DNA of 64,000 nt, taken from the NCBI RefSeq assembly GCF_020424085.1, contig NZ_CP080203.1, positions 1,240,001 to 1,304,000 on the forward strand. Direction: 5' to 3'. Positions within the stretch are counted from its first letter, which is position 1, and each line of letters begins with the position of its first letter. Under the pieces are notes generated by a model that searched no databases, had not been told where the DNA came from, and worked only from the letters and a program-made list of their open reading frames with translations. Of this stretch, positions 1 to 64,000 are shown in pieces. A program made the position numbers and the translations under genes. The stretch comes from Mycetocola spongiae. GTDB lineage: Bacteria > Actinomycetota > Actinomycetes > Actinomycetales > Microbacteriaceae.

Positions 1-1073
1 TACTGTGCGCCGTAGAGTGCGGGCCGGGCGTTGTCGCTCATGCCGCCGTCCACGGAGAGGTAGCGCCGGATCGCGGTGCCGCCCTCGGGCAGGGACACCT
101 CCACATCCTTGGTGGTCCCAACCTCGTACAGACTCAGCGTACCGGGTCCGGAGATGGTGCGCCCCGGCTCAAACGCCAGAACGGGCACGGGAATGCCCAA
201 ACGTGCACATTCCGAGGCCACCGCATCGGCAATTTCGGCGGCGAGCGCGCCGATCGGCGTGGGGTCATCCACGCGGGTATAGGCGATTCCGAAGCCACCG
301 CCGAGGTTCAGCTCGGGAACCGGGCCGCCCTCCAGCAGGTCGCGGTGCAGCTCCAGCAGGCGCTTGGCCGATTCGCCAAAGCCCGCGGCGCCAAAGATCT
401 GCGAACCGATATGGCAGTGCAGGCCGAGGAAGTTCAGCTCGTTGCGCGCGCGGATCAGGGCCACGGCCTCCGGAGCGTTGGCGCGGGTGATGCCAAATTT
501 TTGGTCCTCATGGGCGGTGGCGAGGAAGTCGTGGGTCTCGGCGTGCACGCCCGAGTTCACGCGCAGGCGCACGTTCTGGATGCGGCCGTGACGCGCGGCG
601 GCATCGGCCACGCGATCAATCTCCTGCAGGCTATCCAGCACAATCGTGCCGATTCCGGCGGCCACGGCGCGGTCGATCTCGGCCAGCGACTTATTATTGC
701 CGTGCAAACCGATGTGGTCCGCGGGGATTCCCGCGGCCAGCGTCACGGCAAGTTCGCCGCCGCTGCACACGTCGATATAGAGGCCGGCCTCGCTCACCCA
801 GCGCGCGATCTCGGCGCTGAGGAAGGACTTACCGGCGTAATACACCTTGGCGGTGGTGCCGATGCGGGCTGCCTCGCCGTGGAACGCGGCGTGGGTCTCG
901 CGGGCGCGGCCGCGGAAATCTTCCTCGTCCACGGCGTAGAGCGGGCTGCCAAAACGCTCGGCGAGCTCGTCCACGGCAATCCCGGCGAGGGTCAGCCGAC
1001 CCTCGGCATCGCGCGCGGCGTTGCGGGGCCAGAGCCCGGGGGCGAGATCGTTTGCGTCTTCGGGAACACTCAT
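1..1073 (-). CDS. lysA: Diaminopimelate decarboxylase, C-terminus beyond window
   Basis: PLP enzyme that decarboxylates meso-diaminopimelate to L-lysine, the last step of lysine biosynthesis, in the cytoplasm. The ATG is at 1073 and the frame stays open to the window edge, so about 357 residues are visible and the C-terminal part is missing. Family landmarks are present: YYAGKSF with the PLP lysine, HGNNKS, HCHIGSQIF, the glycine-rich GGGFG phosphate loop and EPGR. In many actinobacteria lysA directly follows argS; here about 5.4 kb of dicarboxylate-uptake and other genes lies between them. Identity is secure; expression with argS cannot be judged. Confidence 0.95.
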   Translation of the reverse strand, partial: MSVPEDANDLAPGLWPRNAARDAEGRLTLAGIAVDELAERFGSPLYAVDEEDFRGRARETHAAFHGEAARIGTTAKVYYAGKSFLSAEIARWVSEAGLYIDVCSGGELAVTLAAGIPADHIGLHGNNKSLAEIDRAVAAGIGTIVLDSLQEIDRVADAAARHGRIQNVRLRVNSGVHAETHDFLATAHEDQKFGITRANAPEAVALIRARNELNFLGLHCHIGSQIFGAAGFGESAKRLLELHRDLLEGGPVPELNLGGGFGIAYTRVDDPTPIGALAAEIADAVASECARLGIPVPVLAFEPGRTISGPGTLSLYEVGTTKDVEVSLPEGGTAIRRYLSVDGGMSDNARPALYGAQ

Positions 1074-1200
1074 CCAGGACGGTGCGAGGGGGTGTGAGGC
1101 CACGGGTGGGAAACCAATCGTAGTGGTTGGTGGATTTGCGACCATTCTATCCAGGGTCGCACGACCATTTTCCCAGATTAAGTATGCCGGGCAGGGAATC

Positions 1201-1258
1201 CGCCGTTCCCGGGGGTTCGTCCCCCCATTGCCCCCGCAGGCGAGCCCCGGGAACGGCG
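1201..1258 (-). terminator. Inverted repeat downstream of dctA, possible terminator
   Basis: A perfect 14-base inverted repeat (CGCCGTTCCCGGGG at 1201-1214, its complement at 1245-1258) encloses a 30-base spacer that itself holds G and C runs able to pair. It lies directly after the dctA stop and before lysA. There is no clear T-tract on the minus strand, so it would be a GC-only hairpin terminator or a structural element. It is the only notable signal in the 190 bases between the two genes. Confidence 0.45.
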
Positions 1259-1263
1259 AGTTT

Positions 1264-2685
1264 TTACCGCGCGGACGCCGTTTCGGGCGTGCGCTCGGTG
1301 GTCTGGGGTGTGGGTGCGATCCGCGCCATATCCGCGGGCGCGGCCGCCGCGGGGGCATCGTCCTCGGCCTGCGGCCCGTGGCCGTGCCCGGCGAGCATCG
1401 TGGTCTCGTCGAAGCGGATTTTCCCGGCGAGCACCTCGCCCACCCGCTCGCGGTCGATCTCCCGGGTCCAGGTGCCAATCAGCACGGTGGCCACGGCATT
1501 ACCGGTGAAATTGGTCAGCGCGCGGGCCTCGGACATAAAGCGGTCGATCCCCACGATCAGGCCCACGCCGTCCACGAGGTCGGGGCGGTGCGATTGCAGG
1601 CCCCCGGCGAGCGTGGCCAGCCCCGCGCCGGTGACCCCGGCGGCGCCCTTGGACGCGATGATCATAAAGATCAGCAGCGAGACCTGCTCGCCCAGCGCGA
1701 GCGGGGTGCCCATCGCCGAGGCCACAAACAGGGAGGCCATCGTGAGATAGATCGCGGTGCCGTCGAGGTTAAACGAATACCCGGTGGGTACCGTGACACC
1801 CACCACGGGCTTGGATACCCCGAGGTGTTCCATCTTCGCGATCAGCCGCGGCAGCGCGGCCTCGGAGGAGGACGTGGAGAAGATCAGCAGGTATTCGCGG
1901 CCGAGGTATTTCATCAGCGAGAAGATATTCACGCGGGTCACAAGGTAGAGCAGCCCGCCGAGGATCACCACGATAAACAGCGCGCAGGTGATATAAAACG
2001 CGATCATCAGGGTGGCCATGCCGAGGATCGCCTTCACACCGGTGGCCCCCACCACCGCGGAGATTGCGCCAAACGCACCGATCGGGGCGAGCCACATGAT
2101 CATGATCAGCAGGCGGAACACCAGGACCTGCACATCGGAGATCGCGTTGAGCACGTTTTTACCGGCCGGGCCGAGCTTTTGCAGCGCAAAACCCACCAGC
2201 AGTGCCACAAACAGGGTTTGCAGGATATTGCCCGCGGTGAGCGAGGACAGCAGCGAGGTGGGGATGATGCCCAGCAGGAAATTGGTGGTGCCGCCCGATT
2301 GCTCGGCGGGTGCCTCATAGTGGGTCAGCGTGAGGTTCAGGCCCTCACCCGGGTGGATCAGGTTACCCACCACCAGGCCGATGATCAGCGCAAAAATGCT
2401 CATCACCATGAAATAGGCCAGCGCCAGCCCGCCCACCTTGCCCACCGTGGCGGCCTTCGCGATTGAGCCCACACCCAGAGCGATCGTACAGAAAATCACC
2501 GGGGCGATCATCATCTTAATCATCGCGATAAACGCATCCCCGAGGGGTTTCAGCGTCACGGCAAACTCGGGGAAAACCAGGCCGATCGTGGCCCCCGCGA
2601 TCACCGCAATGATCACGGCGATATACAGATAATGCGACTTATCCAGTCGCTTGCGTGTTTTACGCGGCGCGGTACGCACGGCCAT
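1264..2685 (-). CDS. dctA: C4-dicarboxylate:cation symporter (DctA/DAACS family)
   Basis: Secondary transporter importing succinate, fumarate, malate or related dicarboxylates with cations. The 473-residue length fits DctA. The serine-rich STSSSEAALPR signature is at residues 270-280, followed by GVTVPTGYSFNLDG near 297-309 and SEARALTNFTGNAVAT near 385-400, the DctA-type ligand/cation-binding core of the family. About eight hydrophobic helices and two re-entrant hairpins can be traced. The C-terminus is a charged, Ala/Pro-rich cytoplasmic tail from about 430. The ATG at 2685 has GGGAG five bases upstream. It is divergent from a CitA/DcuS-type kinase and regulator pair, which very likely controls it. 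A glutamate transporter of the same superfamily is the main alternative. Confidence 0.9.
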   Translation of the reverse strand: MAVRTAPRKTRKRLDKSHYLYIAVIIAVIAGATIGLVFPEFAVTLKPLGDAFIAMIKMMIAPVIFCTIALGVGSIAKAATVGKVGGLALAYFMVMSIFALIIGLVVGNLIHPGEGLNLTLTHYEAPAEQSGGTTNFLLGIIPTSLLSSLTAGNILQTLFVALLVGFALQKLGPAGKNVLNAISDVQVLVFRLLIMIMWLAPIGAFGAISAVVGATGVKAILGMATLMIAFYITCALFIVVILGGLLYLVTRVNIFSLMKYLGREYLLIFSTSSSEAALPRLIAKMEHLGVSKPVVGVTVPTGYSFNLDGTAIYLTMASLFVASAMGTPLALGEQVSLLIFMIIASKGAAGVTGAGLATLAGGLQSHRPDLVDGVGLIVGIDRFMSEARALTNFTGNAVATVLIGTWTREIDRERVGEVLAGKIRFDETTMLAGHGHGPQAEDDAPAAAAPADMARIAPTPQTTERTPETASAR

Positions 2686-2759
2686 GTCAACTCCCTTGTT
2701 TGGATGGCATTTGAGGTTCGTGGACCATTCTGGAACCGCCCGGCCCCCGAAGGGGTGTT

Positions 2760-2777
2760 CTGTTCATACTGTTTATG
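2760..2777 (+). promoter_or_regulatory. Tandem 9-base repeat between dctA and the sensor kinase gene
   Basis: CTGTTCATA (2760-2768) is followed directly by CTGTTTATG (2769-2777): seven of nine bases repeat in an otherwise GC-rich stretch of 124 bases between divergent starts. Head-to-tail repeats with a period of about one helical turn are typical of response-regulator dimer sites. This is a candidate binding site for the adjacent CitB-type regulator; no experimental motif is known to me. Confidence 0.35.
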
Positions 2778-2809
2778 CCGGTGCGCGCCCGGCCCCCATC
2801 GGTGCGATC

Positions 2810-4498
2810 ATGGGAGACATGAGGCGATGGAGCATAGCCCGAAGATTTTTTGTCGGCCAGTTTGCGGTGATCCTGTTCCTGACCGCGGTGATCTCCGCGG
2901 TGCTGGCGCTGGACGAGCAGACCCGGGTGCGCGAGGAGGCCACCGCGCGGATGCTCACGCTCGCCACGGCCGTGGCCAAAAACCCCTTTGTGGAGGAGGC
3001 GCTGCGGCTCGCCCCCACCGAATTCGCGGCCGAATCGGCGCTCCTCCAGCCCTATGCGGAGGCGCTGATGGACGCCGCGCCGGCCGATTTTGTGACGATC
3101 ATGACCCCCGACCGCACCCGGCTGACCCACCGCGATCCCGCGCGCATCGGCGCCGAGTTCATCGGGAATACCGATCGCGCGGTACGCGGCAGCGCGCAGA
3201 CCGAAACCTTCACCGGCACGCTGGGCCCCTCGGTGCGCGCGGTGGTGCCGGTATTTTCCGCGGAGGGCGGCGTGGTGGGGATGGTATCCGCCGGTACCAC
3301 CACCCGCACGCTCACCGAGACGGCCAATTCCCGGATCCTGGCCACCGGGCTGATCGCCGCGATCCTCGCGCTGCTGGGTGGCCTCGCCACCTGGGCGGTG
3401 CAGCGCTATCTGAACCGGGTCACCCTGGGCCAGGGCCCCGAGCAGCTGGGCCAAATCTATGCCTTTTATGATGCGGCGCTGCGCTCGGCCCGGGAGGGGA
3501 TGCTGCTGACCGCCCCCGATGGCCGGATCGTGCTCTATAACCACGAGGCGGCGCGCCTGCTGGGGCTGCCCGAGCCCGATCCCGCGGCCCCGCACGAGCC
3601 CGCGCTGCCCAGCGAGCTGGGCGAGATCATGCGCTCGGGGCGCAGCGTGAGCGATCAGATTATCTTCACCGAGGAGCGGGTGCTGCTGGTCACCCAGCAT
3701 CCCGCCCTGGGCCGCGTGGACGAGCCCGCGCCGTGGCTGCGCGCGCATCCGGGGCTGGAGGCCGAGGAGATCGCCCACCCTCGGCCCGCAACGGTCCAGC
3801 TGGGTACGGTGACAATCGTGCGCGATCATACCGAGCTGCGGCGGCTCAGCGGCGAGCTCGAGGGCGCGCGGGCGCTCGCCACCGCGCTGCGCTCGCAGTC
3901 CCATGACTATGCCAACCGCCTGCACACCATCATCACGCTGGTGGAGATGGGCCGCTCGGCGGAGGTTGTGCCGCTCGCCACGGGTGAGCTGCGCGCGAGC
4001 CAGCGCCTGGCCGATAGCGTGATCGATGCCTCGGCCGATCCGACACTCGCGGCCCTGCTGCTGGGGAAGGCCGCGGAGGCCTCCGAGCGTGGGATCGAAC
4101 TCAGCATCGTTTTTGACGGGGCCGATGAGGGCTATTTTCTGGGCCCGATGGATACGCTCTCGGTGCTGGGCAACCTGATTGATAACGCCCTGGAGGCGTT
4201 GGCCCGGATGCCCGAGACCGCCGAGCGCTGGATCGAGGTGGAGATCATCGCGGGCCCGGCGGAGCTGAGCATCGCGGTGCTTGATAGCGGGCCCGGCCTG
4301 CGCGGTGCGGCGCTCGCGGATCTGACCCAGCGCGGGTTTAGTACCAAGGCGGTGGGTGGCGGTATCGGCCTGGCCCTCGTGGCGCGCGCGGTGCGGCGGC
4401 TCGGCGGCACCCTGGAGGCCGAGGATTCCCCGGTCACCGGCGCGGGTGCGCGTTTTATCGTGGTGGTGCGCCGCCCGGAGGACATAAAAAATGACTGA
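2810..4498 (+). CDS. CitA/DcuS-type sensor histidine kinase for di/tricarboxylates
   Basis: Membrane sensor kinase of 562 residues. TM1 at about 14-34, an extracytoplasmic PAS/Cache-like domain at about 40-175 (including HRDPARIG and TFTGTLGPSVRAVVPVF, as in citrate/fumarate sensors), TM2 at about 176-196, a cytoplasmic PAS at about 215-345, a SpoOB-like dimerisation segment with the phosphoacceptor His365 in SQSHDYANRLH, and a HATPase domain with the N box LGNLIDNALEAL (453-464), DSGPGL and GGGIGLALV. The start is ambiguous between ATG 2810 and ATG 2819 because neither has a good ribosome site. The stop overlaps the regulator start by 8 bases. Ligand identity (C4-dicarboxylate or citrate) is inferred from the family and the divergent dctA. 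Confidence 0.9.
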   Translation: MGDMRRWSIARRFFVGQFAVILFLTAVISAVLALDEQTRVREEATARMLTLATAVAKNPFVEEALRLAPTEFAAESALLQPYAEALMDAAPADFVTIMTPDRTRLTHRDPARIGAEFIGNTDRAVRGSAQTETFTGTLGPSVRAVVPVFSAEGGVVGMVSAGTTTRTLTETANSRILATGLIAAILALLGGLATWAVQRYLNRVTLGQGPEQLGQIYAFYDAALRSAREGMLLTAPDGRIVLYNHEAARLLGLPEPDPAAPHEPALPSELGEIMRSGRSVSDQIIFTEERVLLVTQHPALGRVDEPAPWLRAHPGLEAEEIAHPRPATVQLGTVTIVRDHTELRRLSGELEGARALATALRSQSHDYANRLHTIITLVEMGRSAEVVPLATGELRASQRLADSVIDASADPTLAALLLGKAAEASERGIELSIVFDGADEGYFLGPMDTLSVLGNLIDNALEALARMPETAERWIEVEIIAGPAELSIAVLDSGPGLRGAALADLTQRGFSTKAVGGGIGLALVARAVRRLGGTLEAEDSPVTGAGARFIVVVRRPEDIKND

Positions 4499-5192
4499 TA
4501 TTCGGGTGTTGATTATCGAGGACGATCCGCTCGTGGCGCTCGCCCATGCCGAGTATCTGGGCGAGCTGCCGGGGTTTATCCTGGCCGGCATCGCCCATAG
4601 CGGTGCCGAGGCGCTGGGACTCCTGGCGCACCCGGGGGTGGCCGTGGACCTGATCCTGCTGGATATTCATCTGCCCGATACCCACGGGATCGAGCTGGCC
4701 CGGCGCATCCGGGAGGCGGGGCGGCGGCCCGATATTATTGCGGTGACCGCGGCCCGGGAGGCCCCCGTGGTGCGCGCTGCCATCGCCCTCGGCGTGGTGC
4801 ACTACCTGATTAAGCCCTTTACCCAGCTGATGTTTCGCGAGCGCCTGGAGGTGTATCGCGCCCGGCGGCGGGACGCGCCCGCGGCCGCGCCGGACACGGG
4901 CACGATTAACCAGGCGGATGTGGATCGTGCGCTGGATTCGCTGCGCGGTAGCGTGCCCGAGCGGGTGCTGCCCAAGGGGGTCTCCCCCGATACCCTCGCC
5001 GGGGTCGAGGATCTGCTGCGCGATGCTGGACGCGCGCTCTCGGCCGCGGAGGTCACGGCGGCCCTCGGCATCTCCCGGATCACCGCGCGTCGCTATCTGG
5101 AGTTTCTTACCGCGGAGCGGCGCGTGCAGCGCGAGCCGCGCTATGGCACCCCGGGCAGGCCCGAGCTGGAGTATCGCTGGGGCGAGGCCTAG
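4491..5192 (+). CDS. CitB/DcuR-type response regulator
   Basis: Two-component regulator of 233 residues. The receiver domain (about 4-120) has the acidic pair D11/D12, phosphoacceptor D58 in LILLDIHLPD and K108 in YLIKPF. The C-terminal part (about 165-230) is a winged-helix-like DNA-binding region with SAAEVTAALGISRITARRYLEFL, as in the CitB/DcuR group. Translated from an ATG inside the last codons of the kinase gene, so the pair is translationally coupled. It probably activates the divergent dctA. Its TAG shares the bases CTAG with the stop of the convergent next gene. Confidence 0.92.
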   Translation: MTDIRVLIIEDDPLVALAHAEYLGELPGFILAGIAHSGAEALGLLAHPGVAVDLILLDIHLPDTHGIELARRIREAGRRPDIIAVTAAREAPVVRAAIALGVVHYLIKPFTQLMFRERLEVYRARRRDAPAAAPDTGTINQADVDRALDSLRGSVPERVLPKGVSPDTLAGVEDLLRDAGRALSAAEVTAALGISRITARRYLEFLTAERRVQREPRYGTPGRPELEYRWGEA

Positions 5193-5632
5193 ACCGCGGC
5201 CTCGCCCCGGGCATAGGGATCGGGCCGCGGCGGCAGCGGCACCACGGCGAGCGGAATCAGGCCGTAGAGAACCATCAGCAGCGCCCAGCCGCCCGCGCCC
5301 TCCGTAATGCCGTGCCGGGATACAGAGGCACTCGCGATCCACGCCGCGGAGGCGAACGCCGCGAGGCTGCCCGATACCAGGCAGACCGCGCGCCGGGTCT
5401 CGACCCCGCCCGGGCCCAGGCTCACCAGGCCAAAAATCGCCGCGCCGAGCGCAAGCGCAAGCACCAGCAAAAAATAGGGCACGGTGGGCACCAGGCTGCG
5501 GATATCCTCCGCGTTCCATTGCGCGGGGATCTGCGCGGGCAGCCCGGGCAGCCACAGCGCCCCCAGCAGCATCAGCAGCAGGGTTGGGGCGAGCAGCAGC
5601 AGGACCACCGCCGCGATGCGCACCCGAACCAC
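5189..5632 (-). CDS. Small membrane protein with DUF1648-like segment
   Basis: 147-residue hydrophobic protein with four predicted membrane helices (about 5-30, 47-70, 83-103, 113-132). The motif LPGLPAQIPAQWNAED at about 28-43 matches the short extracytoplasmic signature of DUF1648 proteins. Function is unknown. The GTG start at 5632 follows the stop of the upstream DUF2993 gene by four bases, so the two form an operon. The stop overlaps that of the response regulator gene by four bases (CTAG), a tight convergent arrangement. Confidence 0.7.
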   Translation of the reverse strand: MVRVRIAAVVLLLLAPTLLLMLLGALWLPGLPAQIPAQWNAEDIRSLVPTVPYFLLVLALALGAAIFGLVSLGPGGVETRRAVCLVSGSLAAFASAAWIASASVSRHGITEGAGGWALLMVLYGLIPLAVVPLPPRPDPYARGEAAV

Positions 5633-5636
5633 GGCG

Positions 5637-6479
5637 CTAACAGGTGCCGCGGTTGCGCAGCAGATCGGTGTTCAGGACAACGTCCCTCATGTGCACGGTG
5701 AGCGTGGCCGCCTCGGGTGTCACGGCGATGGCCTGCAGCTCGGCGCCCTCGGGCATCCGATCGGCGAGGCAGATATTCACGGGTTCGCGGCCGAGGAGGG
5801 CGTCCACCACCGGGGTCACATCGATGCCCACGCTTGAGGCGCTCACGGTGGCCGAGGCCGGGGTGAGGAGCAGGCTGGTGCCCTGCACGCTGGGGGTGGC
5901 GGAAATATCCGCGGAGAAGACGATGCCAAACGGGCCCGCGATGCTATCGCCGTAGTGGAAGACGCCGTCGCCGAGGCTCAGCTTGCCGGTGGGTGTGGGG
6001 GATTTATCCATCTCGTCGAAGGTGTGCTGATCCAGCGTAGTCAGCATCGTCACGGCACCGGCGGGTTTGGAGCGATCCACGGGCACATCGCTGGCGGTGA
6101 TATCCAGCTTCATCGGGGTGCCGCCCACCACGGCGTTATCCGAGGTGACGTGCACCGATTCCAGGGAGCCCGAGAGGAATTGAAATAGCGGCCAGTCCCC
6201 CGCGATTGTCACGTCGATATCGCCCTTAAAGCCCGTGCCCCCCGAGGCGGCCACGGAGCGGATGGCGTCCTCGGCCACGCCGCGGGTGAGGTTATTGGCC
6301 AGGATCAGGCCGCCAAAAAGCACGCCGCCGATCACGACGGTCACGATTCCGGCGATGGCCCAGCGGCGACCGGCGCTGCGCGGTTTTTTCCCGCCGCCGG
6401 ACTCCTGTTCGATGCGCGCCTCGTTCAGGCGCGCAAAGAGCAGCTGATTGGGCGTGAGATCGCTTTGTTCCTGACTCAT
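5637..6479 (-). CDS. DUF2993 (LmeA-like) membrane-anchored protein
   Basis: 280-residue protein with a charged N-terminal cytoplasmic part (about 1-40), one membrane helix (about 42-63) and an extracytoplasmic domain of the DUF2993 type: NLTRGVAEDAIRS, DWPLFQFLSGSLESVHVTSDN and a C-terminal beta-rich region. In mycobacteria a family member, LmeA, binds phosphoinositides and supports lipoglycan mannan elongation, so a lipid-binding envelope role is plausible here but inferred. It is upstream of and co-oriented with the DUF1648-like gene. Confidence 0.75.
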   Translation of the reverse strand: MSQEQSDLTPNQLLFARLNEARIEQESGGGKKPRSAGRRWAIAGIVTVVIGGVLFGGLILANNLTRGVAEDAIRSVAASGGTGFKGDIDVTIAGDWPLFQFLSGSLESVHVTSDNAVVGGTPMKLDITASDVPVDRSKPAGAVTMLTTLDQHTFDEMDKSPTPTGKLSLGDGVFHYGDSIAGPFGIVFSADISATPSVQGTSLLLTPASATVSASSVGIDVTPVVDALLGREPVNICLADRMPEGAELQAIAVTPEAATLTVHMRDVVLNTDLLRNRGTC

Positions 6480-6517
6480 GCCGCGATCCTATCGCGCGGC
6501 ATGAGTCAGGGGAATGG

Positions 6518-8179
6518 CTACATCCGGTCCGGCGCGGAAACTCCCAGCAGGTCCAGGCCATTGCGCAGGACCACGCCGGTGGCATCGTTCAGCCAGAGGC
6601 GGGTGCGCTGCAGATCGGTGATCTCCTCCTCGCCGAGGGGCAGCACGCGGCATGCGTCATACCAGCGGTGATACAGACCGGCGACCTCTTCCAGATAGCG
6701 GGCCACGCGGTGCGGCTCGCGCAGCGTGGCCGACTGGGCCACGATGCGCGGGAACTCCTGGAGCGCGCCGAGCAGCGCGGACTCGCTCTCGTGGGCGAGC
6801 AACTCGGGGGCAAACGCGGAGCGGTCCACGCCGGCCTCGGCAGCATTGCGGGCCACCGAGCGGGTGCGCGCATGCGCGTACTGCACATAAAACACCGGGT
6901 TGTCATTGGTGCGCTTGCGCAGCAGCTCGGGGTCGAGGGCGAGCGGCGAATCGGCGGGATAGCGGGCCAGCGAATAGCGCAGCGCATCGGTGCCGATCCA
7001 CTCGCGCAGGTCGTCAAGCTCAATAATATTGCCGGCACGCTTGGACAGGCGGGCACCGTTGATGCTCACGAGCTGGCCAATCAGCACCTCGATATCGCGC
7101 TCGGGATCATCGCCCGCGGCCCCGGCCACGGCCTTCAGGCGGTGGACATAGCCGTGGTGATCGGCGCCCAGCAGGTAGATTTTATGCTGGAATCCGCGGT
7201 CGCCCTTATTCAGGTAATAGGCGGCATCGGCGGCAAAATAGGTATAGATGCCGTTGCCGCGGCGGATCACCCGATCCTTATCGTCGCCAAAATCGGTGGT
7301 GCGCACCCATACGGCATCGTCGAGGTCATAGACGTGACCCTGGGCGCGCAGGCGGTCGATCGAGGCATCGATCGCGCTGGGCTCGCCACCCGGGCCCGCG
7401 GCGTGCAGGGTGCGCTCGCTGAACCACTCGTCGAAGTGCACGTTGAATTTTTCCAGCGATACCCGGATATCGGCCAACTGCAGCACGTAGCCGGTCTCGC
7501 GGGCCACGTCCAGGGCGTCCGCGCGGTCGAGGATATCGGGCACCTCGGCGCGCACGCGCTCGGCGAGGTCGGTGATGTACTGTCCCGGATAGCCGTTCTC
7601 GGGGGTGGGCTCGCCGCGCAGCGCGGCGAGGATGGACGCCCCAAAATTATCCATCTGGTTTCCGGCATCGTTGATGTAGTACTCGCTCTGCACGCGGGCA
7701 CCGGCGGCACCGAGTACGCGGGCGAGGGAGTCTCCGAGTGCGGCCCAGCGGGTATGGCCGATATGCAGCGGACCGGTGGGGTTGGCGGAGACAAACTCGA
7801 GGTTGATGGACTCGCCGCTCAGGCTATCGCCGCGGCCATAGGCCACATCGGCGTCCACGATGGTGCGGGCCAGCGCTCCCGCGGCGGCGGCATCCAGGCG
7901 GATATTAATAAAGCCGGGCCCGGCCACCTCGGCCGAGGCGACGCCGTCGATTGCGGGCAGTTCGGCGACCACGGCGGTGGCCAGGTCGCGCGGGTTCATG
8001 CCCAGGCGCTTGCCGAGTTTCATGGCGAGGTTGGAGGCCCAGTCACCGTGATCGCGGTTCTTAGGTCGCTCCAGGGTGATGTCTTCGCGGGCGATATCCG
8101 CGGATGCGCCCTCTCGGTGGGCGTCGGCCAGCGGCACAACAATATTGAACAGGGCGAGGGCGAGGTCATCAGGGGTCAC
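6518..8179 (-). CDS. argS: Arginyl-tRNA synthetase
   Basis: Class I aminoacyl-tRNA synthetase charging tRNA-Arg. At 553 residues it is normal length. The N-terminal additional domain covers about 1-110, HIGH is at 139-142 in [16 protein letters not shown], and the KMSKS counterpart is RLSKRAGN. The anticodon-binding DALR region with WYDACRVLP is at the C-terminus. The start is the GTG at 8179. A tRNA-Arg gene lies about 0.9 kb away on the other side of a lipoprotein gene. Confidence 0.97.
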
Positions 8180-8287
8180 CGATCCAGTGTACAGCCGTGA
8201 ATACCCTCGATAGGGCGTCGCCGGGTCGGCAAACTCCGGGTGAAGTTGCTAACGTCGAGGGTGTCTGCCCTGAAAGGAACACCGAAC

Positions 8288-8944
8288 GTGACCCGTCTGC
8301 TTGCCCGCGCACCGCGCACCCTGTCCGCATTGGCCGTACTCGGAGCGGGCATTATCGTCTTGGCCGGCTGTTCCAGCCCGGCCCCCGAAAGCTCCGCCAG
8401 CCCCACCGCGTCGAGCAAGGCTCCCACGTCCGCTCCCGCACATAGCGGCGATCCCTCGGCCGAGCCCTCGCCGAGCACCCCCGCGCTGGAGAGCTCCTCG
8501 GTGCTCTTCACGTGCGATGAGCTGCTCACCCCCGCGGATATCGCCGCCTATAACCCGGCGCTCACCCCGGTATCACACCCGAGCCAGCCCGCGGGCAGCA
8601 CCGCCGCGACCATCGCCAATATCGGCGGCCTGAGCTGCCAGTGGCAGAACCCCGAGACCAAAAACACCGTAAACGTGGCGGTGGCCCATCTTGAGGATGC
8701 CGAGCTCACCGACCTGAAAAACGCCGCCGCGCTGAGCCTGCACCAGGTCCCCACCTATACGCTCACCCCGGACGAGGGCTATTTTGGTTCGGCCACGCTC
8801 GAGAGCAAGGCCGAGGCCGGCGAGGCCCAGATCTTCGTGGGCAATTTTTGGATGGTCATCGAGTCCCAGGACTTCCCGCTGATCGAGCCCGGCGAGATCG
8901 AGCCCCTCTCCACCCCCGCCGTCGCGCGCCTCAAGGCCGCGTAG
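8288..8944 (+). CDS. Putative lipoprotein, DUF3558-like in pattern
   Basis: 218 residues from the GTG at 8288, chosen because AAGGA sits eight bases upstream and it begins a clean lipoprotein signal peptide (RLLARAPRTLSALAVLGAG, lipobox LAGC). A Ser/Thr/Pro/Ala linker follows, then a globular domain starting FTCDELLTPADIAAYNP with a second cysteine in LSCQWQNPE. The paired cysteines and the CDELLT start recall small actinobacterial lipoproteins of the DUF3558 type, but I cannot confirm the family. It is divergent from argS. Function unknown. Confidence 0.75.
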   Translation: MTRLLARAPRTLSALAVLGAGIIVLAGCSSPAPESSASPTASSKAPTSAPAHSGDPSAEPSPSTPALESSSVLFTCDELLTPADIAAYNPALTPVSHPSQPAGSTAATIANIGGLSCQWQNPETKNTVNVAVAHLEDAELTDLKNAAALSLHQVPTYTLTPDEGYFGSATLESKAEAGEAQIFVGNFWMVIESQDFPLIEPGEIEPLSTPAVARLKAA

Positions 8945-8989
8945 CTCCCCGGCCACGGGTTCGGCTCTAACGGCTTCCCGGGCCATCCG

Positions 8990-9028
8990 GCATCCGCGTC
9001 GTATCCGCCACGCCCGGGACGCGGATGC
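8990..9028. terminator. Hairpin after the lipoprotein gene
   Basis: GCATCCGCGT at 8990-8999 pairs perfectly with ACGCGGATGC at 9019-9028 across a 19-base loop. There is no T-tract, so if it terminates transcription it is of the GC-only type. It sits 45 bases after the lipoprotein stop and before the tRNA. Confidence 0.35.
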
Positions 9029-9083
9029 ACACCGGCACGGCGGCGCGGACCGCCGCCAATTGGTGCTATTCTTTCTCTGGTGC

Positions 9084-9156
9084 GCCTCCGTAGCTCAGGG
9101 GATAGAGCGTCGGTTTCCGGTACCGCAGGTCGGGGGTTCGAATCCCTCCGGGGGCA
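9084..9156 (+). tRNA. tRNA-Arg, anticodon CCG
   Basis: A 73-base cloverleaf. The acceptor arm GCCTCCG pairs with CGGGGGC (one G-T), the D arm is GCTC/GAGC, the anticodon loop TTCCGGT holds CCG (reads CGG), the variable loop has five bases, and the T arm contains TTCGAAT. Position 27 (T) faces C at 43, a mismatch at the base of the anticodon stem; the remaining four pairs are normal. The discriminator is A and CCA is not encoded. A -10-like TATTCT at 9067-9072 precedes it. It is followed by a strong terminator. Confidence 0.95.
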
Positions 9157-9176
9157 CTGAAGTGGCAATAAAATAT

Positions 9177-9214
9177 AACGACGACACGGACTACCGTGTC
9201 GTCGTTGTGTTTTT
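9177..9214 (+). terminator. Intrinsic terminator of tRNA-Arg
   Basis: A 13-base perfect stem (9177-9189 with 9194-9206, core ACGACGACACGG) with the four-base loop ACTA, then GTGTTTTT. A textbook rho-independent terminator 20 bases after the tRNA. Confidence 0.93.
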
Positions 9215-9233
9215 CCGGGCCTGAAGCGCCCGC

Positions 9234-9899
9234 TTAGTCCCCCGCGGCGGCCGGCCCCGCGAGAAGCGGTATCGAGCGCCTCAGCCACGCCTCGTATTCC
9301 TCCCGACTCCAGCCCGCGCCGTGCACAAGCTGGTTATATCCCTCGGGTGAGAGCAGGAACGATACGGCATCCGCGCAGCGCCCGCGCGGGGCCTCCCCCC
9401 TAAGCAGGCCGCGGCGACGCAGCTCATCCACCAATATCAGCGTATCGGCGTGGCGCCGGGCCTGAAGCTCGGCGAGCGCCACCCCCAGCGCATCATCCGC
9501 GGCCGCCGCCGCAATGAGCGCCGACCAGAGCCGGCTGCTGCGGCTATTTGATGCGGCCACAAAGCGCACGATGCCCGCGAGATAGGTTTTATTATCAGCG
9601 GCGGCGGTGATGTGGGCCACCGGATCGTGATCGGCGAGCGAGTCCAGGCCCTCACTCCCGGCAAAGCTCTGCTCAAACGCCGCCAGCAGCAGGCTCCGCT
9701 TGGGGCCGCCGAGCTTCACCGTCTCGATCGAGACCCCGGCATCGCGCGCAATATCGGCCAGCGCCGTTCCGGCATACCCTGCGGAGGCAAATCTTGTGGC
9801 CGCCGCGTCCAGGATTCGCCGCCGAGTCTGCGCGGCCTGACTCGCGCGCAACTCGGAGTGATAGCGGCGATTATTGGGGTTGGATTTTTCGCCCGTCAT
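9234..9899 (-). CDS. TetR-family transcriptional regulator
   Basis: 221 residues from the ATG at 9899, preceded by GGAGG nine bases away on the minus strand. The N-terminal TetR DNA-binding domain (about 20-65) has AQTRRRILDAAATRFASAGYAGTALADIARDAGVS in pieces, but the recognition-helix end reads ETVKLGG instead of the usual TxYxHF. The rest is a helical ligand-binding domain. It is divergent from a glycosyltransferase gene with only 74 bases between starts, so it probably represses that gene and itself, with an inducer that may be the glycosyltransferase substrate (inferred). Confidence 0.88.
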   Translation of the reverse strand: MTGEKSNPNNRRYHSELRASQAAQTRRRILDAAATRFASAGYAGTALADIARDAGVSIETVKLGGPKRSLLLAAFEQSFAGSEGLDSLADHDPVAHITAAADNKTYLAGIVRFVAASNSRSSRLWSALIAAAAADDALGVALAELQARRHADTLILVDELRRRGLLRGEAPRGRCADAVSFLLSPEGYNQLVHGAGWSREEYEAWLRRSIPLLAGPAAAGD

Positions 9900-9900
9900 A

Positions 9901-9949
9901 TTGACTTGCCTCCGGGGGTAGTGAATACTTTCCTCGGGCCAGACTACCC
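9901..9949 (+). promoter_or_regulatory. Promoter and possible TetR operator for the glycosyltransferase
   Basis: TTGACT at 9901-9906 and AATACT at 9924-9929 are spaced by 17 bases and face the glycosyltransferase gene. GGGTAGT (9916-9922) and ACTACCC (9943-9949) form a 7-base inverted repeat spanning the -10 region, with 20 bases between the arms. This would be a sensible operator place for the neighbouring TetR protein. The promoter is moderately supported, the operator weakly. Confidence 0.4.
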
Positions 9950-9973
9950 TGTCCCGATACCCCAAAGGGCCCC

Positions 9974-11272
9974 ATGAACTCGATCCTGATCTGTAGCACC
10001 CCCGTGCACGGCCATGTCACCCCGCTTCTTGCCGTCTCCCGCCACCTCGCCCGGCAGGGCCACCGGGTACGCTTCCTGACCGGCCACCGCTATGCCGATG
10101 CCGTGCGCGCCACCGGTGCGGAGTTTCTTCCGCTGCCCGCCGAGGCCGATTATGACGACCGCGATATGAACGCCTCATTCCCGGGCCGGGTGGGAAAGTC
10201 CGGGGTCGCCGGGATCCGCTGGGACGTCGGCAATATCTTCCTGAACCCCGCGCCCGCGCAGATTCGCGCGGTGGACGAGGCGATCGCGCGGGAACCGGTG
10301 GACGCCATCCTGATCGAGAATATGTTTATCGGCGCGGTGGGGCTCCTCGCGCGCCCCCGCGCGGAACGCCCCGCCATCCTGAGCCTCGGGATCATCCCCC
10401 TCGGCGTGGAGAGCGTGGATACCGCCCCCTTTGGGCTCGGCGGGCTTCCCCGCCCCGGGGCCCTCGGCCGGATGCGCAACGCGGCACTCGGGGTCCTGAC
10501 CAAAAAGGTCATCTTCGGCGGCGTACAGCGCCAGGCCGAAAAAATCATGCTGGATGCCACGGGCACAAAACTCGACGGGTTTTTTATGACCGGGGCATCG
10601 CGGGCCGACGCAATCGTGCAGTTCACGGTGCCCGGATTTGAATATCCGCGCAGCGATCTCCCCAAGACCGTGCACTTTGTGGGCCCCATGTCCCGCGTCA
10701 CTCGGAGTGACGCGGAGGTCCCCGAGTGGTGGTCCGAGCTGGACGGCTCGCGCCCGGTGGTACACGTGAGCCAGGGCACCATCGCAAACGCCGATTATGA
10801 CGAGCTGATCGCACCCACGATGGCCGCGCTAGCCGCGGACGATGTGCTGGTGGTGGTATCCACGGGCGGGCGCGCGCTGTCCACCCTGCCCTCCCCGCTT
10901 CCCGCCAATGTGCGTGCGGCCGAATATTTACCCTTCGACCGGCTCCTGCCCCTCACCGATGTATATGTGAGCAATGGTGGTTATGGGGGTGTGCACTATG
11001 CGCTGGAACACGGGGTCCCGCTCGTGGTCGCGGGTATGACCGAGGATAAGGCCGAGGTCACCGCCCGCGTGCAGTGGTCCGGCGTGGGGGTGAATCTGCG
11101 CACCAATAGGCCCACCCCCGAGGCGGTGGGTGCGGCGGTGCGCCGGGTGCTCGCCGATCCCGGCTATGCCGCCCGCAGCCGCGCCCTCGGCGAGGATATC
11201 GCCGCCTCCAGCGGGCTCGCCGGACTCGATGCAGTACTCCGGGGCCTCACGTCTCAGCCTGTCTCCGAGTGA
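9974..11272 (+). CDS. GT1-family UDP-glycosyltransferase (macrolide-type)
   Basis: 432 residues. The N-terminal acceptor domain begins with ILICSTPVHGHVTPLLAVSRHLARQGHRVRFLTG, the typical GT-B start, in split form STPVHGHV and LARQGHRV. The C-terminal donor domain has VYVSNGGYGGVHYALEHGVPLV, the position of the nucleotide-sugar-binding motif, and TEDKAEVTARVQWSGVGV. The expected acceptor is a small hydrophobic molecule; in family members such glycosylation often inactivates macrolides or flavonoid-like compounds. Divergent pairing with a TetR gene suggests inducible detoxification. The acceptor is not predictable. Confidence 0.87.
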   Translation: MNSILICSTPVHGHVTPLLAVSRHLARQGHRVRFLTGHRYADAVRATGAEFLPLPAEADYDDRDMNASFPGRVGKSGVAGIRWDVGNIFLNPAPAQIRAVDEAIAREPVDAILIENMFIGAVGLLARPRAERPAILSLGIIPLGVESVDTAPFGLGGLPRPGALGRMRNAALGVLTKKVIFGGVQRQAEKIMLDATGTKLDGFFMTGASRADAIVQFTVPGFEYPRSDLPKTVHFVGPMSRVTRSDAEVPEWWSELDGSRPVVHVSQGTIANADYDELIAPTMAALAADDVLVVVSTGGRALSTLPSPLPANVRAAEYLPFDRLLPLTDVYVSNGGYGGVHYALEHGVPLVVAGMTEDKAEVTARVQWSGVGVNLRTNRPTPEAVGAAVRRVLADPGYAARSRALGEDIAASSGLAGLDAVLRGLTSQPVSE

Positions 11273-11303
11273 GCGTGCCCGGGAATATCCAGCCGGGCGT
11301 GGG

Positions 11304-11933
11304 CTAGGGGGTGGAGGCCCCGCGCGCGGCCGCGATAAACGCGCGGATCAGCCCGGGGTCCTTCACGCCGCGGCTGGATTCCACGCCGCTGGATACATCC
11401 ACGCCCGCGGGGCCGAGGGCCGCGATGAGGCCCGCGACGTTCCCGGGGTTCAGCCCGCCCGCGAGCAGCCAAAAACCGCGCGGCAATTCGCCGCCGAGCA
11501 CCGCGGCATCAAAGACCTCGCCGGCCCCGGGTTCCACCGCGTCCAGCAGGAGTCGGCGGCCCTCCCAGGCCCGGCGCTCCCCCGCGGCGAGCGCCGCATA
11601 GGCGGGCGCTGACAAGGCACGCATCGTGCGGAAGCCCTCCCCCTCCACGCGCTCCAGATCGGAGACGGTCTCGTTGCCATGCAGCTGCACGGTGGTCAGC
11701 GCGGCCCGGCGGGCGATGTTCAGCACCTCGGAGATGTCCTGATTGCGGAATACCCCCACGGTTTCCACGCCCGGGTCCACCTCGGCGCCCAATTCGGCGG
11801 CCCGCTCGGCACTCACCGTGCGCGGGCTGCCCGGGGCAAAAACAAAACCCACGGCATCGGCCCCGGAGTCCACGGCGACCCGCACGGTCTCCGCGGTTTG
11901 CAGGCCACAGATTTTGATAAAGGGGGCGCTCAT
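11304..11933 (-). CDS. trpF: Phosphoribosylanthranilate isomerase
   Basis: Converts N-(5-phosphoribosyl)anthranilate to the carboxyphenylamino-deoxyribulose phosphate in tryptophan synthesis. 209 residues, a (beta/alpha)8 barrel. Catalytic landmarks: FIKICGL at the N-terminus with the general-base Cys, VGVFRN, TVQLHG, and the C-terminal catalytic Asp and phosphate loop WLLAGGLNPGNV ... GVDVSSGVE. The ATG is at 11933. It stands alone without other trp genes, between convergent glycosyltransferase and divergent sugar-transport genes. Many actinobacteria lack trpF and use PriA, so a separate copy is noteworthy. Confidence 0.93.
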   Translation of the reverse strand: MSAPFIKICGLQTAETVRVAVDSGADAVGFVFAPGSPRTVSAERAAELGAEVDPGVETVGVFRNQDISEVLNIARRAALTTVQLHGNETVSDLERVEGEGFRTMRALSAPAYAALAAGERRAWEGRRLLLDAVEPGAGEVFDAAVLGGELPRGFWLLAGGLNPGNVAGLIAALGPAGVDVSSGVESSRGVKDPGLIRAFIAAARGASTP

Positions 11934-11971
11934 GCGGGCCTGCCTTCCGGGAGGGGCGGGATAAACGGGGA

Positions 11972-11998
11972 CCCTGTCATGTTAACAGGGGTGATCAC
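11972..11998. promoter_or_regulatory. Palindromes between trpF and the sugar ABC operon
   Basis: CCCTGT (11972-11977) and ACAGGG (11985-11990) form an inverted repeat with a seven-base centre and are followed at once by the perfect 8-base palindrome GTGATCAC (11991-11998). They lie 39 bases before the trpF start and about 210 before the sugar-binding-protein start. The rest of the 271-base gap shows only ACGCGT at 12054-12059 in a partly palindromic surround. Candidate operators; the regulator is unknown. Confidence 0.35.
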
Positions 11999-12204
11999 TC
12001 CCCGCGTCCCTACACACTCAGCGGCGATTTACCGAGGGTTCCCGCCGAATATGACGCGTTATTTCCTTGCGTGACAAAAACCGGGGGTCCGCGGGCCGAT
12101 TATTACCGCGGGAGTTTGCGCCCGGCCCGGCGTCCAGCAACATGGCGATCAGTGGATATTTGTCCTCCCCGTCACACCCCCACTCATCCCCTTGGAGAAG
12201 AACC

Positions 12205-13236
12205 TTGTTGAAAAAATCCCAGACCTGGGCGAGCCTCGGCGCCGTAATCGCGCTCGGCGCCCTCCTCGCCGGTTGCAGCGTGAAGCAGGAGGCCCCGGCC
12301 CCCGCCGCGGCCGCAACCGCAGCCCCCGCCGCCGCCTCCGCCGATGTCCCCTCCCTCGAGGGCAAGACCATCGGTATCGCCGCGAAGGATGTGGTGCGCG
12401 ATTTTGGTCGCCTCACCTATCAGAGCGTGCAGGACCGGGTCACCGAGCTGGGCGGCACCGTGATCGCCACCCAGGCCGATGCCAAGGACGATAAGCATGT
12501 TGCCAATGTCGAAAACCTGATCTCGCAGAAGGTCGACGCGATCGTGGTGATCCTCGGGGATTCCACCACCCTCGCCCCCGCGCTGGAAAAGGCCGATGCC
12601 GCGGGGATCCCGCTGTTCACGATCGACCACGCCAGCCCCCACTCGGTTAATAACATCGGTTCCGATAACTGGAATATTGGATCCACCGTGGCACGCACCC
12701 TCGCCGAGGATCTGCGCGGCACCGGCAGCGTGCTGGTCTTTAACGGTTTCTATGACGTGGTGCCCTGCCAGATTCGCTATGACGAGTTCCGCCTGGTGCT
12801 GAAGAACTACCCGGATATTAAGATCATCGAGCCCGAGCTGCAGGATATCTACGAGGGCACCATCGAGGATGCCAAGCGCAAAACCGCCGATGCAATCTCC
12901 CGCGAGGGCGCCGAAAATATCAACGCCGTCTGGTCCTGCTGGGATCTGCCCGCGATCGGGGCCGCCCAGGCCATCGACGCCGCCGGCATCAAGACCATTA
13001 AGACCTATGGCGTGGACGCCGAGCCCGGCGCCCTCGACCTGATCGCCAACCCCGATTCCAGCTATGCGCTGACCGTGGCCCAGCAGCCCAGCCTATTTGG
13101 TAAGACCTCCGCCGAGAACGTCGCCCGCTATCTGGGCGGCCAGCAGGACTCCGTGCCGCTGAGCACCTACCTGGACGCGGTTGTGGTGGATAAGGCCAAT
13201 GTGGCCGAGCGCCGCAAGGAACTTGGACTTGAGTAA
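12205..13236 (+). CDS. Ribose-type sugar ABC transporter, substrate-binding lipoprotein
   Basis: Solute receptor of the RbsB-like periplasmic-binding-protein group, 343 residues from the TTG at 12205 (a second TTG follows at 12208). GGAG lies seven bases before the first. The signal peptide ends in the lipobox LLAGC, anchoring it outside the membrane. The mature part has TIGIAAKDVVRDFG, ENLISQKVDAIVVILGDS and IPLFTIDHA, the usual alternating beta/alpha pattern with sugar-contacting acids. It heads a four-gene operon with ATPase and two permeases. The convergent deoC suggests pentose or deoxyribose or nucleoside uptake, which is inference. Confidence 0.9.
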   Translation: MLKKSQTWASLGAVIALGALLAGCSVKQEAPAPAAAATAAPAAASADVPSLEGKTIGIAAKDVVRDFGRLTYQSVQDRVTELGGTVIATQADAKDDKHVANVENLISQKVDAIVVILGDSTTLAPALEKADAAGIPLFTIDHASPHSVNNIGSDNWNIGSTVARTLAEDLRGTGSVLVFNGFYDVVPCQIRYDEFRLVLKNYPDIKIIEPELQDIYEGTIEDAKRKTADAISREGAENINAVWSCWDLPAIGAAQAIDAAGIKTIKTYGVDAEPGALDLIANPDSSYALTVAQQPSLFGKTSAENVARYLGGQQDSVPLSTYLDAVVVDKANVAERRKELGLE

Positions 13237-14770
13237 TATCCCCACCCCCGGTGCCCTCGAACTGCGTGGAATCTCCAAGCACTTCGGGGGCGTCCGGGTT
13301 TTGCACTCCGTGGATCTCACGGTGGCCCCGGGCGAGGTGCTGGCACTGGTGGGCGAGAACGGCGCCGGGAAGTCCACGCTGATTAAAATCCTCACCGGGC
13401 TGTACTCGCGCGAGGAGGGAAGCATCACGCTGGGCCGCAGCGAGCTGGATATTTCCAGCCCGGCCGATGCCGAGCGGGCGGGCATCCGGGTGGTCCACCA
13501 GGACCGGCATCTCGCGGGCCGCCTCACCGTGGCCGAACAGCTGTATCTGGGGGCCACGGATGTGCCGCTGATCTCCGGGCGCGGCCTGATTCGTCGCGCC
13601 GAGGCGGATCTTTCCCGGCTCGTGGGCCTGGACCTGCCCGCCGATCTGCTGATCGATGACCTCACCGTGGCCGAGCAGCAGCTGGTCCAGATTGCCGCGG
13701 CGATCCTGGTGACCCCGCGCGTGCTGATCCTCGACGAGCCCACCGCTCCGCTGGCCGCCGCCGAGGTTGAGCGCCTCTTTGCCACGCTGCAGCGCCTGCG
13801 CGACGCGGGTGTGGCCATCATCTATATCTCGCATTATCTGCGCGAGGTGCGGGAGGTGAGTGATCGGGTACTCGTGCTGCGCAACGGCGAGCGCGTGGGC
13901 GATGTGGACCTGCGGGTCTCCCCGCCGCCCGCGGGCACGACCGATCCGGTCCTCGATCACATCGTGGAACTCATGGTCGGGCGCAGCGTTAACGAGTTTG
14001 GGGCGCGCACGCGCCCCGCCCCCGATCAGACGGGAATCCCCGCGCTGGAGGTCACCCGGCTGGGCGTGCCCGGCAGCCTGGAAAACTTTGCCGTGAGCGT
14101 GTATCCGGGCGAAGTGGTAGGGGTAACCGGGCTGGTTGGTTCCGGCATCGAGCGTCTCGCGGATGCCGTGACCGGCGCCGAGGCGCGCGCCGGCTCGGTG
14201 GCCCTCTCCGGGAAACCCGTGCGCAACTCGCGCGCCTTTGTGGCCGCGGGGGGCGCCTATGTGCCCTCGGATCGCCGCCGCGATGGTGTGCTCCTGGGCC
14301 ATACCGTGCGCGAGAATCTCTCCCTCGCGAGCCTTGGCGCGGTCACCGGGGCGCTGGGCCTGATCCGCGCCGCGGCCGAGCGCACGCTGGCCCGCGACCT
14401 CGTGGCCCGGCTGGGCATCCGTCCGGCACGCCCCGAGGCCGTGGCCGGAACGCTCTCCGGGGGCAATCAGCAGAAGGTGGTGTTGGGCCGCTGGCTCGCC
14501 GCCCGCTCGCGCCTATTTGTCCTGGATCAGCCCACCGCGGGCGTGGATATCGGCTCGCGCGAGCAGATCTATGAGCGCATCGATGAGGCCGTGGACGCGG
14601 GCTCCGGGGTGCTCCTGATCAGCCTCGACCTGGAGGAGCTGATTGGGCTCTCCGATCGGGTCCTCATTTTATATCGCGGCGAGATCGTGGCCGAATTGCC
14701 GCGCGCCGAAGCCACCGTGGACGCCGTGCTGGCACTCGCGTCCGGGTCCCGGGAAGGAACCCTTCGATGA
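13229..14770 (+). CDS. Sugar ABC transporter, dual-domain ATPase (RbsA/MglA type)
   Basis: 513 residues from the TTG at 13229, which overlaps the receptor gene stop by 8 bases and has AAGGA eight bases upstream. The first ATPase domain has Walker A GENGAGKST and Walker B VLILDEPTA. Its signature-loop counterpart reads DDLTVAEQQLVQIA, as in this subfamily. The second domain has the degenerate P-loop GLVGSGIERLA, a normal LSGGNQQKVVLGRWL signature and LFVLDQPTAGVD. This split of one canonical and one degenerate site is normal for ribose/galactoside-type ATPases. Cytoplasmic partner of the two following permeases. Confidence 0.94.
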   Translation: MSNIPTPGALELRGISKHFGGVRVLHSVDLTVAPGEVLALVGENGAGKSTLIKILTGLYSREEGSITLGRSELDISSPADAERAGIRVVHQDRHLAGRLTVAEQLYLGATDVPLISGRGLIRRAEADLSRLVGLDLPADLLIDDLTVAEQQLVQIAAAILVTPRVLILDEPTAPLAAAEVERLFATLQRLRDAGVAIIYISHYLREVREVSDRVLVLRNGERVGDVDLRVSPPPAGTTDPVLDHIVELMVGRSVNEFGARTRPAPDQTGIPALEVTRLGVPGSLENFAVSVYPGEVVGVTGLVGSGIERLADAVTGAEARAGSVALSGKPVRNSRAFVAAGGAYVPSDRRRDGVLLGHTVRENLSLASLGAVTGALGLIRAAAERTLARDLVARLGIRPARPEAVAGTLSGGNQQKVVLGRWLAARSRLFVLDQPTAGVDIGSREQIYERIDEAVDAGSGVLLISLDLEELIGLSDRVLILYRGEIVAELPRAEATVDAVLALASGSREGTLR

Positions 14771-15759
14771 CCGCCCTCGCCCCCGCCGCCCCGCGCCTCG
14801 CGCGCCGCGGTTCCTCCCGCTGGCTCGGCAGCATCGGCTATTTTGTGGTGCTCGCGGAGATCATCCTGTTCTCCGTGGCGAGCCCGCATTTTTTGAGCGC
14901 CGATAATCTCGCCACGATCCTGGGGCAGGCGGCCGTCTACGCCATCGCCGCCTTTGGCCTGACCCTCGTGGTGGCCGTGGGCGGGGATGATGTGATCCGC
15001 GGCGGCATCGATCTCTCGATTGGCGCAACCCTGGGCCTGGCCGGCGCCGTGGTGGCGCTGCTCTCCGGCGCCGGCGCGCCCTTCCCCGTGGCCGTGCTCG
15101 CGGGCCTGGCCGTGGGTGCCGCGATCGGCCTGCTGAACGGGCTCGTGGTGGTGGCCGGGGTGCGGCCGCTGCTGGTGACCCTCGCCACGATGAGCATGGT
15201 CGCGAGCCTCACCATTGTGCTCACCAATAATGTGAAGATTCCGGCCACCGGGCCCGAGTTTGCGCTACTGCGCGATGGCGGTCCCGCGGGCCTATCCGGC
15301 GCGGTGCTGGTGCTGATCGTGGTCTTTGCGATCGTGGCATTCCTGCTCGGGCGCACCCGCTGGGGCACCCGGGCCTATGCCGTGGGGCAAAACCCGGTGG
15401 CCGCGCGCGTGGCCGGCATCTCGGTCGCCCGCTATACCGTGACCAGCTATGTCTGTGCGTCGATCCTCGCGGCCCTCGCGGGTGTCCTGATGACCGCGCG
15501 CCTCTCGGCCGCGCTGCCCGGAATCGGCGAGCAGATGCTGATTGATATTCTGCTGGCCTCGCTGATGTCCATCGCGTTCTCGCGCCGGCTGGTGGTCACC
15601 ATCACGGGCACACTTTTTAGTGCCGTTTTTGTGGCGGTGCTCACCAATGGCTTCACCCAGCTTGGTGTGGGCAGCCAGTGGATCGGTATCGCCAAGGGAG
15701 CCCTTATTCTGATCGTCCTGGCCGTAGCCGCCATCCGTGAACGGAGCGTGCGCCGATGA
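14767..15759 (+). CDS. Sugar ABC transporter permease 1 (RbsC family)
   Basis: 330-residue integral membrane protein with about nine or ten helices. [22 protein letters not shown] near residues 74-95, with the GGIDLSIG signature, is the conserved loop of ribose-type permeases that meets the ATPase. The ATG overlaps the ATPase stop in ATGA. The following permease overlaps by four bases. Two different permeases imply a heterodimeric channel. Confidence 0.93.
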   Translation: MTALAPAAPRLARRGSSRWLGSIGYFVVLAEIILFSVASPHFLSADNLATILGQAAVYAIAAFGLTLVVAVGGDDVIRGGIDLSIGATLGLAGAVVALLSGAGAPFPVAVLAGLAVGAAIGLLNGLVVVAGVRPLLVTLATMSMVASLTIVLTNNVKIPATGPEFALLRDGGPAGLSGAVLVLIVVFAIVAFLLGRTRWGTRAYAVGQNPVAARVAGISVARYTVTSYVCASILAALAGVLMTARLSAALPGIGEQMLIDILLASLMSIAFSRRLVVTITGTLFSAVFVAVLTNGFTQLGVGSQWIGIAKGALILIVLAVAAIRERSVRR

Positions 15760-16775
15760 GCCACGGAACCCCCACCCCAGAACGCCTTTTCAGCCTGGCC
15801 GCGGCGGCCCCGCGCCTGCTCGCCCCGGTGGCGCTGGCCGTGATCCTGATCTTTTTTGCGATCCTCAGCCCCCGCTTTTTAACCGCTGAAAACCTGCTCT
15901 CGGTGCTCAACCAGAACGCGCTGCTGCTGCTCGCGGCAATCGCGATGACCGTGGTGGTGCGCGCGGGCGGCATCGACCTCTCGATCGGTGTGGCCATCGA
16001 TATCGCGGCGCTTACCGTGGCCTCGCTCCTGGCCGATGGCTATGTGCTCTGGTATGCGCTGCTCTTTGGCCTGCTGGCCGGGGCGAGCGTGGGCGCGCTT
16101 AACGCCTTCCTGATCGTGATCCTCGGAATCCGTCCGTTCCTGGCCACGCTCAGCGTCTGGTTTATCGGCGCCGGCGTGCAGCAGGTCGCCACCGGGGGTG
16201 GCTCACCCATCTATCTCTCGGGCCCGCGCACTCCCCCCGGGTTTGCGCAGATCGGGGCGGGCAGCGTGCTGGGCATCGCGATCCCCGTGCTGATCGCGCT
16301 GGTGGTGCTAGGGCTGGTCTGGGTGATCCTGGAGCGCAGCCGCTGGGGCCGGGTGCTCACCGCGGCGGGGGCCCAGCCCACCGCCACCCGGATCGCCGGC
16401 CGCCTCACCCGCACCGCGATCATCTCCGCGTATATTTTTGCGGCACTGATCGCGGCCATCGCGGGTATTGTCCTGGCCTCGCGCTCCAGCGGGTTTGTGC
16501 CGGCCAGCGGGCAGCTCTATGTGCTGGATTCGATCGGCGCGGTATTTATCGGCGCGACGCTCAGCCGCTTTGGCCGCCCCAATCTGTTGGGAACGCTGGT
16601 GGGTGTGCTGATATTTGCCCTACTCACCAACGGCATGAATCTGATTGGGCTCTCGTTCCACTGGCAGGGGCTCGCGCGCGGAGGAATCCTGCTGCTGATC
16701 CTGCTGCTGGGCGTGCTGCTCTCGCGGGATTATGCCTCGGGACGCGCCCGCAGGGCGCTACCCGTGGCGGCCTAA
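15756..16775 (+). CDS. Sugar ABC transporter permease 2 (RbsC family)
   Basis: 339 residues, homologous to the preceding permease, with [20 protein letters not shown] near residues 67-86. Starts with ATG in ATGA overlap. It ends in TAA whose first bases are shared with the stop codon of the convergent deoC (CTAA at 16772-16775), leaving no space for a terminator between the two transcription units. Confidence 0.93.
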
Positions 16776-17473
16776 TACCCGGAGTCGGTGGCCTCCGGTA
16801 CCGCCGCGCCCTCCCATTCGGCGAGGATCGCGGCGGTGCCGGAGAGGCCCAGGCGGGTGGCGCCGGCATCCAGCATGTCGCGCACGGCCTGGGCCGTGCG
16901 GATGCCACCCGAGGCCTTCACTCCCACCGCGGGACCCACGGTGCGGGCCATCAGCGATACGGCGTGTACGCTCGCGCCGCCGGCCGGATGGAAGCCCGTG
17001 GAGGTCTTCACAAAATCGGCCCCGGCATCGCGCGCCATCTCGCAGGTGGCCACGATCTCCGCATCGCTCAGGCTCGCCGATTCGATGATGACCTTGAGGA
17101 TCAGCGGCGCGGGAACGGCCGCGCGGACCGCGGCGATCTCGGCCCGCACCCCGGCCCAATCGGCGGCCTTTACCAGGCCGGCGTTGACCACCATATCGAT
17201 CTCATCGGCCCCGCAGGCCACCGCGTGGGTGGCCTCAAAGGCCTTCACCACACCGGCGTGGGCTCCCGAAGGGAAGCCCACGACGGTGACGATCTCGCGC
17301 CCGTGCTTCTCCACCGGCAGGACACTCGGCGAGAGGCACACCCGGCGCACACCGAGGCGTCGCGCATCGGCGAGGAACTCGTCCACCCGCTCGGCCGTGG
17401 CATCGGCTGCCAGGAGGGTGTGATCGGTGATGCTGAGGAGATCGGCGGTGCTCACGGGGGCGTTTTGACTCAT
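16772..17473 (-). CDS. deoC: Deoxyribose-phosphate aldolase
   Basis: Class I aldolase splitting 2-deoxyribose 5-phosphate to glyceraldehyde 3-phosphate and acetaldehyde in deoxynucleoside catabolism. 233 residues from the ATG at 17473. The Schiff-base lysine lies in DFVKTSTGF; the second catalytic lysine is in [11 protein letters not shown], and the family motif [10 protein letters not shown] and DEIDMVVN are present. Upstream frame extension exists but lacks a start with family similarity. Convergent to the sugar ABC operon, with which it may share a function in pentose use. Confidence 0.96.
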
Positions 17474-17520
17474 GCCCTCATCTTCACGCCTGTGGCCCGG
17501 TATTGCAATATGTGGCGCGG

Positions 17521-18297
17521 CTAGCCGGCCACCGGCGTGGACCAGCCACGGGTGATGTGCAGGCCGCGGCCCTCGGCGGACCACTCAAAATTGGCCTGCC
17601 CCTGATAGGCGCCGTATTCGTGCACATTGGTCCAGCGGCCCACCCGCCCCGCGGAGGTGGGGGCCCCCACGGTCACGTCCACGCGCTGCACGGTGGAGGC
17701 GTTTTCGGTGCTGAAGTTCTCGATAAAACCGCCCTGCCAATTGCGCAGATAGCCGCTGCCCTCCGGCACCGTCCACTGCCCGATGTCCCACTGCTGGCCC
17801 GTGGTTTCATCCTGCACCGTGCCGGCCCAGAGGTCGCCATCGATATTTTGTACCGTCTGGGTATAGCGATGCGTATAGTCGGCATCGATCAGCAGCGCGC
17901 AGCTCACGCCCGCACCGCCATCGGCCCCGTCGCGGCACGTGGGGCTGGTGGTGCGGGTTCCGGCAACAAAGCTCGAGAAGATCGCGCGCAGCTTCGGGCC
18001 ATCGGCGCCCGGGGACTGCGGCTGCAGACCGATATAGCCCACCGAGGCACGGTCCGAGGGCACGTTCTTAAACGAGAATTGATGCGCGATATAGGTGCCC
18101 CGCTTTTGCGCGGTATCCGGATGGAACTGGGTGCTGAACGTGACATCGCTCAGCCCCTCCGCGGGGGTGCCGAGAATCTGCCAGACATAGCCGACGTTGC
18201 CGCCGTAGCTGGCGGCCTGGGCGGGAGCGGCGGAACCGAGCCCGATCAGCAGCGCGGAGGCGGCCGCAATCAGGGCCGTCTTCAGTGGTGTTTTCAT
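17521..18297 (-). CDS. Secreted protein of unknown function
   Basis: 258 residues from the ATG at 18297, with GGAAAGGA upstream. Residues 1-28 form a Sec signal peptide ([20 protein letters not shown], cleavage after APAQA). The mature part is rich in Gly, Trp, Tyr and Asn, predicted as beta strands, with two cysteines (SPTCRDG and GVSCALL) that may form a disulfide. Segments such as [10 protein letters not shown] and [18 protein letters not shown] look like a carbohydrate-binding or lectin-like sandwich, but I do not recognise the family. Single gene with its own upstream region holding a long palindrome. Confidence 0.75.
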
Positions 18298-18688
18298 GGT
18301 GGGTGTCCTTTCCTCGGGGCAGGGCCGGGCGAGGGTACGGACCGCTCGCATCCCGCGGGCGCGGCGGAGAGTCCCGGGCCCGGGACGGCCGCCCCCGGGC
18401 CGCCCCGTATGCCGCCACCGGGGTGGCGTCATACGGCAGATGAAGCCGGAACCGGCGAGGCTGCCACGACCCGGGGACTCGGGACCGGAACTGACGGAGG
18501 CGAGAGAAAAACGCGAGCCGCGGGGCCCGAAGGTCCGACGTGGGATGTATTTCAGAATATGAAAAAACGCCGATTATCCACTGGGGATCCGGAAGGATTT
18601 CCGCCGCTGGACGTCTTCGTCGCTCGCCCGCGAAGCCCCCGGCCGCGGAAACACGGGAAATCTCCCCCGCTCGCGCGCACCATACCGG
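18298..18688. other. 391-base intergenic region with a 32-base palindrome
   Basis: Non-coding gap between the secreted-protein gene and DUF3097. It holds the ribosome site of the secreted-protein gene at its low end, a near-perfect palindrome at 18405-18436, and a less GC-rich part at about 18541-18600. I see no convincing reading frame, terminator or RNA gene. Confidence 0.6.
18405..18436. repeat. Near-perfect 32-base palindrome
   Basis: CCGTATGCCGCCACC (18405-18419) faces GGTGGCGTCATACGG (18422-18436) with a two-base centre and one mismatch in 15. There is no T-tract on either strand. It is 108 bases upstream of the secreted-protein start codon, a position fitting an operator for a large dimeric regulator; a cruciform or structured leader is the alternative. 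Confidence 0.6.
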
Positions 18689-19537
18689 TTAGTCCTCGGG
18701 AATCCCAGTGACAAAATCGATCAGTTCCTCCACGCGCCCGAGGAGCGCGGGTTCCAGATCGGTGTAATTGCGCACCCGCCCCAGGATGGCCTGCCAGGCG
18801 CGGGCGATATCCGCCTGCTCCTCATGGGGCCAACCAAACGAGGCACAGATGCCCTTTTTCCACTCGATACTGCGCGGAATCTGCGGCCACTGCGCGATCC
18901 CCACACGCTCGGGCCGCACCGCCTGCCAGATATCGATAAACGGATGCCCCACCACCAGCACGTTTTTGCCGTGCGGACCGCGGCGCACCGCATCGGCGAT
19001 ACGCGATTCCTTGGACCCGGGAACCAGATGGTCCACAAGCACCCCGATGCGGCGCCGCGAGGAGGGCTCGTATTCGGCGATCAGCCCGGAGAGGTCGTCG
19101 ATTCCGCCGAGATATTCCACCACAACACCCTCGATGCGCAGGTCATCCCCCCAGACCTTTTCCACCAGCTCGGCATCGTGCCGGCCCTCCACGAGGATTC
19201 GGCTCGCCCGGGCCACCCGGGCCGGTGCGTTATCCACCGCAAAGGAGCCCGAGGCGGTTTTTTTCCGCACCGGTGCGGCCGTGGCCCCCGGCACAACTAG
19301 GATCACCGGCTTACCCTCCACGTGGAAGCCCGGGCCGAGCGGGAAAACCCGCACCTTGCCGCGGCGATCCTCCAGCTGCACCATCCGGGTCTCGATACCC
19401 ACCACGGCGCCCACCCAGCCGGTGGAGACCTCCTCCACCACCAGGCCCGGCACGGCCTCGCACTCGGCGGAGGTCAGGGTGCCGCGTGTGCGCCAGTTTC
19501 CGGCGAGGACATCGCTACCATAATCGTCAAAGCTCAC
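18689..19537 (-). CDS. DUF3097 family protein
   Basis: 282-residue cytoplasmic protein conserved in actinobacteria. The N-terminal half (about 1-95) has small beta segments (VVEEVSTGWVGAVVGIE); the second half has RASRILVEGRHDAELVEKVWGDDL followed by LGGIDDL and IGVLVDHLVPGSKE in separate pieces, which resemble the acidic core of Toprim-like nuclease/primase folds. The function is uncharacterised; a nucleic-acid role is inference. GTG start at 19537. It follows the next gene upstream by 48 bases and may be cotranscribed with it. Confidence 0.85.
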   Translation of the reverse strand: MSFDDYGSDVLAGNWRTRGTLTSAECEAVPGLVVEEVSTGWVGAVVGIETRMVQLEDRRGKVRVFPLGPGFHVEGKPVILVVPGATAAPVRKKTASGSFAVDNAPARVARASRILVEGRHDAELVEKVWGDDLRIEGVVVEYLGGIDDLSGLIAEYEPSSRRRIGVLVDHLVPGSKESRIADAVRRGPHGKNVLVVGHPFIDIWQAVRPERVGIAQWPQIPRSIEWKKGICASFGWPHEEQADIARAWQAILGRVRNYTDLEPALLGRVEELIDFVTGIPED

Positions 19538-19585
19538 GAGGGTAAATCTAGCCCGCGCCCGCGGGGCTTTTCAACGACACGCGCC

Positions 19586-20350
19586 CTATGCGGCCACAAG
19601 ACGTCGCGAAAACCGGGCATCGGCCAGCTCCGCCTGCGCGGAGAGCCCGTTAATCAGCAGTTCCAGCTGGCCACGCACGGCGGCCGGGGCCTCGGGGTGC
19701 CACTGCACGCCCGTGATCGGAAGGCTGTGGTGCTCGATGGCCTCGGGCAGGCCGTCGTGGGCCCAGCCCGCCACGCTCAGGCCCTCACCCAGGGAGGCAA
19801 TGACCTGGTGGTGGGCGCTCTGCACAAGCACGTATTCGCCGCCCAGCAGGGAGGCCAGCCGCGAGTTCGGGTCCAGCAGCACGGGGTGCTCGGTGAGGAT
19901 ATATTCCACCGGGAGGTCCTCGTTGCGGTGCCCGGGAGCCTCGATATGCTCCACGAGGGTGCCGCCGAGGGCCACGTTGATGATCTGGTGTCCGCGGCAG
20001 ATTCCGAGAAGGGGCGTGCCCCGGGTGGCGGCGCGACGCACCACCGCAATCTGGGCGGCATCGGCGCGGGGGTAGTGGGTGCCCTCGCCCACATAGCCGC
20101 TCTGTCCGCCATAAAATACGGGGTCGATATCCTCGCCGCCGCACACCACGATGGCCTCGGCCTCGGCGGTGGCCGCGAGCAGGCCCACGGTGCCGAGGGC
20201 ATCGGCGGAATGGCGCTGCACGGTCCAGCCCGAGGCGGAGGCGGTGCGCACGAGGGTATCGATCATGGCGCCGGTATAGCGGTTATAGTCGCGGGCATTG
20301 GGTCGGGAGGAAATCACTTCGATGACTGCCATTATTGGTCGAGCATTCAT
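19586..20350 (-). CDS. Class-I glutamine amidotransferase-like hydrolase (peptidase C26/PuuD type)
   Basis: 254 residues from the ATG at 20350 with GGAGG seven bases upstream. The nucleophile elbow GICRGHQIIN (Cys) and the GVQWHPE histidine-glutamate motif form the triad of the gamma-glutamyl hydrolase family. PuuD-type members cleave gamma-glutamyl-GABA in putrescine breakdown; no other puu gene is present, so the substrate is open. Divergent from the TPM gene, with a LacI-like palindrome in the shared 207-base region. Confidence 0.88.
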   Translation of the reverse strand: MNARPIMAVIEVISSRPNARDYNRYTGAMIDTLVRTASASGWTVQRHSADALGTVGLLAATAEAEAIVVCGGEDIDPVFYGGQSGYVGEGTHYPRADAAQIAVVRRAATRGTPLLGICRGHQIINVALGGTLVEHIEAPGHRNEDLPVEYILTEHPVLLDPNSRLASLLGGEYVLVQSAHHQVIASLGEGLSVAGWAHDGLPEAIEHHSLPITGVQWHPEAPAAVRGQLELLINGLSAQAELADARFSRRLVAA

Positions 20351-20483
20351 GGGTTTTCCTCCGTTCGGTATGTGTCCATTCTGGACGGCTCCCCCGGGTA
20401 TTTCCACTCGGTCGTCATGTTTCGTCACGCGGGGATGGCCGGGCGTTACCGGGGCGGCCCCCGGGGAGATGACCGAAGAATTG

Positions 20484-20497
20484 CACAAACGTTTGTG
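20484..20497. promoter_or_regulatory. LacI-family-like operator palindrome
   Basis: CACAAACGTTTGTG is a perfect 14-base palindrome with central CG and AAACGTTT core, the form typical of LacI/GalR-family operators. It lies 134 bases before the amidotransferase-like gene and 61 bases before the TPM gene start, close to a TTGACG at 20504-20509. No LacI-type regulator is encoded in this window. Confidence 0.5.
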
Positions 20498-20557
20498 GAC
20501 TACTTGACGGTCGCGGCCCTAGACTCGCCTTACGCACGTGACAGAGGAGGGTGGCTC

Positions 20558-22591
20558 ATGCGGATTCGATGGAGCTGGGGGGCGGCTTTAATTGCCGTAC
20601 TGATGGTCTTTGGTGCCACGGGCACGGCCTCGGCCATGGTCCCCGCCGAGTCCCCCGTGCAGCTGGGTGAGGGCCGGATTATTGACTCCTCGGACGTCCT
20701 CACCAACGGCCAAATAAAGGACGTCACCACGAGGATCACCGAGCTGAGCGATCGCTCCGGGGTGGACCTCTGGGTCGTATATGTGGATACCTTTGATAAC
20801 CCCACCGATCGCGCGGACTGGGCCAATACCGTGGCCGAAAAGAACGGGCTCGGAAGCAACCAGTATCTGCTCGCGATCGCCACCGAGAGCCGCAATTATT
20901 ATCTGTCCGGGGACTCCGCCGGGCCGGTCTCCGATTCGGCGCTCTCGCAGATCGAGGAAAAGCTCATCCTGCCCGCACTGCGCCAAAACGACTTCCCCGG
21001 GGCGGCGCTGGCCGCGGTCACCGGGCTCCAGGAGGCCGTATCCGGTAAAACCCCCGGGGCCCCCTCGGGCGGCGGGGCCGGGGTGCTGATCCTACTCCTG
21101 GTCATCGCGGTCATCGCGATCCTGATTTTCTTCTGGCTGCGTCGCCGCCGCGCCCGCAGCGGAACCGCGCGGGAAGGCGGGGGCGCCGCCTCCCGCCCGA
21201 TCGCGGAACTCGAGCGCGAGGCGGGAAGCGCCCTGATCGCCGCCGATGACGCCGTAAAAACCGCCGAACAGGAGCTCGGTTTTGCCCTCGCCCAATACGG
21301 CGAGGACTCCACCACGGAATTCGGGGCGACCCTGGTGCGCGCCCGCGCCACCCTCGCCGAGGCCTTTAAACTCAAGCAGAAACTCAGCGACGATATCCCC
21401 GATACCGAGGCCGAGGTGCGCGAGTGGAATACCCGGATCAGACAGCTCTGCGGCTCCGCAATCGCGGAGCTCACCGAACAGACCGAGTCCTTCGGCGCGC
21501 TGCGAGCCATGGAGGCCGATGCCCCCGCGCTGATTGAATCGATTCGCAGCGAACGCGAGCGCGCCAGCGCCGCGGTGGAGGCCGCCCGCGTCACGCTCGC
21601 GGCGCTGACCACCCGCTTCAGCCCCGCCGCCCTCGCCCCCGTGGCCGATAATATCGAGCAGGCCGGGGAGCGCCTCGCCTTCACCGATACAGCGCTGGGT
21701 GTTGCCCAGCAGGCCCTGGCCGCGGAGGATCGCTCGCGCGCCGCGGTGGCGCTGCGCGCCGCCCGCGATTCGGCCGCACAGGCGCTGGCCCTGACCGAGG
21801 GCATCACCCATCGCGGAGACGAACTGACCGCCGCCGCGGGCCAGGTGCAGGCAGTGCTCTCCGATCTGGAACACGACCTCGCGGCCGCCCGCGGACTCCC
21901 CGATCCCGAGGGACGCTTTGCGCGCGCAATCTCCACCACCGAACGCGCGGTGGCCGCCGCGCGCTCGGGCACGGGAGATCCGGTCGCCGATCTGGCCTCC
22001 CTCCAGGCGGCCACCGCCGAGATGGACGGCGTTATCGCGCAGGCCCGCGGCCTGCAGGTGAACGCCGAGCGGGCCGCCAGCTCGCTTCAGTCCACCCTGA
22101 TTGCGGCGCAGTCCCAGCTCTCCGCGGCCGAGGATTACATCACCGCGCGGCGCGGGGCCGTGGGGGCCGATGCCCGCACCGCGCTGGCCGAGGGCGGCCG
22201 CAGCTTTGTGCAGGCGCGCGAGCTCGCCGCGGTGGATCCCGCGGCGGCACTCGGTCACGCCCAGCGCGCCCAGCAGCTCGCCGGTCAGGCACTGAACCTC
22301 GCCCAACGCGATGTGGGCGGATTCCAGGGCGGCGGGGGCGGCGGCATGTTTGGCGGCGGTACCTCCGGCGGCAACGGCGGCGGGCTGGGCGGCGCGCTGC
22401 TGGGCGGAATCATCATCAACTCCCTCCTGGGCGGCGGTAATTCCCGCGGCGGCGGCTATGGTGGCGGCTATCGTGGGCCCTCCGGCGGCGGACGCTCCTC
22501 CGGTGGCCGCGGTTCCTCCGGGGGTCGCTCCTCGGGTGGCGGCGGACGCTCCTCGGGCGGCCGCGGACGCAGCGGCGGCGGCCGCTTCTAA
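20558..22591 (+). CDS. TPM-domain membrane protein with long coiled coil and glycine-rich tail
   Basis: 677 residues from the ATG at 20558 (GAGGAGGG upstream). Signal peptide 1-26; extracytoplasmic TPM (YgcG-type) domain about 38-160 with the IIDSSDVLTNGQI start and LLAIATESRNYYLS; membrane helix 176-194; a basic stop-transfer stretch; then about 390 residues of Ala/Glu-rich helix predicted as coiled coil; and a Gly/Ser/Arg-rich tail from about 590 with repeated SSGGRG-like units. Actinobacterial relatives are usually next to pspA, as here. Likely a membrane scaffold or stress partner of PspA (inferred). Confidence 0.88.
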   Translation: MRIRWSWGAALIAVLMVFGATGTASAMVPAESPVQLGEGRIIDSSDVLTNGQIKDVTTRITELSDRSGVDLWVVYVDTFDNPTDRADWANTVAEKNGLGSNQYLLAIATESRNYYLSGDSAGPVSDSALSQIEEKLILPALRQNDFPGAALAAVTGLQEAVSGKTPGAPSGGGAGVLILLLVIAVIAILIFFWLRRRRARSGTAREGGGAASRPIAELEREAGSALIAADDAVKTAEQELGFALAQYGEDSTTEFGATLVRARATLAEAFKLKQKLSDDIPDTEAEVREWNTRIRQLCGSAIAELTEQTESFGALRAMEADAPALIESIRSERERASAAVEAARVTLAALTTRFSPAALAPVADNIEQAGERLAFTDTALGVAQQALAAEDRSRAAVALRAARDSAAQALALTEGITHRGDELTAAAGQVQAVLSDLEHDLAAARGLPDPEGRFARAISTTERAVAAARSGTGDPVADLASLQAATAEMDGVIAQARGLQVNAERAASSLQSTLIAAQSQLSAAEDYITARRGAVGADARTALAEGGRSFVQARELAAVDPAAALGHAQRAQQLAGQALNLAQRDVGGFQGGGGGGMFGGGTSGGNGGGLGGALLGGIIINSLLGGGNSRGGGYGGGYRGPSGGGRSSGGRGSSGGRSSGGGGRSSGGRGRSGGGRF

Positions 22592-22637
22592 GACCTCTCC
22601 TCTTTCATCTACAGAGCACTAATCGAAAGGAAACATC

Positions 22638-23402
22638 ATGGCAAAGCAGTCTATTTTCGGGCGGATCACCACGCTCGCGAAGGCCAATATCAACGCACTT
22701 CTCGATTCGGCCGAGGACCCGCAGAAGATTCTTGACCAGCTGGTGCGGGACTATACCAATTCCATCGCCGACGCCGAGAGCGCCATTGCCGAGACCATCG
22801 GCAACCTGCGCCTGCTTGAGGACGATCATAAAATGGACGTTAATGCCGCCGCGGAATGGGGCGGCAAGGCCCTCGCGGCGAGCGCCAAGGCCGATGAGTA
22901 TCGCGCCGCGGGCAATGCCGCCGATGCCGATAAATTTGATAACCTCGCGAAGATCGCCATCCAGCGCCAGATCGGGGCCGAGAACGAGGCCCGCGCGGCC
23001 GAGCCGCAGATCGCCTCGCAGACCGATATCGTCAATAAGCTCAAGGCCGGATTGACCAGCATGAAGCAGAAGCTGGAGGAGCTGAAGTCCAAGCGCAGCG
23101 AGCTCGTGGCGCGCGCCAAATCCGCCGAGGCCCAGTCCAAGGTGGCCGATGCCGTCAAGAGCATCGATATCCTCGATCCCACCAGCGAGGTGAGCCGCTT
23201 CGAGGATAAGATCCGCCGCGAGGAGGCCAAGGTGCGCGGTGCCGCCGAGCTGGCCTCCTCCAGCCTCGACGCCCAGTTTGAGAGCCTCGATGACCTCGGC
23301 GAGCTCTCCGAGGTGGATGCCCGCCTCGCCGCCCTCAAGGCGGGGCGCAGCACGCCCGCCGTGGAGGCCCCCGCCTCCGCCCCGTATACCCCGGGAGCAT
23401 AA
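22638..23402 (+). CDS. pspA: PspA/IM30 family phage-shock protein
   Basis: 254-residue ESCRT-III-like protein that forms oligomers on stressed membranes. Begins KQSIFGRITTLAKANINALLD, the amphipathic helix and helix alpha1 of the family; residues about 25-225 are continuous heptad-rich helix with QLVRDYTNSIADAES. The tail is a flexible Ala/Pro segment. The start has AAAGGA six bases upstream. It follows the TPM gene by 46 bases and is probably cotranscribed with it. Confidence 0.93.
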   Translation: MAKQSIFGRITTLAKANINALLDSAEDPQKILDQLVRDYTNSIADAESAIAETIGNLRLLEDDHKMDVNAAAEWGGKALAASAKADEYRAAGNAADADKFDNLAKIAIQRQIGAENEARAAEPQIASQTDIVNKLKAGLTSMKQKLEELKSKRSELVARAKSAEAQSKVADAVKSIDILDPTSEVSRFEDKIRREEAKVRGAAELASSSLDAQFESLDDLGELSEVDARLAALKAGRSTPAVEAPASAPYTPGA

Positions 23403-23423
23403 TCACTCCTCGTTATTTTAACC

Positions 23424-23480
23424 ACGGCCCGGGTAAGGCCCCCGCCTCTCCCCGGAGGGCGGGGTATCTGCCCGGGCCGT
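23424..23480 (+). promoter_or_regulatory. Two-part hairpin upstream of the flavin oxidoreductase gene
   Basis: ACGGCCCGGG (23424-23433) pairs with CCCGGGCCGT (23471-23480), and inside it CCCCGCC (23440-23446) pairs with GGCGGGG (23458-23464). No T-tract follows. It could end the pspA transcript or act in the leader of the next gene, whose start is 21 bases on. Confidence 0.4.
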
Positions 23481-23501
23481 AGCATTTGTGAAAGGCACGG
23501 C

Positions 23502-24959
23502 ATGACCCCCCAAAAGACTCCCGATTCCCCCAACCGCAACGAATACGATGTGATCGTGATCGGGGCCGGCCCGGTGGGTGAGAACATCGCCGATTATGTC
23601 CGCCGCGGCGGCCTGCGCCCCGTGATTATCGAGGCCGAGCTGGTGGGCGGGGAGTGCTCCTATTGGGCGTGCATGCCCTCCAAGGCGCTGCTGCGCGGCA
23701 TCACCGCACGCTCGGCCGCGCTGCGCGTGGCCGGGGCGGCGCAGTCCGTGACCGGTCCGCTGGATATCGCCGCGCTCCTGGGCCGCCGCGATGGTTTTAC
23801 CTCCCGCGGGGATGACGCCGGACAGGTGTCCTGGCTCGAGGGCGCCGGAATCGACCTTATTCGCGGTCGCGGCCGGCTCAGCGGGGTGCGTGAGGTCACC
23901 GTGACCGCCGCCGATGGTTCCCGCACGGTCCTCACCGCGCGCCGCGCCGTGGCCGTCGCCACCGGCAGCGTTCCCGTGATCCCCGAGATTCCCGGGCTGG
24001 CCGAGGCCCGGCCGTGGACAAACCGCGAGGCCCTCTCGCTCACGTCCGTCCCGGAGTCGGTCATCATCCTCGGCGGCGGCGTGGTGGCCACCGAGCTCGC
24101 CACGATCTATCGCGGCCTGGGCAGCGCCGTGACCGTGATCGCCCGCAGCGGGATTCTCGCCGCGCAGCCCGAGTTTGCCCGCGAGGCCGTGGTGGAGGCG
24201 CTGACCGAGTCCGGCGTCAGGATCATTCGCGATTCCCCGACCCGGGTGGAGCGCACCGGGGGCAAGGTCAGCGTGCTCGTGGCCGGGGAGACCCATACGG
24301 CCACGGAGATTATTGTGGCCACGGGCCGGCGCCCGGCCACCGCCGATCTGGGCCTGGAGCGCCTCGGGCTGCGCCCGGGAGATCCCATCTATGTGGATGA
24401 CGAGATGCTGGCCGAGGACTGCAATGAGGAGTGGTTTTATGCCGCTGGCGATGTGAACGGGCGCGCCCCCCTCACCCATCAGGGCAAATATCAGGCCCGC
24501 GTGGCGGCCGCGAGTATCCTGGCGCGCGCCGCGGGTACCCTGCCCGTGCCGAACCCGGCGTTTAGCGATACCGCGGCCACCGCCGATCATGTGGCCATCC
24601 CCGCCGTGATTTTCAGCGATCCGGAGATCGCCCATGTGGGGCTCACCGCCGAGGAGGCGGGTGACCGTGGTCTGAGCGTGCGCGAGGTGGACTTTGACCT
24701 GGGCGCGGTGGCCGGTGCCGCGCTGATCGCGGACGGCTATCGCGGCCACGCCCGGATCACGGTGGATGAGGATCGCGAGGTGATCCTGGGCGCACATCTC
24801 GTGGGTCAGGACGTCGCCGAGCTGCTGCACGCGTTTACGATCGCCGTGGTGGGCGAGGTTCCCCTGGATCGGCTCTGGCATGCGGTGCCGGCGTATCCCA
24901 CGATGAGCGAGATTTGGCTACGCTTGATCGATACCTATCGGGAGGACACCACCGCGTGA
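23502..24959 (+). CDS. NAD(P)/FAD pyridine nucleotide-disulfide oxidoreductase, lacking the C-terminal catalytic His
   Basis: 485 residues in lipoamide-dehydrogenase architecture: FAD-binding GAGPVGENIA at 21-30, redox pair C52/C57 in GGECSYWACMPSK, NAD-binding GGGVVATELATIYRGLG in the middle, and the second FAD motif YAAGDVNGRAPLTHQGKYQ. The C-terminal motif that normally reads HAHPTxSE is PAYPTMSE here: the His position is Tyr465 while Glu470 is kept. Disulfide reduction of lipoamide is therefore doubtful; a quinone or other small-molecule reductase is more likely, as in some actinobacterial relatives. Translationally coupled to the next small gene (GTGA). Confidence 0.88.
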   Translation: MTPQKTPDSPNRNEYDVIVIGAGPVGENIADYVRRGGLRPVIIEAELVGGECSYWACMPSKALLRGITARSAALRVAGAAQSVTGPLDIAALLGRRDGFTSRGDDAGQVSWLEGAGIDLIRGRGRLSGVREVTVTAADGSRTVLTARRAVAVATGSVPVIPEIPGLAEARPWTNREALSLTSVPESVIILGGGVVATELATIYRGLGSAVTVIARSGILAAQPEFAREAVVEALTESGVRIIRDSPTRVERTGGKVSVLVAGETHTATEIIVATGRRPATADLGLERLGLRPGDPIYVDDEMLAEDCNEEWFYAAGDVNGRAPLTHQGKYQARVAAASILARAAGTLPVPNPAFSDTAATADHVAIPAVIFSDPEIAHVGLTAEEAGDRGLSVREVDFDLGAVAGAALIADGYRGHARITVDEDREVILGAHLVGQDVAELLHAFTIAVVGEVPLDRLWHAVPAYPTMSEIWLRLIDTYREDTTA

Positions 24960-25315
24960 AGCTGTTTCTAGATTCGCCGCTGAGCTGGCTCGGCTATGCC
25001 TATGCCACGGCGGTGGGTCTGGCCTGGGGCGCGCTGTGGTCCACGGGCAAAATACGGCGCGAGAACGGCCTGTTTATCTTCACCGGGATGCCCTCGTGGA
25101 CGTTTGGGCGCGGCGGCTCCTGCGTGGGCGCCTGCTATCTGACGGATCATAATGTGACGCCGGATGTCCTCGAACACGAGGCCGTGCACCGCGTGCAGTG
25201 GCGGCGCTATGGCATGGCATTCCCGCTGCTCTATCTTTTTGCGGGCCGCAATCCGTTGCGCAACCGCTTCGAGATTGAGGCCGGCCTGGAAAAGGGCGGC
25301 TACGTGCGGAAATAA
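24956..25315 (+). CDS. Small protein with HExxH metalloprotease-like motif
   Basis: 119 residues from the GTG at 24956, overlapping the previous stop in GTGA. After a hydrophobic N-terminal stretch (about 8-24) comes VLEHEAVHRVQWRRYGMAF: HEAVH fits the zinc-binding HExxH, with a downstream acidic cluster FEIEAGLE that could give the third ligand. The layout recalls minimal gluzincin-like domains, but no propeptide or full fold is visible and activity is unproven. The coupling to the oxidoreductase suggests a shared function. Confidence 0.75.
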   Translation: MKLFLDSPLSWLGYAYATAVGLAWGALWSTGKIRRENGLFIFTGMPSWTFGRGGSCVGACYLTDHNVTPDVLEHEAVHRVQWRRYGMAFPLLYLFAGRNPLRNRFEIEAGLEKGGYVRK

Positions 25316-25325
25316 CCCCCGTTTA

Positions 25326-25389
25326 GGGGAAAGATTGCCCCGTCCCCGGCGCAGTACGCTGTGAGCAGTTTCGGGGAAACGATGCCCCG
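25326..25389 (+). repeat. Pair of imperfect 17-base repeats upstream of the YegP-like gene
   Basis: GGGGAAAGATTGCCCCG (25326-25342) and GGGGAAACGATGCCCCG (25373-25389) start 47 bases apart, and each can fold as a small hairpin (GGGG with CCCC). The second lies 19 bases before the start codon. They may be twin operators or RNA-protein sites for the following gene. Confidence 0.4.
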
Positions 25390-25408
25390 ACGGGCGAAGG
25401 GGAAAAGC

Positions 25409-25591
25409 ATGTCGGGAAAATTTGAACTCTATACGGATAAGGCGGGCGAGTACCGCTTCCGGCTGAAGGCCGCCAACGGCGAGGTGATTGCCGTATCCGA
25501 GGGATATAAGGCCAAGGCGAGTGCGCTCAACGGCATCGAGTCGGTGCGCAAAAATGCGGCGGATTCCCCCGTGGTGGAAATCGAAAAATAA
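25409..25591 (+). CDS. YegP/DUF1508 family small protein
   Basis: 60 residues from the ATG at 25409, preceded by AAGGGGAAAA. One DUF1508 unit: KFELYTDKAGEYRFRLKAAN, ANGEVIAVSEGYKAKASALNGI, SVRKNA. Two-unit relatives such as E. coli YegP are longer; one unit is common in actinobacteria. Function is not established. Followed six bases on by a strong bidirectional terminator. Confidence 0.92.
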   Translation: MSGKFELYTDKAGEYRFRLKAANGEVIAVSEGYKAKASALNGIESVRKNAADSPVVEIEK

Positions 25592-25596
25592 AAGAA

Positions 25597-25631
25597 CCCC
25601 GGCATCCGAGAGGATGCCGGGGTTTCTTTTT
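25597..25631. terminator. Bidirectional intrinsic terminator
   Basis: CCCCGGCATCC (25597-25607), loop GAGA, GGATGCCGGGG (25612-25622), then TTTCTTTTT on the plus strand; on the minus strand the stem is followed by TTCTTTTATTTT. It ends both the YegP-like gene and the convergent SIP-domain gene, whose stop codon overlaps the T-tract. Confidence 0.95.
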
Positions 25632-26148
25632 AGTGGCGCGAGCCGATGCCGTATTTGCGCGGCGTATGAATATGGGCCGGGTCCATGCCCAGCGTATCGG
25701 TGAGGTAGTCATAGGAATCGGCCACGGCACTGAAGTGCCCGGCGAGCCAGACCTGCGCCCGCGGCTCATGGGCCTCCGCGGGCTCCACCTCGGGGCTACA
25801 GAGCATCTCGCCGGCCCAGCCGATCACGGCGCGGCCGAGGGCCTGGCCCGGGGCGCACGGCAAACCGCTGCCGGGGGCACCGCTGCGCTCGGAGCGCACA
25901 AGCCAGCTGACCACCATGCGCGAGGGGGCGCCCAGCTGCGAGACCTGCTCGGGGGTGTCCACCTCGATAAAAACTCGGCCCGTGGCGCAGATGGGTAGCG
26001 TGGCCAGCAGAGCCTCGATCTCGGGGAGGTCGCTCAGACCGCCGGAGATCAGGTGTGCCAGGCGGTGCGCGTGATCGGATGCCGAGTGCGCCGCCCGCGC
26101 CGAACGCAGCGTGGAGTGCGCGTGTGAGCCCGGGTTCATAATTGTCAT
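25630..26148 (-). CDS. Standalone SIP (siderophore-interacting protein) domain
   Basis: 172 residues. The sequence LPICATGRVFIEVDTPEQ, SRMVVSWLVRSE and QVWLAGHFSAVADSYDYLTDTLGMD, together with RKYGIG near the end, match the C-terminal NAD(P)H-binding SIP domain of ferric-siderophore reductases. The N-terminal FAD-binding domain is absent, so it must act with another flavoprotein or have a different role. A DtxR/IdeR-type iron box overlaps its promoter, so it is predicted to be induced by iron starvation. The ATG at 26148 has no ribosome site and lies nine bases from the -10, pointing to near-leaderless translation. An alternative ATG is at 26139. Confidence 0.82.
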   Translation of the reverse strand: MTIMNPGSHAHSTLRSARAAHSASDHAHRLAHLISGGLSDLPEIEALLATLPICATGRVFIEVDTPEQVSQLGAPSRMVVSWLVRSERSGAPGSGLPCAPGQALGRAVIGWAGEMLCSPEVEPAEAHEPRAQVWLAGHFSAVADSYDYLTDTLGMDPAHIHTPRKYGIGSRH

Positions 26149-26157
26149 AGCGGTTTC

Positions 26158-26179
26158 AGTATAGGCTTACCTAACCTTT
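26158..26179 (-). promoter_or_regulatory. Iron box (DtxR/IdeR type) over the SIP promoter
   Basis: On the minus strand, AAAGGTTAGGTAAGCCTAT (26161-26179) matches 13 of the 19 bases of the DtxR/IdeR consensus known from corynebacteria and mycobacteria, with the AGGTTAGG half intact. The -10 hexamer TATACT (26158-26163) overlaps its end, so bound repressor would block RNA polymerase directly. Confidence 0.8.
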
Positions 26180-26388
26180 AGCGCCAGTGCCGTGTCGGGT
26201 GGATTTTTCTCGGGGAAAACCCCGGCCACGATTCCGTCACGAATCGCTGTATTGCCCCCTTCTACGGCAAAATGGGGTCTGGGTCCCCGCGTGCGGGCCC
26301 GGGCGGCGCAACATCCACTTTCCCGGGAGGGAGCGTTAGGATATGCGAGGCCTCCTTCACAAACGGCAGGCGAAAGGTAAGCGTTCCC

Positions 26389-27888
26389 ATGGAGAAATCT
26401 CGTATCCGAGCCGTTCTGGCCCTCGGACTGATTGCGAGCCTCACGCTGGTCGGCTGCTCCGCGCCGGGCGGAGGGGGCACCTCCGCCGCGGACAGCGTGC
26501 GCGTTGGCCTGGTCCTGGAGCCCACCGACCTGAATATCCGCAAGACCTCCGGGGTGGCCCTCGACCAGGTACTGGTAGATAACGTCTATGAGGGCCTGGT
26601 GCGCCGCGATGCCGATGGCTCAATCGTGGACTCCCTCGCCACCGAGCACAGCGTCTCCCCCGATGGCCTCACCTATACCTTTAAGCTCGCGAGCGGCGTG
26701 ACCTTCCACGACGGCGGCCCGCTAAGCCCCTCCGATGTGCTGTGGTCGCTGAATCAGGCGCGCACCGATGAGACCATCAAGGATCACGTGCTGCTGTCCA
26801 AGGTGGCCTCGATCACCTCGCCCGATATGGGCACCATCGTGATCACCCTGAGCGAGCCCGATAGCAATCTGCTGTGGGCCCTCGGCGGCCGCGTGGGCCA
26901 GATCCTCGAAGAGTCCTCGGCCAATGACCTGGCGCTCTCGGCCAATGGCACGGGCCCCTATACCGCCAAGGCCGGTTCCTGGAAGCAGGGCGATAGCCTC
27001 ACCCTCACCCGCAACGATAGCTACTGGGGAAAAAAGGCGGGCGTAAAAGAGGTGGTCTTCCAGTACATCCCCGATGCCACCGCCGCGGTTAATGCCACCC
27101 TGGGCGGCGATCTCGACGTCCAGACCGGCGTGAACGCCAATCTGCGCAGCCAGCTCGAAAACTCCCCCGATTTCACCGTGACCGATGGCCTCACCACCGA
27201 TAAATACACGCTGGTTTTTAACCAGGAGCGCGCGCCACTGGGCGATCCGCGGGTGCGCGAGGCGCTGCGCGTGGGCATCGACCATGCCGCGCTGATCCAG
27301 GCCATCGGCGGCGCGGGTGTGCCGCTCGGGGGCCCGATCCCCGAGCTTGATCCCGGCTATCAGGACCTGAGCAACCGGCTGCCCTTTGATCCCGAGCGCG
27401 CCCGCGCGCTGCTGGCCGAGGCCGGAGCCTCCGATCTGAAGCTCAGCCTGTCCATTTCCAACCACTACGGCACCGATATCCCCAATGTGCTGGTCTCGCA
27501 GTTCAAAAACATCGGCGTCACGCTAGAGGTGAAGCGCATGGAGTTCCCCACCTGGCTGAACGACGTATATAAAAACCATAATTTTGACCTGTCGATGGTG
27601 AACCATGCGGAGTCCCGCGATTTTGGCAACTGGACCAACCCCGATTATTACTTCGGCTATAACAACCCTCGCGTGCGGGAGCTTTTTGCCGAATCGGTGG
27701 CCGCAATCGAGCCCGAGCAGGCCGCGGCAAAGCTGAGCGAGGCCGCGCTGATCGTGGCCGAGGATAACCCCGCCGACTGGCTCTATACCGGCACCGCAAT
27801 CACCGCGATCCGCAACGGCATCACCGGGTTCCCCACCGATTCCACCACCTCCCGCCTCTATCTCGGCAATCTCGCCGTCACGGAGTGA
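26389..27888 (+). CDS. Peptide/nickel-type ABC transporter, substrate-binding lipoprotein
   Basis: 499 residues from the ATG at 26389 (AAAGG about ten bases upstream). Signal peptide with lipobox LVGC; mature domain of the DppA/OppA (SBP family 5) type, with VYEGLVRRDADGSIVDSLATE, the usual early motif, and LSLSISNHYGTD later. Extracellular receptor for peptides or similar solutes. First gene of a five-gene operon whose members all overlap by four bases. The solute is not predictable. Confidence 0.92.
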   Translation: MEKSRIRAVLALGLIASLTLVGCSAPGGGGTSAADSVRVGLVLEPTDLNIRKTSGVALDQVLVDNVYEGLVRRDADGSIVDSLATEHSVSPDGLTYTFKLASGVTFHDGGPLSPSDVLWSLNQARTDETIKDHVLLSKVASITSPDMGTIVITLSEPDSNLLWALGGRVGQILEESSANDLALSANGTGPYTAKAGSWKQGDSLTLTRNDSYWGKKAGVKEVVFQYIPDATAAVNATLGGDLDVQTGVNANLRSQLENSPDFTVTDGLTTDKYTLVFNQERAPLGDPRVREALRVGIDHAALIQAIGGAGVPLGGPIPELDPGYQDLSNRLPFDPERARALLAEAGASDLKLSLSISNHYGTDIPNVLVSQFKNIGVTLEVKRMEFPTWLNDVYKNHNFDLSMVNHAESRDFGNWTNPDYYFGYNNPRVRELFAESVAAIEPEQAAAKLSEAALIVAEDNPADWLYTGTAITAIRNGITGFPTDSTTSRLYLGNLAVTE

Positions 27889-28838
27889 CCCGCTTTATCC
27901 TCACCCGTCTGCTCCTGCTTGCGCTGGGGCTGACACTGGCGAGCCTGCTGATCTTTTTTACGCTGCGGCTGCTGCCGGGCGATGTGGCGCAGGTGATCGC
28001 GGGTACCGATTCCTCCCCCGAACAGCTTGCGCATATCCGGGAGAGCCTGCACCTGGACGATCCGCTCCTGGCCCAGTACGGTTCCTGGATCGGCGGGATT
28101 CTGCACGGCGATTTTGGGAACTCGGCGATCACCGGGACCCCGGTGGCCTCCGAGCTGGTGCAGAAGGCCGAGGTCACGGTGCCGCTCGCGCTGCTCTCGC
28201 TGCTGATCGCCCTGCTGATCGCGGTCCCGCTCGGGGTGGCCTCCGCGCTGCGGCGCGGAAAGCTCTCGGGCACGCTGCTCGGCGGCGGCGCGCAGGCCCT
28301 CGCCGCGGTGCCCGTGGTCTGGGCCGGCATGATGCTGGTGATTATTTTTTCGCTCTGGCTCGGCTGGCTTCCCGCGCAGGGTTTCCCGCGCCAGGGCTGG
28401 GCCGATCCGGGCCGCGCGTTGACAGCGCTGCTACTGCCGGCCATCACGATTGGGCTGGTGGAGGGTGCGGTGTTGCTGCGCTTTATCCGCTCCTCCACGA
28501 TCGACGCGATCGGTCGCGATTATGTGCGCACCGCCGCGGCCGGCGGCCTGACCCGCACCCGCGCGCTGATCACCCAGGGGATGCCCGCGGTGGCGCTCTC
28601 AACCCTCTCGGTGCTGGGCATTCAGGTGGCCGGGCTCCTGGTAGGGACCGTGCTTGTGGAGCAGCTCTTCACCCTGCCCGGGATCGGCCGGATGCTTGTG
28701 GCCGATGTGGGCAATCGGGATCTCCCCAAGGTGCAGAGTGAGATCCTGATCCTCACGGCACTCGTGCTGATCATCGGCACCCTCATCGATATCACGCATC
28801 GGGCCCTGGACCCGCGACAGCGCGAGGCCGCCGAATGA
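27885..28838 (+). CDS. Peptide ABC transporter permease (DppB type)
   Basis: 317 residues from the GTG at 27885, overlapping the receptor stop (GTGA). Begins with a membrane helix and the DppB signature LLPGDVAQVIAG, then IRESLHLDDPLLAQYGSWIGGILHGDFG in pieces, and five further helices. The EAA-type loop is RDYVRTAAAGGLTRTRAL near residues 205-222. Forms the channel with the next permease. Confidence 0.94.
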   Translation: MTRFILTRLLLLALGLTLASLLIFFTLRLLPGDVAQVIAGTDSSPEQLAHIRESLHLDDPLLAQYGSWIGGILHGDFGNSAITGTPVASELVQKAEVTVPLALLSLLIALLIAVPLGVASALRRGKLSGTLLGGGAQALAAVPVVWAGMMLVIIFSLWLGWLPAQGFPRQGWADPGRALTALLLPAITIGLVEGAVLLRFIRSSTIDAIGRDYVRTAAAGGLTRTRALITQGMPAVALSTLSVLGIQVAGLLVGTVLVEQLFTLPGIGRMLVADVGNRDLPKVQSEILILTALVLIIGTLIDITHRALDPRQREAAE

Positions 28839-29671
28839 TCGGGCGGCTGCTGCGCCATCCGGCCGGGGGCTTTGGGCTCACGGTCGCCGCGCTGGTATGC
28901 CTCGCGGCGGCGGTCTCGCTGCTCTGGACACCGCATGATCCCGTTTTCACCGATCCGGCCAATGGCTGGCTCACCCCCTCCCTTAATCACCCGTTTGGCA
29001 CCGATAATTCGGGCCGGGATATCTTCAGCCTGATCCTCGCCGGGTCCCGGGTCACCGTGATCGTGGCGGTCTTCTCCGCCGCGCTGGCCGGCGTGATCGG
29101 GATCATCCTGGCGGCGCTGGGCTCGCTCACCCGGCGCTGGTTCCGGGAGACCATTGCGGTGCTCATCGACGTATTAATCGCGTTTCCCACGATCCTGATT
29201 GCGCTGCTGCTCGCGGCGGCCTGGGGCGGCTCCCTCGCGGTGGTCATCGGGGCCGTGGGCATCAGCTTTGGCGTGAATATCGGCCGCATCACGCGGCCCG
29301 AGATTCGCGCGGTATTGCACTCCGATTATGTGCTGGCGGGGCGCGCCGCGGGGCTGAGCAACCTGCGGGTGCTGTGGCGGCATATCCTGCCCAATGTGGC
29401 ACCGGTATTTATCGTGCAGCTGTCCTGGTGCATGGCCCTCGCGGTGCTCGCCGAGGCGGGACTCAGCTACCTGGGCTATGGCGCTCCCGCGAGCATGCCC
29501 TCCTGGGGTCGGCTGCTCTCGGAGCTGCAAACCTATATCGGGGTGCAGCCGCTCTCGGTGCTGTGGCCGGGACTGGTGATCACGATCACGGTGCTCGGTT
29601 TTAACCTGCTCGGCGATGGCCTGCGCGATGTGACCGATCCGACCCTGGACCGTAGGGAGGCCACGGCATGA
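28835..29671 (+). CDS. Peptide ABC transporter permease (DppC type)
   Basis: 278 residues, ATG overlapping the previous stop in ATGA. LNHPFGTDNSGRDIFS near residues 47-62 is the DppC-type periplasmic motif, and YVLAGRAAGLSNLRVLWRHILPN is the EAA loop facing the ATPases. Six membrane helices. Ends in ATGA overlap with the first ATPase gene. Confidence 0.94.
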   Translation: MIGRLLRHPAGGFGLTVAALVCLAAAVSLLWTPHDPVFTDPANGWLTPSLNHPFGTDNSGRDIFSLILAGSRVTVIVAVFSAALAGVIGIILAALGSLTRRWFRETIAVLIDVLIAFPTILIALLLAAAWGGSLAVVIGAVGISFGVNIGRITRPEIRAVLHSDYVLAGRAAGLSNLRVLWRHILPNVAPVFIVQLSWCMALAVLAEAGLSYLGYGAPASMPSWGRLLSELQTYIGVQPLSVLWPGLVITITVLGFNLLGDGLRDVTDPTLDRREATA

Positions 29672-30455
29672 GCCTGAGCGTGGAAAACCTGAGTATTCGT
29701 TTTGGCACGACCACCGTGGTGGATGACGTGAGTTTTCGGGTGGGGCCGGGCGAGCGCCTGGGCCTCGTGGGCGAGTCAGGTTCGGGGAAATCCCTGACGG
29801 CCCTCGCCATCCTGGGATTGCTGCCCGCGGAGGCCGAGGCCAGCGGGAGCATCCGGGTGGATGGCGAGGAGATTCTGGGCCGACCCGATCGTGAGGTTGC
29901 CCGTTTGCGCGGCGGCCGGATCGGGATGGTCTTTCAGGAGCCGCGCACCGCGCTGAATCCGCTGCGGGTGATCGGCCGCCAGATAGCAGAGCCGGCCCGG
30001 ATCCACGGCCGCCTGAATCGGGCACAGACGCGGGAGACGGCGCTGAGGATGGCCTCGCTGGTGGGGCTGCCGGAGCCCGCCGAGCTGCTCCGCCGCTATC
30101 CGCATCAGCTCTCGGGCGGGCAGCGGCAGCGCGTGAGCATTGCCGCGGCGCTCTCGGCCAGGCCGCGGCTGCTGATCGCCGATGAGCCCACCACCGCCCT
30201 GGATGTCACGGTTCAATCGGAGATCCTGGCGCTCTTTGATCGGCTGGTGACCGAGACCGGCAGCTCGCTAATTTTTATTACCCATGATCTTTCGGTGCTG
30301 GCGCGCATCGCCGATTCCGCGGTGGTGCTCTCGCACGGCCGGGTGGTGGAGCAGACCTCGGTCGAGACCCTGCTGAGCGCACCCGCCTCGGAGCTGGGAA
30401 AGCGGCTGCTCGCGGCCGCGCGGCGCACTGCCTTTCACCCCGGAACGGAGCGGCC

Positions 30456-30459
<4 letters not shown>
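29668..30459 (+). CDS. Peptide ABC transporter ATPase (DppD type)
   Basis: 263 residues. Walker A GESGSGKS at about 36-43, Q-loop in MVFQEPRTALNP, signature LSGGQRQRVSIAAAL, Walker B LLIADEPTTALD and switch His in LIFITHDLSVLA. It lacks the C-terminal oligopeptide extension seen in longer DppD/OppD proteins, so it is a short form. ATGA overlaps on both sides. Confidence 0.93.
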
Positions 30460-31271
<812 letters not shown>

Positions 31272-31679
31272 TTGGGCAACTGCATGGGCGGCCTATGCGC
31301 GGAGAGGTAGGGCGGCGGCCGGGCAGCCCCGGGTGTACTCCCCCACGGCCGCACCCCGCCGCGGCAGCGGGAGACTATCGGGGCGGCTAGCCCTCGGCAC
31401 GCTTGATCGCGGGCGGACCGGAATACTCGGGGCGGAGGGTGAATACCCATAACGCGCCACGCCTCCGCCTGGCCCCGTGCGGATCCGGCGCTCCCCCGAG
31501 GCCTGCGTGAACTCCGTGGGCAACGCTATCGCCCATTCGTCCGGGTCCCGCCCCCGATCGCCGTCCCCGATATTTCCCCCGCAAATCCCGGGCCTGCCGG
31601 ATCGCGTGGGGCAGGTTTATAGGAAGTTGAAAGCGCCGGCGCTAATAGATATCCGGCTCGGGTGCGGGCTAACCCGATT
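31272..31679. other. 408-base non-coding gap after the peptide ABC operon
   Basis: Short open frames exist on both strands but none has a ribosome site or recognisable protein. The only structured element I see is a weak hairpin TCGGGT/ACCCGA followed by TTTT at about 31658-31681, which could end plus-strand transcription just at the convergent MarR stop. Confidence 0.5.
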
Positions 31680-32186
31680 TTAGGCCGGGGTCGGGGCGCC
31701 CGCGGGGGCCGCGGGCTCGGCATCGTCCTCATCGGCGAGGAACATCGCCCGACCCAGTGCCTCCACACCCTGTACCAGCGCGCGCAGGTCCTCCATCGAC
31801 ATCAGGTGGAATACCGTGCGGCGCAGCTCGGGCTCGGTCACGATCAGCTGGCGCACCACGGCCTGGCCTGATTCGGTGGGCACCAGGTGGCGCACGCGGC
31901 GATCGGTGGCATCGGCGGTGCGGCGCACCATGCCCTGCTCCACGAGCCGGTCCACGATGCCCGAGACCGTGGCCAGGGTGATGCCGAGGGTATCGCCGAG
32001 CTGCTGCGCGGTGGCCTTGCCCTCGCGAATAATGATGATCCCCAAAACCTTCAGCTGTTTAACAGTAAGGGGGAGATCCAGGAGTGTGCTGAGCGATTTA
32101 TTCAGCTGGCGGTTCTCCGTATCGTGCTGAAATGCGCCAAAGCGGGCGATGAGCTCGTCCCGTTCGGTCTGCTCGGACCGCGACAT
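31680..32186 (-). CDS. MarR-family transcriptional regulator
   Basis: 168 residues from the ATG at 32186. The winged helix at about 40-110 has LTVKQLKVLGIIIIREGKATAQQLGDTLG in pieces, ITLATVSGIVDRLVEQGMV as recognition helix and RRTADATDRRVRHL as wing. The acidic Pro/Ala C-terminus is disordered. Divergent from an RND pump with two palindromes between the starts, so it very likely represses both genes and is released by a pump substrate (inferred). Confidence 0.93.
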   Translation of the reverse strand: MSRSEQTERDELIARFGAFQHDTENRQLNKSLSTLLDLPLTVKQLKVLGIIIIREGKATAQQLGDTLGITLATVSGIVDRLVEQGMVRRTADATDRRVRHLVPTESGQAVVRQLIVTEPELRRTVFHLMSMEDLRALVQGVEALGRAMFLADEDDAEPAAPAGAPTPA

Positions 32187-32225
32187 CGCGACCTCCTCTC
32201 GGCGTTCCCACGCCCCAAAAACTAC

Positions 32226-32257
32226 TTAGCCTCATGCTAATCTTAGCCCGTTGCTAA
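32226..32257. promoter_or_regulatory. Twin MarR operator-like palindromes
   Basis: TTAGCCTCATGCTAA (32226-32240) and TTAGCCCGTTGCTAA (32243-32257) share the arms TTAGC and GCTAA around five unlike bases; centres are 17 bases apart. They occupy the promoter region of the divergent MarR and pump genes, upstream of TATTTT at 32265-32270. Two sites for two MarR dimers are the simplest reading. Confidence 0.75.
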
Positions 32258-32288
32258 CCATCCCTATTTTATAAGGACGTTCACCACA

Positions 32289-35200
32289 GTGCACAGACTT
32301 GCCAAACTCAGCCTAGCCAATCGCGCGGTGGTTGCGTTACTTACCCTCCTCATCACCGGCGTGGGCCTCTTCTCGATGGCCTCCCTGAAGCAGGAGCTCA
32401 TCCCGTCCATCAGCATCCCGCAGACCAGCGTGCTCACCGTCTCCCCCGGCTCCAGCCCGGAGGTTGTGGACGAGCAGATCGGTCTGCCCCTGTCCCAGGC
32501 GCTGAAAAACGTGGAAAACGTCGAGTCCGTGGTCTCCACGTCCTCGGCCAATGCCTCGATCATCACCGTCGGCTCCAAATTTGGCGTGGACCAGAACGAG
32601 CTCAAGGCCAATATTCGCGCGGCAATCGACTCGGTCACCACGCTGCCCGAGAAGGCCGAGCCGCAGATCATGGCCGGCAGCGTCTCCGATATCCCCGTGG
32701 TCTCCCTCACCGCCTCCGCGGACGGAAGCCTGCAGGAACTCGCCGCCAAGCTCCAGAGCATCGCCGTCCCCGCCCTGGAGGGCATCGAGGGTGTGCGCGA
32801 GGTGCAGGTCAACGGCGCCATCGTGGAACGCGTCACGATCAGCCCGAACCCGCTCGCCCTCGCGGCAGCCGGGCTCAGCCCCACCGCAATTGCCGACGCA
32901 CTTGAGGCCAATGGCATCACCCTGCCCGTGGGTACCGTGCGCGAGGACGGCACGTCCCTCTCGGTCACCTCCGGCACCGCCGTGAACTCCGTGGAGGATA
33001 TCCGCGGCCTGCCGCTCCTGGGCGCCGGCACCCCCACCACCATCGGGGACGTGGCCACCGTGGAGATCACCGCCGAGGATGCCACCTCCATTACCCGCAC
33101 CAACGGCAAGGAGAGCCTGGCCCTCTCGATCACCGCCCTGCCCGATGCCGATATCGTGGCCATCTCCCACGATGTCACCGCGGCCCTGCCCGGCATCACC
33201 ACGGATCTGGGAGCGGGCGCGAGCCTGGTCACGATCTTCGATCAGGCCCCCTTTATCGAGGAGTCCATCTCGCACCTGGCGATCGAGGGCCTGCTGGGCC
33301 TGGTCTTTGCCGTGCTCATCATCCTGATCTTCCTGTTCTCGGTGCGCGCCACCATCGTCACCGCGATCTCCATCCCGCTCTCGGTCCTGGTGACGTTTAT
33401 CGGGCTGAACCTCGGCGGCTATTCGCTGAATATGCTCACCCTCGGTGCGCTCACGATTGCCATCGGCCGGGTCGTGGACGACTCGATCGTGGTGATCGAG
33501 AATATCCGCCGCCACCTGAGCTATGGCAAGCCCAAGATCGAGTCCATCCTCACCGGTGTGCGCGAGGTGGCCGGGGCAATCACCGCCTCGACCCTGACCA
33601 CCATCATGGTATTCCTGCCGATCGCCCTCGTGGATGGCATGGTGGGCGAGCTCTTCCGCCCCTTCGCCCTGACCGTGGCCATCGCGATGGCCTCCTCCCT
33701 GCTCGTGGCCCTCACGATCGTTCCCGTTCTGGCCTATTGGTTCCTGGGTGAGCCCCAGCGCGGCGTTAACGAGGCCGAGGTTCAGGCCGCCGCCGAGGAG
33801 AAGGAACGCAAGAGCCGCCTGCAGCGCGCCTATGTTCCGCTGCTGCGCGGCACCCAGAAGCACCCCGTGATCACCCTGGTATCCTCCGTGGTCCTGCTGG
33901 GTCTGACGTTTGCGATGGTTCCGATGCTGAAGGTGGACTTCCTCGGCAGCACCGGCCAGAACAGCGTCATCGTGACCCAGGAATTCCGGACCGGCTCCGA
34001 GCTGGACGCCGTGAGCGCCCAGACCGAGGCCACCGAACAGGCCATCCTGGAAACCGAGGGTGTGGAATCCGTGCTGCTGACCGCGGGCTCGGGCGGCATG
34101 GCCGCGATGCTGGGCGGCGGTGGCGGAACCGCCACCTTTATGGTCAATACCGATAAGGACGCCGATCAGGGTGCCCTGCAGGAGGACCTGAAGAAGCGCT
34201 TCGCGAAGCTTGACGCCGCGGAAGACATCACCATCGGCGCCTCCTCCCCCGGCTTTGGCGGCTCCAGCGTGGACGTGATTGTGCGCGCCCACGAGGACGG
34301 CGACGCCCTGGCCACGGCCGCGGATCTGGTCTATGACGCCGTGAAGGATACCGATCAGGTGAGCGAGGTCGCCAGCGACCGCGCCGCCGATACGCCCTCG
34401 CTGCGCATCGATGTGAACCGCACCGCCGCCGCGGCCGCGGGCCTGACCGAGATCCAGGTGACCGGCATGATCGCCGCGACCCTCTCGCCCTCAAGCGTGG
34501 GCAGCGTGCACCTGGGCGGCAGCGAGCTCTCGATCTATATTAATAACGGCACCGTGCCGACCACCCCGGCCGAGCTGGAGGCGCTGATCCTGCCGACGAT
34601 GACCGGCATGGTTCCGCTCACCGCCCTCGCGAGCGTGGAGACGGTCAATACCCCCGCAACCATCACCCGCGATAAGGGCGAGCTGATTGCGACCATCTCG
34701 CTCACGCCCGAGGAGGGCGCGCTCGGGGAGGTCACCGGCCAGGTCACCCGGGCCCTGGATAAGCTGGATCTGCCCGCGGGAGTCAGCGCCGAGGTTGGTG
34801 GCCTCAGCGCCGACCAGAGCGAGGCCTTCTCGCAGCTGGGTCTGGCCATGCTGATTGCAATCGCGATCGTCTACCTGCTGATGGTGGCCACGTTCCGTTC
34901 GCTGATTCAGCCGCTGATCCTGCTGGTCTCGATCCCGTTTGCCGCCACCGGGGCCATCGCCCTGCTGCTGGCCACGGGCCGCCCGCTGGGCATCGCCTCG
35001 CTGATCGGCATGCTGATGCTGATCGGGGTGGTGGTGACCAACGCGATTGTGCTGATCGACCTCGTCAACCAGTACCGCCGCCAGGGGCAGAGCGTGGCCG
35101 ATGCCGTGTTCAACGGGGCCCGGCAGCGCCTGCGGCCGATCCTGATGACGGCACTCGCGACGATCTTTGCGCTGATTCCGATGGCGCTGGGTCTGACCGG

Positions 35201-35372
35201 GTCCAGCGGGTTCATCTCCCAGGACCTCGCAATCGTGGTGATCGGCGGGCTGATCTCCTCCACGGCCCTCACGCTGATCCTGGTGCCCGTGCTCTATCGC
35301 CTGATCGAGGGGCGCAACGAGCGCCGGCACGCGGCCCGCGAGGCCCGGCTGAACGCCCGCGCAGGGTCCTAA
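32289..35372 (+). CDS. RND-type efflux transporter (AcrB/HAE1-like)
   Basis: 1027 residues from the GTG at 32289. Twelve-helix RND plan: TM1 at about 10-30, first porter loop about 31-335, a central helix bundle with the proton-relay acids in IAIGRVVDDSIVVIENI, second porter loop about 560-835, and a final bundle with LIGMLMLIGVVVTNAIVLIDL. It resembles the Gram-positive SwrC/YerP group. No membrane-fusion or outer-membrane partner is encoded next to it, as expected for a single-membrane cell. Probable drug, surfactant or lipid exporter under MarR control. Ends at a strong terminator. Confidence 0.92.
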   Translation: MHRLAKLSLANRAVVALLTLLITGVGLFSMASLKQELIPSISIPQTSVLTVSPGSSPEVVDEQIGLPLSQALKNVENVESVVSTSSANASIITVGSKFGVDQNELKANIRAAIDSVTTLPEKAEPQIMAGSVSDIPVVSLTASADGSLQELAAKLQSIAVPALEGIEGVREVQVNGAIVERVTISPNPLALAAAGLSPTAIADALEANGITLPVGTVREDGTSLSVTSGTAVNSVEDIRGLPLLGAGTPTTIGDVATVEITAEDATSITRTNGKESLALSITALPDADIVAISHDVTAALPGITTDLGAGASLVTIFDQAPFIEESISHLAIEGLLGLVFAVLIILIFLFSVRATIVTAISIPLSVLVTFIGLNLGGYSLNMLTLGALTIAIGRVVDDSIVVIENIRRHLSYGKPKIESILTGVREVAGAITASTLTTIMVFLPIALVDGMVGELFRPFALTVAIAMASSLLVALTIVPVLAYWFLGEPQRGVNEAEVQAAAEEKERKSRLQRAYVPLLRGTQKHPVITLVSSVVLLGLTFAMVPMLKVDFLGSTGQNSVIVTQEFRTGSELDAVSAQTEATEQAILETEGVESVLLTAGSGGMAAMLGGGGGTATFMVNTDKDADQGALQEDLKKRFAKLDAAEDITIGASSPGFGGSSVDVIVRAHEDGDALATAADLVYDAVKDTDQVSEVASDRAADTPSLRIDVNRTAAAAAGLTEIQVTGMIAATLSPSSVGSVHLGGSELSIYINNGTVPTTPAELEALILPTMTGMVPLTALASVETVNTPATITRDKGELIATISLTPEEGALGEVTGQVTRALDKLDLPAGVSAEVGGLSADQSEAFSQLGLAMLIAIAIVYLLMVATFRSLIQPLILLVSIPFAATGAIALLLATGRPLGIASLIGMLMLIGVVVTNAIVLIDLVNQYRRQGQSVADAVFNGARQRLRPILMTALATIFALIPMALGLTGSSGFISQDLAIVVIGGLISSTALTLILVPVLYRLIEGRNERRHAAREARLNARAGS

Positions 35373-35383
35373 CCCGCCGCGCC

Positions 35384-35431
35384 AAAACGGCACCGCCGCC
35401 CGGAATATCTTCCGGGCGGCGGTGCCGTTTT
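35384..35431. terminator. Very strong bidirectional terminator
   Basis: A 22-base perfect inverted repeat (35384-35405 with 35410-35431), loop TATC, with AAAA and TTTT at the ends so that each strand shows a U-tract. It ends the pump gene and the convergent gene at 35442. Confidence 0.95.
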
Positions 35432-35441
35432 ATGCGGGGTA

Positions 35442-35864
35442 TTAGTCCCAGATCACCGAGTAGACGCGCGCGCCCGCGGGGATCTCGGGCACATCCGTGA
35501 ACCAGTCATCGGGATAAACATAACCCTCGTTCACCCCCGTGGAATCCAGCCCCGAGGTCCAGGCCTCGCACTCCTCGGCACTCGCGGTGGTGCACAGCGC
35601 CACGGCCTCACCCGAGAGCACCCCAAAGGGCTCCTCGAAGGTCTCCTCGTGAATCTGCACCCGCACCCAGGCCACCTCGGGGCGGGCCTCGATCTCGCGG
35701 AAGCGGGCGAGGAAATCGGCGAGCGGCGGACGGCCATAACCCCACTCATTGGGCGCAATGGAATCCTGCACCGTATTGCCCTCAAAAAACTCGGCGAGGG
35801 TCAGCAGGGGGAAGCGGTCTTCGGCGGCGGCGGCGCGACGTCGCACCTCGGTGAGCTCGATCAT
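35442..35864 (-). CDS. Hypothetical protein, 140 residues
   Basis: Starts MIELTEVRRRAAAAEDRFPL at the ATG 35864; acidic, soluble, no signal or membrane segment. Segments such as WGYGRPPLADFLARFREIE and PEVAWVRVQIHEE look like a compact alpha/beta fold, and it ends ARVYSVIWD. I do not recognise a family. It lies ten bases after the ankyrin gene and is surely cotranscribed with it and tex. Confidence 0.7.
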   Translation of the reverse strand: MIELTEVRRRAAAAEDRFPLLTLAEFFEGNTVQDSIAPNEWGYGRPPLADFLARFREIEARPEVAWVRVQIHEETFEEPFGVLSGEAVALCTTASAEECEAWTSGLDSTGVNEGYVYPDDWFTDVPEIPAGARVYSVIWD

Positions 35865-35874
35865 GGTCCCGAGT

Positions 35875-36735
35875 TTACCCGGCGTCGAACTCGCCCTCGT
35901 AATAGCGGGCCAGAAGTTTAAACGGATCGGCAAAAAACTGCGGCCAGGTGCCCAGTATCGCGAGGCTCTCCCCGCAGGAGGTATCGCGGGCGATCACGCG
36001 ACCCTCGTCCCGATCCCAGAGAATCTGGGTCTCATAACCGTCCACCGCGCGGCTGAGCCTGAGCACGCGGCGCCCGTTCACCTCAAAGGGCACGGCATCG
36101 GCCAGGGTGAAAAACGTGATCCAGCGCACGGCCGCGCCGCGCGGGGCACGCAGCAGCGGATCGGCGGCGCTCAAAAACCCGCGCAGGGTCTGCGGGAGCC
36201 GATATTCGGCGATGCGCTCCGCGACCACCTCGGGATCATGTTGATCCCAGGACTCAAACTCGCGCAGATATTCGGCCATCTCCACGCGGCCACGCTCAAC
36301 CGCGATCAGATAGGGGCGCATGCCCTCGGCCTCCTCCTGGTCCACGGTGGCCCCGGCCTCAACCAGGGCGCGCACCATGTCCAGCTCGCCATAGCGCGCG
36401 GCGACCCCGAGCGCGCCCGGGCCCCAGGGATATACGGAATCCGGATCGGCATAATCCGGGTCCGCCCCCAGCCCCAGCAGGATAGCCACCGCCTGTTCAT
36501 CGCCCGTGCCCACCGCCGAGCGCAGCGCGGCACCGGCATGATCGCGCGCGCGATGGCCCAGCTCGTGGATCACCGCGAGATTCTCATAGCGGTCGCCCGC
36601 GAGCGCCTCGCTAAAGGCCTCCCCGCCGCTCGGGGTGAGCGCGTCCACATCCGCGCCGCGCGCGGCAAGCCCGCGCAGGACCTCGGGCGTATCGTGGCGC
36701 GCCGCGAGCAGAAACTCGGCGTCGAGGCTAGCCAC
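35875..36735 (-). CDS. Ankyrin-repeat protein
   Basis: 286 residues from the GTG at 36735, which overlaps the end of tex by eight bases. Residues about 1-125 hold three or four ankyrin units (SLDAEFLLAARHDTPEVLRGLAARGADVD; GDEQAVAILLGLGADPDYAD; ARYGELDMVRALVEAGATVD in parts). The C-terminal half (about 150-286) is unrelated and Trp/Phe-rich, with CGESLAILG. Likely a cytoplasmic protein-binding factor; the partner is unknown. A longer in-frame extension lies inside tex and is rejected. Confidence 0.8.
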   Translation of the reverse strand: MASLDAEFLLAARHDTPEVLRGLAARGADVDALTPSGGEAFSEALAGDRYENLAVIHELGHRARDHAGAALRSAVGTGDEQAVAILLGLGADPDYADPDSVYPWGPGALGVAARYGELDMVRALVEAGATVDQEEAEGMRPYLIAVERGRVEMAEYLREFESWDQHDPEVVAERIAEYRLPQTLRGFLSAADPLLRAPRGAAVRWITFFTLADAVPFEVNGRRVLRLSRAVDGYETQILWDRDEGRVIARDTSCGESLAILGTWPQFFADPFKLLARYYEGEFDAG

Positions 36736-39100
36736 GGGACGGGCCCCCGCCCAGGCCCGCGCGGCGCAGCGCCTCGGCCATCGCGCCGTTGGCGGGGGCC
36801 GGGGCGGGCTTCTCGGGGCGGGGACGGGGCGGGCGGGCACCGCCGCGGGCGGGACGCTCCGCGCGCGCGGGTCGCTCCCCGCGGGCCGGGCCCGCGTCGC
36901 CCTCGGGCTCATCGTCCAGGCGCAGGCTCAGCGAGATGCGCTTGCGCTGCACGTCCACCGCCATGACCTTGGCCCGCACAATATCGCCGGGCTTCACGAC
37001 CTCGCGCGGATCGCCGATAAACCGGTTACTGAGCTTGGATACGTGTACCAGGCCGTCCTGGTGCACCCCGATATCCACAAACGCGCCAAAGGCGGCAACA
37101 TTGGTGACCTGGCCCTCCACGATGCTGCCCGGGACCAGATCGGAGATCTTCTCGATGCCCTCGGTGAAGCGCGCGGTAATAAACTCGGGGCGCGGATCCC
37201 GGCCCGGCTTATCCAGCTCGGCCAAGACATCCCTCACGGTGGGCAGGCCAAAGCGCTCGCTGACCAGGTCCCGGGCGCCCACCGCCGATAGCACCGCGGT
37301 ATTGCCCAGCAGCCCGGCCACGGGGGTCGCGGTGGCCCGGGCGATGCTCTGCACCAGCGGATAGGATTCCGGGTGCACACCCGAGGCGTCCAGCGGATTT
37401 TCCCCGCCGCGCACCCGCAGGAAGCCCGCGCATAGCTCAAAGGCCTTCGGGCCCAGGCGCGGCACCGCACTCAGCGCGCGGCGGGAGGCGAAGGGGCCGT
37501 GCTCGTTTCGATAGGACACGATCGACTCGGCCAGGCCCGGCCCGATCCCGGAGACCCGGGTCAGCAGCGGGGCCGAGGCTGTATTCAGGTCCACACCCAC
37601 GCCGTTCACGCAGTCCTCCACCACGGCATCCAGCGAGCGCGAGAGCAGGAACTCGGGCAGATCGTGCTGATACTGGCCCACGCCAATCGAACGCGGATCG
37701 ATTTTCACCAGCTCGGCGAGCGGATCCTGGAGGCGGCGGGCAATCGAGACGGCCCCACGGATGGATACGTCCAGCTCGGGCAGCTCCTGGGAGGCAAAGG
37801 CCGAGGCCGAATATACCGAGGCCCCCGCCTCGGATACGGTCACGGCGGTGGGGGCCGCGGGCCCGGCCAGGCGCGCCACCAGCTCCGCCGCGAGCCGCTC
37901 GGTCTCGCGCGAGGCCGTACCATTGCCAATCGCGATCAGCTCGACCCCGTGCGCGCGCACCAGTTTTTCCAGCGTGGCCAGCGATTCCTCGCGGCGGTTA
38001 TGCGGCTGATGCGGATAGATGGTGTCGTGGGCAAGCACCTTGCCGGTGGCATCCACCACGGCGATCTTGGTGCCGGTGCGCAGCCCCGGGTCCAGCCCCA
38101 GGGTGGGCCGCGGCCCGGCCGGGGCGGCGAGCAGCAGATCGCGCAGATTGGCGGCAAAAACGCCGATCGCTGCCTCCTCGGCGCGCTCGCGCAGCCGCGT
38201 GCGCAGGTCGCCCTCGAGCCGGGCGAGGATGCGGCCGCGCCACGCAGTGCGCACCGTGCCGCGCAGCCAGTCATCGGCGGGACGCGAGCGATGCGAGATG
38301 CCAAAGCGCGACGCGATGGCCCCCTCATAGGCGGTGGGGATATCGGGATCCTCGCTCACGCCCGGGGTCGGATCGATATCCAGGGAGAGGATCTCCTCCT
38401 TGGCCCCGCGAAACAGCGCCAGGATGCGGTGCGAGGGCAGCCTCGGCAGCGGCTCGGAGAACTCAAAATAATCGGCGAATTTTGCGCCGTCCTGCTCGCG
38501 TCCGCGGCGCACGCGGGAGACCATCGCGCCGCCGTTCCACAGCCGCTCGCGCAGCCGCCCGATCAGCTCGGCGTCCTCCCCGAAGCGCTCGGTGAGGATC
38601 GAGCGGGCACCCTCGAGCGCCGCCTCGGCATCGGCGAGGCCGGACGCGGCCGTGACATAGTCGGCCGCGGTCGCGGCGGGGTCCAGGCCGGGATTGCCCA
38701 GCAGCGCATCGGCGAGCGGTTCGAGGCCCGCCTCGCGGGCGATCTGGGCGCGCGTGCGGCGCTTGGTTTTAAACGGCAGATAGATATCTTCCAGCCCGGC
38801 CTTGGTCTGCGCATCGCGGATCGCGGCGCTCAGCTCGGGGGTGAGCTTTCCCTGCTCGGCGATCGCGTCGAGGATCGCGAGGCGGCGCGCGGCAAGCTCG
38901 CGCAGATAGCGCAGGCGCTCCTCCAGGGTGCGCAGCTGGGTATCGTCCAGCAGGCCCGTGGCCTCCTTGCGATAGCGGGCGATGAAGGGCACGGTGGCCC
39001 CGCCATCCAGCAGGCCCATCGCGGCGGTCACCTGATCCGGGCCCACCCCCAGCTCGGCGGCGATGAGCTGGGCAATGTTTTCCTGAGCGTGTGCAGTCAC
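36728..39100 (-). CDS. tex: Tex-family transcription accessory/RNA-binding protein
   Basis: 790 residues from the GTG at 39100. N-terminal helical region with GATVPFIARYRKEATG, YqgF-like RNase H fold in the middle (LGLDPGLRTGTKIAVVDATG), helix-hairpin-helix GIGPGLAESIVSYRNEHG, and an S1 domain at about 657-725 (IVEGQVTNVAAFGAFVDIGV). The C-terminal tail is basic and Pro/Arg-rich. Nucleic-acid binding and a role in transcript or ribosome fidelity are known for the family, but the exact job here is not clear. Confidence 0.96.
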   Translation of the reverse strand: MTAHAQENIAQLIAAELGVGPDQVTAAMGLLDGGATVPFIARYRKEATGLLDDTQLRTLEERLRYLRELAARRLAILDAIAEQGKLTPELSAAIRDAQTKAGLEDIYLPFKTKRRTRAQIAREAGLEPLADALLGNPGLDPAATAADYVTAASGLADAEAALEGARSILTERFGEDAELIGRLRERLWNGGAMVSRVRRGREQDGAKFADYFEFSEPLPRLPSHRILALFRGAKEEILSLDIDPTPGVSEDPDIPTAYEGAIASRFGISHRSRPADDWLRGTVRTAWRGRILARLEGDLRTRLRERAEEAAIGVFAANLRDLLLAAPAGPRPTLGLDPGLRTGTKIAVVDATGKVLAHDTIYPHQPHNRREESLATLEKLVRAHGVELIAIGNGTASRETERLAAELVARLAGPAAPTAVTVSEAGASVYSASAFASQELPELDVSIRGAVSIARRLQDPLAELVKIDPRSIGVGQYQHDLPEFLLSRSLDAVVEDCVNGVGVDLNTASAPLLTRVSGIGPGLAESIVSYRNEHGPFASRRALSAVPRLGPKAFELCAGFLRVRGGENPLDASGVHPESYPLVQSIARATATPVAGLLGNTAVLSAVGARDLVSERFGLPTVRDVLAELDKPGRDPRPEFITARFTEGIEKISDLVPGSIVEGQVTNVAAFGAFVDIGVHQDGLVHVSKLSNRFIGDPREVVKPGDIVRAKVMAVDVQRKRISLSLRLDDEPEGDAGPARGERPARAERPARGGARPPRPRPEKPAPAPANGAMAEALRRAGLGGGPSRG

Positions 39101-39135
39101 CGGTTTAGTCTGTCAGAAATTGGGCCGCCGCGTTC

Positions 39136-39177
39136 GGGCCGACGCGCGCCGCGTATCCCCGCGGCGCGCGCCGGCCC
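39136..39177 (-). terminator. GC-rich hairpin ending the kinase/MoxR operon
   Basis: CGCGCGCCGCG (39143-39153) pairs perfectly with 39160-39170 around a six-base loop, extended by GGGCCG/CGGCCC with one mismatch. It lies 13 bases after the stop of the transglutaminase-fold gene and before tex. No U-tract, so it would be a GC-only terminator. Confidence 0.5.
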
Positions 39178-39190
39178 GGGCCAACCGGAC

Positions 39191-41578
39191 TCAGTCCAGC
39201 CCGGGCGCGGACTCGGACGCGGGGGTGGGGAGCACGGGCGCGGGCCGTTCGCGCCTCCCGGCCGCGCGCACCCGCCGCTTCCCGAGGGAGCGCGGCGAGA
39301 GCCAGGCCCGCAGGCGCGCCCAGCGGGAGAGGCTGTGATCCCAGCGCTCGCGGGTAGCCGCGATGCCGTCCCAATAGGCCTGCGCCCGCTCGGGGCCAAC
39401 CGGGTCCAGGTCAAATATTGCCCGGTCCGCCTCGCGCGCGAGCTCGGCAAATCCCTCGCGGTTGAGGGAGAGCGCATATTCGCGGCGCGTGGCCGGACCC
39501 GGGCGCGGGGCCCCGCGATCCACGGCCAGGTCCACCGCCTCCTCCCAGCCCGCGGCGATGCGTTCGCGCGGATCCTCGCGCCGGCGCCGGGCCCGCCGGC
39601 GCCAAAACTTGGTGCCGGCCGTGGCCAGGATCGGGGAGGCAAGAATCAGCAGCACCACGAGTCCCAGCGCCACATAGCCAAGCACGGTGAGCAGGGTTGC
39701 CAGCCAGGCGGAGTCCTCCCGCTCCTCCTCGAGCTCGCGCCCATCCGGGCGATAGGGCACAACGGAATCATCGCTCTCGGGGGCGGGGGGCGGCGGGATG
39801 CTCAGCGGATGCGATACCCGCTCGGGATCCAGCGGATCCTCCTCGGGGACCTCGCGCCATTCCGGGGTGGCGTCCAGGGAGACCCAGCCCTCGCGGGTAC
39901 TCACCTCGGTCCAGGCGGTCACGTCCTCGCCCGTGACCGTGCCCTCCTCGGAGGGAAGGAAACCAAAAACCACGCGCGCGGGAAAACCCAGCTGCTCGGC
40001 CAGTAGCGCGGCGGCTACCGCATATTGTTCGGCATCGCCGATCAGCCGCGGTCCGCCCAGGAACTGCGCCATCCGGTCCAGTGCGTGCCCCGAACGGCTA
40101 TATACCTCGCCGGGTCCGCCGTGGCTGATATAGCCCTCGCGCAATCCCGCCACGACCGCCGCGAGCTTCGCGCCGTCGCCGGTGACCCCCGCGGTCCACT
40201 CGCGCACGCGCGCGCGCAGCTCGGGCGGAACCTCATCGAGCTGCTGCATGCGGCCCGGGCCCGGGCGCAGCGCCGAGAGATCCGCGGAGTCATCCGGGGA
40301 GGCCAGCAGGGCATCCAGCCGATAGCTATCGCCCGCGGCCACGCCGGAGCGCACCGCCGCGGTGCCCCCACCGCGGTTATAAAAGAAGGAGTTATCCAGG
40401 GTCGCGGAGCGGTCACCATAAAAGTCCACGGCGATCAGCCTGCCCGCGGTGGGCAGCCAGACCCCGCGATAGCCGTCGATCGTGATCTCCACGCTCCGCT
40501 CGGTCTCCCCCGCCACCTCGGGCTGGTCGATCCGGTATGGCACGCGCCGGAAGTCCCCGGTATCGCTGGGTTCCTCGGGATAGCCGGCGCGATAAAACAC
40601 CCCGTCATAGGTATCCAGGGTGGCCACGCGGATGCGGGCCCCGGCGGGCAGGCCGCTCACGGTGAACTGTCGCTCCTCCCGGCGGTCCTCATTAAAATAG
40701 GCGCGGAACGAGGACAGCGGCGCGGCATATTCGCGAGTATCAAACGGCGGTTCGATGCTGTCACGCAGCACCAGGCGCGGCGTATCCGCCGGCAGCGCGG
40801 CCACCGCCGCCGCCGCGGCCCCGAGCCCCACGGCCACCACCAGGGCACCCGCGAGCACCGAGCGCGCCGAGCCGCGGGCCCCGCCGGTGCCCACGATCGG
40901 GGCCCCCTCGGTGGCCGCGAGTATCGCGGTGGCCCGGCCCCGGCGGACGCGTTCGCGCCAGATCAGCCAGACCAGCGCGATCACCAAAAACAGGCCGCCC
41001 TGCGCCGCCAGGAGCGCGTTGGGGGACAGCCCCACGATCGGCGAGAGGGGGCGGGAGACCCCCGCAAGAATGCCAAAGATCAGCACCAGAAGCGGCGCGG
41101 CCACCCCCAGGGGGGCCGTCCGGCGGGCCCGTAATATAAGCAGCAATCCGCCAAAGCCCAGAAAATAGAGCAGCAAAAACGGCGGGATCAGGAGGCCCTG
41201 ATACGCGCCCACGGGCGCGTCCACGGTGAGTAGTCGTTTCCAGGACAGCGCGGTCTCGCGCAGCAGCTTCAGCAGGGACTCCCCCGTGGGCAGCACGCCC
41301 CAGAGCGAGTGGCTGGGCAGCACCACGCCCGCACCAATTACCAGATACCCCACGAGTAACAGCGCGGGTGGCAGCCAGCGCGAGGCCCAGAATCCGCGGC
41401 GGCGGGCCGCGGTGAACAGCGCCAGGGCGCAACCCGCGGCGAGCGCGATGCCGCCGATCAGGAAGAGCCGCGGATGGCGATAGATGGGCCAGAGTGTGCT
41501 CAGCGCGAGCATCATCAGGACCATAAAAAACAGGATATTCAGGGCGCGTTGGCCGCGCTCGGGCCGCAGGCCGGTCAT
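39191..41578 (-). CDS. Transglutaminase-fold membrane protein with substituted catalytic residues
   Basis: 795 residues. Five to seven N-terminal helices in the first 255 residues, an extracytoplasmic region about 260-640 with the transglutaminase core, one further helix near 640-665 and a basic cytoplasmic C-terminus with a DUF4129-like part. In the core, GDAEQYAVAAALLAEQLGFPARV has Ala516 where the catalytic Cys is expected, and EDVTAWTEV has Thr554 in place of His; the Asp in LDATPEW (569) remains. It should be a non-catalytic homolog of the TgpA type. The gene overlaps DUF58 by four bases and is last in the operon. Confidence 0.87.
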   Translation of the reverse strand: MTGLRPERGQRALNILFFMVLMMLALSTLWPIYRHPRLFLIGGIALAAGCALALFTAARRRGFWASRWLPPALLLVGYLVIGAGVVLPSHSLWGVLPTGESLLKLLRETALSWKRLLTVDAPVGAYQGLLIPPFLLLYFLGFGGLLLILRARRTAPLGVAAPLLVLIFGILAGVSRPLSPIVGLSPNALLAAQGGLFLVIALVWLIWRERVRRGRATAILAATEGAPIVGTGGARGSARSVLAGALVVAVGLGAAAAAVAALPADTPRLVLRDSIEPPFDTREYAAPLSSFRAYFNEDRREERQFTVSGLPAGARIRVATLDTYDGVFYRAGYPEEPSDTGDFRRVPYRIDQPEVAGETERSVEITIDGYRGVWLPTAGRLIAVDFYGDRSATLDNSFFYNRGGGTAAVRSGVAAGDSYRLDALLASPDDSADLSALRPGPGRMQQLDEVPPELRARVREWTAGVTGDGAKLAAVVAGLREGYISHGGPGEVYSRSGHALDRMAQFLGGPRLIGDAEQYAVAAALLAEQLGFPARVVFGFLPSEEGTVTGEDVTAWTEVSTREGWVSLDATPEWREVPEEDPLDPERVSHPLSIPPPPAPESDDSVVPYRPDGRELEEEREDSAWLATLLTVLGYVALGLVVLLILASPILATAGTKFWRRRARRRREDPRERIAAGWEEAVDLAVDRGAPRPGPATRREYALSLNREGFAELAREADRAIFDLDPVGPERAQAYWDGIAATRERWDHSLSRWARLRAWLSPRSLGKRRVRAAGRRERPAPVLPTPASESAPGLD

Positions 41579-42960
41579 TTTCCGGCCGCCCGGGAGAGCG
41601 AGTTTTTCAGATCGTCCAGATAGCCGATCGAGAGCACCGTGAGGTTATCCACGTGCCGCACAGTGGGCACCACGCCGGGATTGCACACGAGCGCCACGAT
41701 CTCGGTTCCCAGCGGAAACGCGAGTGCGGCGGAACGGATCTGGGTGAGGGTGGGCACCGAGCCGCAGACCAAAAAGGCCACCGACACATCCGGTACCTCG
41801 GTCATGCTGACCCGGGTGAGTACCTGCAGTCCGATGCTCGCGGCGGAGTGGCCCACCCCGGAGAGGTCGTCCAGGAGCCGGGAGGGGCTGGTGCTGCGCG
41901 CATGCTCGGCATGCGGCGGGGAGGCAGCGTATTCGGGCTGTTCCCCCGAGTAGAGCACGGTGGTATCGCGGCCGTCGCGGATCGCGCGCACCCCGAGCGA
42001 GGCTGCCACACTCACGGCCAGTTCAAACTCCTCCTCGCTGAAATAATCGGCGCTATCGCAGGTGAGTGCGATCAGCAGCTGGCTGCGCCGGGTCTGCTCA
42101 AATTGCCGCACCATCATCGTGCCGGTGCGGGCGGTACTCTTCCAGTGAATATGGCGGCGATCGTCCCCGGGCACGTATTCGCGCAGCGCGTGAAAGGAGA
42201 TATCGCTCTCGGTCAGGTCGCCGCTGGGCATGCCCTCGAGGTCGCGGATTAATCCCGTGGAGGTCGAGGGCACCGGGATGGTCACGGGGTGCACAAATAG
42301 TGTTGCGCCCGCCGTCCACATCAATTCGCGCCGCAGCAGGTGCAGCGGGTCCTGGCGCACCGAGCGCACCGGGCCCACGGTGATCACCGAGCGGCGCACG
42401 GTGGGTACCCGGAACTCGCCTCGGAACTCCCCGCCGGCCGCGAGGCTGGGCAGGCGAAACTCGGCCCGGCCCTCCCCCACGGGAATCTCGATGCTTTCGG
42501 GCATTAGCCGGCGCCGGGTGGGGTTGCGGATGAGCACGGCTCCCGGGGCGTCCTCGCCCACCACCACGCGCGGGCTGTGCAGGTCCAGCTCCACCGAGTA
42601 CACGCTGCGGCCGATCATAAACAGTGCGGCAATGCCGGCAAATACCAGCGCGGCTACCCCCATAAAGATGGCCTCCACCCAGCCCAGCCAGAGCCCGAGG
42701 AGCGGGCCCAGCACGGCCACGCAGGCCACGGCCCGCCCGGGGCCGGTCACGGTGGCCATTACCCAGTCGCGGGCGCGGCCGAGCGTGCGCAGGGTCTGCG
42801 AACGTGCCCGCCGGGTCGCGCGCAGGAGGCGCACGCGGCGGGCCATTCCGGTACCCGTGAGCGAGGTGACGGTGGCCCCGGCGCGCGTGGTTGACCCGCG
42901 CCGGGTCGTGCGCACCGAGCGGGTTCCGGTGTCGTGGGGGTGGCGGCGTTTTTCGCTCAC
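41575..42960 (-). CDS. DUF58 (vWA-like) protein
   Basis: 461 residues from the GTG at 42960, overlapping the moxR stop. Basic N-terminus, two helices at about 75-115, then the DUF58 core with LREYVPGDDRRHIHWKSTARTG (in parts) and a von Willebrand A-like C-terminal region beginning QLLIALTCDSADYF, where the metal-site DxS is partly kept. DUF58 proteins work with MoxR ATPases, probably as the substrate-binding partner in protein maturation. Cotranscribed with moxR and the transglutaminase-fold gene. Confidence 0.9.
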   Translation of the reverse strand: MSEKRRHPHDTGTRSVRTTRRGSTTRAGATVTSLTGTGMARRVRLLRATRRARSQTLRTLGRARDWVMATVTGPGRAVACVAVLGPLLGLWLGWVEAIFMGVAALVFAGIAALFMIGRSVYSVELDLHSPRVVVGEDAPGAVLIRNPTRRRLMPESIEIPVGEGRAEFRLPSLAAGGEFRGEFRVPTVRRSVITVGPVRSVRQDPLHLLRRELMWTAGATLFVHPVTIPVPSTSTGLIRDLEGMPSGDLTESDISFHALREYVPGDDRRHIHWKSTARTGTMMVRQFEQTRRSQLLIALTCDSADYFSEEEFELAVSVAASLGVRAIRDGRDTTVLYSGEQPEYAASPPHAEHARSTSPSRLLDDLSGVGHSAASIGLQVLTRVSMTEVPDVSVAFLVCGSVPTLTQIRSAALAFPLGTEIVALVCNPGVVPTVRHVDNLTVLSIGYLDDLKNSLSRAAGK

Positions 42961-43958
42961 GCCACGGTTTCACGTTCCGAGGGCGGCGCGACCTCGATCA
43001 GGAGCCGGGAGATCACGGCATCGGCCGTGACCCCGTCAAATTCGGCCTCGGTATCCAGCATCAGCCGGTGGGTGAGTACCGGACCGGCGAGGGCCTTCAC
43101 GTCATCGGGCAGCACATAGCGCCGGCCCTGCACCGCGGCCCAGGTCTTGGAGCAGCGCACGAGCGCGAGGGCGCCGCGCACACTCACCCCGAGGCGCACC
43201 TCGGGGGCGCTGCGGGTGGCCTCGACGAGGCGGGCGATATAGTCGAGGATCGCCGGTTCCATATGCGCGGTCTGCGCGAGCGCGGCCATCTCGGCCACGT
43301 TTTCGCTTGTGATGATCGGTGCCAGTACCTGATCGTGGGCGCGTACCCCGGCATTGGCGAGGATATTCAGCGTGGCCCGGTGATCGGGATAGCCGAGCGA
43401 GGTTTTCATCATGAACCGGTCGAGCTGCGCCTCGGGCAGGCGATAGGTTCCGGCCTGCTCCACGGGGTTCTGGGTCGCGATCACCATAAACGGTCGGCCC
43501 ACGTTATGGGTCACGCCGTCCACGGTGACCCGCCCCTCCTCCATGACCTCCAGGAGCGCCGACTGGGTCTTGGGGCTGGCCCGGTTGATCTCATCGGCCA
43601 GCACGATGCTCGCGAAGATCGGGCCCTGGTGGAACTCAAACTCGCCGTGCTTCTGATCGTAGATACTCATTCCGGTGACATCGCCGGGCAGCAGATCGGG
43701 CGTGAACTGGATGCGGCTGCTTGTGCCGTGTACGCTCTGCGCGATGGCGCGGGCCAGCGAGGTTTTTCCGGTTCCAGGATAGTCCTCAAGGAGCAGGTGG
43801 CCGTTGGAGATCAGCGCCGTGAGGGCCAGCTGGATCACGCGGGTCTTGCCCAGCAGGGCACCCTCCACGTTGACCACCACGCGGTTAAACACATCGGCAA
43901 ACCACGCGGCCTGCTCCGTGGTCATCGACTGTTTTTCTTCGGGTGCTGCGTTAATCAT
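42957..43958 (-). CDS. MoxR-family AAA+ ATPase
   Basis: 333 residues from the ATG at 43958, inside the last codons of the giant surface-protein gene. Walker A DYPGTGKTS (59-67), Walker B VLADEINRA, sensor 1 region in FMVIATQNPVEQAGTYRLPEAQLDRF in parts, and the MoxR sensor 2 LGVSVRGALAL. A chaperone-like ATPase that assembles or activates partner complexes; here the neighbours suggest the DUF58 protein and possibly the surface protein as clients. Confidence 0.95.
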   Translation of the reverse strand: MINAAPEEKQSMTTEQAAWFADVFNRVVVNVEGALLGKTRVIQLALTALISNGHLLLEDYPGTGKTSLARAIAQSVHGTSSRIQFTPDLLPGDVTGMSIYDQKHGEFEFHQGPIFASIVLADEINRASPKTQSALLEVMEEGRVTVDGVTHNVGRPFMVIATQNPVEQAGTYRLPEAQLDRFMMKTSLGYPDHRATLNILANAGVRAHDQVLAPIITSENVAEMAALAQTAHMEPAILDYIARLVEATRSAPEVRLGVSVRGALALVRCSKTWAAVQGRRYVLPDDVKALAGPVLTHRLMLDTEAEFDGVTADAVISRLLIEVAPPSERETVA

Positions 43959-46900
43959 TATTCTCTTCCGGGGAATCGGCGCCGGGAGTGGCGGGGAGGT
44001 CAAGGAGCGTTCGGGAGACCCCACACGGGGCCGAGAGCAGCGGATCCGGGGTGCGCACATTGCCCAATCGCGCCCGCGCGATCACCTGATAGGCGATGGC
44101 CGGCACCCTGGCAGTCTCGGCGATGGTGTACTCGCGGCCGCCCGGACGGACGTTATAGCTATAAATGATGCCGTCGATTCCGGCGGCCCCGATGGCCATC
44201 GGCATTGCGCCGGCCAGTGTGCACTGATTGGCGTCTCCGGCCCAGGACAGGGAGAGGTCCATCGGCAGGAACGAGGCGGCCGGACCGGTCACGCAGCGGT
44301 CGCCGTTACAGACCTCCAGCCGCGCCTCATTGGTGCGGTTATAGTCATAGTCCACCGGGGTGAGGTTCAGCGGGACGCCGGGGGTGATCGCGAGGGTGCG
44401 GGCGCCGATCTTCAGGCGATAGATCACGCCCTCGGCCACCGCCCCGACGCTCACGCTCACGGGGGTGCGGTTCTCCACAAAGTCCCCCACGGTCACGCTG
44501 GGTGCGGCGGGCATACCGGGCTTCTTAAAATAATCCACCGTGATGCTCGCCGTATTACAGCCCCAACCATTGGAGACGGTCACGTGCAGGGTATGTGTGC
44601 CGGTCGCGGGATTGGGCAGGCTCGCCGAGGTGGCGGTGCCGGTGGCCGCCGCACACTCGGGCGCTGTATTTCCCCAGGCCGCGGCATAGGTGGGTGTGCC
44701 CCCGCCGGTATTATCCAGCGTCCAGTCCACGGTCAGTGCGGTGTCCTCGGCATGCCCACGATAGGTGAGGGTGGGGACGCCGGGGCGGTCCAGGATCGAG
44801 GTGGCTCCGCCCGTACCCACGTTCCACTGAATCGCACCATAGGTGGAGGTATCGATATTATTGCGGGCCTCCACGGTCACCGAATAGCCTCCGCGCGCGG
44901 GCAGCCCCGCGGGGGTGGAGATCGAGGTGCCCGCGGTGGAACCCGTCCACATCGGGGCGCCATCGGCCACCACGGTCACAATATAGTTATTGGCCGGGGT
45001 GCCGCCGCGCGGGGTCACCGATGCGGTCCAGGAGATGTCCAGGACTCCGCGGTTTCCGGGCGCAAATAGGTCATCGGCGGGCTGCTGCCGCGCCGTGATA
45101 TCGGTGGGCGCCTCGGGGATGAAGTCGATCCGCAGCGGCGCGCTCGCGGGACCCTCCGGGGAGGTACCCACCGAGTTGGTCGCGGTGGCCACATAGCGCA
45201 GGGCCGTCCCCACCGGGGCCTGCCCGGCGGTCACCGTACAGCTGGAGGTATCCAGCCCGCAGGAGACCTGCACCGAACCATCGGTGCTGCGCAGCCGATA
45301 CTCGGTGATCGGTTTGCCGTTGCTTGAGGCCGAACCCGCGAAGCTGATCCGCAGGGCCCCGTCGTTTCCGAAGTGATCCTGTTTCAGATAGGTGGGCACG
45401 CCGGGTGCCTCGGGCACATCCACCACCACGATCGTGACGGTTCCGGTGACCTCGCGCTCGCGCGCGCCGCTGGCATCGCGCACCCGATAGGTCAGGCGCA
45501 GATTCGAGGCGATCTCGGCGTTTTGGGTGGCCGTCACCGTGACCGAGCGGTTGCCCGAGGCCACGGCGCTGAGCCCGGGCACGGCGTTTTGCATCTCCAC
45601 GCTGATCAGGCTCAGCGGCATAAACTCCGCGGGGCCCACGTCATTGGCCAGCACGTCCACGGTGGCCGAGGAGCCCCGGCGCACCTCGATGGTATCGGGC
45701 AGCGCCTGCGCGAGCGGCTTGGTTGAGGTCACCACGGTCACCTCGATCGAGGCGGTCACCACGGTGCTCTCGGCATCGCGCACCCCGATCTGCACGTTAT
45801 GGTGGGCCCCGACGGTCGCATCGCGCGGGAGGGACAGCGTGAGCCGCGAGCCGCTCAGGCTCGCCTGCGCCCCCTCGGGGGCGCCCGCGGGCAGGTTCCA
45901 GACCAGGTCTCCCGCATCCTCGGGATAGGGATAGATGGTGAGGTCGCGCAGGTCCAGGGTGCGCGAGGCGGAGGGTTCCAGCGAAAGCGTGGATCCGCGC
46001 AGCACGGGCGGGGAATTATGCACGGGTGTCACCGTGATCGGGAGCACAATCGTGGCCCGGTTGGCATCGCCCGCGGGATCCCCATCCGCCACCTCCAGCA
46101 GGATCGACGCGGGACCCGAATAGCCCTGCTGCGACGTGAATTGCAGCGTTGTATCGTTCACCACGGGATTATCACCATTGGAATTGGTGGCCCGCACGGT
46201 GCCCGGATCGGCCACGCGCACGCGGCGGTCCCCCGCGGCGATGACCTGCTCCCCGAGCGGGATCACCAGCCGCTCGCCCGAGGCCACCGTGAGGTTTTTG
46301 GCATCGGCGCGGCGCTCGGGCACGCTGCTTTCAGCGGCGGGAACCCAGATAAAGCCGTAGCTGGAGATCTCCGGATTATCGCGCACGGATACCTTAAAGG
46401 GCAGAATCTGCGCCTGCGGGGTCACGATAATCTCGATGTTGCCGGCGGCGGTCACGCTGAGGTTTTTGCCCCAGCGCGGGACGCTTGAGAGCTCCAGATC
46501 GGAGTTTTTCCCCTCGGCATAAAACACGCCGTCCCAGACGTCCACCGCGAGCGTCTCGCGCACCTTGGCGATATCGGTCAGGGTCAGGACGGTGTCCTCC
46601 ACGATTGGTCGCACGGGCGGGGCGTCCGCGCGCGCGTTGACCTGAATCCACGCGGAACTGCGGCCACCCGCGGCGCTCTCGATCGTATAGAGCACGCTGT
46701 GGACCCCCTCCCCGCGGGGAACCTCCAGGGTCACGGTATCCTCGGTGAACTCGGTGGGGATCTCCGCACTCTGTTCCACGTCCACGATCTTGAGTCCGCC
46801 CCCGTCGGGATCGGAATCATTCAGCAGGGGCTGCACGGTGAAGCGGGTTCCCGGGCTCACGGTGAGGACATCGGTGCGGGCAATGGGATCGCGGGCGATG

Positions 46901-49803
46901 GCCGAGGCCTCGGCGATACCCACCCGAATCTGGGCGGTGCCGCTCAGGCCCAGCCCATCGCGCACGGCATAGTGAAATACATCGGTACCCCACTCGGCAT
47001 CGCCCGCCCGATAGTCAAAATAATCCTTGCCGGTGGCCACAATCATGCCCTTTTCCGGGGCCGATTGCAGGCCCGTGAGGGTCACCGAATCGCCGTCATC
47101 ATCGATGCCCGAGAGGGGAATCTGAATCCGCACGGTATTTCCCTGGGTCACGCGCGCGGTCACCGTATGCGGCTGCGGGGCGGTATTGGATCCACGATCC
47201 ACCTCGCGCACCGAGATCTGCACGGGTGCCGAGGCGCTCTCGCCACCCGGGCTCTCCACCACATAGGTCGCGGAGTACTCGCCGGGCTTATCGGGGGCCA
47301 GATAGCGCAGGGTATTGCCGGAGGTGAAGAGCAGGCCCTCATCCTCCGAGAGCTCGCGGGCCAGGGTGGGGCTCAGCGTGAGCGGGAGCCCATCGGGGTG
47401 AATATCGTTTTTGAGTACGTCGATATCCACTACCTCGCCCACCCGCACGATCGCGCGGTCGGGCATCGCCACGGGCGGTTTTTCGCGCGCGGGTGGTTCC
47501 ACCTGGGTCACCGAGACTGTGCCCGTGGTGCTCTGGGCGCCGTTGCTCACCACATAGGAAAACTCGGTCTGGCCGTCCGGGAGTGGCTCGCTCAGCGAGA
47601 CCCGCAGCAGCGAGTGCCCAAGCGATTCCACCAGCAGGCCCGCGATGCCCGGGGGCGAGATCACGTCGGTGATCACCAGGACGCCGCCCGCGGGGTCATA
47701 GTCCCGGGCCAGGATATTGATGGTATCGGTCTGCCCCAGATAGAGGAACGCCGAGGCCCCCACCGCGACCGGCGGCAGGTTATCCTCGGGGGCCGCGGTG
47801 ACCTCAAAGCGCAGGTGTCCCGAGGCGGCCACCACACCATCACCCACCTGATATTCAAAGAGATAGGTGCCGGGTTCGCCGGCCTGGAAGCTCACGTCGC
47901 CGCTGGAGGTATCCACCCGCAGGCGTATACCCTCGCGATCCTCCACGGGCACGCCGATCAGGCGCACGTTGCCGTTTCCGCCGCGCACCATTTCCAGCGG
48001 TGAGGCGATTAATTCGCTGCCCACAACCCCGCTCACGGTGACCGGCTCGGCGATGATGGGCACATCGGCGCCCAGCACCTCGATATCCAGCAGGCCGGAG
48101 CCCTGGGAGTGGCCATCGGAGACGATCAGGCCCACCGATTTGCTGGCCCCACCCTCGCCGGAGTCCTGATAGTACACGGTGCCGGAGGCGGCAAAGGTCG
48201 CGCTATCGGGCGCGCCGATACTCGTCTCGGCGAGGAAAAACGGGTCACCATCGGGGTCATACCAATCGGCGAGAATATCGCGCTGGAAGGCCCCGCCGGG
48301 CAGGATGGCATTCACCGTGCGCCGCGCCTGCACGGGCGGGTTATTCTCCGCCGAGGTACGCACCTGCACCGTGACATTGGCGCTCGCGCGCCCGCCGTGG
48401 CCATCGGAAATGCCGTAGCCAAACGTGAATTCTCCCGCGGCATTATCGCGCAGCGACACGCTCAGCTGCTGGCCGTGCAGGACGATCGCGACCGAGCCCA
48501 TCTCCTCGGGAAAACCGGTCACCTCGTCGATATAGAGGGCATCACCATTGGGATCAAAATCGTTGAGCAGCACGGGGAGCGGGCTGGTGCGGCCCGGGCG
48601 GGCACCAAATACATCGTCCACCGCGACCGGCGGCTTCTGCACGGGGTCCACCTCGGCGGGAAGGGTGGGATCGTTGATCTCCTCCTTATCGCGGTCCTCG
48701 ATATCGTCGAGAATCTCGTCCCAGTTATTCACGAGCTGGCCCGCGTCCTGGATCATCCAGGCGCGGCCGGTGCCGGCATCGTTAAGCACCACGGCGCCCG
48801 AGCGCGCCACAAAGCGCAGCTGCGCCCCCGCGCCGAGGCCCTCCAGGCGGGTGGTCTCGGGGCTGCGCGTGCCACACTGACTCCACAGGGTTCCCTCGCC
48901 CCAGGCGGCAAATACGCAGCCATCCACGAGCACCGGGACCGCCGGTTCGGCGTCCTCCAGCGAGAGCACGCGGGTCGCGCGGCCATCGCTAAACGAGCGG
49001 CTGAGCAGCCCCTCGCTATCGGCAATAAAAATGGTTTCGGCGCTCACGCTTGAGGAGATCAGGCGCGCACCCGGGGCGGCCCCGCTCTCGGTTGCCGCAC
49101 CGCCGTCCACGCTGATCGCCCCGCTCTCGCGGTTGAGGATCACGGCGCGGCCCGAGAGCACGGCCGCGGCATATTCGTCTTCCTCGCTGCCCAGGTCCAC
49201 CGGGGTGCCGCTTTCGGGGCGCACGGTGGCATCAATCGAGGTCTTAATCAGCCCGCTCTGCACCGAGTATCCGGCAAAATTGCCGTCCCGGTCCACCGCC
49301 ACGGCCGAGTTTTTTCCGAGCACCAGATCCGGCTCGGAATCGGGCCCAAATGAGTCCAGGGAGTTGAGATTAATAAACCAGACCCGGCCGGTGGGCGCGG
49401 CGTGCACCACCACCGTGCGATCGCTCAGCAGCACCTCCGAGGAATCGGTGGGCAATTGGATCCGCTCGCCGATTGTGCTGAGCGTTTCGTCCACCACCCC
49501 CAGTTCCTTCTGTGCCGTGGCGTGCACGAGCACCATCGCGGAGTTTTGCACGGTGATCACGTCGCGGTTCTCGGAGCGCTCGGCGCTATCCAGCGCGCGG
49601 ATCTGGGTATTCAGCCGCCCGATCGCGTTCTCGGAGCCGTTCACGACCCAGGTTCCCGCGTCGTTCAGATCCACGCGTTCGGTGCGATAGCCGCCCGAGG
49701 CAATAGCGATCACGGCCACCAGGGTCAGCACCAGGACCGCCGCCAGCGATCCATAGGCGAGGGCGAGGTTGCGGCGCACCCAGGCGCGAACCGCGGCGAT
49801 CAT
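43951..49803 (-). CDS. Giant membrane-anchored surface protein with tandem Ig-like and FN3 domains
   Basis: 1950 residues from the ATG at 49803 (ATGA overlap with the kinase). A short basic cytoplasmic start, one membrane helix at about 17-36, then an outward region: about 40-385 with propeller-like strands (RVWFINLNSLDSFG, CVFAAWGEGTLWSQCG), about 391-1455 with roughly ten cadherin/Ig-like units carrying the PPVAVDDV and NDFDPNGDAL type motifs, and about 1460-1930 with FN3-like units (VPEAPGVPTY, EAPTDITARQ, RPGVPTLTY, MPAAPSVTVG). No LPXTG sorting signal. The C-terminal domains have paired cysteines. Type II anchoring, probably a cell-wall-spanning sensor or scaffold. Encoded between kinase and MoxR genes, so phosphorylation or assembly by them is plausible. 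Confidence 0.85.
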   Translation of the reverse strand: MIAAVRAWVRRNLALAYGSLAAVLVLTLVAVIAIASGGYRTERVDLNDAGTWVVNGSENAIGRLNTQIRALDSAERSENRDVITVQNSAMVLVHATAQKELGVVDETLSTIGERIQLPTDSSEVLLSDRTVVVHAAPTGRVWFINLNSLDSFGPDSEPDLVLGKNSAVAVDRDGNFAGYSVQSGLIKTSIDATVRPESGTPVDLGSEEDEYAAAVLSGRAVILNRESGAISVDGGAATESGAAPGARLISSSVSAETIFIADSEGLLSRSFSDGRATRVLSLEDAEPAVPVLVDGCVFAAWGEGTLWSQCGTRSPETTRLEGLGAGAQLRFVARSGAVVLNDAGTGRAWMIQDAGQLVNNWDEILDDIEDRDKEEINDPTLPAEVDPVQKPPVAVDDVFGARPGRTSPLPVLLNDFDPNGDALYIDEVTGFPEEMGSVAIVLHGQQLSVSLRDNAAGEFTFGYGISDGHGGRASANVTVQVRTSAENNPPVQARRTVNAILPGGAFQRDILADWYDPDGDPFFLAETSIGAPDSATFAASGTVYYQDSGEGGASKSVGLIVSDGHSQGSGLLDIEVLGADVPIIAEPVTVSGVVGSELIASPLEMVRGGNGNVRLIGVPVEDREGIRLRVDTSSGDVSFQAGEPGTYLFEYQVGDGVVAASGHLRFEVTAAPEDNLPPVAVGASAFLYLGQTDTINILARDYDPAGGVLVITDVISPPGIAGLLVESLGHSLLRVSLSEPLPDGQTEFSYVVSNGAQSTTGTVSVTQVEPPAREKPPVAMPDRAIVRVGEVVDIDVLKNDIHPDGLPLTLSPTLARELSEDEGLLFTSGNTLRYLAPDKPGEYSATYVVESPGGESASAPVQISVREVDRGSNTAPQPHTVTARVTQGNTVRIQIPLSGIDDDGDSVTLTGLQSAPEKGMIVATGKDYFDYRAGDAEWGTDVFHYAVRDGLGLSGTAQIRVGIAEASAIARDPIARTDVLTVSPGTRFTVQPLLNDSDPDGGGLKIVDVEQSAEIPTEFTEDTVTLEVPRGEGVHSVLYTIESAAGGRSSAWIQVNARADAPPVRPIVEDTVLTLTDIAKVRETLAVDVWDGVFYAEGKNSDLELSSVPRWGKNLSVTAAGNIEIIVTPQAQILPFKVSVRDNPEISSYGFIWVPAAESSVPERRADAKNLTVASGERLVIPLGEQVIAAGDRRVRVADPGTVRATNSNGDNPVVNDTTLQFTSQQGYSGPASILLEVADGDPAGDANRATIVLPITVTPVHNSPPVLRGSTLSLEPSASRTLDLRDLTIYPYPEDAGDLVWNLPAGAPEGAQASLSGSRLTLSLPRDATVGAHHNVQIGVRDAESTVVTASIEVTVVTSTKPLAQALPDTIEVRRGSSATVDVLANDVGPAEFMPLSLISVEMQNAVPGLSAVASGNRSVTVTATQNAEIASNLRLTYRVRDASGAREREVTGTVTIVVVDVPEAPGVPTYLKQDHFGNDGALRISFAGSASSNGKPITEYRLRSTDGSVQVSCGLDTSSCTVTAGQAPVGTALRYVATATNSVGTSPEGPASAPLRIDFIPEAPTDITARQQPADDLFAPGNRGVLDISWTASVTPRGGTPANNYIVTVVADGAPMWTGSTAGTSISTPAGLPARGGYSVTVEARNNIDTSTYGAIQWNVGTGGATSILDRPGVPTLTYRGHAEDTALTVDWTLDNTGGGTPTYAAAWGNTAPECAAATGTATSASLPNPATGTHTLHVTVSNGWGCNTASITVDYFKKPGMPAAPSVTVGDFVENRTPVSVSVGAVAEGVIYRLKIGARTLAITPGVPLNLTPVDYDYNRTNEARLEVCNGDRCVTGPAASFLPMDLSLSWAGDANQCTLAGAMPMAIGAAGIDGIIYSYNVRPGGREYTIAETARVPAIAYQVIARARLGNVRTPDPLLSAPCGVSRTLLDLPATPGADSPEENND

Positions 49804-51248
49804 CGGGTGCCCGCGCAGGTCTCGGGGCCGGCAGGCCCGGGCTTGCCATCGCGGGTGACCGCGACGCTGATGCATACGGGCGCGCCGCTGCCGTCCGCGG
49901 TGATGCGGAACTCGCGGTTGGCCTGTGCGGCGGGGGTGCCCTCGCGCGGCGTCACCAGATAGCGGTCATTTTCGGAGAGTCCCGGATCGGCCCAGGTGAA
50001 GACCACCACGCCGCCCTCCAGGGTGGAGCTAATCTCGGTGACCATCGGCAGCTCATCCGAGCGGGAGAACCAGAGCAGCCCCACGGAGGTGGCCACCACG
50101 GCGAGCGCCGCGATGCCCCCGATCAGCGATACGGTGCGCGTGCGCCGGCGGCGCTCCTCGCGGGAGCGGGTCACGGTGGAACCCGCGGGTCGCAGCACCG
50201 TGAGGGCGCTATCGCCCAGGGCGCTGTCCATGCCACTGCTCTCCTGCACCACGCTCCGGCCGGAGCCCGAGTGCCGATAGCGGCGCGGCGCACCCGAGGC
50301 CCCCGCGCGGCGCGGGGGTTCGGCCACGGGCGCGGCGAGGACCGCGCGGGAATCCTCGATACGGTTGTCATCGGCGATCTCGGCCACGGTCTGTACCAGG
50401 CCCAGGCCGGCCTCCGCGAGCTGCAATTCGCGGACAAATTCAAGCATGGTCGCGGGACGCTCGGCGGGATCCTTGGAGAGCGCGCGGGCGAGCGTGGCCT
50501 CGAGCTCCGGCGGCACATCGAGGCGGCCGAGGGGTTGCAGGCGATCGCGGCCGATGATGCGGGCATGGATGCGCTCGCGGCGATTCACGGCGCGCTCATC
50601 CTCGGGGTGTTCAAAGGGAGAGCGCCCGCGCAGCAGCGTAAACAGGGTCGCGGCGAGGGAATAAACCTCGCTGCGCGGCGTGCCCTGGGTATCCTCGCGC
50701 AGGACCTCGGGTGCGGACCAGGGCACGGACATGCCCTCGGCCTGCGCATTGGCCGAGGCCGCGAGGGTAGCGGCAATACCAAAATCGGCCAGCACGGGAT
50801 GGCCGTACTGGGTCAACAAAATATTGGAGGGTTTAATATCCCGGTGCAGGAAGCCGATGCGGTGCGCGGTCTCCAGGGCCCCGCCGATCTTGATCCCCAC
50901 GCGCAGCACCTCGTCCACCCCGAGCGGCGCATCCTTATATCCCGAGCCGAGCGAGGACGGGCAGTATTCGAGCACCAGATAGGGGCGGCCATCGGGGGCG
51001 ATGCTCGCCGAGTGCACCGTGAGCACCGCGGGATGGTTTTTCAGCTGCGACATCAGGTTCGCCTCGGACAGGAACATCGCGCGCTGTTTGGCGTCGGCGA
51101 TCTTGGGCATCAGCACCTTCACGGCCACCTCGCCGCGCGGGAAGTCCTTCTCATAGAGATACACGTAGGCGAAGCCTCCGCGGCCCAGCACACGGATGTG
51201 CTGATAGCCGGAGAGGATCGGGGGCGCGATTGACTGGTGTGCGGTCAC
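49800..51248 (-). CDS. Transmembrane Ser/Thr protein kinase
   Basis: 482 residues from the GTG at 51248. Kinase domain about 14-280: glycine loop GRGGFAYVY (22-30), catalytic Lys44, HRDIKPSN with Asp137, DFG 155-157, and SAPE at 178-181 for the APE motif. The activation segment (158-178) holds only one Thr, next to the DFG, and is Ala/Ser-rich. A juxtamembrane linker contains ALTVLRPAG (T350). One membrane helix at 372-394 precedes an outer domain of about 85 residues that looks FN3-like (GGVVVFTWADPGLSENDRYLV) with two cysteines; no PASTA units. A PP2C phosphatase and two FHA proteins are encoded just upstream. Confidence 0.93.
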   Translation of the reverse strand: MTAHQSIAPPILSGYQHIRVLGRGGFAYVYLYEKDFPRGEVAVKVLMPKIADAKQRAMFLSEANLMSQLKNHPAVLTVHSASIAPDGRPYLVLEYCPSSLGSGYKDAPLGVDEVLRVGIKIGGALETAHRIGFLHRDIKPSNILLTQYGHPVLADFGIAATLAASANAQAEGMSVPWSAPEVLREDTQGTPRSEVYSLAATLFTLLRGRSPFEHPEDERAVNRRERIHARIIGRDRLQPLGRLDVPPELEATLARALSKDPAERPATMLEFVRELQLAEAGLGLVQTVAEIADDNRIEDSRAVLAAPVAEPPRRAGASGAPRRYRHSGSGRSVVQESSGMDSALGDSALTVLRPAGSTVTRSREERRRRTRTVSLIGGIAALAVVATSVGLLWFSRSDELPMVTEISSTLEGGVVVFTWADPGLSENDRYLVTPREGTPAAQANREFRITADGSGAPVCISVAVTRDGKPGPAGPETCAGTR

Positions 51249-51303
51249 GGCGAAGATTTCCTTTGAATAGTGCTGCGGGCGGGGCGCGGGTGGCGGGGTG
51301 GGC

Positions 51304-53817
51304 CTATCCGGCCTCGGTCACGATAAAGAATTCATTTCCCACCTCGACCTGACTGCCAACCTCCACAAAGACCTGCTCGCCGGGGATCAGTTCCTGCTCG
51401 GTGGCGCGGGGGGAACGCACGCGGGTGCCGTTTCCGGAGCCGCGGTCGCGGATCCACAGCTCACCCTCCTCGATGCCCAGCTCCAGGTGGGTTTTGGAGA
51501 CCGAGCGGGCGGGATCGGCGACCATAAACATCGCGGTGAAGAGCTCATCGGGGCCGGCGAGGGGCTTGCGGCCCATCAGGGAGGCCCCGGTGACCCAAAA
51601 CTCCTGGCCCGAGCCAAATCGCAGGACGTAGCGGGTTGCGGATCGTCTCCGCATGCGCCGCCGCGAAATCACGTTCTGGCCGGCGGTGGGTACCGAGGTG
51701 CCGCTTCCCGGGGTCGGGGCGCCGGCCGCGGGGATGCCGGCCGCGGGGGTGGGCGCGGCGGCCGCGGGGGTTTCGGGCGGGGCGATGCCCGCCGGGGGCG
51801 TGGGCGCGGATAGCTGGCCGCCCGGCGTCGCGATAACGGGTTCGGCGGCGGGTGTGGGCTCGGGCAGCAATGCGGCGGGCTCGGGCAGCGGCGCGACCGC
51901 GGACGGGGCCGGGGCGGGCAGCGGCGGGACCGAGTCCGCGGGCGCGGGCGTGACGGCCTCGGCCGGCTCGGGCGCAATAACGGGCTCGGGCACGGCAACC
52001 GGCTCGGGCATCATCATCGGCTCGGGTACGGCTACGGGCTCGGGCGCAATAGCCGACTCGGGTCGGATCGCCGGGGCCTCCTGCACGGGCACGCGGGCAG
52101 CCGCTTCCACGCCGACGTCCGGGGTGGCCGGGGCCGATTCGCGCCCGGTCGGCTGTAGCCGTTCCTGCGCCTGCAGGCGTTCCTGCGCGGCCGAACGCTC
52201 GCGCAGGGCGGGCGCACCGGTTTTTGCCGGTCGCGGGGTCGGCGCGGGCCGCGCCCCGGCGGCTGCACCGAGGTGCGCGGCGGGAAGCGGACCGGGTCCG
52301 GGCTTGGGAATCGCGCGCGGGGTGGGGCCCGGGGCCGAGGGCTCGGGCGGCATCATGGAGGTGAATGCTGCCACCGCCGCCACGGCGGACGCGAGTGTGG
52401 CCGATATTTCGGGCGTGCCCCCGGTCTCCTCGGGATGGGTATGGGCGAGGGGATTCGCGGCGGGGGTCGGCTCCGCGGGCGCGGCCGGCACGGGCGCGGG
52501 CGCTACCGGGGGTACCGGCGGTGCGGGAACGGTCGGTGCGGGAAGGGTCGGCGCCGGCAGGGTCGGTGCGGGAATGGCCGAGACGGTCGGCACGGGCGCA
52601 CCCGCGGTGGCCCGGTGGGCATAGTCGGGGGCGGCACCGGTGGGCTCGGTATCGCCGTTAAGCGCGAGGTCCTCCGCGGCGCTGAGCGATCGGGCGAGGG
52701 CCGCGCGCTGCTCGGCGGCCAGGGCAAGCGCCTCCGCGGCCAGACGCACGGTTTCCGGGGTCGGGACGGGGATCGGCCGGATCGGCAGCGGCGAGTCCTC
52801 CGCGGGCGCATCGCTGCCCGCCGAGACGTCGGGGGTCGCGGGCTCGGCGGGACGCGCGGGCGCGATCAATACGGGCTCCGCGGGACGCGCGGGCGCGGCA
52901 GCCTCCGCGGGGATAACCGCCGCGGGGGCCGGCGATACTCCCGGCTCGGCGGAAGGCGGCATCGCGGGCATCACCGGCAGATCCGGGACCGCGGGCTCGC
53001 CCAGTACCGCTGTCATCTCCGCCCGCGGCATCATCGGCATCGCGGGCTCGCCCGCTATCGCGGTCATCTCCGCCGCCGGCGGCATCGCGGGCATTACCGG
53101 CATCACCGGCAGGTCCGGCAGCACGGGCTCGCCCGCCACCGCGGTCAGCTCCGCCACCGGAGGCAGGGGCTCGGCAAATTGCGGCATCGAGGGCACGACC
53201 GGCGCGGCGGGCACTGTGGGCTCGACCGTGCCCGGCAGGGGCGGAAGGGTCGCCGCGGGTGCCGGGGTGGTCTCCGCCAGGGCGGCGGGGTCCATCGCGG
53301 GTGCCGCACCGATGTTCTCGGCGCCGTCCGGCTCGGCGGCATGTGCGGCCGCGGCCGTGCGGCGCTGGGCGCGCGTGGTGCCCGCGGTCATCTCCTCGGA
53401 CATCGGAAAGGCATAGGACAGTTCGGCGGCATCGGTCAGGCCCGCCGTGCGCTCAAGCGCACCGGCCTCGCGCCGTCCCGCCCGGGTGCTCGTGGCGGCC
53501 TCCCGCGCCGAGCGCCCCGCGGGATGCTCCGCGGGGACCGTGCCGGGCAGCGGCGGGCGCGGCGGCACCAGGGTGCCATCGGGCAGGATCAGCGTGACCG
53601 AGGGGGCCACGCTAAACGTGGGCATCGGCGGCTCCTCCGCGGTCGTCGCGCCGGGGACGGGAGGCAGCGGGGGTAGCTCGGGGGGCAGCGTGGACTCGGT
53701 CGCGCCGCGGGGAGCGGCCGGGGCCATCCCGCCGCTTCCGGCGAGCATCCCGCACTCGGCACAAAAGAGGCTACCGGGCACGGCGGGGTGCCCACACCGT
53801 TCGTGTGGCGTAGTCAT
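51304..53817 (-). CDS. FHA protein with N-terminal zinc ribbon and long Pro/Ala linker
   Basis: 837 residues. Residues 8-22 contain CGH and CAEC, a possible zinc ribbon. About 600 residues of low-complexity Pro/Ala/Glu sequence follow, with internal repeats. The FHA domain (about 735-832) has LMGRKP, SVSKTHLEL and RGSGNGTRV, the full phosphothreonine-binding set. ATG overlaps the PP2C stop. It would bind phosphorylated partners of the adjacent kinase. Base composition of the linker is extreme GC, which gives long false frames on the other strand. Confidence 0.9.
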   Translation of the reverse strand: MTTPHERCGHPAVPGSLFCAECGMLAGSGGMAPAAPRGATESTLPPELPPLPPVPGATTAEEPPMPTFSVAPSVTLILPDGTLVPPRPPLPGTVPAEHPAGRSAREAATSTRAGRREAGALERTAGLTDAAELSYAFPMSEEMTAGTTRAQRRTAAAAHAAEPDGAENIGAAPAMDPAALAETTPAPAATLPPLPGTVEPTVPAAPVVPSMPQFAEPLPPVAELTAVAGEPVLPDLPVMPVMPAMPPAAEMTAIAGEPAMPMMPRAEMTAVLGEPAVPDLPVMPAMPPSAEPGVSPAPAAVIPAEAAAPARPAEPVLIAPARPAEPATPDVSAGSDAPAEDSPLPIRPIPVPTPETVRLAAEALALAAEQRAALARSLSAAEDLALNGDTEPTGAAPDYAHRATAGAPVPTVSAIPAPTLPAPTLPAPTVPAPPVPPVAPAPVPAAPAEPTPAANPLAHTHPEETGGTPEISATLASAVAAVAAFTSMMPPEPSAPGPTPRAIPKPGPGPLPAAHLGAAAGARPAPTPRPAKTGAPALRERSAAQERLQAQERLQPTGRESAPATPDVGVEAAARVPVQEAPAIRPESAIAPEPVAVPEPMMMPEPVAVPEPVIAPEPAEAVTPAPADSVPPLPAPAPSAVAPLPEPAALLPEPTPAAEPVIATPGGQLSAPTPPAGIAPPETPAAAAPTPAAGIPAAGAPTPGSGTSVPTAGQNVISRRRMRRRSATRYVLRFGSGQEFWVTGASLMGRKPLAGPDELFTAMFMVADPARSVSKTHLELGIEEGELWIRDRGSGNGTRVRSPRATEQELIPGEQVFVEVGSQVEVGNEFFIVTEAG
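52960..53165 (-). repeat. Internal repeat in the FHA protein linker
   Basis: Three degenerate copies of a unit AExTAxxGEPxxP, in two cases followed by DLPVMP, occur in the Pro/Ala linker (for example AELTAVAGEPVLPDLPVMP). They are visible in the DNA as repeated blocks reading CGCGGTCATCTCCGCC or similar. Function unknown; each has a Thr that could be phosphorylated. Confidence 0.6.
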
Positions 53818-54701
53818 GATCCGTCCTTTCCGGGGAGCCGGTTGTGGTTATCGAGTGGGGAATGGGTGAGGGGGCGGGCGTGTCTGCCGCCGCCGGACTC
53901 CCCAGGGGTCCGGCGTGCGGCCCCGCGAATCTCGCCGGCGCGCACCACCACGGCGGTTACGTTATCGCGGCCGCCCGCCGCGAGGGCCTCGGCGATCAGG
54001 CTGTCCACGGCGATCCGGGGCGTGGGCGCCGCGGAGAGGATCGCATGGATTTTCTCCTCGCTCACCTCCGCGGTGAGCCCATCGGAGCAGCAGAGGACGG
54101 TGCTGCCCGCCAGGATGGGGATCAGCCAATAATCCGGCACCGGGTCCGCCTCAAATCCCACGGCCCGGGTGATCACGTTGCGCCTGCGGTCGGTGGCCGC
54201 CTGATCGGTGGTCAGCGCACCCCCGTCCACAAGCGCCTGGACCACTGAGTGATCCACACTGACCCGGGAAAACTCCTCCCCGGAGAGCAGATAGGCGCGG
54301 GAATCCCCGAGATTAAAGAACATCCAATACGGCGCGCCCGCGCGCTCGGTCACGGTCACGCCCACCACGGTGCTGCCGCCGCCCCCGCCGATCACACCGG
54401 TATGCTCCGCGATCAGCTCGGTGGCGCGCGCGAGCCCACCCTGAATCTGTTCGGGACCCATGGGTGTTTCGCGCAGCGCCGCGAGCGAACCGGTGACCGC
54501 CGCACTTGCCAGGTCCCCGGCGGCGTGTCCGCCCATGCCATCGGCCACCACAAAGAGCGGCGCCCGGGCAAAAAAACTATCCTCATTGCGTTCGCGGGTG
54601 AGCCCGGTATCGGTGCCCCCGGCCCAGCCGAGCATCACCGAGCATTCCCGCGAGGGCGCGGTCCATATCCCGCCCAGTCCGGGCGCGGGTGCGGCGCTCA
54701 T
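53814..54701 (-). CDS. PP2C-family Ser/Thr protein phosphatase
   Basis: 295 residues from the ATG at 54701 (ATGA overlap). All metal-site motifs are kept: RNEDSFF, VADGMGGHAAGD, FNLGDSRAYLL, CCSDGLT and GGRDNVTAVVV. Cytoplasmic, no membrane segment. It should reverse phosphorylation by the kinase encoded two genes downstream. The C-terminal 35 residues are a basic, Gly/His-rich tail. Confidence 0.95.
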   Translation of the reverse strand: MSAAPAPGLGGIWTAPSRECSVMLGWAGGTDTGLTRERNEDSFFARAPLFVVADGMGGHAAGDLASAAVTGSLAALRETPMGPEQIQGGLARATELIAEHTGVIGGGGGSTVVGVTVTERAGAPYWMFFNLGDSRAYLLSGEEFSRVSVDHSVVQALVDGGALTTDQAATDRRRNVITRAVGFEADPVPDYWLIPILAGSTVLCCSDGLTAEVSEEKIHAILSAAPTPRIAVDSLIAEALAAGGRDNVTAVVVRAGEIRGAARRTPGESGGGRHARPLTHSPLDNHNRLPGKDGS

Positions 54702-55474
54702 GCGTCCCCCTCCGCGCGGACGGGTAGTGTCCCCACCCGGATGCCCTCGCCCAGGTCCAGGACGCTGCCCGGCAGCACCACCACCGGGATCCCGGCGCGC
54801 AGGCGCTGAGATCGGCCACCGGGCACCAGGAGCATCGTGCCATTGGCCGAGTGCAGGTCCTCGGCGAGGAGGGCCTGGCCCTCCTGCCACAGGCGCAGGT
54901 GGCTCCCGGAGATCTCTCCCGCGGGTGAGGGCACGGCGATAAGCGTGGGCAGGGCCCCGCTGCGCACGCGCGCGGAGCGGGGGCTACGCCCGAGGATCAG
55001 CGCGCCGTCGAGGGTGACCACACCGTGGCCCGTGATCTCCACCCGCAGGGCGGGAAGCCCGGAGGCCGGGCTCGGCTCGTCCGCGGTGGGCACCGGGGGA
55101 ATGCTGGGGATCACCGGCGCCTGCGGCGGCGGGAGCCTGTCCATTCCACCCACAAGGGTGTGATCGGCCAGCGCCGCGAAGGGTGCCCCGAGCACGGTGT
55201 CATCGGTATCGTTGATCCAGCCGGCATTCAGCACGGTGGCATCGGAATCGGCCGCCCGCACATCCACCAGGATGGTATCGTCATGCACACCCACCCAGTG
55301 TGCGTTTAAGACGGTATCCCCGGCATCACCCGAGGTGGCGTTAAACAGGGTCGCCTCGGCCTCCGCCTCCGCTGTATGCGCGGGCGTTCCCTCGCCGAGG
55401 ATCGTGGATTCGGTGGCATCGGTATCGCCCGGAGTGAGCAGCGTTGCGTCTCCGGGGTCGTGAAGGGCACTCAC
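54698..55474 (-). CDS. Small FHA protein with N-terminal DxT repeat array
   Basis: 258 residues from the GTG at 55474, chosen because it overlaps the stop of an upstream small ORF in GTGA; an ATG at 55552 in the same frame has no ribosome site. Residues 1-110 hold eight motifs of Asp/Glu-x-Thr-aliphatic type (T11, T24, T42, T54, T67, T80, T93, T106), most 13 residues apart. A Pro-rich linker leads to the FHA domain (about 142-250) with ILGRSP, EISGSHLRL and HSANGTML. The array could be phosphorylated by the operon kinase and read by the FHA domains in cis or trans, as GarA/OdhI do with one site. Confidence 0.85.
   Translation of the reverse strand: MSALHDPGDATLLTPGDTDATESTILGEGTPAHTAEAEAEATLFNATSGDAGDTVLNAHWVGVHDDTILVDVRAADSDATVLNAGWINDTDDTVLGAPFAALADHTLVGGMDRLPPPQAPVIPSIPPVPTADEPSPASGLPALRVEITGHGVVTLDGALILGRSPRSARVRSGALPTLIAVPSPAGEISGSHLRLWQEGQALLAEDLHSANGTMLLVPGGRSQRLRAGIPVVVLPGSVLDLGEGIRVGTLPVRAEGDA
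55157..55444 (-). repeat. 13-residue periodic Thr motif array
   Basis: Encodes the eight TLL/TIL/TVL-type motifs of the small FHA protein. Intervals between threonines are 13, 18, 12, 13, 13, 13 and 13 residues, so the repeat is regular apart from one insertion. DATVLNAGW and GDTVLNAHW are the closest copies. Confidence 0.75.
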
Positions 55475-55608
55475 CGTGCCCCGTCCACGCGCGGGAAAAT
55501 TACGGTGGGCGTGGCCGCCCCCGTAACGCCGAGAATTACATTCGGAGTCCATCGCGAAACTGATCGGGATTCGGCGGGAAGGCCAAAAAATCCGTCGGTC
55601 GTTTTCAT
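55471..55608 (-). CDS. Putative 45-residue leader protein of the kinase operon
   Basis: ATG at 55608, TGA at 55471-55473 overlapping the GTG of the FHA gene. The frame begins MKTTDGFFGLPAES and ends TVIFPRVDGAR. The -10 hexamer TACAAT lies nine bases upstream of the ATG, so the transcript would start at or within a few bases of it, giving leaderless translation, common in actinobacteria. No family is recognised. The GTGA coupling supports real translation; a chance ORF remains possible. Confidence 0.5.
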   Translation of the reverse strand: MKTTDGFFGLPAESRSVSRWTPNVILGVTGAATPTVIFPRVDGAR

Positions 55609-55617
55609 AACAGGCTC

Positions 55618-55646
55618 ATTGTAGCCCGGCTTACACCCCCTTTCAG
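55618..55646 (-). promoter_or_regulatory. Promoter of the FHA/kinase/MoxR operon
   Basis: On the minus strand CTGAAA (55641-55646), 17-base spacer, TACAAT (55618-55623). Predicted start near 55610. It is the only good promoter upstream of the nine overlapping or closely spaced genes that follow. The remaining sequence up to 55829 shows no other feature. Confidence 0.65.
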
Positions 55647-55829
55647 GGGACTTTAGGGGCCCAACTCAGCGCCGGGCGCGGGCCACACACCCGCGCATCA
55701 CGCGACCCGCGTCAGTCCGCGCCACGCGAGCGGATTTTGCCGCGGAGGCAACATAATATTGGCGCATCCTACCCGCCAACGCATCGACCCTTTTACGCCC
55801 CACATCCGGAAAATCTCGCGGGTGACGGG

Positions 55830-56414
55830 CTATTCCGCCTCGTCGAGGGCACGAACGTGCATGCGCTCGCCCTGTTTTCCAAATAGGCTCAGAATCTCCA
55901 CCGGAGCACTACCGGTACTCCCAAACCAGTGTGGCAATCGGGTATCAAACTCCGCCACCTCCCCCGCCCCCAGCTCGATATCCCGGCCGTCCACCTGGAG
56001 GCGCAGCGTGCCCGAGAGCACGTAGATCCATTCGAAGCCCTCGTGCACGCGCGGATCGGGGCGGGACTGGGTCGCGGGGATGCTGATCTTAAAGGCCTGG
56101 AGAGCGCCCTCGGCCCGGGTGAGCGGCTGGATCAGCCGGCCGTGTACGCGCTGGGCGGGGACGCTCACCCGGGGATCGGCGAAGCGCGGGGCCTCCACGA
56201 TGCGGTCCAGGCTCACGCCGAGGGCCGCCGAGAGCGGGAGCAGCAGCTCCAGATTGGGTTTACGCTGCCCGGATTCCAGCCGGGAGAGGGTGCTCACCGA
56301 GATGCCGGTCACGGAGGCGAGCTCCACGAGGGTCAGATCGCGTTTCATCCGCAGTTCACGCAGGCGCTGGGCCACGCGCGCGAGGGCGGCGGCGGTTTCC
56401 GGGGTGGGGTCCAT
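55830..56414 (-). CDS. XRE-family regulator with C-terminal cupin
   Basis: 194 residues from the ATG at 56414. Helix-turn-helix at about 15-70 (LRELRMKRDLTLVELASVTG, SVSTLSRLESGQRKPNLELL in parts), then a cupin barrel at about 105-180 with HEGFEWIYVLSGTLRL and LPHWFGS, which can bind a small ligand or metal. Such regulators often control a neighbouring transporter or oxidase gene, but none is adjacent here; der upstream and the FHA operon downstream look unrelated. Target unknown. Confidence 0.9.
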   Translation of the reverse strand: MDPTPETAAALARVAQRLRELRMKRDLTLVELASVTGISVSTLSRLESGQRKPNLELLLPLSAALGVSLDRIVEAPRFADPRVSVPAQRVHGRLIQPLTRAEGALQAFKISIPATQSRPDPRVHEGFEWIYVLSGTLRLQVDGRDIELGAGEVAEFDTRLPHWFGSTGSAPVEILSLFGKQGERMHVRALDEAE

Positions 56415-56460
56415 GCCCCCAGTTCACACCGTGCCGGGCCGCCTGGCAACTTCCTTTGCC

Positions 56461-56503
56461 AAAAACGCAAAACGGCCGCCCGGCATAAAATACCGGACGG
56501 CCG
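56461..56503 (-). terminator. Intrinsic terminator of the der operon
   Basis: On the minus strand CGGCCGTCCGG and CCGGGCGGCCG (56493-56503 and 56473-56483) pair throughout, with one G-U, around a nine-base loop, followed by TTTTGCGTTTTT. It ends the parA-to-der transcription block nine bases after the der stop. Confidence 0.93.
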
Positions 56504-56511
56504 CGGGGGCG

Positions 56512-58029
56512 CTACTTCTTGGAGCGGTCGCGCTTCTCACGCACGCGCATATTCAGCACGATGGGCGAACCCTCGAAGCCGTATACCTCGCGCAGGCGGC
56601 GCTGGATAAACCGGCGATAGCCGGGGTCCAGGAAGCCCGTGGTGAAGAGCACAAATGTGGGCGGACGGCTCGTGGCCTGGGTACCAAACAGGATGCGCGG
56701 CTGCTTGCCACCACGCAGCGGGTGCGGGTGCTCCGCGACCAGCTCGGACAGGAACGCGTTGAACTTTCCGGTGGGAACGCGGGTATCCCAGGAGTCCAGC
56801 GCCTTTTCCAGCGCGGGAACCAGCTTCTCCAGGTGACGACCGGTATGGGCGGAGATATTCACGCGCGGGGCCCAGGACACGTGTGCCAGGTCCTGCTCGA
56901 TCTCGCGCTCCAGATAGCGGCGGCGGTCATCATCCAGCAGGTCCCACTTATTAAAGGCGAGGACCAGGGCGCGGCCGGATTCCAGAACCAGGTCGATGAT
57001 GCGCACGTCCTGCTCCGAGATCGGCTGCGAGACATCGATCAGGACCACGGCCACCTCGGCCTTTTCCAGCGCGGCGCTGGTGCGCAGCGAGGCATAAAAA
57101 TCGGCTCCCTGGGCGAGGTGTACGCGGCGGCGAATACCGGCGGTATCCACAAAGCGCCACACCTTACCGGCCAGCGTAATCTGCTCATCCACGGGGTCGC
57201 GGGTGGTTCCGGCGAGGTCGTTGACCACCACGCGCTCCTCACCGGCGGCCTTATTCAGGAGGCTGGACTTGCCCACGTTGGGGCGTCCGAGGAGGGCCAC
57301 GCGGCGCGGGCCTCCCACCTCCTCCTTGGCCACGGCGGAGATCTCGGGCAGCTTGGCCATGATCGCGTCGAGCAGATCGGCCACGCCGCGCCCGTGCAGG
57401 GCGGACACGGGCCAGGGCTCGCCGAGGCCCAGCGACCAGAGCACGGCGGCACCCGGCTCCTGGCGAACATCGTCCACCTTATTGGCCACGAGGAAAACGG
57501 GCTTATTCATCTTCCGGAGCATCTTCACGACCTGCTCATCGGTGCTGGTGGGGCCCACATTGGAGTCCACCACAAACATCACGAGGTCGGAGAGCTCGAT
57601 CGCGATCTCGGCCTGCGCGGCCACGGAGGCGTCGATACCGCGGGCATCGGCCTCCCAGCCGCCGGTGTCCACGAGGGAGAAGCGACGCTCATTCCACTCG
57701 GCCTTATAGGTCACGCGGTCGCGGGTCACACCGGGGGTGTCCTCAACCACGGCCTCGCGGCGGCCGAGGATACGGTTCACGAGGGCGGATTTGCCCACGT
57801 TGGGGCGACCCACGATCGCCACAACCGGCAGGGCCGGGAGGTAGCGGATCGCATTGGGGTCTTCGGTAACGCCGGCGAGGACGTCAAAATCGTCCTCGTC
57901 CAGGTCGTAGTCTTCCAGGCCGGTGCGCAGGGCACTCGCGCGCTGAAGGACGAGGTCTTCGTCGAGATTTTCCAGGCGCTCGACAAAATCGTCGGATGCG
58001 GGCAAATCTTCGTAGTTGTCAGCTGACAT
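56512..58029 (-). CDS. der: Ribosome-assembly GTPase Der (EngA)
   Basis: 505 residues. An acidic N-terminal extension of about 65 residues, then two GTPase domains each with GRPNVGKS (74-81 and about 246-253), DTPGVTRDR and DLAGTTRD switch regions, VDTGGW and VDTAG, and NKVD and NKWD. C-terminal KH-like domain with [15 protein letters not shown]. Needed for 50S maturation. The ATG at 58029 is separated from cmk by 150 bases that contain two matched stem-loops. Confidence 0.97.
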
Positions 58030-58053
58030 CTGCGGTGTATCTCTTTCTGATGA

Positions 58054-58074
58054 GAACTCAGGTGTTGCGAGTTC
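58054..58074 (-). other. Stem-loop A between cmk and der
   Basis: GAACTC (58054-58059), nine-base loop AGGTGTTGC, GAGTTC (58069-58074), read on the plus strand. The loop and the stem base pairs next to it are the same as in stem-loop B, while the outer three pairs differ but still pair. It lies 25 bases upstream of the der start on the transcribed strand. Confidence 0.6.
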
Positions 58075-58146
58075 GATGTTGACCGCCGGGGCGGCCGTGC
58101 CGCCGACGCCTGTGGACGCCTGCGGGTCTGTTCATTTTTGGGTGAA

Positions 58147-58167
58147 GGGCTCAGGTGTTGCGAGCCC
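58147..58167 (-). other. Stem-loop B between cmk and der
   Basis: GGGCTC (58147-58152), loop AGGTGTTGC, GAGCCC (58162-58167). Its loop is identical to that of stem-loop A, 93 bases away, and the stem has compensating changes. It lies 12 bases after the cmk stop. Confidence 0.6.
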
Positions 58168-58179
58168 GGATGGTGCTGC

Positions 58180-58857
58180 CTAGCGGGAGAACTCCGGGGA
58201 GGACTCCACCAGCTTGATCACGGCGGCAACGGTGGCCGGGAAATCGAGGTGGGTGGTGTCGAGGGTAGAAACGCCCTCGGCGGCGGTGAGGAAATCAACC
58301 ACGGCGGAATCGGCACGATCCCGGCGGTGCAGCGCCTCGGCCGCGGATTTTGCCGCGTCACCGCTAAGCTCGGCGCTGCGACGGGCGGCACGCACCTCTT
58401 CCGAGGCGGTGAGCAGAATCCGAACGGGAGCGTCCGGAGCCACCACGGTTGTGATATCGCGGCCCTCCACTACAATACCCGGCTTTGGGCTGGCGGCAAT
58501 AATGGAGCGGAAAAGTTTATTAATGAATGCCCGCACCTCGGGGACCCGGGCGATTGCGCTGACGCCCCCGGAGATGCGCGGATCGCGGATAGCCGCGGTC
58601 ACATCGCTCTCCCCCACGCGCACAAAATACTCATCGGGATCGGTGCCGATGGCATAGTCAAAACCGGGCAGGGCCGCGATCACCGCCGCGGAGTCCTCAC
58701 CGTCCAGGCCGGCATCGGCCACATACCAGGCCAGCGCGCGATAGGCAGCGCCGGTGTCCAGATAGGCGAAGCCGAGGCCGCGGGCCGCGGCCTTGGATAC
58801 GGAGGATTTGCCGCTGCCGGCGGGGCCGTCGATGGCTACTACAAATACGGATGACAT
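58180..58857 (-). CDS. cmk: Cytidylate kinase
   Basis: 225 residues. P-loop GPAGSGKSS at 11-19, YLDTGAAYR for CMP binding, [11 protein letters not shown], and the lid RRDRADSAV. Phosphorylates CMP and dCMP. Its ATG directly abuts the tyrA stop (58858), so the two are coupled. In the actinobacterial arrangement it is followed by der, as here. Confidence 0.96.
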
Positions 58858-59958
58858 TTATACGCTCGCGATTCTCCAGCCGCGCGCCTCGAGATCCTCG
58901 ATGGTGCGCTGCTTAACCTCGGGAAGGACCGCGATCTCGGCGAGGCCGATCTGCGCGCCCGGGGAGTGCTCCAGGCGCAGGTCTTCCATGTTGACATTAA
59001 TCTCACCAAGCTCGGTGAGCAGGCGGCCGAGTTGGCCGGGGGTATCGTCCACCATGACCACGATGGACGAAAAACGCTGGGACTGGCCGTGTTTACCGGG
59101 CAGCCGGGCCACGCCGGAATTGCCCGCGGCCATCACATCGGCCACGGCGCGGCGGGCGCCCGCGGCATCGGGATCGCGCAGCGCCTCGGCCACGGAGCCC
59201 AGGCTCGCGATCATCCGTTCCAGGGACTGCACCACGGGTGTGGCATTGGAGGCGAGGATCTGCAGCCAGAGCTCGGGCGAGCTGGAGGCCAGGCGCGTGG
59301 TATCGCGCAGGCCCTGCCCGGCGAGCTGCACGGCCTCCTCGGGGGCGTCCACGAGCTGCGCCGCGAGGATGCTGGATACCAGCTGCGGCAGGTGCGAGAC
59401 CAGGCCCACCGAGGCATCGTGTTCCTCGGGGGTCATCTCGGAGAGCACGGCCCCCACGTCCAGCGCCAGGTCCTCGATCAGGGCGAGGTCCTCGCGCGGG
59501 GTCTCGCCATCGCGGCAGATCACCCAGGGACGCCCAAAAAACAGGTCGGCGCGGGCCGAGATCGCCCCGCCGCGCTCGCGCCCGGCCATTGGATGCGAGC
59601 CGATATAGCGGGTCAGGTCCACGCCGCGTTCGCGCAGCGTGAGATAGGGCTCCAGCTTCACGCTTGCCACATCGGTCACCACGGCCCCGGGATAGGCGGC
59701 GAGCGCCGCCTGGATCGCATCGGCCGTGACATCGGGCGGCACGCAGACCACCACGATGCTCGGGTTATCCCCGGGCGCGGGCAGGCGGCCGGCGCCATAG
59801 TCCACGGCCAGGCGCAGGTTGCTCGGGGAGGCATCATCGAGGATGACCTCAACCCCCTTGCCGCGCAGCGCAAGCCCGAGGCTGGCACCGAGCAGCCCGG
59901 CACCCACGATCCGCACGGGTCCGCGGGTGCGGGTGGCCGCGGTTTTCTCGTTCTTCAT
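58858..59958 (-). CDS. tyrA: Prephenate dehydrogenase with ACT domain
   Basis: 366 residues. NAD-binding VRIVGAGLLGASLGLAL near 15-31, catalytic region IGSHPMAGRERGG and a helical dimer domain with SHLPQLVSS. The C-terminal ACT-type domain (about 285-366) begins SSIVVMVDDTPGQLGRLL and may give feedback control by tyrosine. Converts prephenate to 4-hydroxyphenylpyruvate. Lies between rluB and cmk, a common order in Micrococcales. Confidence 0.95.
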   Translation of the reverse strand: MKNEKTAATRTRGPVRIVGAGLLGASLGLALRGKGVEVILDDASPSNLRLAVDYGAGRLPAPGDNPSIVVVCVPPDVTADAIQAALAAYPGAVVTDVASVKLEPYLTLRERGVDLTRYIGSHPMAGRERGGAISARADLFFGRPWVICRDGETPREDLALIEDLALDVGAVLSEMTPEEHDASVGLVSHLPQLVSSILAAQLVDAPEEAVQLAGQGLRDTTRLASSSPELWLQILASNATPVVQSLERMIASLGSVAEALRDPDAAGARRAVADVMAAGNSGVARLPGKHGQSQRFSSIVVMVDDTPGQLGRLLTELGEINVNMEDLRLEHSPGAQIGLAEIAVLPEVKQRTIEDLEARGWRIASV

Positions 59959-59997
59959 AACGTCCTGTTTATCTCACTGCGGCGGGGCCGCACAAAC

Positions 59998-60804
59998 CTA
60001 TTCCCCGGGAACCGGGGCGTCCGGGGTTTTCCCGGCCGCATCGGCGGCGGCGCGGGAGATGGTGAGCACGCGGCCCAGCTCGGCGGTGGAGAGGTCGCGA
60101 TACTGACCCTGGGCGAGTGTGCCGAGGTTGAGCGGGCCGAAGGAGCGCCGCACCAGGTCGATCACGGGGTGGCCCACAAAATCCAGCATCCGCCGCACGA
60201 TGCGGTTTTTACCGGAGTGCAGCGAGATCTCCACCATCGAGGTATCGCCGTTATTGCCGAGCAGGCGGGCCTTATCGGCGCGGATCGGGCCGTCCTCGAG
60301 GTCAAAGCCGCGGGTGAGCCGGGCGATGGTCTGCGGGGTCACGCCGCCCTCCACGCGCGCAATATAGGTTTTGGTCACGCCAAACGAGGGATGCGCCAGA
60401 ATATGCGCCAGATCGCCGTCATTGGTGAGGATCAGCAGGCCCGAGGTCTCCTGATCGAGGCGGCCCACGTTAAACAGGCGCTCCTCAAAATCATTGGTAT
60501 AGCGGCGCAGATCGGGGCGGCCGCGCTCATCGGCGAGGGAGCTGACGATGCCCACGGGCTTATTCAGCATCACATAGCGCTTGGTTTCGTCGAGCTGCAC
60601 GGCCTGGCCGTCCACCGCCACCAGATCGTTTTCGGGATCGATGCGGCGGCCCAGCTCGGTCACGACCTCGCCGTTAACCTCGATGCGGCCGGCCACGATC
60701 ATGTCCTCGCAGACGCGGCGCGAGGCCACGCCCTTCTGCGCGAGCACCTTTTGCAGGCGCACGCCCTCGGGCTGGTCATTGGCGTCAAATTTATGAGCGG
60801 ACAT
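59998..60804 (-). CDS. rluB: Ribosomal large-subunit pseudouridine synthase (RluB type)
   Basis: 268 residues. S4 RNA-binding domain at about 15-60 (VRLQKVLAQKGVASRRVCED) and the catalytic core with GRLDQETSGLLILTND, where Asp is the nucleophile, and KTYIARVEGG. RluB-like enzymes modify 23S rRNA near helix 80-93. Part of the scpAB-rluB block. Confidence 0.95.
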   Translation of the reverse strand: MSAHKFDANDQPEGVRLQKVLAQKGVASRRVCEDMIVAGRIEVNGEVVTELGRRIDPENDLVAVDGQAVQLDETKRYVMLNKPVGIVSSLADERGRPDLRRYTNDFEERLFNVGRLDQETSGLLILTNDGDLAHILAHPSFGVTKTYIARVEGGVTPQTIARLTRGFDLEDGPIRADKARLLGNNGDTSMVEISLHSGKNRIVRRMLDFVGHPVIDLVRRSFGPLNLGTLAQGQYRDLSTAELGRVLTISRAAADAAGKTPDAPVPGE

Positions 60805-60842
60805 CCGCGTTATTTCCTTTTGTTGTGGAGGGAGATCGGGGG

Positions 60843-61559
60843 TTACCGCAGGTGGGTATCAAACTCTTCCGAGCCATCGGCCAACAGGGGTGAGATCGGG
60901 GGGAGCTCCTCGAGGGAGTTGATTCCCAGCTGGGTGAGGAGCAGATCGGTGGTGCCGTAGTTGATGGCGCCGGTCTCGCTATCGGTGAAGACCTCGGTGA
61001 TGAGGCCCCTCCCGGCGAGGGTGCGCACCACCGAGTCTACGTTGACGGCACGGATCGACGCGATTGCTCCCCGGGTGATGGGCTGTTTATAGGCGATCAC
61101 GGCGAGGGTTTCCAGCGCCGCCTGGGAGAGTTTGGCGGGGTTTTGGGTGTGCACATAATCGGCCACTACCTCGTCATAATCGGTGCGCACATAGATGCGC
61201 CAGCCGCCGCCCACCTCGCGCAGCTCAAAGCCGCGCCGCGGGCCCGCGAGGTGCCCGTCAAAATCGGAGACCAGCGCCAGCACGGCCCGGCGCACCTCGC
61301 TCACGGGGGCGCCCACGGCGGTGGCCAGCTCGATCAGCGAGAGCGGTTCATCGGCGATGATCAGGATGGATTCGAGCGCGCGCTCCAGGGGAAACTCCGC
61401 GGCGGCATGCGGGGCAAGCGCGGGTTCGCCGCCGGGCGCGGAGGTATCCACGCGTTCGGGGAAGGCCGCCGCGAGATCGCTCACGAAGCCGTCCTCGCGC
61501 TCGGCGAGCGCACGCACAAACGCCGGCTGTTCGCCCTCAAACTCGGTATTAGTTGTCAT
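60843..61559 (-). CDS. scpB: Segregation and condensation protein B
   Basis: 238 residues from the ATG at 61559, which overlaps scpA by 11 bases. Tandem winged helices with LERALESILIIADEPLSLIELA and AALETLAVIAYKQPITRGAIASIRAVNVDSVVRTL in parts. Subunit of the SMC-ScpAB condensin. An acidic 55-residue N-terminal extension precedes the core. Confidence 0.95.
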   Translation of the reverse strand: MTTNTEFEGEQPAFVRALAEREDGFVSDLAAAFPERVDTSAPGGEPALAPHAAAEFPLERALESILIIADEPLSLIELATAVGAPVSEVRRAVLALVSDFDGHLAGPRRGFELREVGGGWRIYVRTDYDEVVADYVHTQNPAKLSQAALETLAVIAYKQPITRGAIASIRAVNVDSVVRTLAGRGLITEVFTDSETGAINYGTTDLLLTQLGINSLEELPPISPLLADGSEEFDTHLR

Positions 61560-62382
61560 AATCGGCCCCCAGGTGTGCCAGTTTCTCGGAGTTCCAGTCC
61601 TCGGCCACCCAGGTGACGATGAGTTCCCCGAGCGGTTCTTGCTGTTCAAAGCTCACGGCCGCGTGACGGTAGAGTTCCAGCAGCGCGAGGAAGCGCGCGA
61701 TGATCACGCCCTTTTGGGTGGCGCCGGATACGAGGCGGCGAAAGCTCAGCGGCTCCCCCTCGCGCAGCAGCGTCACCACATACGCGGCCTGCTCGCGGAG
61801 GCTCACGAGCGGCGCATGCAGGTGGTCCAGGCCCACCGTGGGGATCTCCGCGGGGGTCAGCGCCAGGAGCGCAAGCGCCGCAAAATCCTCCGGGCCCAGC
61901 GTCCAGGCCAGTTCGGGCGTGCGCTCCCGGAATTTTTCCTCGAGGCGCACCGTGCGCGGATGCCGCGTGGTCTCGGCCTCCAGCCGGGCGAGAAACCAGG
62001 CCGAGGCCTCTTTAAACGCCCGGTATTGGAGGAGGCGGGCAAAGAGCAGATCCCGCGCCTCCAGGAGCGCCACGTCCTCGGCATCCACGAGCTCCCCCTG
62101 GGGCAGGAGCCCGGCGATCTTCAGGTCCAGCAGGGTGGCCGCGACCACGATGAACTCGGAGGCGCGATCCATCTCCTGCTCGGAGTCCACGCCGCGCAGG
62201 TATTCCAGGAACTCATCGGTCACCGCCGACAGGGCGATCTCGGTGATATCCAGCTCGCGCTTACCGATCAGCGTGAGCAGCAGGTCAAACGGGCCGTCAA
62301 AATTATCCAGGGCCACCCGGAATACCGGGGTGGCCGCGGAGTGTGTCTCGGCGGCGGGTGCCAGATTAGGCGACGGCACCAC
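61549..62382 (-). CDS. scpA: Segregation and condensation protein A
   Basis: 277 residues from the GTG at 62382 (a second GTG follows directly). It overlaps parA by 17 bases. FRVALDNFDGPFDLLLTLI is the kleisin N-terminal motif that contacts the SMC neck; the C-terminal winged helix ends near FLALLELYRHAAVSFEQ. Condensin kleisin bridging SMC heads and ScpB. The start is set by the overlap and the family N-terminus. Confidence 0.93.
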   Translation of the reverse strand: MVPSPNLAPAAETHSAATPVFRVALDNFDGPFDLLLTLIGKRELDITEIALSAVTDEFLEYLRGVDSEQEMDRASEFIVVAATLLDLKIAGLLPQGELVDAEDVALLEARDLLFARLLQYRAFKEASAWFLARLEAETTRHPRTVRLEEKFRERTPELAWTLGPEDFAALALLALTPAEIPTVGLDHLHAPLVSLREQAAYVVTLLREGEPLSFRRLVSGATQKGVIIARFLALLELYRHAAVSFEQQEPLGELIVTWVAEDWNSEKLAHLGADYDN

Positions 62383-63241
62383 GCGCCACCAGCTCGCGGG
62401 CCAGCTGACGGTAGGCCTTGGCGGCCTGGTGTTCCGGGGCGAACTCGGTGATCGGCACCCCGGCCACGCTGGCATCGGGGAACTTCACGGTGCGACCGAT
62501 CACGGTCTCCAGCACGGAATCACCAAAGGCATCCACCACGCGCTCCAGGACCTCGCGCGAGTGCAGCGTGCGCGAGTCGTACATCGTGGCGAGGATGCCA
62601 TCCAGCACGATGGCGGGGTTCAGCCGGTCGCGCACCTTCTCGATGGTTTCGATCAGCAGGGCCACGCCGCGCAGGGCAAAAAACTCGCATTCCAGCGGGA
62701 TCAGGACGCCGTGGCTCGCGGTGAGCGCGTTTACGGTGAGCAGGCCCAGCGAGGGCTGGCAGTCCACGAGGATCACGTCATAATCCTGGCTGACCTTGCG
62801 CAGCACGCTGGCCAGGATCTGTTCGCGGGCCACCTCGTTAACGAGGTGTACCTCCGCGGCGGAGAGATCAATATTGGCGGGGATCAGGTCCAGGCCGGGC
62901 ACCTTGGTGGCCACGATGGCCTCGTGCGGATCGGCCTTGGAGTTCAGCAGCAGGTCGTAAATCGTGGGGGTATCGTGCGAGTTCACGCCGAGGCCCGCGG
63001 AGAGCGCGCCCTGCGGGTCAAAGTCCACGGCGAGCACCCGGCGGCCGTAACCGGCCAGTGCGGCACCCATGCTGATGGTGGTGGTGGTTTTGCCCACGCC
63101 ACCCTTCTGGTTGCACAGGGAGATGATGCGCGCGGGGCCGTGTTGGGCCAGCGGCGCGGGCTCGGGAAACTCGGTCAGCGGGCGTCCGGTGGGTCCGAAG
63201 TCCATTCCGTCGAGCGGTGTGCCCTGTCCTGCTTTTGCCAC
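62366..63241 (-). CDS. parA: ParA-type chromosome-partition ATPase
   Basis: 291 residues from the GTG at 63241. Deviant Walker A CNQKGGVGKTTTT near 43-55, VDFDPQG, and Walker B VILVDCQPSLGLLTVNAL. The scpA-linked ParA of actinobacteria, separate from the origin-linked parAB pair. First of the parA-scpA-scpB genes, which overlap each other. Confidence 0.93.
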   Translation of the reverse strand: MAKAGQGTPLDGMDFGPTGRPLTEFPEPAPLAQHGPARIISLCNQKGGVGKTTTTISMGAALAGYGRRVLAVDFDPQGALSAGLGVNSHDTPTIYDLLLNSKADPHEAIVATKVPGLDLIPANIDLSAAEVHLVNEVAREQILASVLRKVSQDYDVILVDCQPSLGLLTVNALTASHGVLIPLECEFFALRGVALLIETIEKVRDRLNPAIVLDGILATMYDSRTLHSREVLERVVDAFGDSVLETVIGRTVKFPDASVAGVPITEFAPEHQAAKAYRQLARELVARGAVA

Positions 63242-63351
63242 CTGCGTGTCCTCACGTCCGGCCGAATTCCTGCGCTTGCCACCTTGATTCTAGCGGCGGC
63301 ATCACCAATCGCCCAGAGGGCACGCGGGTGGGCTCCGTCGCGCGGGAGCGG

Positions 63352-63738
63352 CTAAAAGACCAGATAGAGCGCCACGGAGCTGAGGACAATTCCCCAGATC
63401 GCGACCGCGCGCCCCCGGCGCAGAACCCGCGCCCGGGTGAGGCCGGTGATCGACAGCGCCAGGCCCACGGCTGCGGGGGCGATGGACGGAATAATCGAGG
63501 GTAAAACCTGCGGCGCGGCGGGAAGCAAAAGCGCAATACCACCCAGCACCAGGCCGGTCACGGCGAGCGTATTGCCGGCACCGGCGGTGGGCGCGGCCGG
63601 TGCGGGTGCCGCGGGCGGATAGCCTCCCGCGGGCGCGGCGGGGTGGCCGGGGGCCGGGTGCGCGGGATGCCCGGCGGCGGACTCGCAGCCGCAGCGGTGC
63701 TGGTCTTCGGGAGTCCCGTGGGGATATGGGGTGCTCAT
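63352..63738 (-). CDS. DUF4190-like small membrane protein
   Basis: 128 residues from the ATG at 63738. A Pro/Ala/Gly/His-rich cytoplasmic N-terminus (about 1-55), with CGC near residue 16, then two membrane helices (about 60-92, 105-126) around a short GLTRARVLRRGR loop. This pattern of disordered N-terminus and paired helices is typical of DUF4190 proteins. Function unknown. The neighbouring partial gene encodes a similar hairpin. Confidence 0.7.
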   Translation of the reverse strand: MSTPYPHGTPEDQHRCGCESAAGHPAHPAPGHPAAPAGGYPPAAPAPAAPTAGAGNTLAVTGLVLGGIALLLPAAPQVLPSIIPSIAPAAVGLALSITGLTRARVLRRGRAVAIWGIVLSSVALYLVF

Positions 63739-63840
63739 GGGGCCGATCCTGTCACGGTTCGCCCCGGGCATCGGCGCCGCGGCGCAAAAGGGGCGGCCAG
63801 GTTTCGGGTCCGCGCACGTGCCCGCGGGGCCGCGCGGCCG

Positions 63841-64000
63841 CTACCCGATCCAGATAAATTTGAGGACGATCGAGACGATTCCGATCACTAGGCCAAAAAG
63901 TGCAAAGCTCAAAAAGAGGGCGTTAAGCCCCCGCCGGGACAGCGAGATGATCGCGAGGATCACCGAGCACACCGCCACAATAAGCCCAAAAATATTGAGG
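63841..64000 (-). CDS. Membrane protein, C-terminal 52 residues
   Basis: Open from the window edge to the TAG at 63841-63843. The visible part is two membrane helices joined by SLSRRGLNAL, ending KFIWIG. It resembles the helix hairpin of the preceding DUF4190-like protein. The start and most of the gene lie beyond the window. Confidence 0.65.
   Translation of the reverse strand, partial: LNIFGLIVAVCSVILAIISLSRRGLNALFLSFALFGLVIGIVSIVLKFIWIG

Follow-up and report, generated by a model that had tools for sequence, protein, structure and literature searches.

Why should a small FHA protein, encoded beside a kinase and a phosphatase, carry a short threonine motif eight times over ahead of its FHA domain? 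The question is raised by a 64,000-nucleotide stretch of the Mycetocola spongiae genome (NZ_CP080203.1, positions 1,240,001 to 1,304,000; hereafter the window, in whose own coordinates all positions are given). GarA and OdhI carry one or two adjacent threonines in an N-terminal ETT phosphosite. The window protein resembles them in being a small FHA protein with threonine sites in its N-terminal tail, and departs from them in its eight spaced motifs, in its residues at +1 and +3, and in belonging to a different operon; no ETT occurs in its residues 1–118. The likeness extends to an acidic residue at −2 and a hydrophobic one at +2 around the threonine (PMC6733907, in excerpt).

The gene run and its threonine array

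The small FHA gene opens a set of minus-strand genes in which neighbors overlap by 4 bases at five of the seven junctions. Its residues are numbered from a GTG start; an ATG at 55552 is an alternative that would add 26 residues and shift the numbering only. The genes are listed from the head of the run.

54698..55474, minus strand: small FHA protein, 258 residues, the operon's first gene, GTG start at 55474
53814..54701, minus strand: PP2C-type Ser/Thr phosphatase with DGMGGH and GRDN motifs, overlapping the small FHA gene by 4 bases
51304..53817, minus strand: second FHA protein, 837 residues, overlapping the PP2C gene by 4 bases
49800..51248, minus strand: Ser/Thr protein kinase with HRDIKPSN and DFG, a hydrophobic stretch lying 3′ of the kinase domain
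43951..49803, minus strand: giant Big_9/cadherin-like repeat protein, 1950 residues (Pfam)
42957..43925, minus strand: MoxR-type AAA ATPase (AAA_3), start assigned in this analysis
41575..42960, minus strand: DUF58 protein (domain match)
39191..41578, minus strand: TgpA_N/transglutaminase-like protein (domain match)

Gene order and domain matches thus bear out the original prediction that the kinase, the phosphatase and the second FHA protein share one gene run with the small FHA protein, and the order FHA–PP2C–kinase–Ig–MoxR–DUF58 recurs in relatives. The run also recalls the PFNA operons of Bifidobacterium, ordered pkb2-fn3-aaa-atp-duf58-tgm, to which some species add prpC and fha (PMC8430577, in excerpt): like the PFNA core, the window has a kinase, a giant surface protein, a MoxR-type AAA ATPase, a DUF58 protein and a transglutaminase in order, but its PP2C and two FHA genes lie upstream of the kinase rather than after the five core genes. 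A Pfam search of the giant protein at E 0.001 returned Big_9 and cadherin-like models only, with no fn3 row. For the FHA proteins of PFNA operons, the available part of the source gives a general phosphopeptide-binding role and mentions no threonine array (PMC8430577). The host genome holds two more PFNA-like operons, L067 (G000:C1:1008001-1028000) and L068 (G000:C1:1548001-1568000); in L067, five [DE]-x-T-[VI]-[VIL]-R motifs occur in the FHA protein, and the kinase gives no match to the pattern HRD[IVL]KPxN.

Within the small FHA protein, translation from the GTG at 55474 recovers the eight threonines originally described, at intervals of 13, 18, 12, 13, 13, 13 and 13 residues across 55444–55157.

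55442..55444, minus strand: Thr codon of motif 1, T11, DATLL
55403..55405, minus strand: Thr codon of motif 2, T24, ESTIL
55349..55351, minus strand: Thr codon of motif 3, T42, EATLF
55313..55315, minus strand: Thr codon of motif 4, T54, GDTVL
55274..55276, minus strand: Thr codon of motif 5, T67, DDTIL, in a column invariant in alignments of 14 and 27 rows
55235..55237, minus strand: Thr codon of motif 6, T80, DATVL
55196..55198, minus strand: Thr codon of motif 7, T93, DDTVL, invariant in 27 rows and nearly so in 14
55157..55159, minus strand: Thr codon of motif 8, T106, DHTLV

The context is, as claimed, mostly Asp/Glu-x-Thr-aliphatic, with Asp or Glu at −2 in seven of the eight copies (the exception, T54, is preceded by Gly at −2 and Asp at −1). 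Position +1 is V, I or L and +2 is L, F or V throughout (8/8), +3 is N, G or another residue, and no copy (0/8) has a hydrophobic residue (V/I/L/M/F) at −3. Residues 1–118 contain 15 threonines, eight of which belong to motif copies. When the residues of this segment were shuffled 20,000 times, the motif with D, E or G at −2 reached a mean of 0.17 and a maximum of 3, against eight observed; with D or E only at −2, the corresponding values were 0.11 and 3, against seven. Five of the seven gaps equal 13, and at least five equal gaps arise under random placement at a frequency of 6e-5 in what is a post hoc test.

The likeness of the copies lies mainly at the protein level, since the 39-nt units around copies 2–8 share a pairwise identity of 36–67% against a background of 32%. 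Tandem Repeats Finder (TRF), run on the array DNA, returned a 6-base element only and no tandem repeat matching the array, and the codons vary from copy to copy; the pattern is therefore held at the protein level. A recent tandem DNA duplication as the origin of the array is ruled out by the TRF result together with the low identity of the 39-nt units.

The array is followed by the domain that would read it.

54728..55045, minus strand: FHA domain, residues 144–249 of the small FHA protein (alignment, AlphaFold2 and fold search)

AlphaFold2, given a 27-row alignment, assigns block pLDDT values of 43–57 to residues 1–110 and 87–97 to residues 141–250, and leaves the chain without predicted secondary structure up to residue 144, beyond which it gives an FHA fold. 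The array is thus predicted to sit in a disordered tail, ahead of a confidently predicted FHA fold. All 50 top VIA-align matches shown are, judged by title, FHA domains or FHA-containing entries, among them CT664 (Z 13.4), DgcB with its tail (13.2), MDC1 with its own N-terminal phosphopeptide (12.7), OdhI (12.2) and GarA (11.9). Profile matches are fainter: Pfam PF00498 scores 20.3 bits on the protein, just below its cut-off of 20.7, and 22.8 bits in the genome search, and an NCBIfam scan returned only FhaB_Rv0019c, weakly, at 18.3 bits and far under the cut-off of 125. Across 27 hand-picked aligned rows, G162, R163, S189, H192, N211 and G212 are invariant together with T67 and T93. We take R163, S189, H192 and N211 to be the Arg, Ser, His and Asn of usual FHA phosphopeptide binding; on that assignment, the phosphopeptide-binding site of the domain is intact.

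Could the repeats be simply compositional or structural, an acidic low-complexity tail or a beta-forming repeat devoid of any phospho-signaling role? The tail is indeed abundant in A, D, T, L and G, as such an account would have it. Motif counts that far exceed what composition yields, and the lack of predicted secondary structure before the FHA domain, make this explanation highly improbable.

Conservation and copy number in related operons

Proteins matching the small FHA protein were found in 164 of 199 family genomes, a count that perhaps includes other FHA proteins. A scan of named genomes contributed the best 80 of 81 loci, mainly from Microbacteriaceae with some other actinomycetes. Motif statistics were drawn from 60 de-duplicated loci, the window among them, each with an identified FHA, PP2C and kinase; the Ig protein was also required, and waived for a few short loci. 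Thirty-two rows were left out, including the array-bearing L067, L073, L151 and L154, which were read by eye. Most counts refer to the 110 residues that directly precede the FHA domain in stop-to-stop frames, and true starts, chiefly that of Klugiella, are unsure because the frames run from stop to stop.

Across the last 110 pre-FHA residues of these 60 operons, the full motif was observed 86 times against 4.1 expected by shuffling, kinship being ignored. At least one full motif occurs in 46 of the 60 tails, one or two in 39 and none in 14, and copy number ranges from 0 to 17. An acidic-Thr-[VIL] site is present in 56 of the 60 operons (window included) and absent in four, two such sites being the commonest number (34/60). 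The motif, as read across these operons, is a trait of the whole family; eight copies are untypical of relatives, where one or two prevail.

The original prediction took conservation of both the threonines and their spacing as its touchstone, and the alignment of homologs divides the two. The threonines are kept, as T67 and T93 illustrate, even though the surrounding tail aligns poorly, which also tells against the compositional account. The 13-residue spacing is not kept: gaps range from 7 to 249 residues, and outside the window protein only three of 56 equal 13. This range among relatives rules out the spacing as a conserved ruler.

Around the threonine, relatives are enriched in D at −4 and −1, D or E at −2, L at −3, I or V at +1, L, I or V at +2 and R at +3, giving the family consensus D-x-[DE]-D-T-[VI]-[LIV]-(R). 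The central residue is strongly biased. In the context [DE][DE]x[VIL][VILMF], it is threonine in 47 of 49 cases and serine in none (0/49); in a looser context 86 Thr face 3 Ser, and the rest of these tails contains 327 Thr and 341 Ser (a Fisher test that ignores ancestry gives 5e-21). As a control, the FHA part of the proteins has 5 Thr and 37 Ser. A second control, the Ig protein, shows a threonine excess in this context too, with 162 Thr to 92 Ser where its overall content is 11,952 Thr and 10,942 Ser. A scarcity of serine at the center is as expected of an FHA ligand.

Two further FHA proteins in the collection carry repeats of their own. That of L117, an Aeromicrobium MAG, has a near-perfect tandem GEETAV/GEETVM/GEETVA, perhaps a young array, and that of L166, from Galactobacter, repeats a unit D-x-[DV]-[AV]-T-[IV]-T-A ahead of the FHA domain, a different Thr-containing repeat.

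How the copies multiplied was followed on a kinase tree of 66 of 96 loci, the 30 left out including L067 with its five copies. The window, G003 and Klugiella xanthotipulae form a clade (support 100/99). G003 has nine copies; K. xanthotipulae has about 17 in an uncertain 554-residue pre-FHA frame and three in the last 110 residues; the next row on the tree, G140, has three. Arrays of four or five copies occur elsewhere, in the paralogous L067 of the same genome, in G098 (L073), in G023 (L080) and in Leifsonia/Okibacterium (L151, L154). Arrays of at least four copies require at least four changes on the tree, against a mean of 6.8 under shuffling, and none of 500 shuffles was as low (66 rows; near-copies help this figure). 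One array placement is unsure, L073 grouping with L166 on long branches. Arrays of at least four copies are heritable, yet were gained or lost more than once; their clustering on the kinase tree indicates that they persist once formed.

These distributions bear on the chief alternative account, in which one phosphosite is enough for a GarA/OdhI-like cis switch and extra copies are near-neutral, adding little beyond local concentration. The prevalence of one or two full motifs and the breadth of both copy number and spacing speak for it. Against it, all three rows of the window clade (3/3) have at least eight copies, the window copies are not accompanied by a DNA-level repeat, and the clustering of larger arrays argues slightly against drift. 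Taken together, these observations leave the single-site account doubtful in our judgment.

Kin sites in the second FHA protein and the kinase

The motif has counterparts in two other products of the operon. Twenty-three second-FHA rows were compared, comprising 20 chosen from the better matches together with G003, Klugiella and the window. In 21 of the 23, [DE]-x-T-x-[IL] lies 30–34 residues before the FHA GR, with the consensus D-[VL]-E-x-T-R-[IL]-V. The window protein is one of the two exceptions, having, when read by eye, Asn at the Thr position (GQNVIS, 51655–51681), so that, among the 22 sequences other than the window, 21 have the conserved pre-FHA motif. In the kinase, [DE]xTx[VIL]R occurs near the membrane in 46 of 63 sequences (shuffle mean 1.3), and T[VILM][VILM]R in the tail in 28 of 63 (shuffle mean 2.2), the stretches being delimited by a crude rule from the late kinase domain to the first hydrophobic stretch. 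A D-L-E-D-[RK]-T site, found in 25 of 63 kinases, is absent from the window kinase, which has the following element.

50181..50210, minus strand: SALTVLRPAG of the kinase, preceding the hydrophobic stretch and resembling T-[VI]-[LI]-R

Published self-tails of DgcB, GarA and OdhI have hydrophobic residues at −3, +2 and +3, Glu at −2 and Ser at +1 (PMC6733907, in excerpt). The second FHA motif fits this rule at −3, −2, +2 and +3 and lacks the Ser at +1, whereas the small-FHA tail motif favors R at +3 in place of a hydrophobic residue. Such a misfit, and the presence of acidic-Thr-hydrophobic sites in the kinase too, would suit a tail that serves solely as a kinase/phosphatase substrate or docking segment (a phosphorylation sink, or a place where some non-FHA partner binds) and is not an FHA ligand. 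Set against this, the near absence of serine from the motif center is in keeping with an FHA reader, and both FHA proteins have the motif immediately in front of their FHA domain. The serine scarcity is not decisive, because kinases can prefer threonine too; on balance we consider a substrate-only tail unlikely.

The gene for the second FHA protein has a history of its own. Its product finds a match in 186 of 299 family genomes, often to the FHA part only, and among the gene orders compared the window, G003 and Klugiella alone place it between PP2C and kinase. In G191, G143, G037, G023 and G036 some 14 kb separate it from the first FHA gene, the distance to be expected if it stood at the operon's far end. 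Given the widespread matches and this placement in relatives, the gene probably moved rather than newly appeared. Its gain was accordingly rejected as the cause of the array.

Two other features of the second FHA protein deserve record. Its linker holds three copies of AE[LM]TA[VI]xGEP (53125–53154, 53044–53073 and 52993–53022), a possible Thr-site repeat that the G003 and Klugiella versions of the protein do not show. Its N-terminus (53752–53796) is zinc-ribbon-like, with CxxC...CxxC in G003 and Klugiella and the first Cys replaced by His in the window; Pfam lists no zinc-ribbon domain there.

A proposed multivalent tail and its meaning

Clustered TQ sites near an FHA domain are a feature of the eukaryotic Chk2 and Rad53. 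The window differs in having T-[VIL]-[LFV] beside a bacterial kinase, and Gln follows Thr in none of its eight copies (0/8). In two other eukaryotic proteins, TIFA and MDC1, a phospho-Thr ahead of the FHA domain drives self-association, through a single Thr in TIFA and through the protein's own N-terminal phosphopeptide in MDC1, as far as partial sources and PDB titles tell. Among bacteria, the FHA domain of Bdellovibrio DgcB (FHA-GGDEF) recognizes its own phosphorylated N-terminal tail; DgcB has one tail Thr and an enzymatic output domain, unlike the window protein (PMC6733907, in excerpt). For the FHA module of Mycobacterium tuberculosis Rv1747, PknF lowers the condensate threshold and PstP reverses the effect (PMC9312465, in excerpt). 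Rv1747 likewise combines FHA domains with a disordered linker, but its FHA domains are two and sit on an ABC transporter, and the available part of the source mentions no motif array (PMC9312465). Self-reading FHA tails and FHA condensates are already known (PMC6733907, PMC9312465). Among the open-licence titles and abstract openings listed, none describes such an array in a bacterial FHA protein from operons of this type.

Our preferred reading, to which we assign a probability of roughly 0.6, is that the array comprises kinase-written, PP2C-reset and FHA-read sites, in effect a GarA/OdhI-type switch made multivalent; the steps from phosphorylation through binding and clustering to output are inferred from sequence and structural models. 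The eight motifs would act as short phospho-acceptor sites in a disordered tail, their threonines phosphorylated by the operon kinase and reset by the operon PP2C phosphatase. The phospho-Thr sites would then be ligands of the protein's own FHA domain, in cis or in a neighboring copy, with the FHA domain of the second FHA protein as a possible further reader. Relatives with one or two sites would retain a GarA/OdhI-type switch, which would have been multiplied in the window clade. Multiplication of copies raises valence, so that the sites, once phosphorylated, would probably bring about self-association at the kinase. As each chain has eight sites and a single FHA domain, phosphorylation would favor chains and clusters at the kinase. 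Clustering would in turn yield a graded, avidity-based response and could gather the MoxR–DUF58–transglutaminase machinery at the membrane. Points against this switch are the labile copy number and spacing, the 14 of 60 tails devoid of a full motif, the misfit to the self-tail rule at +3 and −3, the absence of a D-L-E-D-[RK]-T site from the window kinase, and the threonine excess of the Ig protein.

We entertain more tentatively a reading in which the tail would be a multivalent phospho-Thr/FHA scaffold, its valence set by the copies per tail, in which kinase activity would drive homotypic FHA–pThr networks that draw in the kinase together with the second FHA protein. Here the clusters or condensates themselves would switch the MoxR–DUF58–transglutaminase envelope machine in a graded way. 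Because the site of the second FHA protein itself is lost in the window, the expanded array would have taken over the signal.

As judged from sequence, the array looks like an expanded phosphorylation-controlled assembly tail in a family whose members usually have one or two copies. The occurrence of one short motif in three operon products, namely both FHA proteins and the kinase, suggests a private phospho-code of such operons and names candidate sites. The natural copy numbers, from one or two to about 17 in related operons, form a ready series on phosphosite valence and kinase response.
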